Positions 1 through 36,970 of a stretch of DNA of 36,970 nucleotides are shown piece by piece; within the stretch, counting starts at the first letter, position 1, and each line of letters starts with the position of its first letter. The position numbers and the translations under genes were made by a program. The stretch is from Pirellulales bacterium. Lineage in GTDB: Bacteria > Planctomycetota > Planctomycetia > Pirellulales > JAICIG01. The notes beneath the pieces were generated by a model that saw only the letters and a list, made by a program, of their open reading frames with translations, was not told the origin of the DNA and did no database searches. The stretch spans positions 1 to 36,970 of the forward strand of contig DATLUO010000266.1 in assembly GCA_035533075.1 (NCBI GenBank), in the 5' to 3' direction.

Positions 1-3
1 TCC

Positions 4-26
4 CAAGCTCGCTGGTCCCACCCTAC
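4..26 (+). repeat. Partial copy of the 43-bp dispersed repeat
   Basis: The window opens with the right half of an element that occurs in at least six other places here (13822, 20130, 20241, 21551, 29105, 36240). The visible part ends in CCCACCCTAC, the conserved right terminus. It lies just upstream of the first gene, so it may sit in that gene's leader. Confidence 0.7.
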
Positions 27-96
27 TCAACTTTGGGACACTACCCACAAGCATATCACGTTGACTGCCCACCGTTTGCAATATAGTCTCGCGGTT

Positions 97-825
97 ATGC
101 CGCTGCTCGACCACTTCCATCCACCGCTGCACGGGCCACGCCGCTGGGAAGGTTTTCATCACTCCTGGGCGACGATGATCGCGCAGCAGCTCAACGAGGT
201 GCTGCCGGCGGATTACTTCGCCGAGTCGGAAATCAGCTTGGGTCCAGAGCTGGAAATCGACGTGGCCACGATGGAAAAAACGATGGGAGGTGGCACGGTG
301 GCTATTGGTGAACGGGCCACTGCGGTCTGGACTCCTGCGCGGCCGCGCTTCGCGGTGAAGGCCGACTTTTCACGGCTGGACACGATCGAGATTCGCATTT
401 TTCAAGACCTCGGTGGGGCGGAACTTCGGGCGGCGGTCGAACTGGTGAGTCCCGGCAACAAAGACCGTGCCGGCAGCCGGCAGACGTTCGCCGCCAAGTG
501 TGCCGGCTATTTGAAGCACGGCATCAGCGTTGTCGTGATCGACGTGGTCACGTCGCGAGCGGCGAACTTGCATCGCGAATTGTTCAAGGCGCTCGAAGTC
601 AAAAGCCGCCACGCCCTGTGGCGATCGCCGACGGGGCTCTATGCCGTGGCCTACCGCCCGGTGACCTTGCGTCGCAGTCCGCGAATCGAAGTTTGGGCGG
701 AGCGGCTGGCGCTCGGCAAAGTTTTGCCCGTCATGCCGTTGTGGCTGACGCTCGAACTGTACGTACCGTTGCGCCTCGAAGAGAGTTATGCCAGCACCTG
801 CCGGTCCTTGCGAATTCCGGCGTGA
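97..825 (+). CDS. DUF4058-type hypothetical protein
   Basis: The protein has 242 residues. It begins MPLLDHFHPPL and continues with a GWATM-like helix and the segment ISLGPELEIDVATME, which resembles the N-terminus of DUF4058 proteins of planctomycetes and cyanobacteria. The middle has ELVSPGNKDR and a hydrophobic strand VVVIDVVTSR, as expected of an alpha/beta core that resembles restriction-endonuclease-like folds. I chose the ATG at 97 because the family usually starts at MPLLDHF; a TTG at 61 is an in-frame alternative. No signal peptide is seen, so it is probably cytosolic. The function of the family is unknown. A copy of the 43-bp repeat lies just upstream. Confidence 0.75.
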   Translation: MPLLDHFHPPLHGPRRWEGFHHSWATMIAQQLNEVLPADYFAESEISLGPELEIDVATMEKTMGGGTVAIGERATAVWTPARPRFAVKADFSRLDTIEIRIFQDLGGAELRAAVELVSPGNKDRAGSRQTFAAKCAGYLKHGISVVVIDVVTSRAANLHRELFKALEVKSRHALWRSPTGLYAVAYRPVTLRRSPRIEVWAERLALGKVLPVMPLWLTLELYVPLRLEESYASTCRSLRIPA

Positions 826-855
826 TGTTTTTGGTGTTGCGCGTTTTCCGCATCC

Positions 856-1048
856 GCCGCGCAGCGGCGCTAGAATTTAGCCGTGGGTGCGAACCCACGG
901 TAACATTCGGCGAGTGCCAAACAAAGCCGCGTAGCGGCGACAGAGGTGTACTCGGGTATTCTGCCGCCGCTACGCGGCTCCGCCGAAGGATTTACAACGT
1001 TGTCCGTGGGCTCGCGCCCACGGCTAAACTCTGTGGCCGCTACGCGGC
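856..1048. repeat. Imperfect palindromic intergenic repeat of about 190 bp
   Basis: The left arm (856-904) and right arm (1002-1048) are near-complementary over about 47 bases; both contain the TTTAGCCGTGGG / CCCACGG block. An inner pair (about 923-940 and 964-980) repeats the GCCGCGTAGCGGCG core in opposite orientation. The element fills most of the 413-base gap between the first two genes. I see no convincing coding sequence in it. The rest of the gap (1049-1238) holds nothing I can name. Confidence 0.75.
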
Positions 1049-1238
1049 CGAGCGCCAAAAGCGCAACATCAAAACCTGACGGCGGGGATGGCCGAACAGT
1101 GAGCGTCGGGGATTGACCGCAACCTTAACGAGGCCGAAAATGGCGTTCGCTACCGGATGAATGGGCCCTGCGGTGGTCACTACATGCGAGCTCGCCGCAA
1201 CGGCCGTCACCGCGCGTCGAAAACCGCCCGTGAATACA

Positions 1239-2159
1239 ATGAACATCCGGGCCGGCAAGAAATCGAGAACGCTTGGTTTTTCGCGCGGCAGCGATAACCG
1301 GCCGGCGGCGAATGAAGGCGGCCGTGAGGTGATTCTCTGGTTGTTGGCGGCTGCTCACCTGGCGGCGGCGGTCGTGCTGGTGTGGCTGATCGATTCCGGC
1401 GGCGGGCCGCCGCTGGAGGCCGCCTTCGACGCGCTGGTTTATGCCGACGCGGCCCTGGTTGGTATATGGACCGGTTGGGGCCGGCATTCCAAAGCGACTG
1501 GCTTTCTCGGCGTGGGACTGGCGACCTTGACGGCCGCCGTCTGCTCCTGGGGATCGCTACGGCACACGCTCGGCGCGCTCACCGGACCGGGCAACGATAT
1601 GTGGGTCATCACCTGGCTGGTCTTGTTTGCCGTCGGGCTGTCGCTGTTGACGATGGCGATGGTCGTGGCGGTGTTGCTTTACTTGCGGCAACGAGGGATC
1701 GATCTCTGCCTGGGCGAGCCGCCGAATGCGACCGGCGAGTTGCCGCCTGTTCGCTTTTCGCTGCGGCAGATGTTCTTGTTGATGGCCGTGACGGGCATTT
1801 TGCTCAAGCTCGGCCCGGTCGCCAACGCTTACTTGAACGATTATCGGTCGTACCTGTGTTCGACGGTCGCACTGCTCTCGGGCGGCGTCTGTCTCGGCAG
1901 CGTGGCACTCGTCGCAGCATGGGCCGTTTTCGGAGGGCCTCCTTCGGCCGGCCGAATCGTCACGGCACTGGCGTTGGCCGCCGTCTTCGGCTTGTTTCCG
2001 CCCTATTATTTTCCGTATCTCCTCAGCGACAACTTTGCCGCCTCGGTGGCGGTCACTTGCCTGGAGTCGCTGGTGGTGATGGCCAGCCTGGCGGTGGTTC
2101 GCGCCAGCGGCTATCGGCTGGTTCAATATAGGGTGGCCGGTGCAGAGCCGGCGGATTGA
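1239..2159 (+). CDS. Multi-pass membrane protein, unknown function
   Basis: The protein has 306 residues. A short basic N-terminus is followed by many hydrophobic segments (for example VILWLLAAAHLAAAVVLVWLI, WVITWLVLFAVGLSLL, FLLMAVTGILLKLGP, and two or three more near the C-terminus), so about eight membrane helices are likely. The phrase VRFSLRQMFLLMAVTGILL in the middle resembles a motif common in small planctomycete membrane proteins, in which a basic RFSLR precedes a helix. I chose the ATG at 1239; an in-frame ATG at 1161 would add a non-hydrophobic leader inside a repeat-poor GC-rich stretch. No catalytic motif is visible and I do not recognise a function. The next gene starts 28 bases after its stop, so the two may be cotranscribed. 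Confidence 0.65.
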   Translation: MNIRAGKKSRTLGFSRGSDNRPAANEGGREVILWLLAAAHLAAAVVLVWLIDSGGGPPLEAAFDALVYADAALVGIWTGWGRHSKATGFLGVGLATLTAAVCSWGSLRHTLGALTGPGNDMWVITWLVLFAVGLSLLTMAMVVAVLLYLRQRGIDLCLGEPPNATGELPPVRFSLRQMFLLMAVTGILLKLGPVANAYLNDYRSYLCSTVALLSGGVCLGSVALVAAWAVFGGPPSAGRIVTALALAAVFGLFPPYYFPYLLSDNFAASVAVTCLESLVVMASLAVVRASGYRLVQYRVAGAEPAD

Positions 2160-2187
2160 GCTTTGGGAGGCGTAGGAGCGACGCACC

Positions 2188-3102
2188 ATGTACGAGAAAT
2201 TCACGGATCGCGCGCGGAAGGTCATGCAGTTGGCCAACAAAGAGGCACAGCGGCTGCAGTGCGAATACATTGGCACCGGGCACGTCTTGCTAGGTCTGAT
2301 TGAGGAGCAAGACAGCGTGGCCGTGGCCGTGCTTAAAAATTTGGGCGTCGATTTGGGCAGGATCCGCCGAAGTATCGAAAATCTGTCGCAGCCAGGCATG
2401 ACAGCTCAAGAGGGCCTAAACCGACCCCAAGTGCCTCGTGTCAAGAAGGTAATCGAATCGGCCATTGACGAGTCGCGCAAGCTGCGACACAGCTACATTG
2501 GCAGCGAGCACCTGTTGCTGGGGCTGTTGCGAGAACAAGAGGGCGTGGCGGCCCAGGGGTTGATGAACGAGGGTCTCACATTCGAGCGAGTGGGAGACGA
2601 AGTGGTACGCTTACTGAGCTTGGGCACACGTGGTAAGCCCGTGCCATCGGCGGCCATGAGTCGATTGACGAGCGCGCCGATCAACGATTTTCCCGATGAT
2701 GTGCAAGCAGCGGTGGCCCCTTTCGACGACGAAATCGACCGCCTGCAGCAGGAAAAGGAAGCAGCCATCGCTGGCCAGAACTTCGACAAAGCCGCGGCCC
2801 TAAGAGATGAGCAGGACAAACTGCGGCGGCAACGGCGAGCGGCTGTCCACGATTGGGCCGTCAGTTACCCAATCGATTTGGCGTGGCTGTCGTCGAATGA
2901 CCGGACGGTGCTGGATCTGGCGCAGCGGATCCACGAGCATCGGCGCTGGGACGCACTGCCGCAATTGGCCAATGCGCTAGAGCAAGCAGGCTGCACGGAC
3001 GCGCGGATGCTCGATCACTGCCGGCAGAATAGTCCGCATTCCGAGCAGTGCTGGGTTGTCGACCTGATACTTGCCAGGGCCGATGCACGAGGCGCTCCCT
3101 GA
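2188..3102 (+). CDS. Clp N-domain and UVR-motif protein (ClpC-like, no ATPase)
   Basis: The 304-residue protein starts MYEKFTDRARKVMQLANKEA, a near-perfect ClpC N-domain. Two Clp repeats are visible, at about residues 4-65 (YIGTGHVLLGLIEE) and 78-143 (YIGSEHLLLGLLREQEGVA). A UVR motif follows at about 179-214 (FDKAAALRDEQDKLR). No Walker motifs are present, so this is not the unfoldase but probably an adaptor or binding protein. The last 80 residues (YPIDLAWLSSNDRTVLDLAQ ... HCRQNSPHSEQCWVVDL) resemble a small C-terminal domain I associate with planctomycete proteins of unknown function. An AGGAG lies about 9 bases before the ATG. In ClpC the N-domain binds substrates and adaptors and the UVR motif mediates protein contacts; the role of this fusion is not known to me. 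Confidence 0.85.
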   Translation: MYEKFTDRARKVMQLANKEAQRLQCEYIGTGHVLLGLIEEQDSVAVAVLKNLGVDLGRIRRSIENLSQPGMTAQEGLNRPQVPRVKKVIESAIDESRKLRHSYIGSEHLLLGLLREQEGVAAQGLMNEGLTFERVGDEVVRLLSLGTRGKPVPSAAMSRLTSAPINDFPDDVQAAVAPFDDEIDRLQQEKEAAIAGQNFDKAAALRDEQDKLRRQRRAAVHDWAVSYPIDLAWLSSNDRTVLDLAQRIHEHRRWDALPQLANALEQAGCTDARMLDHCRQNSPHSEQCWVVDLILARADARGAP

Positions 3103-3310
3103 CCATGCACCCGCACCTAAATGGCTGGCAACTGATCGACATCCATCACATCGGCCTGACGGTTTCCGACATCGAGCGGTCGATCGCGTTTTATCGCGAC
3201 GTGCTCGGCATGACGCTCATTCGCCGCCGGCCGCACGTCGACAGCGATTACGTCGCCCAGCAGACGGGCTATGCCGGCCTGATTCTCCAGCAGGTGAATT
3301 TCATCCGCCG

Positions 3311-3326
3311 GCTTGCCGGGGCAAGC
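3311..3326. promoter_or_regulatory. Inverted repeat over the -35 box (candidate operator)
   Basis: GCTTGCC and GGCAAGC are perfect 7-base inverted arms separated by GG. The left arm contains the TTGCC of the proposed -35 box at 3313. A dyad in this position could be an operator, for instance for self-regulation of the following gene pair. This is inferred from position only. Confidence 0.4.
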
Positions 3327-3342
3327 AGATCGTCGATATACT
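3313..3342 (+). promoter_or_regulatory. Sigma70-like promoter of the ART-like/nuclease pair
   Basis: TTGCCG (3313-3318) and TATACT (3337-3342) are separated by 18 bases. Transcription would start near 3349, only about 17 bases before the ATG at 3366, so the leader would be very short. The promoter lies at the 3' end of the broken VOC gene. Confidence 0.45.
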
Positions 3343-3365
3343 AAAAATGGGCGATTGGGGCCAGC

Positions 3366-3776
3366 ATGCGCTGCGAGGACCGCTTGTGCGACTCAGTTCA
3401 CGAAGAGATCTGGCTTTACAGAGGGGTGCCCGCGGAGTCGGCGGAAGTCGACGACGTGGCTGCCAATGCTGAGGTTTATCCGCGACGTCCGGGCTATGTT
3501 GGCGAGTATTCTCGCTATTGCCACAGCGTCAACGAAATGACCGATACGGGATACACGAGTTGGACCACGGATGTCGATATCGCAAGGGCGCTTGCTCAAT
3601 ATGCAAGCGACGAGTCTGGTCTCAGCGGCGAGGTGGTTATCTTTAAGGTGCGCATTTCCACCATCGACGCACGCCGCATTTTCGAAGGGGAAGATCGAGA
3701 GGATGAATACTTGATCGAAGGTACCGTGGAAGACGTCCGGTTCTTTGAGGATGCAGATCATGAGCACGATGGCTGA
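3366..3776 (+). CDS. Small protein with ADP-ribosyltransferase-like (R-S-E) motifs
   Basis: The protein has 136 residues. It shows, in order, WLYRG (Arg19), YTSWTTD (Ser65, Thr67, Thr68) and EDREDEYLIEG (Glu112 and Glu114). This order and spacing match the R, S-T-S and E-x-E signatures of the arginine-type ADP-ribosyltransferase fold, including a hydrophobic strand before the Glu pair (VVIFKVRI). No signal peptide is present. Enzymes of this fold transfer ADP-ribose from NAD to proteins, nucleic acids or small molecules, often as toxins. The gene overlaps the next one by 17 bases. No clear ribosome binding site precedes the ATG. The assignment is from motifs alone; a structural relative without activity is possible. 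Confidence 0.6.
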   Translation: MRCEDRLCDSVHEEIWLYRGVPAESAEVDDVAANAEVYPRRPGYVGEYSRYCHSVNEMTDTGYTSWTTDVDIARALAQYASDESGLSGEVVIFKVRISTIDARRIFEGEDREDEYLIEGTVEDVRFFEDADHEHDG

Positions 3777-5202
3777 CCGGTCACCTCGGAAAACTTGGCT
3801 CGGCGCGATTGCGGAGGCCGCCACACTTCAACGGATCGAGTTGCCGGCGTTTGATCGATATGGCATGGGCGCAGTACGCTCAACCACCACGGCAAATGGT
3901 CGGTTTGTCACGCTGAAACGCCGGATCGGGACCGCTGCCAACACCGAAGGCGGTGTTGAATGGGCTCTCTGGCATCAGCCGGACGATTATCCGGTGCTCG
4001 TCGCGGCCTTCCGCGATCGACGGCAACCCGCAGAAGAAAGCGTCGGGGCCACCCTATCGCTCCTCAAAGGTTGGCTTGTGGACCAGTGGACGCCGGACGA
4101 AGCAAAGGGCGCCGTCCGCAAGCACCCAGGAGCTCAGCCCGTCAAAGACCCGCCGCCTCGGCTTGCCGACGCCGGCAGTTTCGCGGCGCTCAAACAGGTT
4201 GAAGACGCTGGGACAATGAACGGCGAGTCAGAAGTTTTCAGCCGGCTTTTCCGTTATCGACCTCGGCCCGATCGCACGCCTGCGGAGGATTTTGTAACAG
4301 AGGCCTACGCGAGCGTCTTGCTATCCGACAAAAACGCGGCAGCGATGGTTCTCAAAGACCTCTTTCAAAGATCGATGACGGCCAATTTCAAATTGCAGAC
4401 GCAGCAGCCGGTCGAGAGCGATCGACCGGACATGAAATTCGAAGACGCCGATAACTTGGTCTTTCAAGAGAACAAGGTTGAGAGCCCGTTCGATGCGGAA
4501 CAAGTCGCGCGATACCAGGAAAGGATCGCCAAGCTGGCGGGCGGGCGAAAAACGTTGGTTGTCTCCTGCACTTGGCTGCCCAGCGATGCCGCTACGGACG
4601 CGCCCCACTTTCTGCCGATACGCTGGAGTGACGTCTATCAAGCCATTAAGAATCATTTGGCAGACGTCGACCAAAGCAGGCGATGGTTTTGGTCTGCCTT
4701 TCTTGCTTTCTTGAGGGAACGACGAATGGAACCGTTTTCTGGGATTCAGGTGAAGTGGGTCGACGCCCTTCGCGACGTGGAACAGCTACGGGTCCGCGCT
4801 TGGCAACTGCTTGAGCTTATCAAGTCGCACTTTGAGAGCAAATACAACGTGCAAACCGAGGACACAGGAGCGTCGAAAGCGTATCGGAGCATCTCCAAGT
4901 GGTGTTTTTCAACTGGCAACTTGAGGTTCGAGCCAGAGATTAAACTCGCTGACGAAGGGGTCTATTTTGCTCTTTGGCTGAGGAATGATCCTAGCGGCTG
5001 TTCCGCATTCGTAGAGGCAGAAAAACTCTTGGTTCCGCCGTTTAAGATTGAGTATTCGCACCTCGCTGTACGTTCAACGCCCGAGGCGATTCTGCCGGAT
5101 TTCTATGAATGCACGCCCGACCGTCAAGTGGCAGCCGCACTCGCGTGGGTTGATTTAATGCTACAGCCTTTGGTTCAGAATGGGCTCCTCAAACTCCGCT
5201 AA
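3760..5202 (+). CDS. PD-(D/E)XK nuclease superfamily protein
   Basis: The protein has 480 residues. In the centre are the parts of a PD-(D/E)XK nuclease core: EDFVTE (Glu181), RPDMKF (Asp224), FQENKVESPF (Glu237, Lys239) and a QxxxY motif (QVARY, Gln248 and Tyr252). The first 145 residues and the last 220 are not familiar to me; they may sense, bind or dimerise. I chose the ATG at 3760 because TTTGAGG lies 9 bases upstream; ATGs at 3751 and 3769 are alternatives. The start is inside the end of the ART-like gene, so the pair is probably translationally coupled. Codon third positions look more AT-rich than in valS next door, which fits transfer. Possible roles are phage defence or the nuclease half of a toxin module. 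Confidence 0.65.
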   Translation: MSTMADRSPRKTWLGAIAEAATLQRIELPAFDRYGMGAVRSTTTANGRFVTLKRRIGTAANTEGGVEWALWHQPDDYPVLVAAFRDRRQPAEESVGATLSLLKGWLVDQWTPDEAKGAVRKHPGAQPVKDPPPRLADAGSFAALKQVEDAGTMNGESEVFSRLFRYRPRPDRTPAEDFVTEAYASVLLSDKNAAAMVLKDLFQRSMTANFKLQTQQPVESDRPDMKFEDADNLVFQENKVESPFDAEQVARYQERIAKLAGGRKTLVVSCTWLPSDAATDAPHFLPIRWSDVYQAIKNHLADVDQSRRWFWSAFLAFLRERRMEPFSGIQVKWVDALRDVEQLRVRAWQLLELIKSHFESKYNVQTEDTGASKAYRSISKWCFSTGNLRFEPEIKLADEGVYFALWLRNDPSGCSAFVEAEKLLVPPFKIEYSHLAVRSTPEAILPDFYECTPDRQVAAALAWVDLMLQPLVQNGLLKLR

Positions 5203-5351
5203 GAGTGGAACATAGGCGGCACCGCCTTGCGCGAAAGAATATCGGCCAGCTCCTGCCAGCGGTCGACGTACTCGCCGTCGAGGTACTCGCCGCAGGTCAA
5301 GAAGGGCGGTGTTGCACGCAAACACCCCTGGCATCGTCTTTCCCGCCAGGG
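5199..5351 (-). pseudogene. 3' remnant of an unidentified gene
   Basis: On the minus strand a 50-codon frame ends with FLTCGEYLDGEYVDRWQELA and a tail AVPPMFHS before TAG. About four fifths of the codons in its clearest part end in G or C, as in the real genes around it. It has no start codon and is cut off by a TAA at 5352-5354. A CQGC ... LTCG cysteine pattern is visible upstream. I do not recognise the family. It overlaps the stop codon of the nuclease-like gene and may be what remains of a gene disrupted when the cassette arrived. Confidence 0.35.
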
Positions 5352-5440
5352 TTAGAATTCGTGACCTGACCGCTCTGCCGCGAACCTGCGGCATGCGGTG
5401 TTCGTCACTTTTTTATCAACGCGGCCCACCATCCCTCCAC

Positions 5441-5470
5441 GTTTACCGTCTACCGTCTACCGTCTACCTG
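5441..5470 (+). repeat. Heptamer array (TACCGTC type) before valS
   Basis: The unit TACCGTC is repeated three times in a row, ending 7 bases before the valS start codon. The 14-base sequence GTTTACCGTCTACC at its left end is also present directly before the tmk start (18938-18951). Confidence 0.8.
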
Positions 5471-5476
5471 ATTCCC

Positions 5477-8400
5477 ATGCCGACCATCAGCCTCCCGCCC
5501 GACCTGCCCACTCAATACCATCACGCTGAGCCGCAACGGCGCTGGTATCCGTTTTGGGAAGAACGCGGATATTTTCATAGCGAGCCGGATGCCAGCCGCC
5601 AACCGTACTCGATCGTCATCCCGCCGCCCAACGTCACCGGGGCCTTGCACCTGGGCCACGCGCTGAACAATTCGCTCCAGGACATCCTGATTCGCTTCAA
5701 GCGGATGCAGGGCTACAACGTCCTGTGGATGCCGGGCACCGATCATGCCGGCATCGCCACGCAGGCCGTCGTCGAACGCCGTCTCTTGCAGGAAGAAAAG
5801 AAGAGCCGCCACGACCTGGGCCGCGAGAATCTGGTCGAGCGCATCTGGGAGTGGAAGAACGAATACGAGCAACGCATCCTCGGCCAGTTGAAACGGATGG
5901 GGTGCAGTTGCGATTGGCAACGCACGCGGTTCACGCTCGACCCGGTTTGTGCCCGTGCCGTCCGGCATACGTTCTTCAGCCTCTTCCAAGAAAAGCTGAT
6001 CTATCGCGGCAAGCGGCTGGTAAACTGGGACACCTTTCTGCAAACGGCCGTCAGCGACGACGAGGTCTACCACGAGCCGGTGGCCGGGCACTTCTGGCAT
6101 CTGAACTACGCGGTCATCGACCCGCTGCCGGGCGAGCCGAGGCACGTCACCATCGCCACCACACGGCCCGAAACGATGCTGGGCGACACGGCCGTGGCCG
6201 TCCATCCCGATCCGGCCGCCGCGCTCGACCGGGCCGAGGCCGAGCTGAAACGAAAACTCGCCGAAGCGGCTGACAAAGACCGCCCGGAGATCGAGCAACA
6301 ACTCACGGCGTTGACCGAGCGGCGGCAGACGCTGCTGCCCACGCTGATTCGCCTGCGCGACATGGCCCGTGCCGGCCGCAAACTGCGGCTGCCGCTCGTG
6401 GACCGCGAGATACCGCTGGTCGCCGATGAATGGGCCAGGCCCGAATTGGGCAGCGGCTGCGTCAAGATCACGCCGGCCCACGACCCGAACGACTACGACG
6501 TGGGCAAGCGTCAGAAGCTGCCCATGATCAACATTCTCAATCCCGAAGGCACGCTCAACGCCAACGCCGGACCGTACGAGGGCCTGACGATCGCCAAGGC
6601 CCGCGAGCGCGTCGTCGCCGATATGGAAAGTCAAGGTCTGCTGGTCGAGGTGGAAGACCGCGAGATCGACCTGGCCCATTCCGACCGCTCGAAGACAGCG
6701 ATCGAACCGTACCTGGCCGACCAGTGGTTCGTGAAGATGGAACAACTTGCGCAGTCGGCGATGGACGCGGTCACCGACGGCCGCGTCAAGATCGTACCCG
6801 CCCGATATGCGCAAGGTTATCTCGATTGGCTGGGCGAAAAGCGCGACTGGCCCGTCAGCCGGCAGCTTTGGTGGGGGCACCGCATTCCGGTTTGGTACGC
6901 GGCGACCGCCAGCGAGGCCGATCTGAAGAAGGCTTTCGCCGGACGGAGCGACGTGGTCTGGCAGCGAGACGAAGAGAGCGATCGTTGGCTGATCTGCGCG
7001 CAGGAAGAAGACCTGGCCGAAGACGCGGTGCCGGGGCACAGGCTGATCCGCGACGACGACGTGCTCGACACCTGGTTCAGCTCGGCGCTGTGGCCGCATT
7101 CGACGCTCGGTTGGCCCGACGAGACGCCGGAGTTGGCTTACTACTATCCCACCAGCACGCTGGTCACGAGTCGCGACATTATTACGCTGTGGGTCGCGCG
7201 GATGGTGCTCACCGGGCTGCATAACGTGGGCGACGTGCCGTTCCGCGAGGTGTTCATTCACCCGAAGATTCTGGACGGCTACGGCGAGACGATGTCGAAG
7301 TCGAAGGGGAACGGCGTCGACCCGATCGACGTGATGGACAAATTCGGCGCCGATGCCATGCGGTTCGCCCTGGCCTACCTGACGACCGAGACGCAAGACG
7401 TCCGCATGCCGGTGGAGTTCGAATGTCCGCACTGCGGCAAGCTGATCGAGCAGACCAAGAAGAACCGCGTTTTGCCGCGCGTCAAATGTTCGCACTGCGG
7501 CGGGGAGTTTTCGACGCAGTGGGCCACGAAGCCCGAAGATACGTCCTTGCCGCGCGGTCCGGTCGTGAGCGAGCGGTTCGAGTTGGCCCGCAACTTCTGC
7601 AACAAGCTCTGGAACGCCGCCCGCTTCACGCTGCTCAACCTCGAGGGTTACACGGCTGGCCCGGTTGACGACGCCGACCTGGCCGTCGAAGACCGCTGGT
7701 TGATGAGCCGGCTGGCGACGGTCACCCAGCTAGCGACTGAGGCACTGGAGAGTTATCGCTTTTCCGATGCGATGCGGGCGCTCTACGAATTCGCCTGGGA
7801 CGAGTTTTGCAGTTTTTACGTCGAGATGGTCAAGAACCGTCTGCAAGACGCGGGGCAGCGCGCGACTGCGCAGCGCGTGCTGGCTCACACGCTCGATGCG
7901 TTGGTGCGCTTGCTTCACCCGGCCATGCCGTTCGTGACCGAAGAGATTTGGCAACGGCTGGCGGTGGTCGCGTCCGCGCGGGGCCTCGATTCGCCGACTG
8001 AGGCGACGGAAAGCGTCATGGTCGCCGCATGGCCGCAAGCCGACCTGCGTCGTCGCGATGCGCAGATCGAGACCCGGTTTACGTACTTCCAGGAGGTCTT
8101 GCGCGGACTGCGCGAGATCCGCAGTCGGCAGAACATCGCCCCCAAGACGCCGGTCCGCTTTTCGGCGCGTTGCTCCTCTGAGACCGCGGAACTCCTCGAG
8201 CCGATGTCGCGGTACTTTGAATCGATGGCCGGCGCGCAGTCCGTCGCCTGGGGACCGGCCGCGTCACCGCCTGAAACGCACGCCCACGTCAGCCTGAAGG
8301 ATGTCGAGCTGTACGTCGATCTGGAAGGCTTGATCGACATCAAGGCAGAGATTGCCCGCTTGGAAAAGGAGCGCGACCGCATCAGCCAGGCGATCGCCAC

Positions 8401-8545
8401 GAAGGAAAAGAAGCTCTCGAATACCAGCTTCGTCGAGCGCGCCCCGGCGGAAGTCGTTGAGAAAGAACGGTCGTCGCTGGCCGAGTTGCAGAGCCAGCTT
8501 CGCACGGTCAAGAAAACGTTGGCGAAGATGGCCCAGAAGGGCTGA
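5477..8545 (+). CDS. valS: Valine--tRNA ligase
   Basis: This 1022-residue protein attaches valine to tRNA-Val in the cytosol. The class I signatures are clear: HLGH at 58-61 after PPPNVTGALH, and MSKSKGNG at 606-613. The editing domain has TTRPETMLGDTAVAVHP. The tRNA-binding anticodon domain follows, and the last 75 residues form the usual C-terminal coiled coil (ARLEKERDRISQAIATKEKK). Two features are less usual: a Lys/Glu-rich insertion inside the editing domain (about residues 250-300), and a two-CxxC zinc-ribbon-like insertion at about 650-674 after the KMSKS loop. I chose the ATG at 5477 because the family sequence starts near there; an open frame continues upstream but looks non-coding. 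No Shine-Dalgarno sequence is seen; heptamer repeats occupy its place. Confidence 0.97.
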   Translation: MPTISLPPDLPTQYHHAEPQRRWYPFWEERGYFHSEPDASRQPYSIVIPPPNVTGALHLGHALNNSLQDILIRFKRMQGYNVLWMPGTDHAGIATQAVVERRLLQEEKKSRHDLGRENLVERIWEWKNEYEQRILGQLKRMGCSCDWQRTRFTLDPVCARAVRHTFFSLFQEKLIYRGKRLVNWDTFLQTAVSDDEVYHEPVAGHFWHLNYAVIDPLPGEPRHVTIATTRPETMLGDTAVAVHPDPAAALDRAEAELKRKLAEAADKDRPEIEQQLTALTERRQTLLPTLIRLRDMARAGRKLRLPLVDREIPLVADEWARPELGSGCVKITPAHDPNDYDVGKRQKLPMINILNPEGTLNANAGPYEGLTIAKARERVVADMESQGLLVEVEDREIDLAHSDRSKTAIEPYLADQWFVKMEQLAQSAMDAVTDGRVKIVPARYAQGYLDWLGEKRDWPVSRQLWWGHRIPVWYAATASEADLKKAFAGRSDVVWQRDEESDRWLICAQEEDLAEDAVPGHRLIRDDDVLDTWFSSALWPHSTLGWPDETPELAYYYPTSTLVTSRDIITLWVARMVLTGLHNVGDVPFREVFIHPKILDGYGETMSKSKGNGVDPIDVMDKFGADAMRFALAYLTTETQDVRMPVEFECPHCGKLIEQTKKNRVLPRVKCSHCGGEFSTQWATKPEDTSLPRGPVVSERFELARNFCNKLWNAARFTLLNLEGYTAGPVDDADLAVEDRWLMSRLATVTQLATEALESYRFSDAMRALYEFAWDEFCSFYVEMVKNRLQDAGQRATAQRVLAHTLDALVRLLHPAMPFVTEEIWQRLAVVASARGLDSPTEATESVMVAAWPQADLRRRDAQIETRFTYFQEVLRGLREIRSRQNIAPKTPVRFSARCSSETAELLEPMSRYFESMAGAQSVAWGPAASPPETHAHVSLKDVELYVDLEGLIDIKAEIARLEKERDRISQAIATKEKKLSNTSFVERAPAEVVEKERSSLAELQSQLRTVKKTLAKMAQKG

Positions 8546-8577
8546 CCATCGTCAATCGACGGCGAACTGGATGCGCG

Positions 8578-9015
8578 TCAGAAACGGCGCGGCTCCGGAG
8601 TGGAGTGATCTTCTTCTGGAAAACCATCCCACCGCCATAAGGGCCTGCCGAGCCACTCTGCTGACGCCAAGGCCCGATGAATATCAATGGCCAAGTCATA
8701 CACGTCGGCCGGAGTGGCCGATTGCTCCGCGCCAAACAGCCGCCCAAGAAATCCAGGTATTCGGTGTGCATTGACTTGAAGCATCCATTCATTCGTTTGA
8801 ATCTGGGCCACTGAGACGTCAAGGACGGATGTGCCACGGCGACATATGACCGACCAGCCGCAGTCACGCCAGTTGTCGAATTCGTCGACCACCCACCCCG
8901 ACGAGGCGATATCAGTCGACAATCGCCGAATTAATGCGGCGCCCGCCGGATGATTGAATTCAACGTCGTCAGGCACGACGGCGTGGAACCGAACGTTCTG
9001 CGAGATGGAAGTCAA
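8578..9015 (-). CDS. Conserved-looking hypothetical protein
   Basis: The protein has 145 residues and no signal peptide or membrane segment. Its C-terminal part (IPGFLGRLFGAEQSATPADV, then YDLAIDIHRALASAEWLGRP and RWDGFPEEDHSTPEPRRF) has the look of a family of small hypothetical bacterial proteins ending in a W-x-GFPEE-x-x-x-TPEP motif. No catalytic motif is visible, and I do not know a function. It is convergent with valS, with only 32 bases between the stops. It is followed on the same strand by no gene; cobO lies upstream of it, 48 bases away, in the same direction. Confidence 0.65.
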   Translation of the reverse strand: MTSISQNVRFHAVVPDDVEFNHPAGAALIRRLSTDIASSGWVVDEFDNWRDCGWSVICRRGTSVLDVSVAQIQTNEWMLQVNAHRIPGFLGRLFGAEQSATPADVYDLAIDIHRALASAEWLGRPLWRWDGFPEEDHSTPEPRRF

Positions 9016-9063
9016 AGAAAAAGTCCTCCGAGTCCGTCGCTCGCCTAGCCGCGGTTCGGCGTG

Positions 9064-9588
9064 CTACCATTCGATTCCCCGCTGTGCCTTGATGCCCTTC
9101 TTGTACGGGTGCTTGATCTCGCGCATCTCCGTCACGAGGTCGGCCAGCTCGATCAACTCGGGCTTCGCGTTGCGGCCGGTGAGGATGACGTGAACGTGCG
9201 GCGGCCGGCTGCGCAGTGCCGCCAGCACGTCGTCGAGCGGAACATAGCCGTAGTCGATGGCGTAATTGATTTCGTCGAGCACGACGAGATCGGTTTCGCC
9301 CGACAGAATCCGCTCGCGGCCAAAGCTCCATGCCGCCATCGCCACTTGTGTGTCGCGCTCGCGGTCCTTGGTGTCCCAAGTAAAGCCTTCGCCCATCGGA
9401 CGGAACTCGAACTTTTCGAACCGCCCGGCCGCCGCTTGCTCGCCCGTCTTCCACTTGCCCTTGATGAACTGCACCACCAGCACCGAAAAGCCGTTGCCCA
9501 AGGCGCGCAGCGCCGTGCCGAAGGCGGCCGTGCTCTTGCCTTTGCCGCTGCCCGTGTTGACGATCACCAGACCTTGGCGGTATTCCAC
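9064..9588 (-). CDS. cobO: Cob(I)yrinic acid a,c-diamide adenosyltransferase
   Basis: The 174-residue protein is of the CobO/CobA/BtuR type, which transfers the adenosyl group of ATP to the cobalt of corrinoids. The P-loop GSGKGKST is at 13-20. Further family sequence is VVQFIKGKWKTGEQ, LVVLDEINYAIDYGYV and HVILTGRNAKPELIELADLVTEMREIKHPY. I chose a GTG start at 9588 because AGGGAGG precedes it with a 5-base spacer and the protein then starts at the usual place (EYRQGLVIVNTGSGKGKST). No other cobalamin synthesis gene is present, so it may serve salvage. It lies 110 bases after the BshC-like gene in the same direction and may share its transcript. Confidence 0.93.
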   Translation of the reverse strand: MEYRQGLVIVNTGSGKGKSTAAFGTALRALGNGFSVLVVQFIKGKWKTGEQAAAGRFEKFEFRPMGEGFTWDTKDRERDTQVAMAAWSFGRERILSGETDLVVLDEINYAIDYGYVPLDDVLAALRSRPPHVHVILTGRNAKPELIELADLVTEMREIKHPYKKGIKAQRGIEW

Positions 9589-9698
9589 GTGGACCTCCCT
9601 CTTCCGCAAATTGGCGACTGCATGCGCACCAGAATACAGCGTGGCCGCCTCGAATGAAAACGCATAGCGCGTGACGCCCACGGCGCCGCCCGGCATCG

Positions 9699-11372
9699 CT
9701 AAGGGCTGAATGCCGTTGCCAAGAATCCCCGCAACGTGTCTTCGGGATAAAGACAGAATGCGTATTCGCGCCAGCGAAGCACGCTTTCGGCCCGCGATCG
9801 CCGCGCTGTCTCGTCGTTCAAGGCCGTCAACCGCCGCCGCTTCTCTTCGAGCAACGGCTGCAACGCCTCGTTCGCGGACCGAATCGCACGACATCGCCGC
9901 CGAGCGTTCTCGCGCGTCCGCGGCGTCGCGATCCAGCCACGCTTGACCGCGATCCGTTCTTCGACTTGCAGCGATTCCTCCGCGGAGAGCGAGCCAGGAT
10001 CGAGGTAGCGCTCTGGATGAAACCGCAAATCGCGCAGCTCCTGCGGCACCCTCCGCGCGTCGGACGGCGCCGAATGCCATCCCTGGACGGGCAAATAGAG
10101 CGTCGCCGACAGCACCATAAAGGGCGGCGGCTCGAGCAGAAAGAAGCGACGAACCAACTCGTCGGTCAACTGGTCGTACTTGCCGCCGCCGATGCCGTGT
10201 ATGAAGAGATCGCCCAGACACAACCTCGCGAAGAGCGTGGTCGTCAATGCCCGCGTCTGCAACTGCACGCCCTGCTCGGCAAGCTTCGCCAACGCTTCGA
10301 CGGCGCCGTCCGCATCGCGCTCCGCCGCCAGCGGCACCACCGCTTCAAGACCGTAGCGGTCGCTCAGCACCATTTCGCTGCCCCGCCGCCGCGCAAAGAG
10401 ATGTCGCCGGTCCGATCGCTTGTCGCTGGCCAACCAGAAGGGGGCTTCCAGCCAATCGCCCTCTCGCGCCAACTCCGGCGCCGGGTGGTTGGCGCTGCGG
10501 ATGCCGTGCAACCGCCGATAGGCGACCACGGCCTCGTTGTAGACCGCCACGAACCGCGGCAAATGGGCCAGCACGTGCGCCACGAACCAGTGGAACGATT
10601 CGAACCGGCAAACCCGGCTTTGCGGCAGTTCCAAAGTCGCGTTGCCCCACTCGCCTTCAAGCTGGTGACGAGCTTGCGACAGGCATTCCCCCAGGTTGCT
10701 CGTTTCGCGGCTGCGGGCCACGACCTTCGGCCAAAACGTGTCAAGCAGCGGCTGGTCGATCAACGGACGCAGCCAGTCAGCCGCGGTCCGGCCGAAGCTC
10801 TCGAACACCCGGCGGTTGCGTACCGAGCGGCGGGCGAAGGGCACCTCGCCGGTCGTGTCGTCGAACGGAATCAGCCGGGCAACCGGCTCATCGACGCTGC
10901 CGCCCGGCACGCGCAAAGTGGTGTCTTTGAGCGTGTCGGTGTCGATCACCAGGTTGACGGCGGTCGCCTGGTTCGAGCGGGCCAACGCCGCCAAGGCGAA
11001 GTTCTTGAACCACACGCCCGGATGAAAAAGCTGCGGTTGGTGCCCGGCCAGAAGCACGCGGTCGCCGGCCTCGATGGCAGGCAGGTCGCGATACGTCGAT
11101 GTGTAGTGTTGGGCCGATGCCAACAACTCGCGCCTGGCCAGCGACGATAGATCGCAGAGCGAACGGCCTTGCATGTCGTAGTCGCAGCGCGCCGAACGGT
11201 CGACCGTCGCCAGCAGCGCGCCGACGGATGGCAAGGGAGGGATCGCCAGCACCTCACGGTCGCCGCGTGGCGCGCGCAGGCGCTGATGGGCCAGTGCCGA
11301 CGGTGCCGGCTGGCTTCCGTCGCTCTCGCCCGCCGGAGTGCCGCGAGCTGGTGCGTCGCCGGTCAGGCTCAT
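9699..11372 (-). CDS. BshC-like hypothetical protein
   Basis: The protein has 557 residues. The segment RVLLAGHQPQLFHPGVWFKN followed by VNLVIDTDTLKDTTLRVP, and later FIHGIGGGKYDQLTDELVRR, recalls the layout of BshC, the putative cysteine-adding enzyme of bacillithiol synthesis (GQQPGL... then a VxD/E core). The similarity is distant and is my inference. The C-terminus is a charged helical segment. Starts at 11381 and 11372 are possible; I chose ATG 11372 because it forms a 4-base ATGA overlap with the stop of the glycosyltransferase and GGGGAG lies about 10 bases upstream. The coupling suggests a shared process, perhaps thiol or glycoconjugate metabolism, but the substrate cannot be read from the sequence. 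Confidence 0.6.
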   Translation of the reverse strand: MSLTGDAPARGTPAGESDGSQPAPSALAHQRLRAPRGDREVLAIPPLPSVGALLATVDRSARCDYDMQGRSLCDLSSLARRELLASAQHYTSTYRDLPAIEAGDRVLLAGHQPQLFHPGVWFKNFALAALARSNQATAVNLVIDTDTLKDTTLRVPGGSVDEPVARLIPFDDTTGEVPFARRSVRNRRVFESFGRTAADWLRPLIDQPLLDTFWPKVVARSRETSNLGECLSQARHQLEGEWGNATLELPQSRVCRFESFHWFVAHVLAHLPRFVAVYNEAVVAYRRLHGIRSANHPAPELAREGDWLEAPFWLASDKRSDRRHLFARRRGSEMVLSDRYGLEAVVPLAAERDADGAVEALAKLAEQGVQLQTRALTTTLFARLCLGDLFIHGIGGGKYDQLTDELVRRFFLLEPPPFMVLSATLYLPVQGWHSAPSDARRVPQELRDLRFHPERYLDPGSLSAEESLQVEERIAVKRGWIATPRTRENARRRCRAIRSANEALQPLLEEKRRRLTALNDETARRSRAESVLRWREYAFCLYPEDTLRGFLATAFSP

Positions 11373-12103
11373 CCGGCGCATTCTCCCCGGCAGGTTTGGA
11401 GGCCTTCGCGGGCCGCCGCCATGGCGCGGTCAAGCACTTCGCGGTAATGCCGCAAACGGATCTTCGCGTCGTCGAGCGAGCCGCCGAACGAGCGCTTTTC
11501 GTCAAGATAAATCAACGGCACCGGCAGCTCCCGAATTCGCAACCGCGCGGCCGCCGCCTGCGCCCAAACCTCCAGCGGCATGGCATAGCCCGTCTCCGTG
11601 ACGTGCAATCTCTTTAGCGCCTCGACGCGATAGGCTTTGAAGCCGCAGAAGGCGTCGGTGAGGTTCAGCCCGAGGCGGCGATCGACTTCGGCCGTGAGCA
11701 ATTCGTTGATTCGCCGCCGATCGGCGGGCGGAGCGCTGTCGCCGGGATACTGCTTGAGGTATCGGCTGCCCGACACGATGTCCCAGCCGGCACAGGCGGC
11801 GACGAAGCGGGGAATGCGGCGCGGCTCGTGCTGGCCGTCGCAGTCGATCGTCACCAGCACTTCGTAGCCGTGCTCGACGGCGAACTCGAACGCGCTGCGC
11901 AGGGCCGCCCCATAGCCGAGGTTGTGCGGATGGTGCAGGCAATGGATGCCGTTGATTTGGGCCAGGGCCTCGGCGGTGCCGTCGCTCGATCCGTCGTTGA
12001 CGACCAACACCTCGGGGCTATAGCGGCGCACTTCGGCCACCACGCCGCCGACATGATTCACCTCGTTGTACACGGGCAACGCCGTCAGAAACCGGTGCGC
12101 CAT
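11369..12103 (-). CDS. Family 2 glycosyltransferase
   Basis: The 244-residue protein is of the GT-A fold, similar to dolichyl-phosphate mannose synthase-like enzymes. It starts with LTALPVYNEVNHVGGVV, has the nucleotide-binding VVNDGSSDGT (35-43), the HNLGYGAALRSAFE helix, and the metal-binding TIDCDGQHEP with Asp87 and Asp89. The later GFKAYRVEAL and MPLEVW segments fit the acceptor side. No membrane helices are present, unlike some relatives. I chose ATG 12103; GGGGAAG lies a few bases upstream. A promoter with TTGACT and TAGAAT is 34 bases upstream. The next gene (BshC-like) overlaps by 4 bases. The sugar donor and acceptor cannot be told. Confidence 0.88.
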   Translation of the reverse strand: MAHRFLTALPVYNEVNHVGGVVAEVRRYSPEVLVVNDGSSDGTAEALAQINGIHCLHHPHNLGYGAALRSAFEFAVEHGYEVLVTIDCDGQHEPRRIPRFVAACAGWDIVSGSRYLKQYPGDSAPPADRRRINELLTAEVDRRLGLNLTDAFCGFKAYRVEALKRLHVTETGYAMPLEVWAQAAAARLRIRELPVPLIYLDEKRSFGGSLDDAKIRLRHYREVLDRAMAAAREGLQTCRGECAG

Positions 12104-12136
12104 GGTGGTCTTCCCCAAATAAAAGGCAAATAGGCT

Positions 12137-12164
12137 ATTCTAGGAGCCGTATGGCGCAAGTCAA
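12137..12164 (-). promoter_or_regulatory. Promoter of the glycosyltransferase operon
   Basis: On the minus strand TTGACT (12164-12159) and TAGAAT (12142-12137) are 16 bases apart, close to the sigma70 consensus. It is divergent from the promoter at 12199. It would drive the glycosyltransferase, the BshC-like gene and perhaps cobO. Confidence 0.55.
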
Positions 12165-12198
12165 CGCACGGCGTTCCAGGGCTGCGTACTTCGTGGCA

Positions 12199-12226
12199 TT
12201 GACAACGATTCTCGGCGCGGTACACT
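12199..12226 (+). promoter_or_regulatory. Promoter of the PDZ gene
   Basis: TTGACA (12199-12204) and TACACT (12221-12226) are 16 bases apart. A start near 12233 would give a leader of about 235 bases, unusually long. Apart from the two promoters, the 365-base gap between the genes (12104-12468) shows no gene or repeat that I can recognise. Confidence 0.55.
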
Positions 12227-12468
12227 CAACCGCGCTGGGTCGTTGCGGGTCTTGACGGTCCAGCGGCCTTGGTACAGGCCCCCGGCGTTCAATGGCTGCC
12301 GGGACATCTTACGTCCTTCTGGAGCCCAGGGCGGGCATTTGCTGTTTCTGCCCGCGGTCCTCGACCGATCGCGCCCTGTTTCTCTGCTCTGTTTCGTTTC
12401 GTGCCGCCACGCGCCTGGCGAGAGGGTCTCGCTGTGCGCGGGCACACAACTTTTAGGAGGAAGGTTCG

Positions 12469-13725
12469 ATGCGACAATTATGGTTTGGCTCTCTGAGCCG
12501 CAATGCGAGTCGGGTCGCAGTCGGCGTGCTGGCCGTGCTGTTGACCACCACCAACGCCCCGGCCCAAAGCCGTAGCGGGAACAGCCGGGACGATTCTGGT
12601 TCATCCGGCGCGCAAGATCGCGACAACAACCGATCGAACGACCGGAATTCCGATCAGGGCCAACGGTCGTCGGCCGGCCGTTCGTCGCGCAGCTCGCAAG
12701 CGCGGCACGCGACGCTGGGTGTGGTGTTCTACAACGACGAATCCAACCCGCTGGAGGTCCGCCGAGTGCTCGATGACAGTCCGGCTGAAGAGGCGGGTCT
12801 GGAGCGCGGCGACGAAATCCTGAGTGTCAATGGCCACCGCGTGTCCAGCGTGCAGCAACTCAAGCAGCAGATCGACCGGGCTGGGCAAAATGAAGAGGTG
12901 GAAATCGGCATCTTGCGTGACGGCCGGCGAGATACGGTCACGGCCACGCTCGAGGCAGGTGGCCGCCAGGGTCAAGGCTCGCGCAACCAGCAGTACGGCA
13001 ATCAGCAGTACGGCAACCAGCAGTACGGCAATCAGCAGTACGGCAATCAGCAGTACGGCAATCAGGGAAACCGTAACACACGGTCGCGCAACCAGTGGTC
13101 TGGCGACGAAGAATATGCCAACCAGGGTTATGGTAATCAGGGTTATGGCAACCAGCGGTATGCCCAGGGCTACGGCGAACAGGGCTACGGCAATCAGCGC
13201 AATAACAACCGTACCTACGCGCGTGGATCGCGAGGGGCGAATTATGGCGATGAAGACCAGGAGCAATGGAACCGCAACTCGCAGAACGAGCGGGGCAGCT
13301 CGCGCGACCGTGATCGGGCCTTCCTGGGCGTCACCCTGGATGAGAACTCCCGCGACGGCGCGTTTGTCACCAATGTTTATCCCGGCAGCCCCGCGGAAGA
13401 AGCCGGCATTCGTCCCGGCGACGAGATCATCGCCATCGACGACGACGATGTGAACTCCAGCCGCGACCTGATGCGCAACCTCTCGCAGCGCGGTCCCGAC
13501 GACGACATTTCCATCGAAGTCGATCGCAACGGGCGTCAGCGCACGCTGCACGCCACGCTGGAGTCGCACCAGGAATTCCTCTCTCAGTACCAGCGCGGCA
13601 ATTACCGTACGGGCCGCCGCAGCAGCTACCGCGAGGGCGACGAACAGGGCACCTACAGCGATGGCCGGCGAGCGAACCGGCGTCAACAAAACCAAGCTGA
13701 GAACCAGGAGGACGACAACTACTAA
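12469..13725 (+). CDS. Secreted two-PDZ protein with a QYGNQ repeat linker
   Basis: The protein has 418 residues. A signal peptide (SRVAVGVLAVLLTTTNAPAQ) ends near residue 33. Two PDZ domains are visible: about 83-162 (DDSPAEEAGLERGDEILSVN) and 284-364 (PGSPAEEAGIRPGDEIIAID). Between them lies a low-complexity linker with repeats of QQYGN and later GYGNQ. No protease domain is present, so it is not HtrA/DegP; a binding or scaffold role outside the cytoplasm is more likely. The last 50 residues are charged and Gln/Arg-rich. AGGAGG at 12455-12460 lies 8 bases before the ATG, so the start is certain. The gene stands alone, with its own promoter and a strong terminator. Confidence 0.85.
   Translation: MRQLWFGSLSRNASRVAVGVLAVLLTTTNAPAQSRSGNSRDDSGSSGAQDRDNNRSNDRNSDQGQRSSAGRSSRSSQARHATLGVVFYNDESNPLEVRRVLDDSPAEEAGLERGDEILSVNGHRVSSVQQLKQQIDRAGQNEEVEIGILRDGRRDTVTATLEAGGRQGQGSRNQQYGNQQYGNQQYGNQQYGNQQYGNQGNRNTRSRNQWSGDEEYANQGYGNQGYGNQRYAQGYGEQGYGNQRNNNRTYARGSRGANYGDEDQEQWNRNSQNERGSSRDRDRAFLGVTLDENSRDGAFVTNVYPGSPAEEAGIRPGDEIIAIDDDDVNSSRDLMRNLSQRGPDDDISIEVDRNGRQRTLHATLESHQEFLSQYQRGNYRTGRRSSYREGDEQGTYSDGRRANRRQQNQAENQEDDNY
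12985..13066 (+). repeat. 15-bp coding repeats (CAGTACGGCAATCAG type)
   Basis: Five nearly identical 15-base units encode the QQYGN repeats of the PDZ protein linker. They differ mainly at one C/T position in the Asn codon (AAC or AAT). A more divergent set continues to about 13200. Their sameness points to recent slippage or recombination, so copy number may vary between strains. Confidence 0.9.
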
Positions 13726-13748
13726 GCGCAGCACGATCTCCTGGGTCA

Positions 13749-13788
13749 GCCGCTGTCCGGCCTTCGGGCCGGGCGGCGGTTTTTTTTT
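13749..13788 (+). terminator. Rho-independent terminator of the PDZ gene
   Basis: A two-part stem, GCCGC/GCGGC outside and CCGGCC/GGCCGG inside, with a UGU bulge and a UUCG tetraloop, is followed by a run of nine T (13780-13788). It starts 24 bases after the stop codon. Confidence 0.9.
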
Positions 13789-13821
13789 GCGCGGGTCCGG
13801 CCCGCCCGCCGCGTTATCGAG

Positions 13822-13864
13822 GTAGGGTGGGCCGGCGCTCGCAAGCTCGCTGGTCCCACCCTAC
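13822..13864 (+). repeat. 43-bp dispersed repeat, full copy
   Basis: The copy has complete inverted ends, GTAGGGTGGG and CCCACCCTAC, around a core that is itself partly palindromic (GGCGCTCGCAAGCTCGC). It lies between the convergent PDZ and VWA genes. It is the best preserved copy here. Confidence 0.85.
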
Positions 13865-13890
13865 GCCTAATGCATTGCCGGTTTTGTCAC

Positions 13891-16800
13891 TCACTGCTGG
13901 TCCGTCCTCTTTCGCACGTCCTTCTTCACCTTCAGCAGCCGGCTGGTGTAGCTCTCTTCTTCCTGCTGTGCTTCCGGCGAAAGACCGCCGCGGCCGGCGG
14001 CACGCGAAGACTGGGCCTCCGGCGCGGCAAGCTCTTCTTCGAGCGCGGCCGTGTCGGCCGGCTGCTCGGCCGTCGGCTCGAAGCGCGCGGCGGCGCGGCG
14101 CTGCGCAAGCTGCTCGCTGACTTCGGCCTTGCGGCTGCGCAGCCGCGACATGTACTCCGGCGGCGGCCCCTGCGGCTGGCGGCCCAACAGCCGGTCGCGC
14201 ACCCTCCCCGCCAGCCGAGGCACCCAGGCAAAGCTCACCTGCACGCGCCGGAAAAAGACGTCGAAGAAAAAGGTCAGCCCGGCGATCAGCAGGGCATATT
14301 GCCAGACGTCCTGCCGACTGGTGGCCTTGGGCAAATCGTGCCGGAAGGTGTTCGTTTGGGCCAGGATTTTCGGGTCGCCGCGGCCGGTCGGATCGTCGAT
14401 CAACTCGCCCGGCGGGCCGCCTTTGGGCTCGAGCTGTGCCAGGCCGGCCAACAAGGCTTCGTTCGTCTCGCGGTCGCGGAATTCCGGCGAATAGGGCACG
14501 TTTACGCCGGTGAGCAGCGGCGCCTGGCCCGCGCCGGGGCTGAGCATCACGAAGTAGCTGCCCGCGTCGTCGGCCTGGAACGAACCGACGTAGCGGCCGG
14601 GCGAGGTCTGCTCCAACTGGACCTCGTGCGACTTCATATCGGGACCGATCACGGCCCCGCCCAGGTCCAGAAAATTCAAAAACTCATCGTCTTTGTCGAG
14701 CGCCGTCACAAACACCTTCACCTGACCCTGCTCGACGTCGGTGGCCACGGTGAACTTGCCCAGGTCGCCGGCCGGCCGCATCGACCAGCGGATGATCTGG
14801 CTGAACAGCTTGTCGTAGCCTTCCCAGGCGGTCCACTGCTTCGTCCAGCGGGCGCCCGCGTCGCTGGTGAAGGCCACGGCCTTGCCCAGCCCATAGGTCC
14901 AGCTTGCCAGGAGGGTGGCGTTGTCTTCGCCGGCCGGCTCCGGCGAAACGAGCGAGACTTCGACCAGCGGGTTCTTCTTGACCGTCGTCTGCACGAAGCC
15001 CGTGATCGGCGGCAGCGGCGCGCTGATGCCGCTTACCATCTCGTGCTGAAAGCGAATGTAGGGCGAGAAGCCGGTGTCTTTTTCATAGACCAGCGGCCGG
15101 GCCACGCGGCGCGCCTCCTTCTGAAAGATGCGCGGCAAGGCGTTGGGATTCAGCACCTGGTAAAACTTGCCGCCGGTCTTTCGCGCGATGTCTTGCATCA
15201 CGGCGCTTTCGGCCGGCCCGTGGGCGCCCACCGCCACCGACGAAACCGTCACCCGCAGCTTCTTCAGGGCGTTGAGCACGGGCCCCGTGGCCGGCGAAGG
15301 GTCGCCGTCGCTGATGATGATCATGTGCTTCACGGCCGCGTCGGTGAGGGCCGACATGGCCCGATGCGCCCGCTTCAGGCCCGAATCGAAATCGGGCATG
15401 TCCATCGGCGTCATGCGGTCGATCAACGCCAGCATCCGCGGCCGAGACCCGCCCACCCGGATCATGCCGCCCCATAGCCACTGGTCGGTGCCGGGCAATA
15501 GACCGCAATAATCTTCGTTGCCCAGCGCCTTGATCGCTTCTTTGGCAATCACCTTTTGCCAATGGTTGCCGTCGGCCATTTCCGAGGCGTGCATTACCAA
15601 GGCCAGCGCTCCCTTGGGCACGACCTTGGCGCTTTTGATCTGGAAATCGACGGGCATCGCTTCTTCGATCGCGGTATTGTTCCAACCGCCCGCGCCAAAA
15701 CCGTTCGGCCCGCCCAGCATCACCAGACCGCAGCCCATGCTCTGCGTGTTCTGGGCCAGCATGGCGATCTGCTGGTCGCTGAAATCTTCTCGCGGCGCGT
15801 TGGCCAGCACCACGGTGTCGAACTGTTGCAGCTCGGCCAGACCGTTGAACAGGTGATCGCTGGCGTGAACGGTCACTTCCAGGTTCTCCTGACGCAGCTT
15901 GTGGACCAGAAACTCGTGCTCGCCGCGGTTCTCGGCGTCTTCGATCAACAGCACTTGCCCGCTGCCGCGCACGTGCGTGAACGTGGTGGCCCGGTTGTTC
16001 TCGATCATGGCATCGTCGGCCGGGAGGTCGGGCACGAAGCGGGCCTCGTAGGTATAAAAGTGCGGCTGCTCCAGCTCCTGCCGCACGGAGAGCACGGTTT
16101 TTCCGGGCGGCAGCTCGACCGGCTTTTCGGCGATCACGTGCGGCTGGTCGTCGGTGCGCTGCGAGACGATCACCTTGCCGCGGACCACGCCCGACTCGCC
16201 CTCGGCCGGCTGCGTGGTGTTGTTGAGCACCACGCGCAGATCGAACGGCTGACCCTTGCGCACGTCGGGCGGAAGCGTGACTTTTTCGACCAGCACCTCG
16301 CTGCGCGAGAGGAACCGCACCGGCTGCACGTCGATGCCCACGCCGGCGTCGGCCACGTGACGGCCCTGGTCGAGCGCGTCGCCCATGTTCTGGTTGCCGT
16401 CGCTGACGACGACGATGCGTTTGGCGGCGTCTTCGGGAAACGTCGCCTGGGCCAGCTTGAGTGCCCCAGCCAGGTTGGTCGATTCCGGATCGAGCGGCGT
16501 TTCCACGCGCGGCGAAAGCTGCACCGTATCGTCGAAGGGCGGCATCTCGATGACCGCTTCACGGCCGAAAACAATCACGCCCGCGCGATCGTCTTTCTTG
16601 CGGTGCTGGCGGACCGACTCGTTGAAAAACTGGATCATCGCCTCGCGCCGCTCCGGCGGGATGCTTAGCGACTGGTCGAGCAGATAAATGACTGTCAAGC
16701 GGTCGTTGGTCCGCACCCACTGGATTTCGGCCAGCGACAGCACGATGAACACGAACACTGCCGACCGCAGCAGCAGCACCGCCCACTTCCGCACGCGGCC

Positions 16801-16902
16801 CAGCCCGGAGAGACTGCGCCGGCCCGACCACCACATAAATGGCAGCAGCACGAGCAGCAGCAGATACCACGGGCTGTCGAAATCGAGCTGGTAAGGAAAC
16901 AT
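13891..16902 (-). CDS. VWA-domain membrane protein with glutamine-amidotransferase-like segment
   Basis: The protein has 1003 residues. Two N-terminal helices (about 12-25 and 40-60) precede a von Willebrand A domain with the metal site DQSLS (76-80) and IVVVSDGNQNMG. A middle part has VLLIEDAENRGEHEFLV and GLVMLGGPNGFGAGGW (about 311-404), as in the glutamine-amidotransferase-like domains of such proteins, followed by a second VWA-like stretch with MIIISDGDPSPA (about 525-536). One more membrane helix lies near 864-886, and the tail is charged. The order fits large planctomycete membrane proteins of this type found near MoxR/BatA-like systems; none of those neighbours are here. I chose ATG 16902 (MFPYQLDF). 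The job is unknown; metal-dependent protein binding at the cell surface is likely. Confidence 0.85.
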   Translation of the reverse strand: MFPYQLDFDSPWYLLLLVLLPFMWWSGRRSLSGLGRVRKWAVLLLRSAVFVFIVLSLAEIQWVRTNDRLTVIYLLDQSLSIPPERREAMIQFFNESVRQHRKKDDRAGVIVFGREAVIEMPPFDDTVQLSPRVETPLDPESTNLAGALKLAQATFPEDAAKRIVVVSDGNQNMGDALDQGRHVADAGVGIDVQPVRFLSRSEVLVEKVTLPPDVRKGQPFDLRVVLNNTTQPAEGESGVVRGKVIVSQRTDDQPHVIAEKPVELPPGKTVLSVRQELEQPHFYTYEARFVPDLPADDAMIENNRATTFTHVRGSGQVLLIEDAENRGEHEFLVHKLRQENLEVTVHASDHLFNGLAELQQFDTVVLANAPREDFSDQQIAMLAQNTQSMGCGLVMLGGPNGFGAGGWNNTAIEEAMPVDFQIKSAKVVPKGALALVMHASEMADGNHWQKVIAKEAIKALGNEDYCGLLPGTDQWLWGGMIRVGGSRPRMLALIDRMTPMDMPDFDSGLKRAHRAMSALTDAAVKHMIIISDGDPSPATGPVLNALKKLRVTVSSVAVGAHGPAESAVMQDIARKTGGKFYQVLNPNALPRIFQKEARRVARPLVYEKDTGFSPYIRFQHEMVSGISAPLPPITGFVQTTVKKNPLVEVSLVSPEPAGEDNATLLASWTYGLGKAVAFTSDAGARWTKQWTAWEGYDKLFSQIIRWSMRPAGDLGKFTVATDVEQGQVKVFVTALDKDDEFLNFLDLGGAVIGPDMKSHEVQLEQTSPGRYVGSFQADDAGSYFVMLSPGAGQAPLLTGVNVPYSPEFRDRETNEALLAGLAQLEPKGGPPGELIDDPTGRGDPKILAQTNTFRHDLPKATSRQDVWQYALLIAGLTFFFDVFFRRVQVSFAWVPRLAGRVRDRLLGRQPQGPPPEYMSRLRSRKAEVSEQLAQRRAAARFEPTAEQPADTAALEEELAAPEAQSSRAAGRGGLSPEAQQEEESYTSRLLKVKKDVRKRTDQQ

Positions 16903-16961
16903 GGTGAAAGACGTCGCCTCGGCCGCCGGGAGCAACCGCTAAGTGGGAATGGACGCCGTTG

Positions 16962-16991
16962 ATTGTAGTGTGCCCGCGTTGCGGAAAACAA
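16962..16991 (-). promoter_or_regulatory. Possible promoter of the VWA gene
   Basis: On the minus strand TTGTTT (16991-16986) and TACAAT (16967-16962) are 18 bases apart. The -10 box is good, the -35 box weak. The leader would be about 55 bases. Confidence 0.35.
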
Positions 16992-17080
16992 CACCGTCGC
17001 CGCGGCGAGCTTTGCAACATAACCCGCATGGACGACGGGTCTTGCAACAATCTTGAGGCCGCCTTGAAAAAACCGGCCGA

Positions 17081-17230
17081 ATGTTCAATGTTTCCGAAAA
17101 GTCGGTGGCTTTTGCCACGCGGGTGTTGGCCTCCGGCCACGAGCAAGTGATCGCCGCGGTGGCCTCCGCCACCGACGAAAAAACCGTGGTCGCCGAGCAA
17201 GTCGATCTGGCAAGGTTGACTCGTTCGTGA
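17081..17230 (+). CDS. Possible 49-residue protein before the aldehyde dehydrogenase
   Basis: The frame starts MFNVSEKSVAFATRVLASGH, continues with EQVIAAVASATDEKTVVAEQ and ends VDLARLTRS. Most codons end in G or C, as in the neighbouring genes. Its TGA overlaps the GTG start of the aldehyde dehydrogenase gene (GTGA, 17227-17230), the classic arrangement of coupled genes. No ribosome binding site is seen before its ATG. No known family was recognised, and no membrane segment is clear. It could also be a chance open frame. Confidence 0.45.
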   Translation: MFNVSEKSVAFATRVLASGHEQVIAAVASATDEKTVVAEQVDLARLTRS

Positions 17231-18915
17231 GTAGATTCGAGAATGACGGTATGAGTGTCGATCCGTTGCTTGCCGAACTGAGCGACGGCAAGGCCCGCTG
17301 GCGCGATACACCGCTGGCGCAACGCATCGGTTTGGTACACGAATGCGCCGAGGGCGTGTTCGAGGCGGTGGACGAGTGGCTCGGCGCCGCTTGCCGTGCG
17401 AAGGGGATTCCGCCCGACAGTCCCGTGGCCAGCGAAGAAATTGCGGCGGGACCGCTGGCCGTGCTGCGATATCTGCGGCTCTTGGAAAGCAGCCTGACCG
17501 ACATCGTGGAATGCGGCCATCCGCGTTTGCCGGGCAAGCTGTTTCGTGGTGACGACTCTCGGCTGCGGGTGCCGCTGTTCCCGGCGCGCGGACTTTACGA
17601 TCCCCTTTTATTCCCCGGCTACCGCGCCGAAGCCTGGCTGTCGAGCGACGTCGACGAAACGAACTTCGAGGCCCGGCAAGCAGCCGCGGTCCGCGACCAG
17701 TTTAGCGACGTCGCCGTGGCGCTCGTTCTCGGCGCGGGCAACGTCTCGTCGATCCCCGCCGTCGATGCCTTGACGAAAATCTTTCAGCACAACCGCGTGG
17801 TGCTGCTCAAGCTCAACCCCGTGAACGACTATCTGGCCGCTGTCTTCGAGCGAGCGTTCGCGCCGCTCATCGCGCGGGGTTTTTTGCGAATCTGCCACGG
17901 CGGCGCCGATGTCGGCGCGTATGCGGCCCATCATGCCTCGGTCGATGAGGTCCACATCACCGGCTCGCAGGCGGCACACGAAGCGATTGTCTGGGGGCCG
18001 CCCGGCGTCGAACGAGAGGAGCGAAAAGCAGCCAACCGGCCCGTGCTCAACAAGCCGATCACCAGCGAGCTGGGCAATGTGACGCCGTGGATCGTGGTGC
18101 CGGGGCCTTACAGCGACCGGCAGCTCGACTTTCAGGCCGAGAACGTGGCCGCCATGGTGACCAATAACGCTTCGTTCAACTGCATCGCCGCCAAGCTGAT
18201 CGTCACTTGCCGTGAGTGGCCCGACCGCCGGCGCTTTCTCGACAAAGTGCGGGCTGCCCTCGACCGCACGCCGCGTCGCAAAGCGTATTATCCCGGTGCC
18301 CGCGACCGCTTCTGCCGCTTTGTCGGTCAGGAACCGGACGACGATCCGCCCGGAACCCTCCCCTGGACGCTGGTGCGCGACGTCGATCGTCACGCACCCT
18401 CGCCGTGGTTCGATGAAGAGTCGTTCGTCTGCGTCTGCGCCGAGACCGCGCTCGACGCGGCAAGTCCAGCGGAGTTTTTGGACCAGGCTGTGGAGTTCGT
18501 CAACGAGCGTGTCTGGGGCACGTTGGGCGTGGGGCTGATGGTCCACCCGACGTTTCGGGGCACGTCCCAAGGGCAAGCCTGCTGGCAGTCGGCGCTGGCG
18601 CGGCTCCGTTACGGCACGGTGGGCGTGAATGTCTGGCCGGGGCTGGCGTATGCCATGATGTGCGTTCCCTGGGGCGGTTATCCCGGCGCGTCGGCGGCCG
18701 ATCCCCAGAGCGGCATCGGTTGGGTCCACAACCCGTTCTTTCTGCACGACGTGGAAAAGAGCATCGTCGAAGGGCCGCTGGTAGCGCGGCCGAAGCCCCT
18801 GTGGTTTGCCAGCCACCGTCAGGCCCACCTTCTGGCGCGGCGGGCGCTCGAACTCTATCATCGACCGGCCTGGTGGAAGCTGACGGGGCTGATTGGCCCG
18901 GCGATGCGGGGTTGA
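17227..18915 (+). CDS. Aldehyde dehydrogenase superfamily protein
   Basis: The protein has 562 residues counted from the GTG at 17227. The nucleotide-binding half has LVLGAGNVSSIPAVDAL and VVLLKLNPVNDY; the catalytic part has SELGNVTPWIVV with the general-base Glu and NNASFNCIAAKLIV with the nucleophile Cys319. VNVWPGLAYAMMCVPWGGYP is near the C-terminus. The sequence is distant from common aldehyde dehydrogenases and is longer than the usual 480-500 residues; the extra N-terminal 100 residues are helical. Substrate and cofactor choice cannot be read. ATG 17251 (MSVDPLLAEL) is an alternative start. The possible small gene before it overlaps by 4 bases, and tmk starts 36 bases after it. Confidence 0.85.
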   Translation: MSRFENDGMSVDPLLAELSDGKARWRDTPLAQRIGLVHECAEGVFEAVDEWLGAACRAKGIPPDSPVASEEIAAGPLAVLRYLRLLESSLTDIVECGHPRLPGKLFRGDDSRLRVPLFPARGLYDPLLFPGYRAEAWLSSDVDETNFEARQAAAVRDQFSDVAVALVLGAGNVSSIPAVDALTKIFQHNRVVLLKLNPVNDYLAAVFERAFAPLIARGFLRICHGGADVGAYAAHHASVDEVHITGSQAAHEAIVWGPPGVEREERKAANRPVLNKPITSELGNVTPWIVVPGPYSDRQLDFQAENVAAMVTNNASFNCIAAKLIVTCREWPDRRRFLDKVRAALDRTPRRKAYYPGARDRFCRFVGQEPDDDPPGTLPWTLVRDVDRHAPSPWFDEESFVCVCAETALDAASPAEFLDQAVEFVNERVWGTLGVGLMVHPTFRGTSQGQACWQSALARLRYGTVGVNVWPGLAYAMMCVPWGGYPGASAADPQSGIGWVHNPFFLHDVEKSIVEGPLVARPKPLWFASHRQAHLLARRALELYHRPAWWKLTGLIGPAMRG

Positions 18916-18939
18916 CTCTTACGATCTACCGTCTACTGT
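18912..18939 (+). promoter_or_regulatory. Possible promoter of tmk
   Basis: TTGACT (18912-18917) and TACTGT (18934-18939) are 16 bases apart. The -35 box overlaps the stop codon of the preceding gene. The start point near 18946 would leave almost no leader. Confidence 0.35.
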
Positions 18940-18951
18940 TTACCGTCTACC
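18923..18951 (+). repeat. Heptamer-type repeat before tmk
   Basis: CTACCGTCTAC is followed by a second CGTCTACC, ending directly at the tmk start codon. The right part (GTTTACCGTCTACC) matches the array before valS at 5441. Confidence 0.7.
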
Positions 18952-19551
18952 ATGTTTTATTCCTTCGACGGCATCGACGGCAGCGGCAAGAGCACGCAGG
19001 TGCGGCTGTTTGCCGAGGGGCTGCGCGAGCACGGTCGCGAGGTCGTGGTTTGCCGCGATCCGGGAAGCACTCCGCTGGGCGACGAACTCCGCAAGCTGCT
19101 GTTGCACCGCGACGACCTGAACATCGCCCGGCGGGCGGAAATGTTGCTCTACATGGCCGCCCGTGCGCAGCTTGTCGAGCAGGTGATTCGTCCGGCCCTG
19201 GAAGCCGGCAAGGTGGTGGTTTCCGACCGTTTTCTGTTGGCCAACGTCGTTTATCAGGGACACGCGGGGGGTCTCGACGTGCCATCGCTGTGGCAAGTCG
19301 GCCGAGTCGCCACCGGCGGACTGGAACCCGATCTGACCTTTGTGCTCGACATCGACGACGCACGGGCGGCCGAGCGGCTCGCTCGACCGCTCGATCGCAT
19401 GGAGCGGCAGGGCGAGGCCTTTCGCGCCGCGCTACGGGCCGGCTACTTGGCCGAGGCTGCCCGGCACTCGCAACGGATGGTCGTCATCGACGCGTCTGGC
19501 AACGTCGACGAAGTGCAAGCCGAAGTGCGGCGTGCGGCGGGAATGGCATGA
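18952..19551 (+). CDS. tmk: Thymidylate kinase
   Basis: The 199-residue protein makes dTDP from dTMP with ATP. It has FDGIDGSGKSTQVRLFAEGL (P-loop at 7-15), the DPGSTPLGDELRKLLL segment, the dTMP-binding VVVSDRFLLANVVYQG (in place of the usual DRYxxSxxAYQG), and VLDIDDARAAERLARPLDRME as the lid region. Length matches the family. ATG 18952 follows directly after a heptamer repeat with no Shine-Dalgarno sequence, so initiation may be unusual. In the motif after DRF the usual Ser-Ser is replaced (LLANVVYQG), as in some planctomycete kinases. It is convergent with the MoaB/Mog gene, 5 bases apart. Confidence 0.95.
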   Translation: MFYSFDGIDGSGKSTQVRLFAEGLREHGREVVVCRDPGSTPLGDELRKLLLHRDDLNIARRAEMLLYMAARAQLVEQVIRPALEAGKVVVSDRFLLANVVYQGHAGGLDVPSLWQVGRVATGGLEPDLTFVLDIDDARAAERLARPLDRMERQGEAFRAALRAGYLAEAARHSQRMVVIDASGNVDEVQAEVRRAAGMA

Positions 19552-19556
19552 CGCCC

Positions 19557-20066
19557 TTAGCGTCGCGCCTCGCGCACGAGATGCCCGACTTCCGGCACGA
19601 TCAGCTTTTCCATCGCCAGCCGCACGGCGGCGGGAGAACCGGGCATCGTCAGCACCACCGTCTGGCCGACCAGACCGCCGGTCGCCCGGCTGAGCATCGC
19701 CGCTGGGCCGACGTCCTCAAAACTCAGCCAGCGAAAGATTTCGCCGTAGCCCGGCAAAGGCTTGGTCAACAACCCGCTGATGGTCTCAAAGGTCTGGTCG
19801 CGGCTGCCGATGCCCGTCCCGCCAGTCAATAAAATCACGTCGATGTCGCTCCGCTCGGCCAGCGACGTGACTAACGGCCGCATGCGATCGGGTTCGTCGG
19901 GAATGATCTCCTTGGCCAGCACCGCATGCCCGGCGGCGGTGAGGTAATCGGCCACGGCCTTGCCGCCCGTATCGGTTTCCGGAGTGCGGGTGTCGCTGAC
20001 CGTAATCACCGCGCAGCCCAGCGCGGCCGGCGCCTGGGCCCGATGCTGACAAACCGACTCGCTCAT
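19557..20066 (-). CDS. moaB: Molybdenum cofactor biosynthesis protein of the MoaB/Mog type
   Basis: The 169-residue protein carries the family signatures: AVITVSDTRTPETDTGGK, LLTGGTGIGSRDQTFETISG with the conserved TGGTG, and LPGYGEIFRWLSFEDVGPAA, MLSRATGG and VLTMPGSPAAV. Proteins of this type adenylylate molybdopterin before molybdenum insertion, in the cytosol. I chose ATG 20066 because GAGG lies about 11 bases upstream; a GTG at 20111 would add a short tail. No other cofactor gene is nearby. Whether it is MoaB or Mog cannot be told from sequence alone. Confidence 0.9.
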   Translation of the reverse strand: MSESVCQHRAQAPAALGCAVITVSDTRTPETDTGGKAVADYLTAAGHAVLAKEIIPDEPDRMRPLVTSLAERSDIDVILLTGGTGIGSRDQTFETISGLLTKPLPGYGEIFRWLSFEDVGPAAMLSRATGGLVGQTVVLTMPGSPAAVRLAMEKLIVPEVGHLVREARR

Positions 20067-20128
20067 GGCAAACCAATCCTCTATTTTGTTGCTCGACTTG
20101 GGTTGATTCACCTATACTATCTGATTGG

Positions 20129-20280
20129 GGTAGGGTGGGGCCAGCGAGCTTGCAAGCGCCGGCCCACCGTGATTTTTGGATTTTGGATTTTCGATTATCG
20201 GAATCCACAATCCAAAATCGAAAATCCAGAACTGCGGCGATGGTGCGCCGGCGCTCGCAAGCTCGCTGGCCCCACCCTAC
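20129..20280. repeat. Large intergenic palindrome with two inverted 43-bp repeats
   Basis: Two copies of the 43-bp element stand in opposite orientation, at 20130-20168 and 20241-20280, with only a few mismatches between arms. Between them a pair of AT-rich arms is also complementary (GGATTTTCGATT and AATCCAAAATCGAAAATCC). The whole can fold into a long hairpin or cruciform. It fills the space between the divergent MoaB/Mog and HEAT-like genes and overlaps their leader regions. Confidence 0.85.
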
Positions 20281-20312
20281 AGACCCCCAACTCCCAACCC
20301 CACAACCGCACC

Positions 20313-21533
20313 ATGACTCGCACGACCATCTCCTCCGCGGCCCTGTTGACCATCGCGCTCACTTCGCTGGCGACGGACCGCGTGCGGGCGGACGTCGTCG
20401 TGCTGGAAAACGGCGGCCGCATCGAAGGCGCGCTGCTCGACGCCAAGAAATCGCCGCGCGACAAGTACATCGTCGAAACGGCCAGCGGCCGGCTCACGTT
20501 CGACAAGTCGCAGGTTAAAGAAGTCATCGGGCAGAGCACCTCCCAGGAAGAATACGAAAAGGTCCGCAGCCAGTTCCCCGACACCGTCGAGGGGCAGATG
20601 GCCCTGGCCGGCTGGTGCCGCGACCATCATCTGACGGCCCAGCGCCAGAAACACCTGGAGCGCGTGCTCGAGATCGATCCCAACTTCAACGAAGCCCACC
20701 GGCTGTTGCGCCACACGCGCGACGGCGGCGCTTGGAAGACGCAACGGCAGTATTGGGAGGACCAGGGCTACGTCGAGTATCTGGGGCAGTGGATGACTCC
20801 CCAGGAAATGGAGTTGAAAGAAGCCGCGCGCAAGGTCGAGCTGGCCGAAAAAGAATGGAAGCGCCGCATCAAGACCTGGCGCAACTGGCTCGAGGGCCCG
20901 CGGGCGAACGAGGCACTGGAGCAGATCGGCCGCATCGACGACCCCTTCGCCACCCGCGCCCTGTCTGATTTTCTGGACAACGAGAAGGTCGAAGCCTATC
21001 GCAAGCGTTACGTCGAAGCGCTGGCCCGCATCGGCACGCCCGTCGCCATGATGATCCTCTGCCTCCGCAGCCTGAACGACCCCTCGGAAGAAATCCGCTT
21101 GACGGCGCTGGAATACGTGACGGAAAAGCCGCTGCCGGCCTTCACCGATCTTTTCATCGGCAGGCTGCGCGACAAGGAGAACGCGACGATCAACCGGGCG
21201 GCGATGGCCTTGGGCCGGCTGAAAGACCGCAAGGCCATCGGTCCGCTGATCGAGGCCCTGGTGACCGACCACATTCAGCAGGTGGCCCCAGCCCAGCCCG
21301 GCACGACGGCGGGCTTCGGCTCGTTCAACGGCGGCCCGGCCAGCGGCGGATTCAGCTTCGGCAATAGCGGCCCGAAGACCATCAAGGTCACCCTAAAGAA
21401 CCCCGAAGTGCTGGAGGCCCTGGTGCGCTTGTCGGGCGGCCTGAACTTCGATTTCGACCGCGACGCCTGGAAGGCCTGGTATGCCAGCCGCAAGAAGTCG
21501 CTCAGCCTCAACGCGCGGCGGGACGAAGACTAG
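20313..21533 (+). CDS. Secreted HEAT-repeat-like protein
   Basis: The protein has 406 residues. An N-terminal signal peptide (TISSAALLTIALTSLATD, ending near ADVVVL at residue 27) is followed by a strand-rich segment (VVVLENGGRIEGALLDAK) and then helical repeats. The repeats show the HEAT-like pattern at about 210-320, for example ALEQIGRIDDPFATRALSDF, YVEALARIGTPVAMMILCL, and AMALGRLKDRKAIGPLIEAL. The C-terminus contains a Gly/Phe/Ser-rich stretch. Such proteins usually scaffold other proteins outside the cytoplasm. I chose ATG 20313 because the signal peptide starts there; upstream codons lie in the palindrome. No enzyme motif is seen. Confidence 0.8.
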   Translation: MTRTTISSAALLTIALTSLATDRVRADVVVLENGGRIEGALLDAKKSPRDKYIVETASGRLTFDKSQVKEVIGQSTSQEEYEKVRSQFPDTVEGQMALAGWCRDHHLTAQRQKHLERVLEIDPNFNEAHRLLRHTRDGGAWKTQRQYWEDQGYVEYLGQWMTPQEMELKEAARKVELAEKEWKRRIKTWRNWLEGPRANEALEQIGRIDDPFATRALSDFLDNEKVEAYRKRYVEALARIGTPVAMMILCLRSLNDPSEEIRLTALEYVTEKPLPAFTDLFIGRLRDKENATINRAAMALGRLKDRKAIGPLIEALVTDHIQQVAPAQPGTTAGFGSFNGGPASGGFSFGNSGPKTIKVTLKNPEVLEALVRLSGGLNFDFDRDAWKAWYASRKKSLSLNARRDED

Positions 21534-21550
21534 CGCGTGGTATGGTGGGC

Positions 21551-21590
21551 GTAGGGTGGGACCAGCGAGCTTGCGGGCGCCGGCCCACCA
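21551..21590 (-). repeat. 43-bp dispersed repeat, inverted copy
   Basis: The copy has GTAGGGTGGG at its left end and continues to a GCCGGCCCACCA right end. It differs from the consensus in the middle (TTGCGGGCGC). It begins 18 bases after the stop codon of the HEAT-like gene. Confidence 0.8.
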
Positions 21591-21595
21591 TCAAA

Positions 21596-21659
21596 GGGTT
21601 CAGGGTTCAGGGTTCAGGAATACTTGAATCAACGTTTGCCTGACGCCTGACGCCTGAAA
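21596..21659. repeat. Two heptamer arrays, TTCAGGG and GCCTGAC types
   Basis: GGGTTCA is repeated three times from 21596 and GCCTGAC type units three times from 21638. Both units are 7 bases long. With the 43-bp copy before them they fill the left part of the 385-base gap (21534-21918); the rest holds the promoter and leader of the next gene. Confidence 0.85.
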
Positions 21660-21707
21660 CCTATCGCCTTGGTTAGCAATTTGTAATCTCTCAACACCGC
21701 TCGATAC

Positions 21708-21736
21708 TTGCCTTACCCGCCTTGTCTCGTTAAACT
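21708..21736 (+). promoter_or_regulatory. Promoter of the first DUF1559 gene
   Basis: TTGCCT (21708-21713) and TAAACT (21731-21736) are 17 bases apart. The leader would be about 175 bases. Confidence 0.45.
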
Positions 21737-21918
21737 AGTGTTAACGTAGGGAAGAGGCCCCCTCCGTAACCGCGAATTTCAGTTCGTTAGTCCCCACCTT
21801 GTGCCGGCGGCCCGGCCATTTCGCGGGTCTTCAGTTTCTATCGACGCCGGTTCCGCAACGGCTGGCCCGTGCGTCACCACACTGCCCTCGTTGTCGCACC
21901 CCCTTTCAAGAGAGTTCC

Positions 21919-23028
21919 ATGCACCGCTTGTCCCGCTCCGCGCGCCGCGCTTTTACCTTGGTTGAGCTGTTGGTGGTGATTGCCATCATCGGCATTTTGA
22001 TCGCCCTGTTGCTGCCCGCCGTTCAGGCGGCGCGTGAGGCCGCCCGCCGAGCGCAGTGTACGAACAACCTCAAGCAACTCGGTTTGGGGCTGCAAAACTA
22101 CCACGACGTCAATAAAAAGCTGCCCTATGCCAAAGGGGGCACGAGCTTTTGCCAGGCCTCGGCGAAGCCGTTCCAAGGCAATTGCAATCGCCTGAGCGGA
22201 TTGATCCCGATGCTCCCTTTTCTGGAGCAGCAAAGCATGTGGGACAATATCCGCAGCGCGACGGTCGATACGGGCACTTGCAACAGCCCGCAGGGGCCGG
22301 CGGGCTGGATTGGCTGGGGCGCCTGGAACTACACCGTTCCCGGCCTGGTCTGTCCCTCGGACATCGTGTCCGTGCCTTCCGCCGGTTCGGTGGGCCAGAA
22401 CAACTATTGCTTCAGCCGGGGCGACTCGATTTATAACAACTGCTACTCGAGCCAGACGCGGGGCCTGTTTCAGTACAGCATCAACGTGGGGCTGAACGAA
22501 GTGCTCGACGGCACCAGCAACACGGTGGCCATGAGCGAGCGTTGTCGGGCGACCGTCGATGCCGGACTCGGTCAAGCCGGGTCCATCCCGCTCAAAAGCG
22601 GCGAGGCCACCGGCCTGGCCAACCTCAACACCAACCCGGCGACCAATCCGGGCGTCTGCCTGGCGCAGGTCGGGACGAACGGGAATTTTTACGCCAACCC
22701 GGCGATCTGCAAGACCCGCTTTGGCCGCCTGTGGACGGACGGGCAGATGGAGCGCAACGGCTTCAACACCGTGCTCGCTCCCAACGGTCCTGCCTGCACC
22801 GGAGATTCCAACGTCAACGCCGACAGCGCCTCGGGCATCTACCCGCCCAGCAGCTATCATCCGGGCGGAGCCATGGCCGTCATGGCCGATGGTTCGGTGC
22901 GGTTGGTGAGCGAGGCCATCGACACCGGAAACCTGGCCTGGACCGAGGTCACAGCGGGAGCCAGCCCCTACGGTGTGTGGGGCGCCATGGGTTCCAAGTC
23001 GGGCGGCGAAGCCGGGGTGAACCCATGA
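21919..23028 (+). CDS. DUF1559 pseudopilin-like protein, copy 1
   Basis: The 369-residue protein starts [20 protein letters not shown], a prepilin-type N-terminus with cleavage expected between Ala11 and Phe12, followed by the long hydrophobic helix. The conserved [20 protein letters not shown] follows, then the DUF1559 core with [26 protein letters not shown] and the C-terminal [17 protein letters not shown] and [15 protein letters not shown]. Many cysteines are present. In planctomycetes such proteins are numerous and probably form or decorate surface fibres through a type II/IV-pilus-like machine. The ATG is preceded by AAGAGAG. The next gene is a close paralogue. Confidence 0.93.
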
Positions 23029-23040
23029 CGGAGCAAAACG

Positions 23041-23077
23041 GCCGGCCGGCGTCTCTGGCGCCTGTCGTTTTTTCGTT
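23041..23077 (+). terminator. Weak terminator-like hairpin
   Basis: GGCG and CGCC form a short stem around TCTCTGG, followed by a TTTTTT run interrupted by C. It lies 12 bases after the stop codon. It is weak and may not work. Confidence 0.3.
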
Positions 23078-23092
23078 TCTTGCTTAAAAGTG

Positions 23093-23122
23093 TTGCCAAA
23101 CCGGCTTGCAGCATTGTAAGCT
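23093..23122 (+). promoter_or_regulatory. Promoter of the second DUF1559 gene
   Basis: TTGCCA (23093-23098) and TAAGCT (23117-23122) are 18 bases apart. The leader would be about 105 bases. Confidence 0.4.
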
Positions 23123-23232
23123 AAGGGTGCTGTGCCCAGAGGGTGCGGTCACAACGATCGATGCACATTGCTTTTTTCGGGACGTCCCGATGGTGTTGTC
23201 GTCGTGTCGCCCCCATTATCGGAAACACTTTT

Positions 23233-24330
23233 ATGAGACCGCGTCGTCCCGCGTTTACCTTGGTCGAGCTGTTGGTGGTGATCGCCATCATCGGCATTTT
23301 GATCGCCCTGTTGCTGCCCGCCGTTCAGGCTGCCCGTGAGGCCGCCCGCCGCACGCAGTGCAACAACAACCTCAAGCAACTTGGGCTGGGGCTGCAAAAC
23401 TATCACGACGTGAACAAGAAGCTGCCCTTCGGCAAGGGCGGCTCGGGTCCCAAGTGCAACACCACGACCCTGCCTTATTGGGGAAACTGCTCTCGGCTCA
23501 GCGGTCTTATTCCCATGTTGCCGTTCATCGAGCAGCAGCCGATGTGGGACAATATTCGCGCTGGCGGCGGCAACCCTGCGACCTACCCCCAAGGTTGGTG
23601 CGGATGGTGCAGTTGGTCCAACTGGAATTACACCCTTCCCGCGTTGATCTGCCCTTCCGAGATCGTGCCGGTCCCGGCGCCGGGCGCGGTCGGGCAGAAC
23701 AATTACTGCTTCAGCAAGGGCGACACGATTTATGATAACCGCGACTCGAACCAGTCGCGGGGCCTGTTCGCGGTCAACAATTGTGTGGGCCTGAATGAGG
23801 TGCTCGACGGCACCAGCAACACGGTGGCCATGAGCGAGCGCTGCCGCGGCGCCTACAACGGCGGCGGGCTCGGAAACAAGAACCCGCAGCCCATCAAAGC
23901 CGGGACGGCCACCGGACTCGCCAATCTCAACACCAAGCCGCTGGCCACCAATCCCGGCTTGTGTCTGGCCCAAGTCGGAAGCAGCGGCTACTACGTCACG
24001 CCAACGATCGTCAAGAACCGCTTCGGCCACCTCTGGACAGACGGTCAGATGGAGCGCGTCGGCTTCAACACCGTCATCGCTCCCAATGGTCCGGCTTGCA
24101 CCGGCGACTCCAATGTCAACGCCGATTGTTATTCGGGCGTCTATCCTCCCAGCAGCTATCATCCGGGCGGGGTGCTGGCCGTCATGGCCGACGGGTCGGT
24201 GCGGTTCGTGAACGAAACGATCGACACCGGAAACCTGGCAATGACGGAAGTCTCGGGGGGACCGAGCCCGTACGGTGTTTGGGGCGCTCTGGGTTCCAAG
24301 GACGGCGGTGAAGGACGGACGGCGCCATGA
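23233..24330 (+). CDS. DUF1559 pseudopilin-like protein, copy 2
   Basis: The 365-residue protein starts [16 protein letters not shown] and is closely related to copy 1 over its whole length ([70 protein letters not shown]). The cleavage site would be Ala/Phe. It is probably a tandem duplicate of copy 1. ATG 23233 was chosen because the basic start and FTLVE follow directly; the Shine-Dalgarno sequence is weak. Its stop codon overlaps the start of the following lipoprotein gene (ATGA), so the two are coupled. Confidence 0.92.
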
Positions 24331-24812
24331 TGGTTGAAGGAACTGTCGCGAAAAGTGGCGGCCGCGGCGAGGGCAAATGCATTTTCACGGCGGCGTTCGT
24401 GCTGGCGCTATGTGGCGGCTGCAATAGCAAGCCGCACGTCGCCGGCAAGACGGTCACGGGCACCGTCACCTACAACGGCTCGCCGGTGGAGGGCGCGTCC
24501 GTCAGTTTCATCTCGCCCACGGCCAGCGGCTACGGCTCGACGGACAAGGAGGGGCGGTTTACGCTCCGCTCCGCGCAAGGCGAGGGAGTGCCGGTGGGCG
24601 AGTACAAGGTCACGGTGGTCAAGACCGAGTTGCCACCGACGGGCAAAGAAGCCACCTCGGATGCGGACTACGTGCCGCCCGACCCGGACGCTCCGCCTGC
24701 CCAGCCAAAGGATCTGTTGCCCGCCAAATATAAGCTGCCTGAGAGCTCGCAGCTTTCCGCCACCGTCACGGAGCAGGGACCGAACGAGGTAACGCTGACG
24801 TTGACGGATTAG
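24327..24812 (+). CDS. Small carboxypeptidase-regulatory-like lipoprotein
   Basis: The protein has 161 residues. An N-terminal hydrophobic segment ([14 protein letters not shown]) ends in a cysteine at residue 32 in a lipobox-like setting, so it is probably a lipoprotein; the box is imperfect. Next is a carboxypeptidase-regulatory-like domain ([50 protein letters not shown]). The C-terminal half ends with [20 protein letters not shown]. The ATG overlaps the TGA of DUF1559 copy 2 by 4 bases. It is convergent with the next gene and their stop codons overlap. The family occurs next to DUF1559 genes in planctomycetes, which suggests a partner role; this is inference. Confidence 0.8.
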
Positions 24813-25276
24813 TCCTTCAATTCCAGCGGGATGTCGTTCTGCGTGCCGGGCTTGACCGTGGCGTTCAGGTCGGTGGTGGCCGCCGAGAGGTACTTTTCGG
24901 GCAGCAGGTTGATGCTGACCGGACCGGGAATGTCCTCGCCTCTCGATTGCATTTCGTTCATCTGTTCGTAAGTCAAATTCGGCTCTGCTCCCTCGGTTTT
25001 GGTCTTTTGCACCGTGACCTTGTAGTCGCCGGGCACCGCGCCGTCCTTTTCGCCATACGACGAAAGTTCGTAGCGGCCTTGGGCGTCGGTGGTGGCGGTG
25101 CCGGGACGTCCGCCCGCCGGTGGTGCAAAGACCACGGTGGCCCCGTCCACCGGCTGGCCCTGGTAGGTCACGACGCCCGACACTTTGGCCGTGGCCGGAC
25201 CTTTCTGTGCGGAACAACCCAACGCCAGCAACACGCACGACGAAACGAGCGTCGTCGTCTGAACCCGAGTAAGCAT
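24809..25276 (-). CDS. Carboxypeptidase-regulatory-like lipoprotein A
   Basis: The 155-residue protein starts MLTRVQTTTLVSSCVLLALG followed by Cys21, a lipoprotein signal. The domain KVSGVVTYQGQPVDGATVVF, TTDAQGRYELSSYGEKDGAV, PGDYKVTVQK follows, then INLLPEKYLSAATTDLNATV. It is nearly the same as the protein at 26869-27339. It is transcribed away from the DUF1559 gene at 25558. The unit of lipoprotein and DUF1559 gene is duplicated in tandem. It probably sits on the outer membrane or cell surface, but its partner is unknown. Confidence 0.88.
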   Translation of the reverse strand: MLTRVQTTTLVSSCVLLALGCSAQKGPATAKVSGVVTYQGQPVDGATVVFAPPAGGRPGTATTDAQGRYELSSYGEKDGAVPGDYKVTVQKTKTEGAEPNLTYEQMNEMQSRGEDIPGPVSINLLPEKYLSAATTDLNATVKPGTQNDIPLELKD

Positions 25277-25333
25277 GGTGGAACAAGGCGAAAAATCGGG
25301 GGAAGCAGTTTCCCAAAAGGGGCCGAAAAAATG

Positions 25334-25362
25334 AGGGTAGCGAGCGATGAGGTCACCGTCAA
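25334..25362 (-). promoter_or_regulatory. Promoter of lipoprotein A
   Basis: On the minus strand TTGACG (25362-25357) and TACCCT (25339-25334) are 17 bases apart. It is divergent from the promoter at 25432. Confidence 0.45.
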
Positions 25363-25431
25363 GAGGCCCCGCGGGGAGTTCTTGTGTCCCCTATTTCAAC
25401 TTAAAAAAAATAAAATACAGATCCGGGTTTA

Positions 25432-25461
25432 TTGACAACCTTCCTTCCGCCCGGATAAAAG
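25432..25461 (+). promoter_or_regulatory. Promoter of the DUF1559 pseudogene
   Basis: TTGACA (25432-25437) is a perfect -35 box. A TAAAAG at 25456-25461 (or GATAAA, two bases earlier) is the likely -10 box, 16-18 bases away. Confidence 0.5.
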
Positions 25462-25557
25462 AAATAGCGTCGTAGGCGAGCGCTCGCGATTTCTTCGCGC
25501 GTGCTCCGCTTTTATTGCCGTTGCCCATTCCTGTTCATGTTTCGAGGAGCCGAGTTT

Positions 25558-26745
25558 ATGGTACGCAGACGCGCTTTCACGCTCGTCGAGTTGCTGGTGG
25601 TGATCGCCATCATCGGCATTTTGATCGCACTGTTGTTGCCGGCCATTCAGGCGGCCCGCGAGGCGGCACGCCGCAGCCAGTGCAACAACAACCTGAAGCA
25701 GATCGCCTTGGCCGTGCAAAACTAAATCGACGTGAAAAGGGTCTTTCCGCCGCTCGCCGTGGGGACCAACAGCGGCGGTATCAACAACGGAAACCGTCTT
25801 GGTCCGCGCGTGATGCTGCTTCCCTACGTCGACCAACAGGCGCTCTGGGACGCGATCCGCGCCGGCGGGAACGGGCCGCAGCAGTCCGTTCCCGGACCCT
25901 GGCAAACCCCTCCGACGACCGCCATCAACTTTCCGCCGCAGGGGCCGAACGCCTGGACGAACACCTTTGTACCGTGGGTCACGACGATTCCAACCTATAT
26001 CTGTCCCTCGGAGGTCTACGACATGACGTCGAATTTCACCGACACCGCGCGGAGCAACTACGTGTTCTGCGTGGGCGACACCATGAGCGGCAACAATGCG
26101 AACACCGGGCCGTGCCTGTACGCGACGGGCGGGCAGTGTCGCGGCATCTTCTCCTATTTCAACAGCAAGACGTCGATCGCGGCCGTGCTGGACGGCACGA
26201 GTAACACCGCGATGGTCTCGGAGCACTGTTACACAACCCGCACCGTCGTCAAGGGCATGACCAGCAGGAGCGGTGAGTTCTGCGTCGTTCCCAACGTTCA
26301 GACGAATCCCGCGCTCTGCCTGGCCCAAGCGAGCGGATCGAACTTCACGACTTTAGCCGTTCTGACGTTTACGAATGCCGAGCCGTGGGGGGGCAACCGC
26401 TGGCCCGACGGATCGCCCCAGTACGCCGGATTCATGACCGTGCTGCCGCCGAATAGCCCCAACTGCGTCGGCGCCGATACGGACACCTGCGTCACCGGTC
26501 AAAGCATCCCGGTCCAGAACGGTGTGATCAGTACGACCACCGGCACCATCAGCACCGTCTCGAGCAACCATCCGGGCGGCGCCTTGGTGGCCATGGCCGA
26601 TGGTTCCGTTCGGTTTGTCAGCGAGGGGATCGATACGGGCAACCTGTCGTTCCCTGAGCCAATCACGGGCCCCAGCCCCTACGGCGTTTGGGGAGCGATG
26701 GGTTCCAAGGAGGGCAACGAGGGCGGAGCTCCCGCCGGACCATAA
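25558..26745 (+). pseudogene. DUF1559 pseudopilin-like gene interrupted by TAA
   Basis: The frame starts [15 protein letters not shown] with GAGGAG upstream. It runs without frameshift through to [10 protein letters not shown] and the C-terminal [20 protein letters not shown] and [16 protein letters not shown], but codon 56 is TAA (25723-25725). At that place the close paralogue at 27720 has TAC (Tyr, in [12 protein letters not shown]). A single base change therefore ends the gene after 55 residues. A restart at GTG 25732 has no ribosome binding site. Without the stop it would encode 395 residues. A sequencing error, a true nonsense mutation or a readthrough site are the options. Confidence 0.85.
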
Positions 26746-26786
26746 AACTTCAGCCACCCGCCAGTTGCTAGACTGCACGCAATCGT

Positions 26787-26813
26787 CGGTGGCTGGGGCA
26801 GAAGCTGGCCGAG
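26787..26813 (+). repeat. Short dispersed repeat (GGTGGCTGGGGCAG core)
   Basis: A 27-base stretch is present in inverted orientation, with one or two changes, at 34831-34857. Both copies lie in intergenic DNA next to DUF1559 genes or lipoprotein genes. No function is known to me. Confidence 0.65.
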
Positions 26814-26868
26814 ATCGATCCGGCCCTTGCGATACGCGCCGCCGGCCAGCGATGCCCCGGTGGTGGCG

Positions 26869-27339
26869 CTAGTCCTTCAATTCCAGCGGAATCTCGTTCT
26901 TCGTGCCGAGCTTGACCGTGGCGTTGAGGTCGGTGGTGGTCGGCGAGATGTACTTTTCGGGCAGCAGGTTGACCGTGATCGGACCGGGAATGGTTTCTCC
27001 ACGCATCTGTCTGTCGTTCATCTCCTCCTGGCTCAAATCCGGGATCGATCCCTCGGTCTTGGTCTTCTGCACCGTGACCTTATAGTCGCCCGGAATGGCG
27101 CCGTCCTTGTCGCCAAACGTCGAAAGTTCATAGTGGCCCTGGGCGTCGGTGACGGCGGTTCCTGGGCGTCCGCCCCCCGGGGGCGCGAAAACAACCGTGG
27201 CGCCCTCGACCGGCGCTCCCTTGTAGGTCACGACGCCCGACACCTTGGCCGTGGCCGGGCCTTTCTGACTGGAACAACCCAATGTCAGCAGGGATCCCAA
27301 CGAAACGATGGCAACGGCGCGAAAAAATGAAGCACGCAT
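26869..27339 (-). CDS. Carboxypeptidase-regulatory-like lipoprotein B
   Basis: The 156-residue protein starts MRASFFRAVAIVSLGSLLTL followed by Gly-Cys22 (lipoprotein signal). The domain KVSGVVTYKGAPVEGATVVF and TFGDKDGAIPGDYKVTVQKT continue to INLLPEKY-like NLLPEKYISPTTTDLNATVK. It differs from lipoprotein A by only scattered substitutions. ATG 27339 was chosen because the signal peptide starts there; the frame is open further upstream but reads as non-signal sequence. It has its own promoter (27413-27441) and stands back to back with the DUF1559 gene at 27720. Confidence 0.88.
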   Translation of the reverse strand: MRASFFRAVAIVSLGSLLTLGCSSQKGPATAKVSGVVTYKGAPVEGATVVFAPPGGGRPGTAVTDAQGHYELSTFGDKDGAIPGDYKVTVQKTKTEGSIPDLSQEEMNDRQMRGETIPGPITVNLLPEKYISPTTTDLNATVKLGTKNEIPLELKD

Positions 27340-27412
27340 GGCAAAAACCCGACTATCCCTTGATCGACATGGCGCCGACGCGGCGAAGACAAGCCGGCGA
27401 AAGACGTGAATG

Positions 27413-27441
27413 AAGATAATGAGCGGCGTGCTCGCCGTCAA
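27413..27441 (-). promoter_or_regulatory. Promoter of lipoprotein B
   Basis: On the minus strand TTGACG (27441-27436) and TATCTT (27418-27413) are exactly 17 bases apart. Confidence 0.55.
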
Positions 27442-27551
27442 TAGGCTGGGCCAGCGGCGTCCAGCACAGCACCGGCGAGGGCGCGGCGAGGACCTGGCTC
27501 GCGGTTCAAGCCACGGGCGATATAAAAATAAAAAACGGTCCCGCAAGACGG

Positions 27552-27580
27552 TTGACAATCCGCCGCTGCCACGCTAGAAC
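27552..27580 (+). promoter_or_regulatory. Promoter of DUF1559 copy 4
   Basis: TTGACA (27552-27557) and TAGAAC (27575-27580) are 17 bases apart; the leader would be about 130 bases. The remainder of the 380-base gap (27340-27719) shows nothing else I can name. Confidence 0.55.
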
Positions 27581-27719
27581 CTGAAATGGAAGCGGTTCGG
27601 CCGGAGTAACCGTTCCCTTCGCATTTCCGGCGGATGTTCTCTCCAGCGGTCGGTTGCACCAAGGCGATGGGCATTGAGCTTGCTTTTTTTATTCGCCCCC
27701 TTTAATTCAGGACCCAACC

Positions 27720-28883
27720 ATGAAGCACAGACGCGGCTTTACACTAGTGGAGCTGTTGGTGGTGATCGCCATCATCGGCATTTTGATCGCTCTTTTGTTG
27801 CCCGCCATCCAGGCCGCCCGCGAGGCCGCCCGGCGAAGCCAGTGCAACAACAACCTGAAGCAGTTCGGCTTGGCACTGCATAACTACATCGACGCGATCA
27901 AGGTCTTCCCTCCGCTCGCCGTGGGTACTACTACCGGCAGTCCCAACGACGGAAACCGCCTGAGTCCGCGGGTGATGCTGCTGCCCTACATGGAGCAGCA
28001 AGCCCTCTGGGACAGGATCCGCTCAGGCGGTACCGGAGCGCTCTACGCCAATAACCTCACCGGCGTCTACCCGCCCATGGGCAACGTGGCCTGGGACGGC
28101 AACTACGTGCCCTGGCGGCAGACCATTCCGAGCTACATTTGTCCATCTGAGGTCTACGACATGACGTCGAATTTCACCGACACCGCGCGAAGCAACTACG
28201 TGTTCTGCGTGGGTGAAACCATGAGCGGCAACAATGCGAACACCGGGCCGTGCCTGTACGGGGGAGGTGGGCAGTGCCGCGGCATTTTTTCTTACATGAA
28301 TAGCAAGACGGCGATAGCGGCCGTGCTGGACGGCACGAGCAACACGGCGATGGTCTCGGAGCACTGTTACACAACCCGCACCGTCGCCAAGGGCATGAGC
28401 AGCCGGAGCGGTGAGTTCTGCGTGGTTGCCAGCGTTCAGGCGAATCCCTCGCTCTGCCTGGCCCAAGCGATCGGATCGAACTTCTCGACCAACGCTATTC
28501 TGACGTTTACCAATGCCGAGCCGTGGGGTGGCAATCGCTGGCCCGACGGAGCACCTGCCTACGCCGCTTTCATGACCGTGCTGCCGCCGAACGCCCCCAA
28601 CTGCGCCGGCGCGGATACCGACACGGCCGTCGGCGCGGCTGTCCCGGTCCAGAACGGCGTGATCAGCAAGACGACCGGCACCATCAGCACCGTATCGAGC
28701 AATCATCCGGGCGGTGCTTTGGTCGCCATGGCCGACGGTTCGGTGCGGTTTGTCACCGAGGGGATCGACACGGGCAATCTGACATTCCCTGAGCCCATCA
28801 CTGGCCCCAGCCCCTATGGTGTATGGGGAGCGATGGGTTCCAAGGACGGCGGCGAGGGCCAGGCGAATCTCACTGGCGGCTAA
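27720..28883 (+). CDS. DUF1559 pseudopilin-like protein, copy 4
   Basis: The 387-residue protein starts [15 protein letters not shown], with the classic Gly/Phe cleavage site. The sequence continues with [80 protein letters not shown] and the usual [20 protein letters not shown]. It is the intact relative of the interrupted gene at 25558. Cysteines are conserved between the two. It ends before a clear terminator. Confidence 0.94.
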
Positions 28884-28950
28884 GCGCCGTCCGAGACCGG
28901 TCGTTTTGGCTCAAGCGTTCCGCCTAACCCCTGCTTGTTGAGTTTTCTAT

Positions 28951-28989
28951 CCGCGCGTGGCCCCCTGGCGGGCAACGCGCGGTTTTTTT
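28951..28989 (+). terminator. Rho-independent terminator after DUF1559 copy 4
   Basis: CCGCGCGT and ACGCGCGG form an 8-base stem around a short loop with a second GGCCC/GGGC pairing; a run of seven T follows. It lies 67 bases after the stop codon, in a 324-base gap (28884-29207) that also holds a 43-bp repeat and a heptamer array. Confidence 0.85.
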
Positions 28990-29104
28990 GCGCGCTTCGT
29001 CGCCGTCGGCGGTTTCTGCTAGGATAACGCGAAGCGAGGCAGGAGTCGGAGGGGAGGGGCGACTCCATGAAAACAACTTTTTCGCTTCCTCTTTCCTCGC
29101 TAAC

Positions 29105-29143
29105 GGTGGGCCGGCGCTCGCAAGCTCGCTTGTCCCACCTTAC
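29105..29143 (+). repeat. 43-bp dispersed repeat, copy with changed ends
   Basis: The core is intact (GCCGGCGCTCGCAAGCTCGC), but the right end has TTGTCCCACCTTAC instead of TGGTCCCACCCTAC. It lies upstream of the epimerase gene. Confidence 0.8.
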
Positions 29144-29171
29144 GCTTCGCACGAACACCGCCGGCGATCCG

Positions 29172-29207
29172 CTGAACCTGAACCCTGAACCCTGAACCCT
29201 GAACCCC
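29172..29207 (+). repeat. CCCTGAA heptamer array before the epimerase gene
   Basis: Four to five CCCTGAA units stand in a row and run up to the start codon at 29208. Opposite arrays lie after the gene (30111-30140). Confidence 0.85.
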
Positions 29208-30110
29208 ATGCGCGCCTTGGTAACCGGAGCGACCGGCTTCATCGGCAGACGACTGCTCGCACGGCTGGAACAGCCGGTAGTGCTTACGCGCTGGCCCGAC
29301 CGCTTCGACAAGCCGCGGCCGGAGATCGACGTCTATGGCTGGGAGCCGATGTCGGGCCCGCCGCCCGAAGCGGCCCTGCGGGGCGTCGACGTGGTTTTCC
29401 ATCTGGCCGGAGAGCCGGTGGCCGAAGGACGTTGGACCGCCCGAAAGAAAGCCCGCATTCGCGACAGCCGGCGCGTGGGCACGGCCAACCTGGTGAAAGG
29501 GCTGGCGGCCGCCGGCGAGCGGCCGCGCGTGCTGGTCTCGGCCTCGGCCGTCGGCTACTACGGCGATCGGGGAGACGAAATCCTCGACGAATCGTCGCCG
29601 CCGGGCGAGGATTTTCTGGCCGAGGTCTGCCGCCTGTGGGAGCTGGCGTCCGGCGAAGCCCGGCGCCTCGGCGTGCGCGTCGTCAACCCGCGCATCGGCA
29701 TCGTGTTGGGCCGCGAAGGCGGCGCACTGAAAAAAATGCTCCCGCCGTTCAAGCTGGGCCTCGGCGGCCGCCTGGCCGGCGGCCGGCAATGGATGCCCTG
29801 GATCCACGTCGACGATCTCGTGGGGCTGCTGTTGCACGCGGCCACCGCGGCCGATATCGACGGGCCGATGAACGCCGTCGCGCCCCACCCCGTGACCAAC
29901 CGCGAGTTCACCCAAACGCTGGCCGCCACGTTGCACCGCCCGGCGCTGTTTCCCGCGCCGGGCATCATGCTGAAGCTGGCCCTGGGCCAGTTCGCCGAAG
30001 TGCTCTTGGCCTCGCAGCGCGCCGTGCCGCAGGTCGCCTTGCGCACGGGCTACGAGTTCCGATTCGCCGATCTGGGCCCCGCGTTGGCGGAGATAGTGGG
30101 AGGCGGATGA
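29208..30110 (+). CDS. TIGR01777 family NAD(P)-dependent epimerase/dehydratase-like protein
   Basis: The 300-residue protein has the Rossmann start MRALVTGATGFIGRRLLARL (GATGFIG 7-13), the VFHLAGEPVAEGRWTARKKA segment typical of TIGR01777, and LVSASAVGYYGDRGDEILDE with the YYG in the catalytic region. Later segments are WELASGEARRLGVRVVNPRI, GGRQWMPWIHVDDLVGLLLH and the C-terminal substrate part with LASQRAVPQVALRTGYEFRF. Relatives include SulA-type cell-division-linked proteins, but the substrate is unknown. The ATG is directly behind a CCCTGAA array, so no normal ribosome binding site exists. A TTCAGGG array begins directly after the stop codon. Confidence 0.93.
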   Translation: MRALVTGATGFIGRRLLARLEQPVVLTRWPDRFDKPRPEIDVYGWEPMSGPPPEAALRGVDVVFHLAGEPVAEGRWTARKKARIRDSRRVGTANLVKGLAAAGERPRVLVSASAVGYYGDRGDEILDESSPPGEDFLAEVCRLWELASGEARRLGVRVVNPRIGIVLGREGGALKKMLPPFKLGLGGRLAGGRQWMPWIHVDDLVGLLLHAATAADIDGPMNAVAPHPVTNREFTQTLAATLHRPALFPAPGIMLKLALGQFAEVLLASQRAVPQVALRTGYEFRFADLGPALAEIVGGG

Positions 30111-30277
30111 GGGTTCAGGGTTCAGGGTTCAGGGTTCAGGAAAGGTGGCAGTCGGTTCGCAGGCGAACTCCGCTTGCGCGTCGCTGAACCCCGAACCCCG
30201 AAGCCTTCGTGTGCTGGATTTTGTAGGCGAAGTCCGCTTGCGCGTCGCTGAACCCTGAACCCTGAACCCTGAACCCT
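30111..30277. repeat. Opposed heptamer arrays between convergent genes
   Basis: TTCAGGG is repeated four times at 30111-30140, and CCCTGAA four times at 30248-30277, so the ends are complementary. Between them is a direct repeat: 30161-30190 and 30225-30254 share GGCGAAxTCCGCTTGCGCG and the following bases. The structure could act as a two-way terminator between the epimerase and secretin genes. Confidence 0.85.
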
Positions 30278-30278
30278 C

Positions 30279-33200
30279 TTACGGCGTGGCCGGAATGCCC
30301 AGCAGCGCTTCTTCCTCCTCCTGAATGATGATCCGCGGCGTGACCATCATCATCAGGCTTTGCGTCTCGCGGCCGATGCCCACGTTCTTGAACAGACGGT
30401 TCAGATACGGAAGCTTGCTCAAGATCGGCGTGCCGAATTCGTTGCGGCCTTCCGACAGTCGCTTCACGCCGCCCAACAACACCGTGCCGCCGTCGGGCAC
30501 GCTCACCGTCGTACTCACCGAGAAGAACGAGAACGACGGCAACTGCACCGTGGTGCCTTGCGTGGACGTGACGGTCGAAGTCACGCGCTTCGTCGTGTTG
30601 GCGCTGGGGCCTTCCGAATCGCTGTTCTGCGTGGTGTTGCTCGAACCTTGGAACGTGAAAGTGCTGACCTGCGTTATGTTGCTGAAGAAGGGAACCAACG
30701 TCAACCGCACGAAGCGGCGGTCGCTGGAGATCACCGCCTGCACCGTGAGCGCCGTTCCCTCGTTGAGCACGATGATCACCGGCTGCTGCGCCGCGGCGAA
30801 GGCCCCGACCACCGGAATCACGCTGATCACGAACGGCGTCTGCGTGACGTCGAACACGGTCGCGCTCTGGCCGTTGAAGAGCGTCACCTTGGGCGCCTGC
30901 AACACGTTGCTGCGGCGGTCGCCTTGCGAAGCCTCGATCAGGAAGTAGGCCTCGATGTTGCTCAAGATCGCGAAGCCCACGGTCGAACCCGCGCCGGCCT
31001 GATAACCGCCGAACTGCGGAGTCGCCAGGGCGAAGCTTCCCTGCTGCACCGGAATGTCCAGGTCGGAGCTGTAGAGCACGCTGCCGGTGGCGCCCGGCGC
31101 CAGACCGACGGTCACCGACTGCGACTGGTTCAGGCCGTTGGCCGGCAGGCCGATATTTTGGATGGTGTTTCCCTGCGGCGGAAAAGCGTTGGATGAGCCG
31201 GTATTTGGGACGTTGACCTCGCCCAGGCTCTGTCCGAACAGGGCGAACGGTTTGTTCAGCCTGGTGGGAAGATTGATATCGAAGTTGACGCCGATACGTT
31301 CGAAGAAGTTGTCGTTGAGCGTGATGAACCGCACCTCGATCGTCACCTGCAGGTCTTGCAGGCGGCGGAGCTGGTCGAGCAAGTCGGCGATCTCTTCGTG
31401 AACTTCCTGCGTCTGGCTGATGACGAGGCTCAAGTTGCCCTGGAACTGCTGAATGGATCCGGGTCCGCCCACGTCGTCCCAGGTGGTGGGGGCGATGGTC
31501 GAGGTGAGCAGATCGATCAGGGTCTCGAAGTCGGCCTGGGTGCCGCCCGACAGTCCGCCGGGGCCGGCCAATGACGAGGAGGGGTTGAGGGGCGCGATCG
31601 CCGAGGCGCTGCCGGTGCTCATTTGGGCCAACAACGAGCGGGCGTCGCCCACCGCGTTGCCGCCGGAGGCCGGATTCGAGACCGCCACGGAGAGCGGCGC
31701 GTCGCCGTTGAGGCCCGCCCAGTTGTTCGGCAGATTGGCCTGCGCGTCGTCCAGCGCGCCCCGGATGCCCATGCGGCTGTTGGGCACGAAATTCGGGATC
31801 GGCGTCACCAGGTCGGCCACGTAGTAAATCTTCGGAAACACCTCGCCGTCGCGCATCTGTTCGCTGGTGATCTTGAGCACCTCGCTCTTGATCACATAGC
31901 TCAGGTGCAGCGGCTGCAAGATCAGGTCCAAGGCGCTCTTCAGCGAAATCTCGGAGGTGAGATTGATGCTCACGGGCGTGTTCGAGTCGACGCCTTCTTC
32001 GGTCAGCCCGCGCGGATCGAGGTAGGTCGGAATTTGCGCCAGCTTGCCCAGGTCTTCGATCACCTGGGCCAGCGGCGCGTCTTTATACTTCAACCACACG
32101 GGGGTGCGCAGCTTCTTCTCGATCTCCAAATCGCGCTCGGTTTTGCGGTTGGCCAATTGGCGAAGCTGTTCTCGGCGCGTCTCGGTCAGCTTTTGCCAGG
32201 TCTTGGCGTCGCCGTGGACGTAGGGCTTGTTGTCGTCGAAGGGAATCGCCGACTCTTCGACGCCGTTCAACGATGCCACGAAGCCGTCTGCCTTGGCTTC
32301 GCGGATCTCGTTGTATTTCTGCGTAGCCGATACGAGTTTGACCGTATTTTTGAGCTGCTGCACCACCAGCTCGTCGGGCGCGATCTCGGCCGCCCGCTTG
32401 TAGACGACTTCGGCTTCGGGATAGCGCTTTTCATGCATCAGCTTGTTGAATTCGTCGACCAGCTTGGCCAGCTTTTCCTGCACCTCGACCTTGGTCTGGC
32501 GTTCGCGTTCGATCTCGGTCCGCACCTCGTTGTTCCGCTCGTTCAGCTCGATGCGGCCCTTGTTGGCGCCGACGTAGCGGTCGAGCTCTTCCAACTGGCG
32601 GTCGACGCGGCGCAGCAGAACGTCGCGGGCGGCCTTTTCGAGTTCCGCCCTCTCGACGATGTCGCGGCACTCTTCCAGCGCTTGCCGGGCCTGCTTGGGG
32701 CTCGTCTCGCGGAGCCGGGCCGCGGCCTGTTCTTTGCGCGACAGCTCGGCGGCCGCCTGCCGATATTTGAGCTGCTGCGCGGCGGCCGTCTCGGCCAGCA
32801 TGGAGCCGTCGCCGCCGGGCTTTTTGCCGGTCTCTTGGGGACGGGCCAGAAACTGCAAATGGTCTTGCAGCCGCTGTTGCGTGAGCGGGTCGAGCTCGTC
32901 GCGGTGAAGGTTCGCCTTGCGGAACCAATTCAGCGCGGTGGCGCGGTCGTGGTCGCGCAGGGCCTGCTCGCCGCGTTGGAACAGTTCCAGGCCGTCTTGG
33001 GGCTCGACCTCGTTCTGTGCCCTGGCGGGCACGTTGCGCGTGAGGTCGTGCTCGCGGTCATAAATCGCCTGGCTGGCCGCGGCGGGATCCTTTTCGTCGG
33101 TGCCGATCGGCATGACGCCGCCGGCCGGCCGGACCTTGTGCCGCTCCTGACGCAGCCGCTGGATTTTCAGCACCAACTGCCAGGGCCGCTCGTCCTTGGG

Positions 33201-34526
33201 ACCGAAGGCCGCGTCGGGCACGCCGAGGCTTTCGGCCTGCTCGGCCAGGGTTTCGGCACGTTCCACGTCGCCGGCCGCCAGGGCCGCATGCGCCTGGCCC
33301 ATGAACCTGATCGCTTGCTCTTTCTGCTGCGCGTCGGCCGCGGCCAGCGGCGACCGCCCGGCGTGGTTTGGCGCGCCGGCGGGGGCGCCTGGCGGAAAGT
33401 CGCCGAAACCGCCGCCCGCGGGGTCGGCCTCGACCGGCGGGAGCGGCTCGATGCGGCCGCCGCCGCCGCGGCGGGCCGCCGCGATGCGCTCCAGCAGCAA
33501 TTCGGGCGTGGCGTCGGCCGGGCCATACACCACCTTCAAGCGCCGCGCATTCTCGACCAGCCGCTGGGCCTCATCGAATTCGTGCCAGGCCAGCAACCCT
33601 TCGGCCTGTTCCAACAGGCACTCCGCCTTGCGACGGCGATAAGTCTCCGAGTCGGGGCCGCCCTGCTGCGGAAGCTGAGCGTAATGCTGGACGACCGCTT
33701 CGACCTTGGCCGGCGAATCTTCTTGAAAGTCGTATTGCAAGCCGAGGGCTTTGGCCTGATTGACCAGCTCGGCGGCCAGTCGCAGGTCGCCCACGGCCAA
33801 CGAGCGCCGCGCCCTCACCAGCAGCTTGCCGCCTTCCTCGCGCAGCAGCTCATCGGCGGTCTGACTGGAGGCCGCGGCGCCGACGGTGGGCAGGCCCGGC
33901 TCGTGACGATCGTCTTCCGGCGGCGCGGTCATCGTCTGTTTGCCGAACGGCGATTCGCTGGGGAAGGGTCGTTGGCCGGGCAAGTTGCCCAGCGTGTCTT
34001 CGGCCGGAGGCAAGCTTTCGTCCCGCGGACCGGCCGACATGCCGGTATCGGCCGGGGGCCGGTCCATGGTCGGCTCAAAGCGGTTGGCACCTTGCGCGAA
34101 GGGATCGCGCACGCCGGAGGGTTGTTTTGCCTGTTTTTCCCGGCCCTCGGGCGCGAACAGCTCGCTGGGCCGTTTGGGACCGGCCGACGAACGCTTTCGC
34201 ATCCCGTTCAGATCGCGCCGCGCCTTTTTGGGGGTGTCGCCCATGTGCATCATGCCATAGGTGACCGGAATCTTTTCGGCGCGGCCGAGCAGCGAGTCGG
34301 CAGTCTCCAGGTTGCCTTCGTTCATGGCCTGGCGGGCCTTGGAGAGCAGGTCGGCCACCTGCCGCTTGGCTTCTTCGGGGTTGCGTGCCGGCGCGGCCTG
34401 CCCGAAGGCGGCCAGGCCGTCGAGCGCTTGCAGGGCGACTGTGGGCGGCGCCGCCCAAGTCGACGCCGACGTCACGGCCAAACTCGTGCCGACGCAGGCG
34501 GCGAGGATCCGAGATGAGGTGTTCAA
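30279..34526 (-). CDS. Secretin (type II/IV-pilus type) with long N-terminal extension
   Basis: The protein has 1415 residues. The signal peptide ends near ASTWAAPP. The first 800 residues consist of TPR-like and coiled-coil segments with many Gln/Ala/Glu-rich repeats and predicted helices (about 590-725). A STN-type domain follows (about 812-860; LKYKDAPLAQVIEDLGKLAQ), then the N-domains, and from about 1059 the secretin core with VTIEVRFITLNDNFFERIGV and SVPDGGTVLLGGVKRLSEGR. I chose the TTG at 34526 because AAAGGAG is 6 bases upstream and a signal peptide starts there. Secretins form the outer-membrane ring of type II secretion or type IV pili. Its location next to DUF1559 pseudopilins suggests a common machine. 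Typical secretins have about 600-800 residues. Confidence 0.93.
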   Translation of the reverse strand: MNTSSRILAACVGTSLAVTSASTWAAPPTVALQALDGLAAFGQAAPARNPEEAKRQVADLLSKARQAMNEGNLETADSLLGRAEKIPVTYGMMHMGDTPKKARRDLNGMRKRSSAGPKRPSELFAPEGREKQAKQPSGVRDPFAQGANRFEPTMDRPPADTGMSAGPRDESLPPAEDTLGNLPGQRPFPSESPFGKQTMTAPPEDDRHEPGLPTVGAAASSQTADELLREEGGKLLVRARRSLAVGDLRLAAELVNQAKALGLQYDFQEDSPAKVEAVVQHYAQLPQQGGPDSETYRRRKAECLLEQAEGLLAWHEFDEAQRLVENARRLKVVYGPADATPELLLERIAAARRGGGGRIEPLPPVEADPAGGGFGDFPPGAPAGAPNHAGRSPLAAADAQQKEQAIRFMGQAHAALAAGDVERAETLAEQAESLGVPDAAFGPKDERPWQLVLKIQRLRQERHKVRPAGGVMPIGTDEKDPAAASQAIYDREHDLTRNVPARAQNEVEPQDGLELFQRGEQALRDHDRATALNWFRKANLHRDELDPLTQQRLQDHLQFLARPQETGKKPGGDGSMLAETAAAQQLKYRQAAAELSRKEQAAARLRETSPKQARQALEECRDIVERAELEKAARDVLLRRVDRQLEELDRYVGANKGRIELNERNNEVRTEIERERQTKVEVQEKLAKLVDEFNKLMHEKRYPEAEVVYKRAAEIAPDELVVQQLKNTVKLVSATQKYNEIREAKADGFVASLNGVEESAIPFDDNKPYVHGDAKTWQKLTETRREQLRQLANRKTERDLEIEKKLRTPVWLKYKDAPLAQVIEDLGKLAQIPTYLDPRGLTEEGVDSNTPVSINLTSEISLKSALDLILQPLHLSYVIKSEVLKITSEQMRDGEVFPKIYYVADLVTPIPNFVPNSRMGIRGALDDAQANLPNNWAGLNGDAPLSVAVSNPASGGNAVGDARSLLAQMSTGSASAIAPLNPSSSLAGPGGLSGGTQADFETLIDLLTSTIAPTTWDDVGGPGSIQQFQGNLSLVISQTQEVHEEIADLLDQLRRLQDLQVTIEVRFITLNDNFFERIGVNFDINLPTRLNKPFALFGQSLGEVNVPNTGSSNAFPPQGNTIQNIGLPANGLNQSQSVTVGLAPGATGSVLYSSDLDIPVQQGSFALATPQFGGYQAGAGSTVGFAILSNIEAYFLIEASQGDRRSNVLQAPKVTLFNGQSATVFDVTQTPFVISVIPVVGAFAAAQQPVIIVLNEGTALTVQAVISSDRRFVRLTLVPFFSNITQVSTFTFQGSSNTTQNSDSEGPSANTTKRVTSTVTSTQGTTVQLPSFSFFSVSTTVSVPDGGTVLLGGVKRLSEGRNEFGTPILSKLPYLNRLFKNVGIGRETQSLMMMVTPRIIIQEEEEALLGIPATP

Positions 34527-34532
34527 CGCGAT

Positions 34533-34539
34533 CTCCTTT
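34533..34539 (-). promoter_or_regulatory. Ribosome binding site that decides the secretin TTG start
   Basis: AAAGGAG on the minus strand ends 6 bases before TTG 34526. Without it the first ATG-type choice would be unclear. The upstream TTG at 34565 has no such signal. Confidence 0.7.
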
Positions 34540-34767
34540 CGGATTCGCCAGGTGCTCGGCCCCAAGGGCGCGAGGAGACCAATCCTGGCAACATGTGACT
34601 CAGATGGGATGGTGGGAAATGGCGCGGTCCCCGCGCGGAGGAAGATCGCGGTCGCGGCGGCGGGCGCGTCGGATGGGCGCGGTCCGCCGGCGCAAACGTC
34701 AGGCCTTCCTTGGCGGGTTTGCGTACTATCAGATGTGTCTTACAGAGCTTGGCAGAAGAGAGGCGGT

Positions 34768-34796
34768 TAAATACCCGCCCGGCCAAGCGCGGTCAA
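34768..34796 (-). promoter_or_regulatory. Promoter of the secretin gene
   Basis: On the minus strand TTGACC (34796-34791) and TATTTA (34773-34768) are exactly 17 bases apart. The leader would be about 235 bases. Confidence 0.5.
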
Positions 34797-34830
34797 GGCC
34801 AGTTGGGAAAAAAATAATGCTCGGCCGGTT

Positions 34831-34857
34831 CCGGCCAAGCTCTGCCCCAGCCACCGG
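34831..34857 (-). repeat. Short dispersed repeat, inverted copy
   Basis: This matches 26787-26813 in the opposite direction (CTGCCCCAGCCACCGG core). Directly to its left GGCCGG/CCGGCC forms a small hairpin. The rest of the 486-base gap between secretin and the last DUF1559 gene (34527-35012) holds the two promoters and a hairpin, and otherwise nothing I recognise. Confidence 0.6.
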
Positions 34858-34884
34858 CGCCGCGATGCCCGGCAGCGCGCCTGA

Positions 34885-34912
34885 TTGACTCCCCGCCGTT
34901 TCCTGGTAGGAT
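34885..34912 (+). promoter_or_regulatory. Promoter of DUF1559 copy 5
   Basis: TTGACT (34885-34890) and TAGGAT (34907-34912) are 16 bases apart. Confidence 0.5.
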
Positions 34913-34928
34913 AGCCTGTTAAAGGCTA
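34912..34928 (+). promoter_or_regulatory. Small hairpin at the transcription start of DUF1559 copy 5
   Basis: TAGCCT and AGGCTA form a perfect 6-base dyad around GTTAA. It sits exactly where the transcript would begin, so it could be an operator or a 5' end stabiliser. Confidence 0.4.
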
Positions 34929-35012
34929 CCCGGAACGGTAGAAGCTGGTCGTTGTTTTTCCGCTTTTAGAGCGACCCACATCCTTCCTTCGAGCAAACTG
35001 GAGTCTCGTGCC

Positions 35013-36140
35013 ATGAAGACCCATCGGTCGAGCGGCCCGGCGCGCCGCGCTTTTACGTTGGTCGAATTATTGGTGGTGATCGCCATCATCGGCATCTTGA
35101 TCGCCTTGTTGCTGCCCGCCGTGCAGGCGGCCCGCGAAGCGGCCCGGCGGTCGCAGTGCAACAACAACATCAAGCAGTTGGGGCTGGCCACGATCCTCTA
35201 CCACGATACGTGGCGCAAGTTTACTTATGGACGGGGCGGATGGAACGAAGACAACCGTTGCGGCGATTTTAGCGGCTTTCTCACGCTGTTGCCCTATGCC
35301 GAGCAAGCGCCGATTTGGCAGTTCATCGACGGCGAAAACAACAATCCCGCAAGCGGATCGGTTTATCCCTGGGGTCCCGCCACCAACGTGCCGTGGCACA
35401 CGCTGCTCACCACGCAACTCAGCGTAATGATTTGTCCGTCGAGCCCCTATCCCGTGAACACGAATTACGCGGGCATGGGCCAGCGCAGCTATCACTTCAA
35501 TGCGGGTACGAGCATCAACAACTACACCGCTGAGACGAACGGCATCTATAGCCACTGGATGGCCTCCACCAAAAAACCCTGCACCGGCAGCAACCAGCAA
35601 AAGGCGATTCGCAACATTCTCGACGGCACCAGCAACACCGCCAACATCAGCGAAAAAGCGCTCACCACGGCAAGGCGCAACGGCGTAACGCCGCCGCCGT
35701 CGACGACCATCATGGGCCAGGGCGTCCAAGGACATACCCCAGCCGTCTTGATCCCGAACCCGACGATCTGCCTGGCTACGGCCCAAAACCGGAACTACGT
35801 GGCCGGCCAAATCGTTAACATCAGCAATTACCAGAACGGCGACCAGTGGATGATGGGCCATCCGTACTGGACCTTGTTCACAACGATACTGCCGCCCAAT
35901 AGTCCCACGTGCTACGGCACGACCGGCCTCAATCCCAGCAATGCCAACGGAATCTTTCCGCCCACAAGCTGGCATCCCGGCGGCGTGCTGGTGGGCATGG
36001 CCGACGGCAGCGTGCGTTTCGTCACGGAAGGCATCGATTGCGGCAATTATGGCATGCCGCCCGCCTTGAACTACGGTGTCTGGGGCGCCATGGGGACGGT
36101 TGCCGGTGGCGAGGCCTATGGCCTGGGAGGCACCCCCTAG
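35013..36140 (+). CDS. DUF1559 pseudopilin-like protein, copy 5
   Basis: The 375-residue protein starts [20 protein letters not shown] with an Ala/Phe cleavage site. It has [60 protein letters not shown] and the C-terminal [20 protein letters not shown] and [17 protein letters not shown]. It is the most diverged of the five copies. GGAG lies about 13 bases upstream. It is divergent from the secretin gene and followed by a lipoprotein gene, again a DUF1559/lipoprotein pair. Confidence 0.93.
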   Translation: MKTHRSSGPARRAFTLVELLVVIAIIGILIALLLPAVQAAREAARRSQCNNNIKQLGLATILYHDTWRKFTYGRGGWNEDNRCGDFSGFLTLLPYAEQAPIWQFIDGENNNPASGSVYPWGPATNVPWHTLLTTQLSVMICPSSPYPVNTNYAGMGQRSYHFNAGTSINNYTAETNGIYSHWMASTKKPCTGSNQQKAIRNILDGTSNTANISEKALTTARRNGVTPPPSTTIMGQGVQGHTPAVLIPNPTICLATAQNRNYVAGQIVNISNYQNGDQWMMGHPYWTLFTTILPPNSPTCYGTTGLNPSNANGIFPPTSWHPGGVLVGMADGSVRFVTEGIDCGNYGMPPALNYGVWGAMGTVAGGEAYGLGGTP

Positions 36141-36192
36141 TCCTTCTCAGTCGTACCTTGAGCGAGGGCACTTTTTCGAGCACTCCTCTATC

Positions 36193-36702
36193 GTGAGATC
36201 CTTCGTGTTTTTTCCTTGTGCGTTCGCGACTTCGTTCAGGGTGGGCCGGCGCTCGCAAGCTCGCTGGTCCCACCCTACCGGCAGGTTTTGTTTGTTCTCG
36301 CTGGCGGCGGTGCTGGCGGTTGGTTGTTCAAAAAGCGACCGTGACACGGGCACCGTACCGGTTTCGGGCAAGGTAACCCACGGCGGGCAGCCGCTGGCCG
36401 GCGCCGTTGTCACGTTCGTCAGCGACGCCGGCCTGACGCCTGGCGCGGGAATGTCGGACGCCGACGGCGGCTACAGCCTGAGAGTGAAGCCGGGCAGCTA
36501 TACGGCCACTGTTTCGAAATTGACCGGCTCCGGCGACACCAAAACAGTGAGCATGGAAGACGCGATGGCCAACGCGGACAAGCCGCGCGAGGGACCAAAA
36601 GAAACGCTGCCGTCGAAATATCAAAGTCCCGTCGAATCGCCCTTGAAGTTCGAGGTCAAGCCCAGCGGCAGCAACACGTTCGATCTCAGCCTGAGCGACT
36701 GA
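36193..36702 (+). CDS. Carboxypeptidase-regulatory-like lipoprotein with a repeat in its signal region
   Basis: The protein ends with the usual carboxypeptidase-regulatory-like domain (VSGKVTHGGQPLAGAVVTFV, DADGGYSLRVKPGSYTATVS) and SLSD. A hydrophobic segment (FCLFSLAAVLAVGCSKS) marks a lipoprotein signal. Directly before it, bases 36240-36278 are a 43-bp dispersed repeat, translated as GRRSQARWSHPTG. I chose the GTG at 36193 (MRSFVFFPCAFATSF) as the likely original start; GTG 36241 inside the repeat would give a fully normal lipoprotein signal peptide with a basic n-region, and is just as possible. The gene follows DUF1559 copy 5 and resembles the other lipoproteins of this region. Confidence 0.7.
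   Translation: MRSFVFFPCAFATSFRVGRRSQARWSHPTGRFCLFSLAAVLAVGCSKSDRDTGTVPVSGKVTHGGQPLAGAVVTFVSDAGLTPGAGMSDADGGYSLRVKPGSYTATVSKLTGSGDTKTVSMEDAMANADKPREGPKETLPSKYQSPVESPLKFEVKPSGSNTFDLSLSD
36240..36278 (+). repeat. 43-bp dispersed repeat inside a coding region
   Basis: The copy has GGTGGGCCGGCGCTCGCAAG and CTCGCTGGTCCCACCCTACC. It lies in frame in the lipoprotein gene without stop codons, unlike other copies that are intergenic. Confidence 0.85.
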
Positions 36703-36783
36703 TGACCGCTTGCTATACTTCACGCGGCAAACGCCTGCGCAGCCACGATTCGATTTGCCCGGCCAGTTCGCTGCGCGCCGCCG

Positions 36784-36970
36784 TCACGAGTTGGCCGGAA
36801 CGGCACTCAACTGGGCCAGCACCTGCAGTACGCCGTTGAGATGGGCCAGCCGGGGGCCGAAGCGATCGACGAACTCGTTGAGCATGAATTCGCCGTCGCA
36901 CAGCACCTCGGCGTTTTCGTTCACTTCCTGGGTGAGCGTGGCCAGGAACTCGGTCTGCACACGGCTGAGC
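36784..36970 (-). CDS. Partial gene, C-terminal part only
   Basis: The last 61 codons of a minus-strand gene are visible; its start lies beyond the window. It reads LSRVQTEFLATLTQEVNENA, EVLCDGEFMLNEFVDRFGPR, LAHLNGVLQVLAQLSAVPAN and ends in TGA at 36784-36786. The GC-rich third positions and a helical pattern indicate real coding. I do not recognise the family. A GTG that overlaps the TGA opens a further 24-codon frame to 36713 (MTAARSELAGQIESWLRRRL), which might be a small coupled gene or a frameshifted tail. Confidence 0.6.
   Translation of the reverse strand, partial: LSRVQTEFLATLTQEVNENAEVLCDGEFMLNEFVDRFGPRLAHLNGVLQVLAQLSAVPANS

Follow-up and report, generated by a model that had tools for sequence, protein, structure and literature searches.

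The window, which is the whole stretch of 36,970 nucleotides analysed here, comes from a Pirellulales bacterium (contig DATLUO010000266.1). Near its right-hand end, a gene for a pseudopilin-like protein and a gene for a lipoprotein follow one another on the forward strand, with a palindromic repeat (REP) between them. The features are:

35013-36140, + strand: DUF1559 (SBP_bac_10) pseudopilin-like gene (PF07596, E=1e-44)
36222-36239, + strand: degenerate REPIN spacer of 18 nt
36240-36278, + strand: REP of 39 bp, a perfect consensus copy of the GTAG type
36280-36702, + strand: lipoprotein gene downstream of the REP, with a CarboxypepD_reg-like domain (PF13620, E=8.2e-9)

The signal-peptide core of the lipoprotein is GRFCLFSLAAVLAVG, with both a hydrophobic core and the lipobox LAVGC present (LFSLAAVLAVGC). 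The cysteine codon lies at 36325-36327 and the stop at 36700-36702. No stop or frameshift is found through 36702, the protein has the full length of its family, and the coding score over codons 36331-36699 is normal (0.229, with 0.217 for the DUF1559 gene). The gene therefore looks intact, and gene death is not indicated.

The DUF1559 gene is the probable operon partner of the lipoprotein gene. The nearest relatives to turn up are two paralogous genes in the same genome (G000:C254), in the same order and with 50% identity for the lipoprotein and 52% for DUF1559; there the ATG of the lipoprotein gene overlaps the stop of the DUF1559 gene, with no REP in between. A search of this genome and 56 relatives gave, beyond G000 itself, only distant lipoprotein homologues (the best with E 2.8e-16 and 43% identity). 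None of these 57 genomes yielded an ortholog that lacks the REP (an empty site), and a scan of further genome contigs with the lipoprotein as query found no relative. The window also holds another DUF1559 gene copy (25559-25725), whose reading frame is cut short by an in-frame stop after about 55 codons, with the family homology going on downstream.

The first-pass annotation described the repeat as dispersed, and this is borne out. Its 35-bp core has 711 matches at no more than 3 mismatches in the 8.54-Mb genome (G000, 296 contigs), divided 358/353 between the strands, while a reversed-pattern control has 0. The window itself contains five further full copies (at 13826, 20134, 20242, 21555 and 29105), and its positions 1-26 are a truncated copy. 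The GTAG tag is at one end of the palindrome, the reverse strand of the REP starting GTAGGGTGGG. On its own the REP is predicted to fold into a hairpin of -22.8 kcal/mol (z -3.5).

The repeat is present at 36240-36278 as annotated, but the element stretches further left than had been supposed, to 36222. The additional 18 nt resemble the REPIN spacer, whose consensus is GTnAnCGACGTCGnTnAC: they score 6.1 bits against a spacer matrix, a value equalled or exceeded by 48 of 39,964 background 18-mers, and rank 7th among 104 solo REPs. Spacer and REP together make a 57-nt half-REPIN (19 codons). There is no left-hand REP at 36183-36221, and by its sequence the window copy is one half of a REPIN, lacking the left REP.

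The habits of the family were surveyed in a 2.07-Mb sample, a quarter of the genome, which contains 172 REPs. Inverted -/+ pairs (REPINs), with a spacer around GCGACGTCG, account for 66 of these, and the spacing was 16-19 nt in all 15 inverted pairs of the first 0.97 Mb. Only 31 of the 172 overlap called genes, making the family mainly extragenic. At the same mismatch threshold it is absent from all 56 other genomes, including one of the same taxonomic family, and is therefore probably recent. The likely mobiliser is a RAYT gene (L200:7099-7659, in G000:C135; NF047646, E=2.4e-50) that is itself flanked by REPs at 7031, 7685 and 7792, forming a REP-RAYT-REP unit at L200:7031-7826. Period-7 repeats (ATCCAAA, CCCTGAA and, elsewhere, CAAATTG) are also dispersed in the genome, often beside REPs and at times within protein-coding sequence, in frame; ATCCAAA has 405 overlapping matches, and sites include L093:2989-3062 and window positions 21595-21620, 29177-29207 and 30103-30142.

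Some REPs or REPINs lie in frame deep inside genes:

L208:11968-12055: Lhr-type helicase, between domains
L180:802-889: P-type ATPase, within the hydrolase domain
L107:2645-2679: molybdopterin oxidoreductase
L157:17027-17061: TPR/glycosyltransferase
L209:11545-11579: sarcosine oxidase alpha-like

These elements encode peptides of the GWDQRACERRPT...GGPALASSLVPPY type, and their position makes translation through REP elements plausible in this genome. In addition, a phage-capsid/prohead-protease-like open reading frame with two in-frame REPs was seen among apparent prophage genes (L159, G000:C67, 7118-10075).

The frame of the lipoprotein is open from 36076 on, and the REP translates in it to VGRRSQARWSHPT. 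The first-pass annotation was thus right that the repeat is in frame and open, but this is weak evidence of translation, because the REP is free of stops in five of its six frames (all three on this strand and two of three on the other). In 72 REP/gene rows of the 2.07-Mb sample, the frame stays open from the REP on into the gene that follows. The called start comes after the REP in 68 of the 72, a count that is partly built in, since a called start is a start codon by definition. In most of these rows the open stretch is probably leader that is not translated, and a frame that stays open through a REP of this sort should not be annotated as translated on that ground.

The in-frame candidates for the start of the lipoprotein gene are GTG 36193, GTG 36205, GTG 36241 and TTG 36292, together with earlier codons that overlap the DUF1559 gene. 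For each, the predicted cost of opening the initiation region was compared with that of 300 sampled ATG starts of the same genome; the percentage given is that of ATG starts which are as costly or more so:

GTG 36193, + strand: upstream of the element; 8.1 kcal/mol, 77%
GTG 36205, + strand: upstream of the element; 5.5 kcal/mol, 92%
GTG 36241-36243, + strand: in the stem of the REP hairpin; 21.2 kcal/mol, 3.3%
TTG 36292-36294, + strand: downstream of the REP; 16.7 kcal/mol, 14%
ATG 36118, + strand: inside the DUF1559 gene; 19.4 kcal/mol, 6.3%

On the basis of these folding predictions, the GTG in the REP would be the least likely start, and the two upstream GTGs would be cheap to open. The predicted start is more likely to lie upstream of the REP than in it.

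Two other measures were rejected as means of deciding on the start. A Shine-Dalgarno-like motif (GGAG, GAGG or AGGA) precedes 225 of 751 called ATG starts, compared with 68 of 751 in a control interval, but it is absent upstream of all five candidates tested. The codons that follow GTG 36193 and GTG 36205 score -0.39 and -0.32, at about the 1st and 3rd percentiles of 756 called ATG genes, but codon composition carries little weight here, as low scores are also found at accepted lipoprotein starts in the window (-0.12, -0.34 and -0.11; a start on another contig, L093, discussed below, scores -0.20).

We consider that the best explanation, to which we give a probability of roughly 45%, is an in-frame REP insertion that is translated from an upstream start and lengthens the n-region of the signal peptide neutrally. 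A REPIN, mobilised by the RAYT, would have inserted in frame into the n-region stretch of the CarboxypepD_reg lipoprotein gene in the DUF1559-lipoprotein operon, and of this REPIN the spacer and the right-hand REP would remain. Translation would begin at GTG 36193 or GTG 36205 and run through the REP, adding a basic stretch of about 13 residues from the REP, or 19 with the spacer, and leaving the hydrophobic core and lipobox unchanged. Both the read-through and the basic character would follow from the element itself, which in this orientation has no stop and is rich in arginine. Signal peptidase II cleaves off the region before the cysteine of lipoproteins; the whole added stretch would be removed with it, and the mature protein would be unaltered and presumably still exported. 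The GRF directly after the REP fits the border between n-region and core.

The suggestion in the first-pass annotation that the repeat supplies a basic n-region holds in this conditional form: if translated, the arginine-rich REP does supply one, and two other genes described below show the same placement. Against an upstream start stand the low codon scores, the lack of a Shine-Dalgarno-like motif, the lack of an empty-site ortholog and the hydrophobic nature of the segment SFVFFPCAFATSF that precedes the REP. Since this segment is itself hydrophobic, a protein begun upstream would have two hydrophobic stretches around the basic one.

The two cleaner cases come from the same 72 REP/gene rows, which were inspected by eye for cases where a signal-peptide core follows the REP immediately, without an intervening ATG. 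In each, the core is separated from an upstream ATG by a REP or REPIN that keeps the frame. The first, on L162, is a PPC-domain protein in which the ATG is followed by 34 nt, a REPIN of exactly 96 nt (GTAG to CTAC), and then the core. Removal of the REPIN in silico gives MSKGIGGYASAFLLLFVSLVPSRAVAQTSYP (also given as MSKGIGGYASAFLLLFVSLVPSRAVAQTSYPMLM), and the signal peptides of relatives are ordinary ones that share this pattern, for example MSRASLLFVFLVLPATSARAQSSYP on L216, and also MSRASLLFVFLVLPATSARAQSSYPMLM. The ATG would cost 6.6 kcal/mol to open, compared with 12.8 kcal/mol for the REP GTG. An ortholog of this gene in another genome (L215, G049, about 1380-1490) has a different repeat, of the AATTGCAAATTG type with 7 matches in that genome, directly before its core; its nearby starts are TTG only.

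The second case, on L093, has an ATG that overlaps the stop of the preceding gene; 32 nt further on comes a 114-nt insert of ATCC repeat and REP, and then AIVFTFLLGLCGVPAACAEP. Without the insert the sequence reads MSWHFLREATRAIVFTFLLGLCGVPAACAEP, and a relative in genome G001 has MLRVLLGLSFVSLLSAAVHAAEP. Opening would cost 14.9 kcal/mol at the ATG (22% of ATG starts as costly or more) versus 22.7 kcal/mol at the REP GTG (1.7%).

Counting the window gene, the n-region cases come to three genes in the quarter of the genome that was sampled. The 16 deep intragenic loci, at least two of which (L139 and window 19926) probably reflect misplaced starts, lead to an expectation of 0.08 n-region insertions, and 2-3 were seen; the comparison is post hoc and rests on rough gene calls, and it was set aside as proof of enrichment.

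The alternative that survives best, although we find it doubtful, is that the REP is untranslated leader, that the gene starts at TTG 36292 with a very short signal peptide, and that the openness upstream is coincidental. This TTG is the start picked by a composition-based gene caller, the composition upstream of it resembles non-coding sequence, and TTG starts do occur (93 of 1,047 called genes). Called starts after the REP predominate among the 72 rows, with the built-in bias noted above, and PMC3733652 warns that REPs placed at N-termini may for the most part be extragenic. However, the resulting peptide, LFSLAAVLAVG-C, has 11 residues before the cysteine and no K/R. Among the 34 lipoprotein-like genes found, the nine that offer just one candidate start have 12-21 residues there, and K/R in 8 of the 9. 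Because GRF fits the border of n-region and core, a start at the TTG would remove the only basic residue, and the TTG is among the costlier sites to open.

We regard it as unlikely that translation begins at the GTG in the REP, a mobile repeat having been turned into start site and n-region, as the first-pass annotation proposed. Judged by charge pattern, GTG 36241 gives the best signal peptide, VGRRSQARWSHPTGRFCLFSLAAVLAVGC, with basic n-region, core and lipobox, and the gene caller chose the same REP GTG ahead of the L093 signal peptide. Set against this, the codon is buried in the stem of the hairpin and leaves 28 residues before the cysteine, beyond the 12-21 of the comparison genes. Like the other candidates it has no GGAG, GAGG or AGGA upstream. 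L093 is better explained by its upstream ATG, which can serve as start, so that the REP GTG is not needed there, and both cleaner cases have an ATG upstream of the repeat. Recruitment of the repeat as a start site is accordingly unsupported. Least probable of all is that the insertion severed the gene from its start, with expression lost or nearly so and decay not yet visible, for which speak the weak start candidates (only GTG or TTG, with no Shine-Dalgarno-like motif) and the lack in the window of an ATG overlapping the DUF1559 stop as in the C254 sister, but against which stand the undamaged frame, full family length and normal coding score.

The translated, lengthened n-region remains our preferred reading, with the window case alone being a weaker example than L162 and L093. 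REPs are usually treated as extragenic, and an exact in-frame REPIN in a signal peptide, with uninterrupted relatives, is well suited to a clean study of the way REPINs insert, of the tolerance of coding sequence for them, and of the question whether REPs ever supply start codons. A wider idea, decidedly unlikely at present, is that stop-free, arginine-rich REPIN frames favour n-regions as safe landing sites, with REPINs repeatedly rewriting exported N-termini and a REP GTG sometimes serving as the start.

Like the GTAG-type REP families and REP dimers described in PMC3733652 (BMC Genomics 2013), the element is a palindrome of 20-40 bp with GTAG at one end, occurs in high copy number, mostly between genes, and forms inverted pairs in a genome with a RAYT. 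That paper treats 24 REP families, and the likeness to them drawn here is one of features. It describes GTAG repeats in Planctomycetes, in-frame intragenic REPs in Opitutus and Rickettsia, and REPs at the N-termini of open reading frames, with the warning that many of the latter are annotation errors; the words 'signal peptide' are absent from its main text. REPINs, as described by Bertels and Rainey (2011, PMC3116915), are units of two inverted REPs and a short spacer, and the inverted pairs here, with their 16-19 nt spacers, agree with this; the window copy differs in keeping one REP and the spacer only. Among the open-licence papers searched, none was found whose title or opening of the abstract deals with signal peptides that contain REPs or REPINs. 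Rickettsia palindromic elements (RPE), cited in PMC3733652, are palindromic repeats tolerated in frame inside proteins. By this description the window element would work similarly, in a different phylum. It is best seen as a tidy example of insertion by a REP/REPIN of an already known type, and not as a new device for starting translation.
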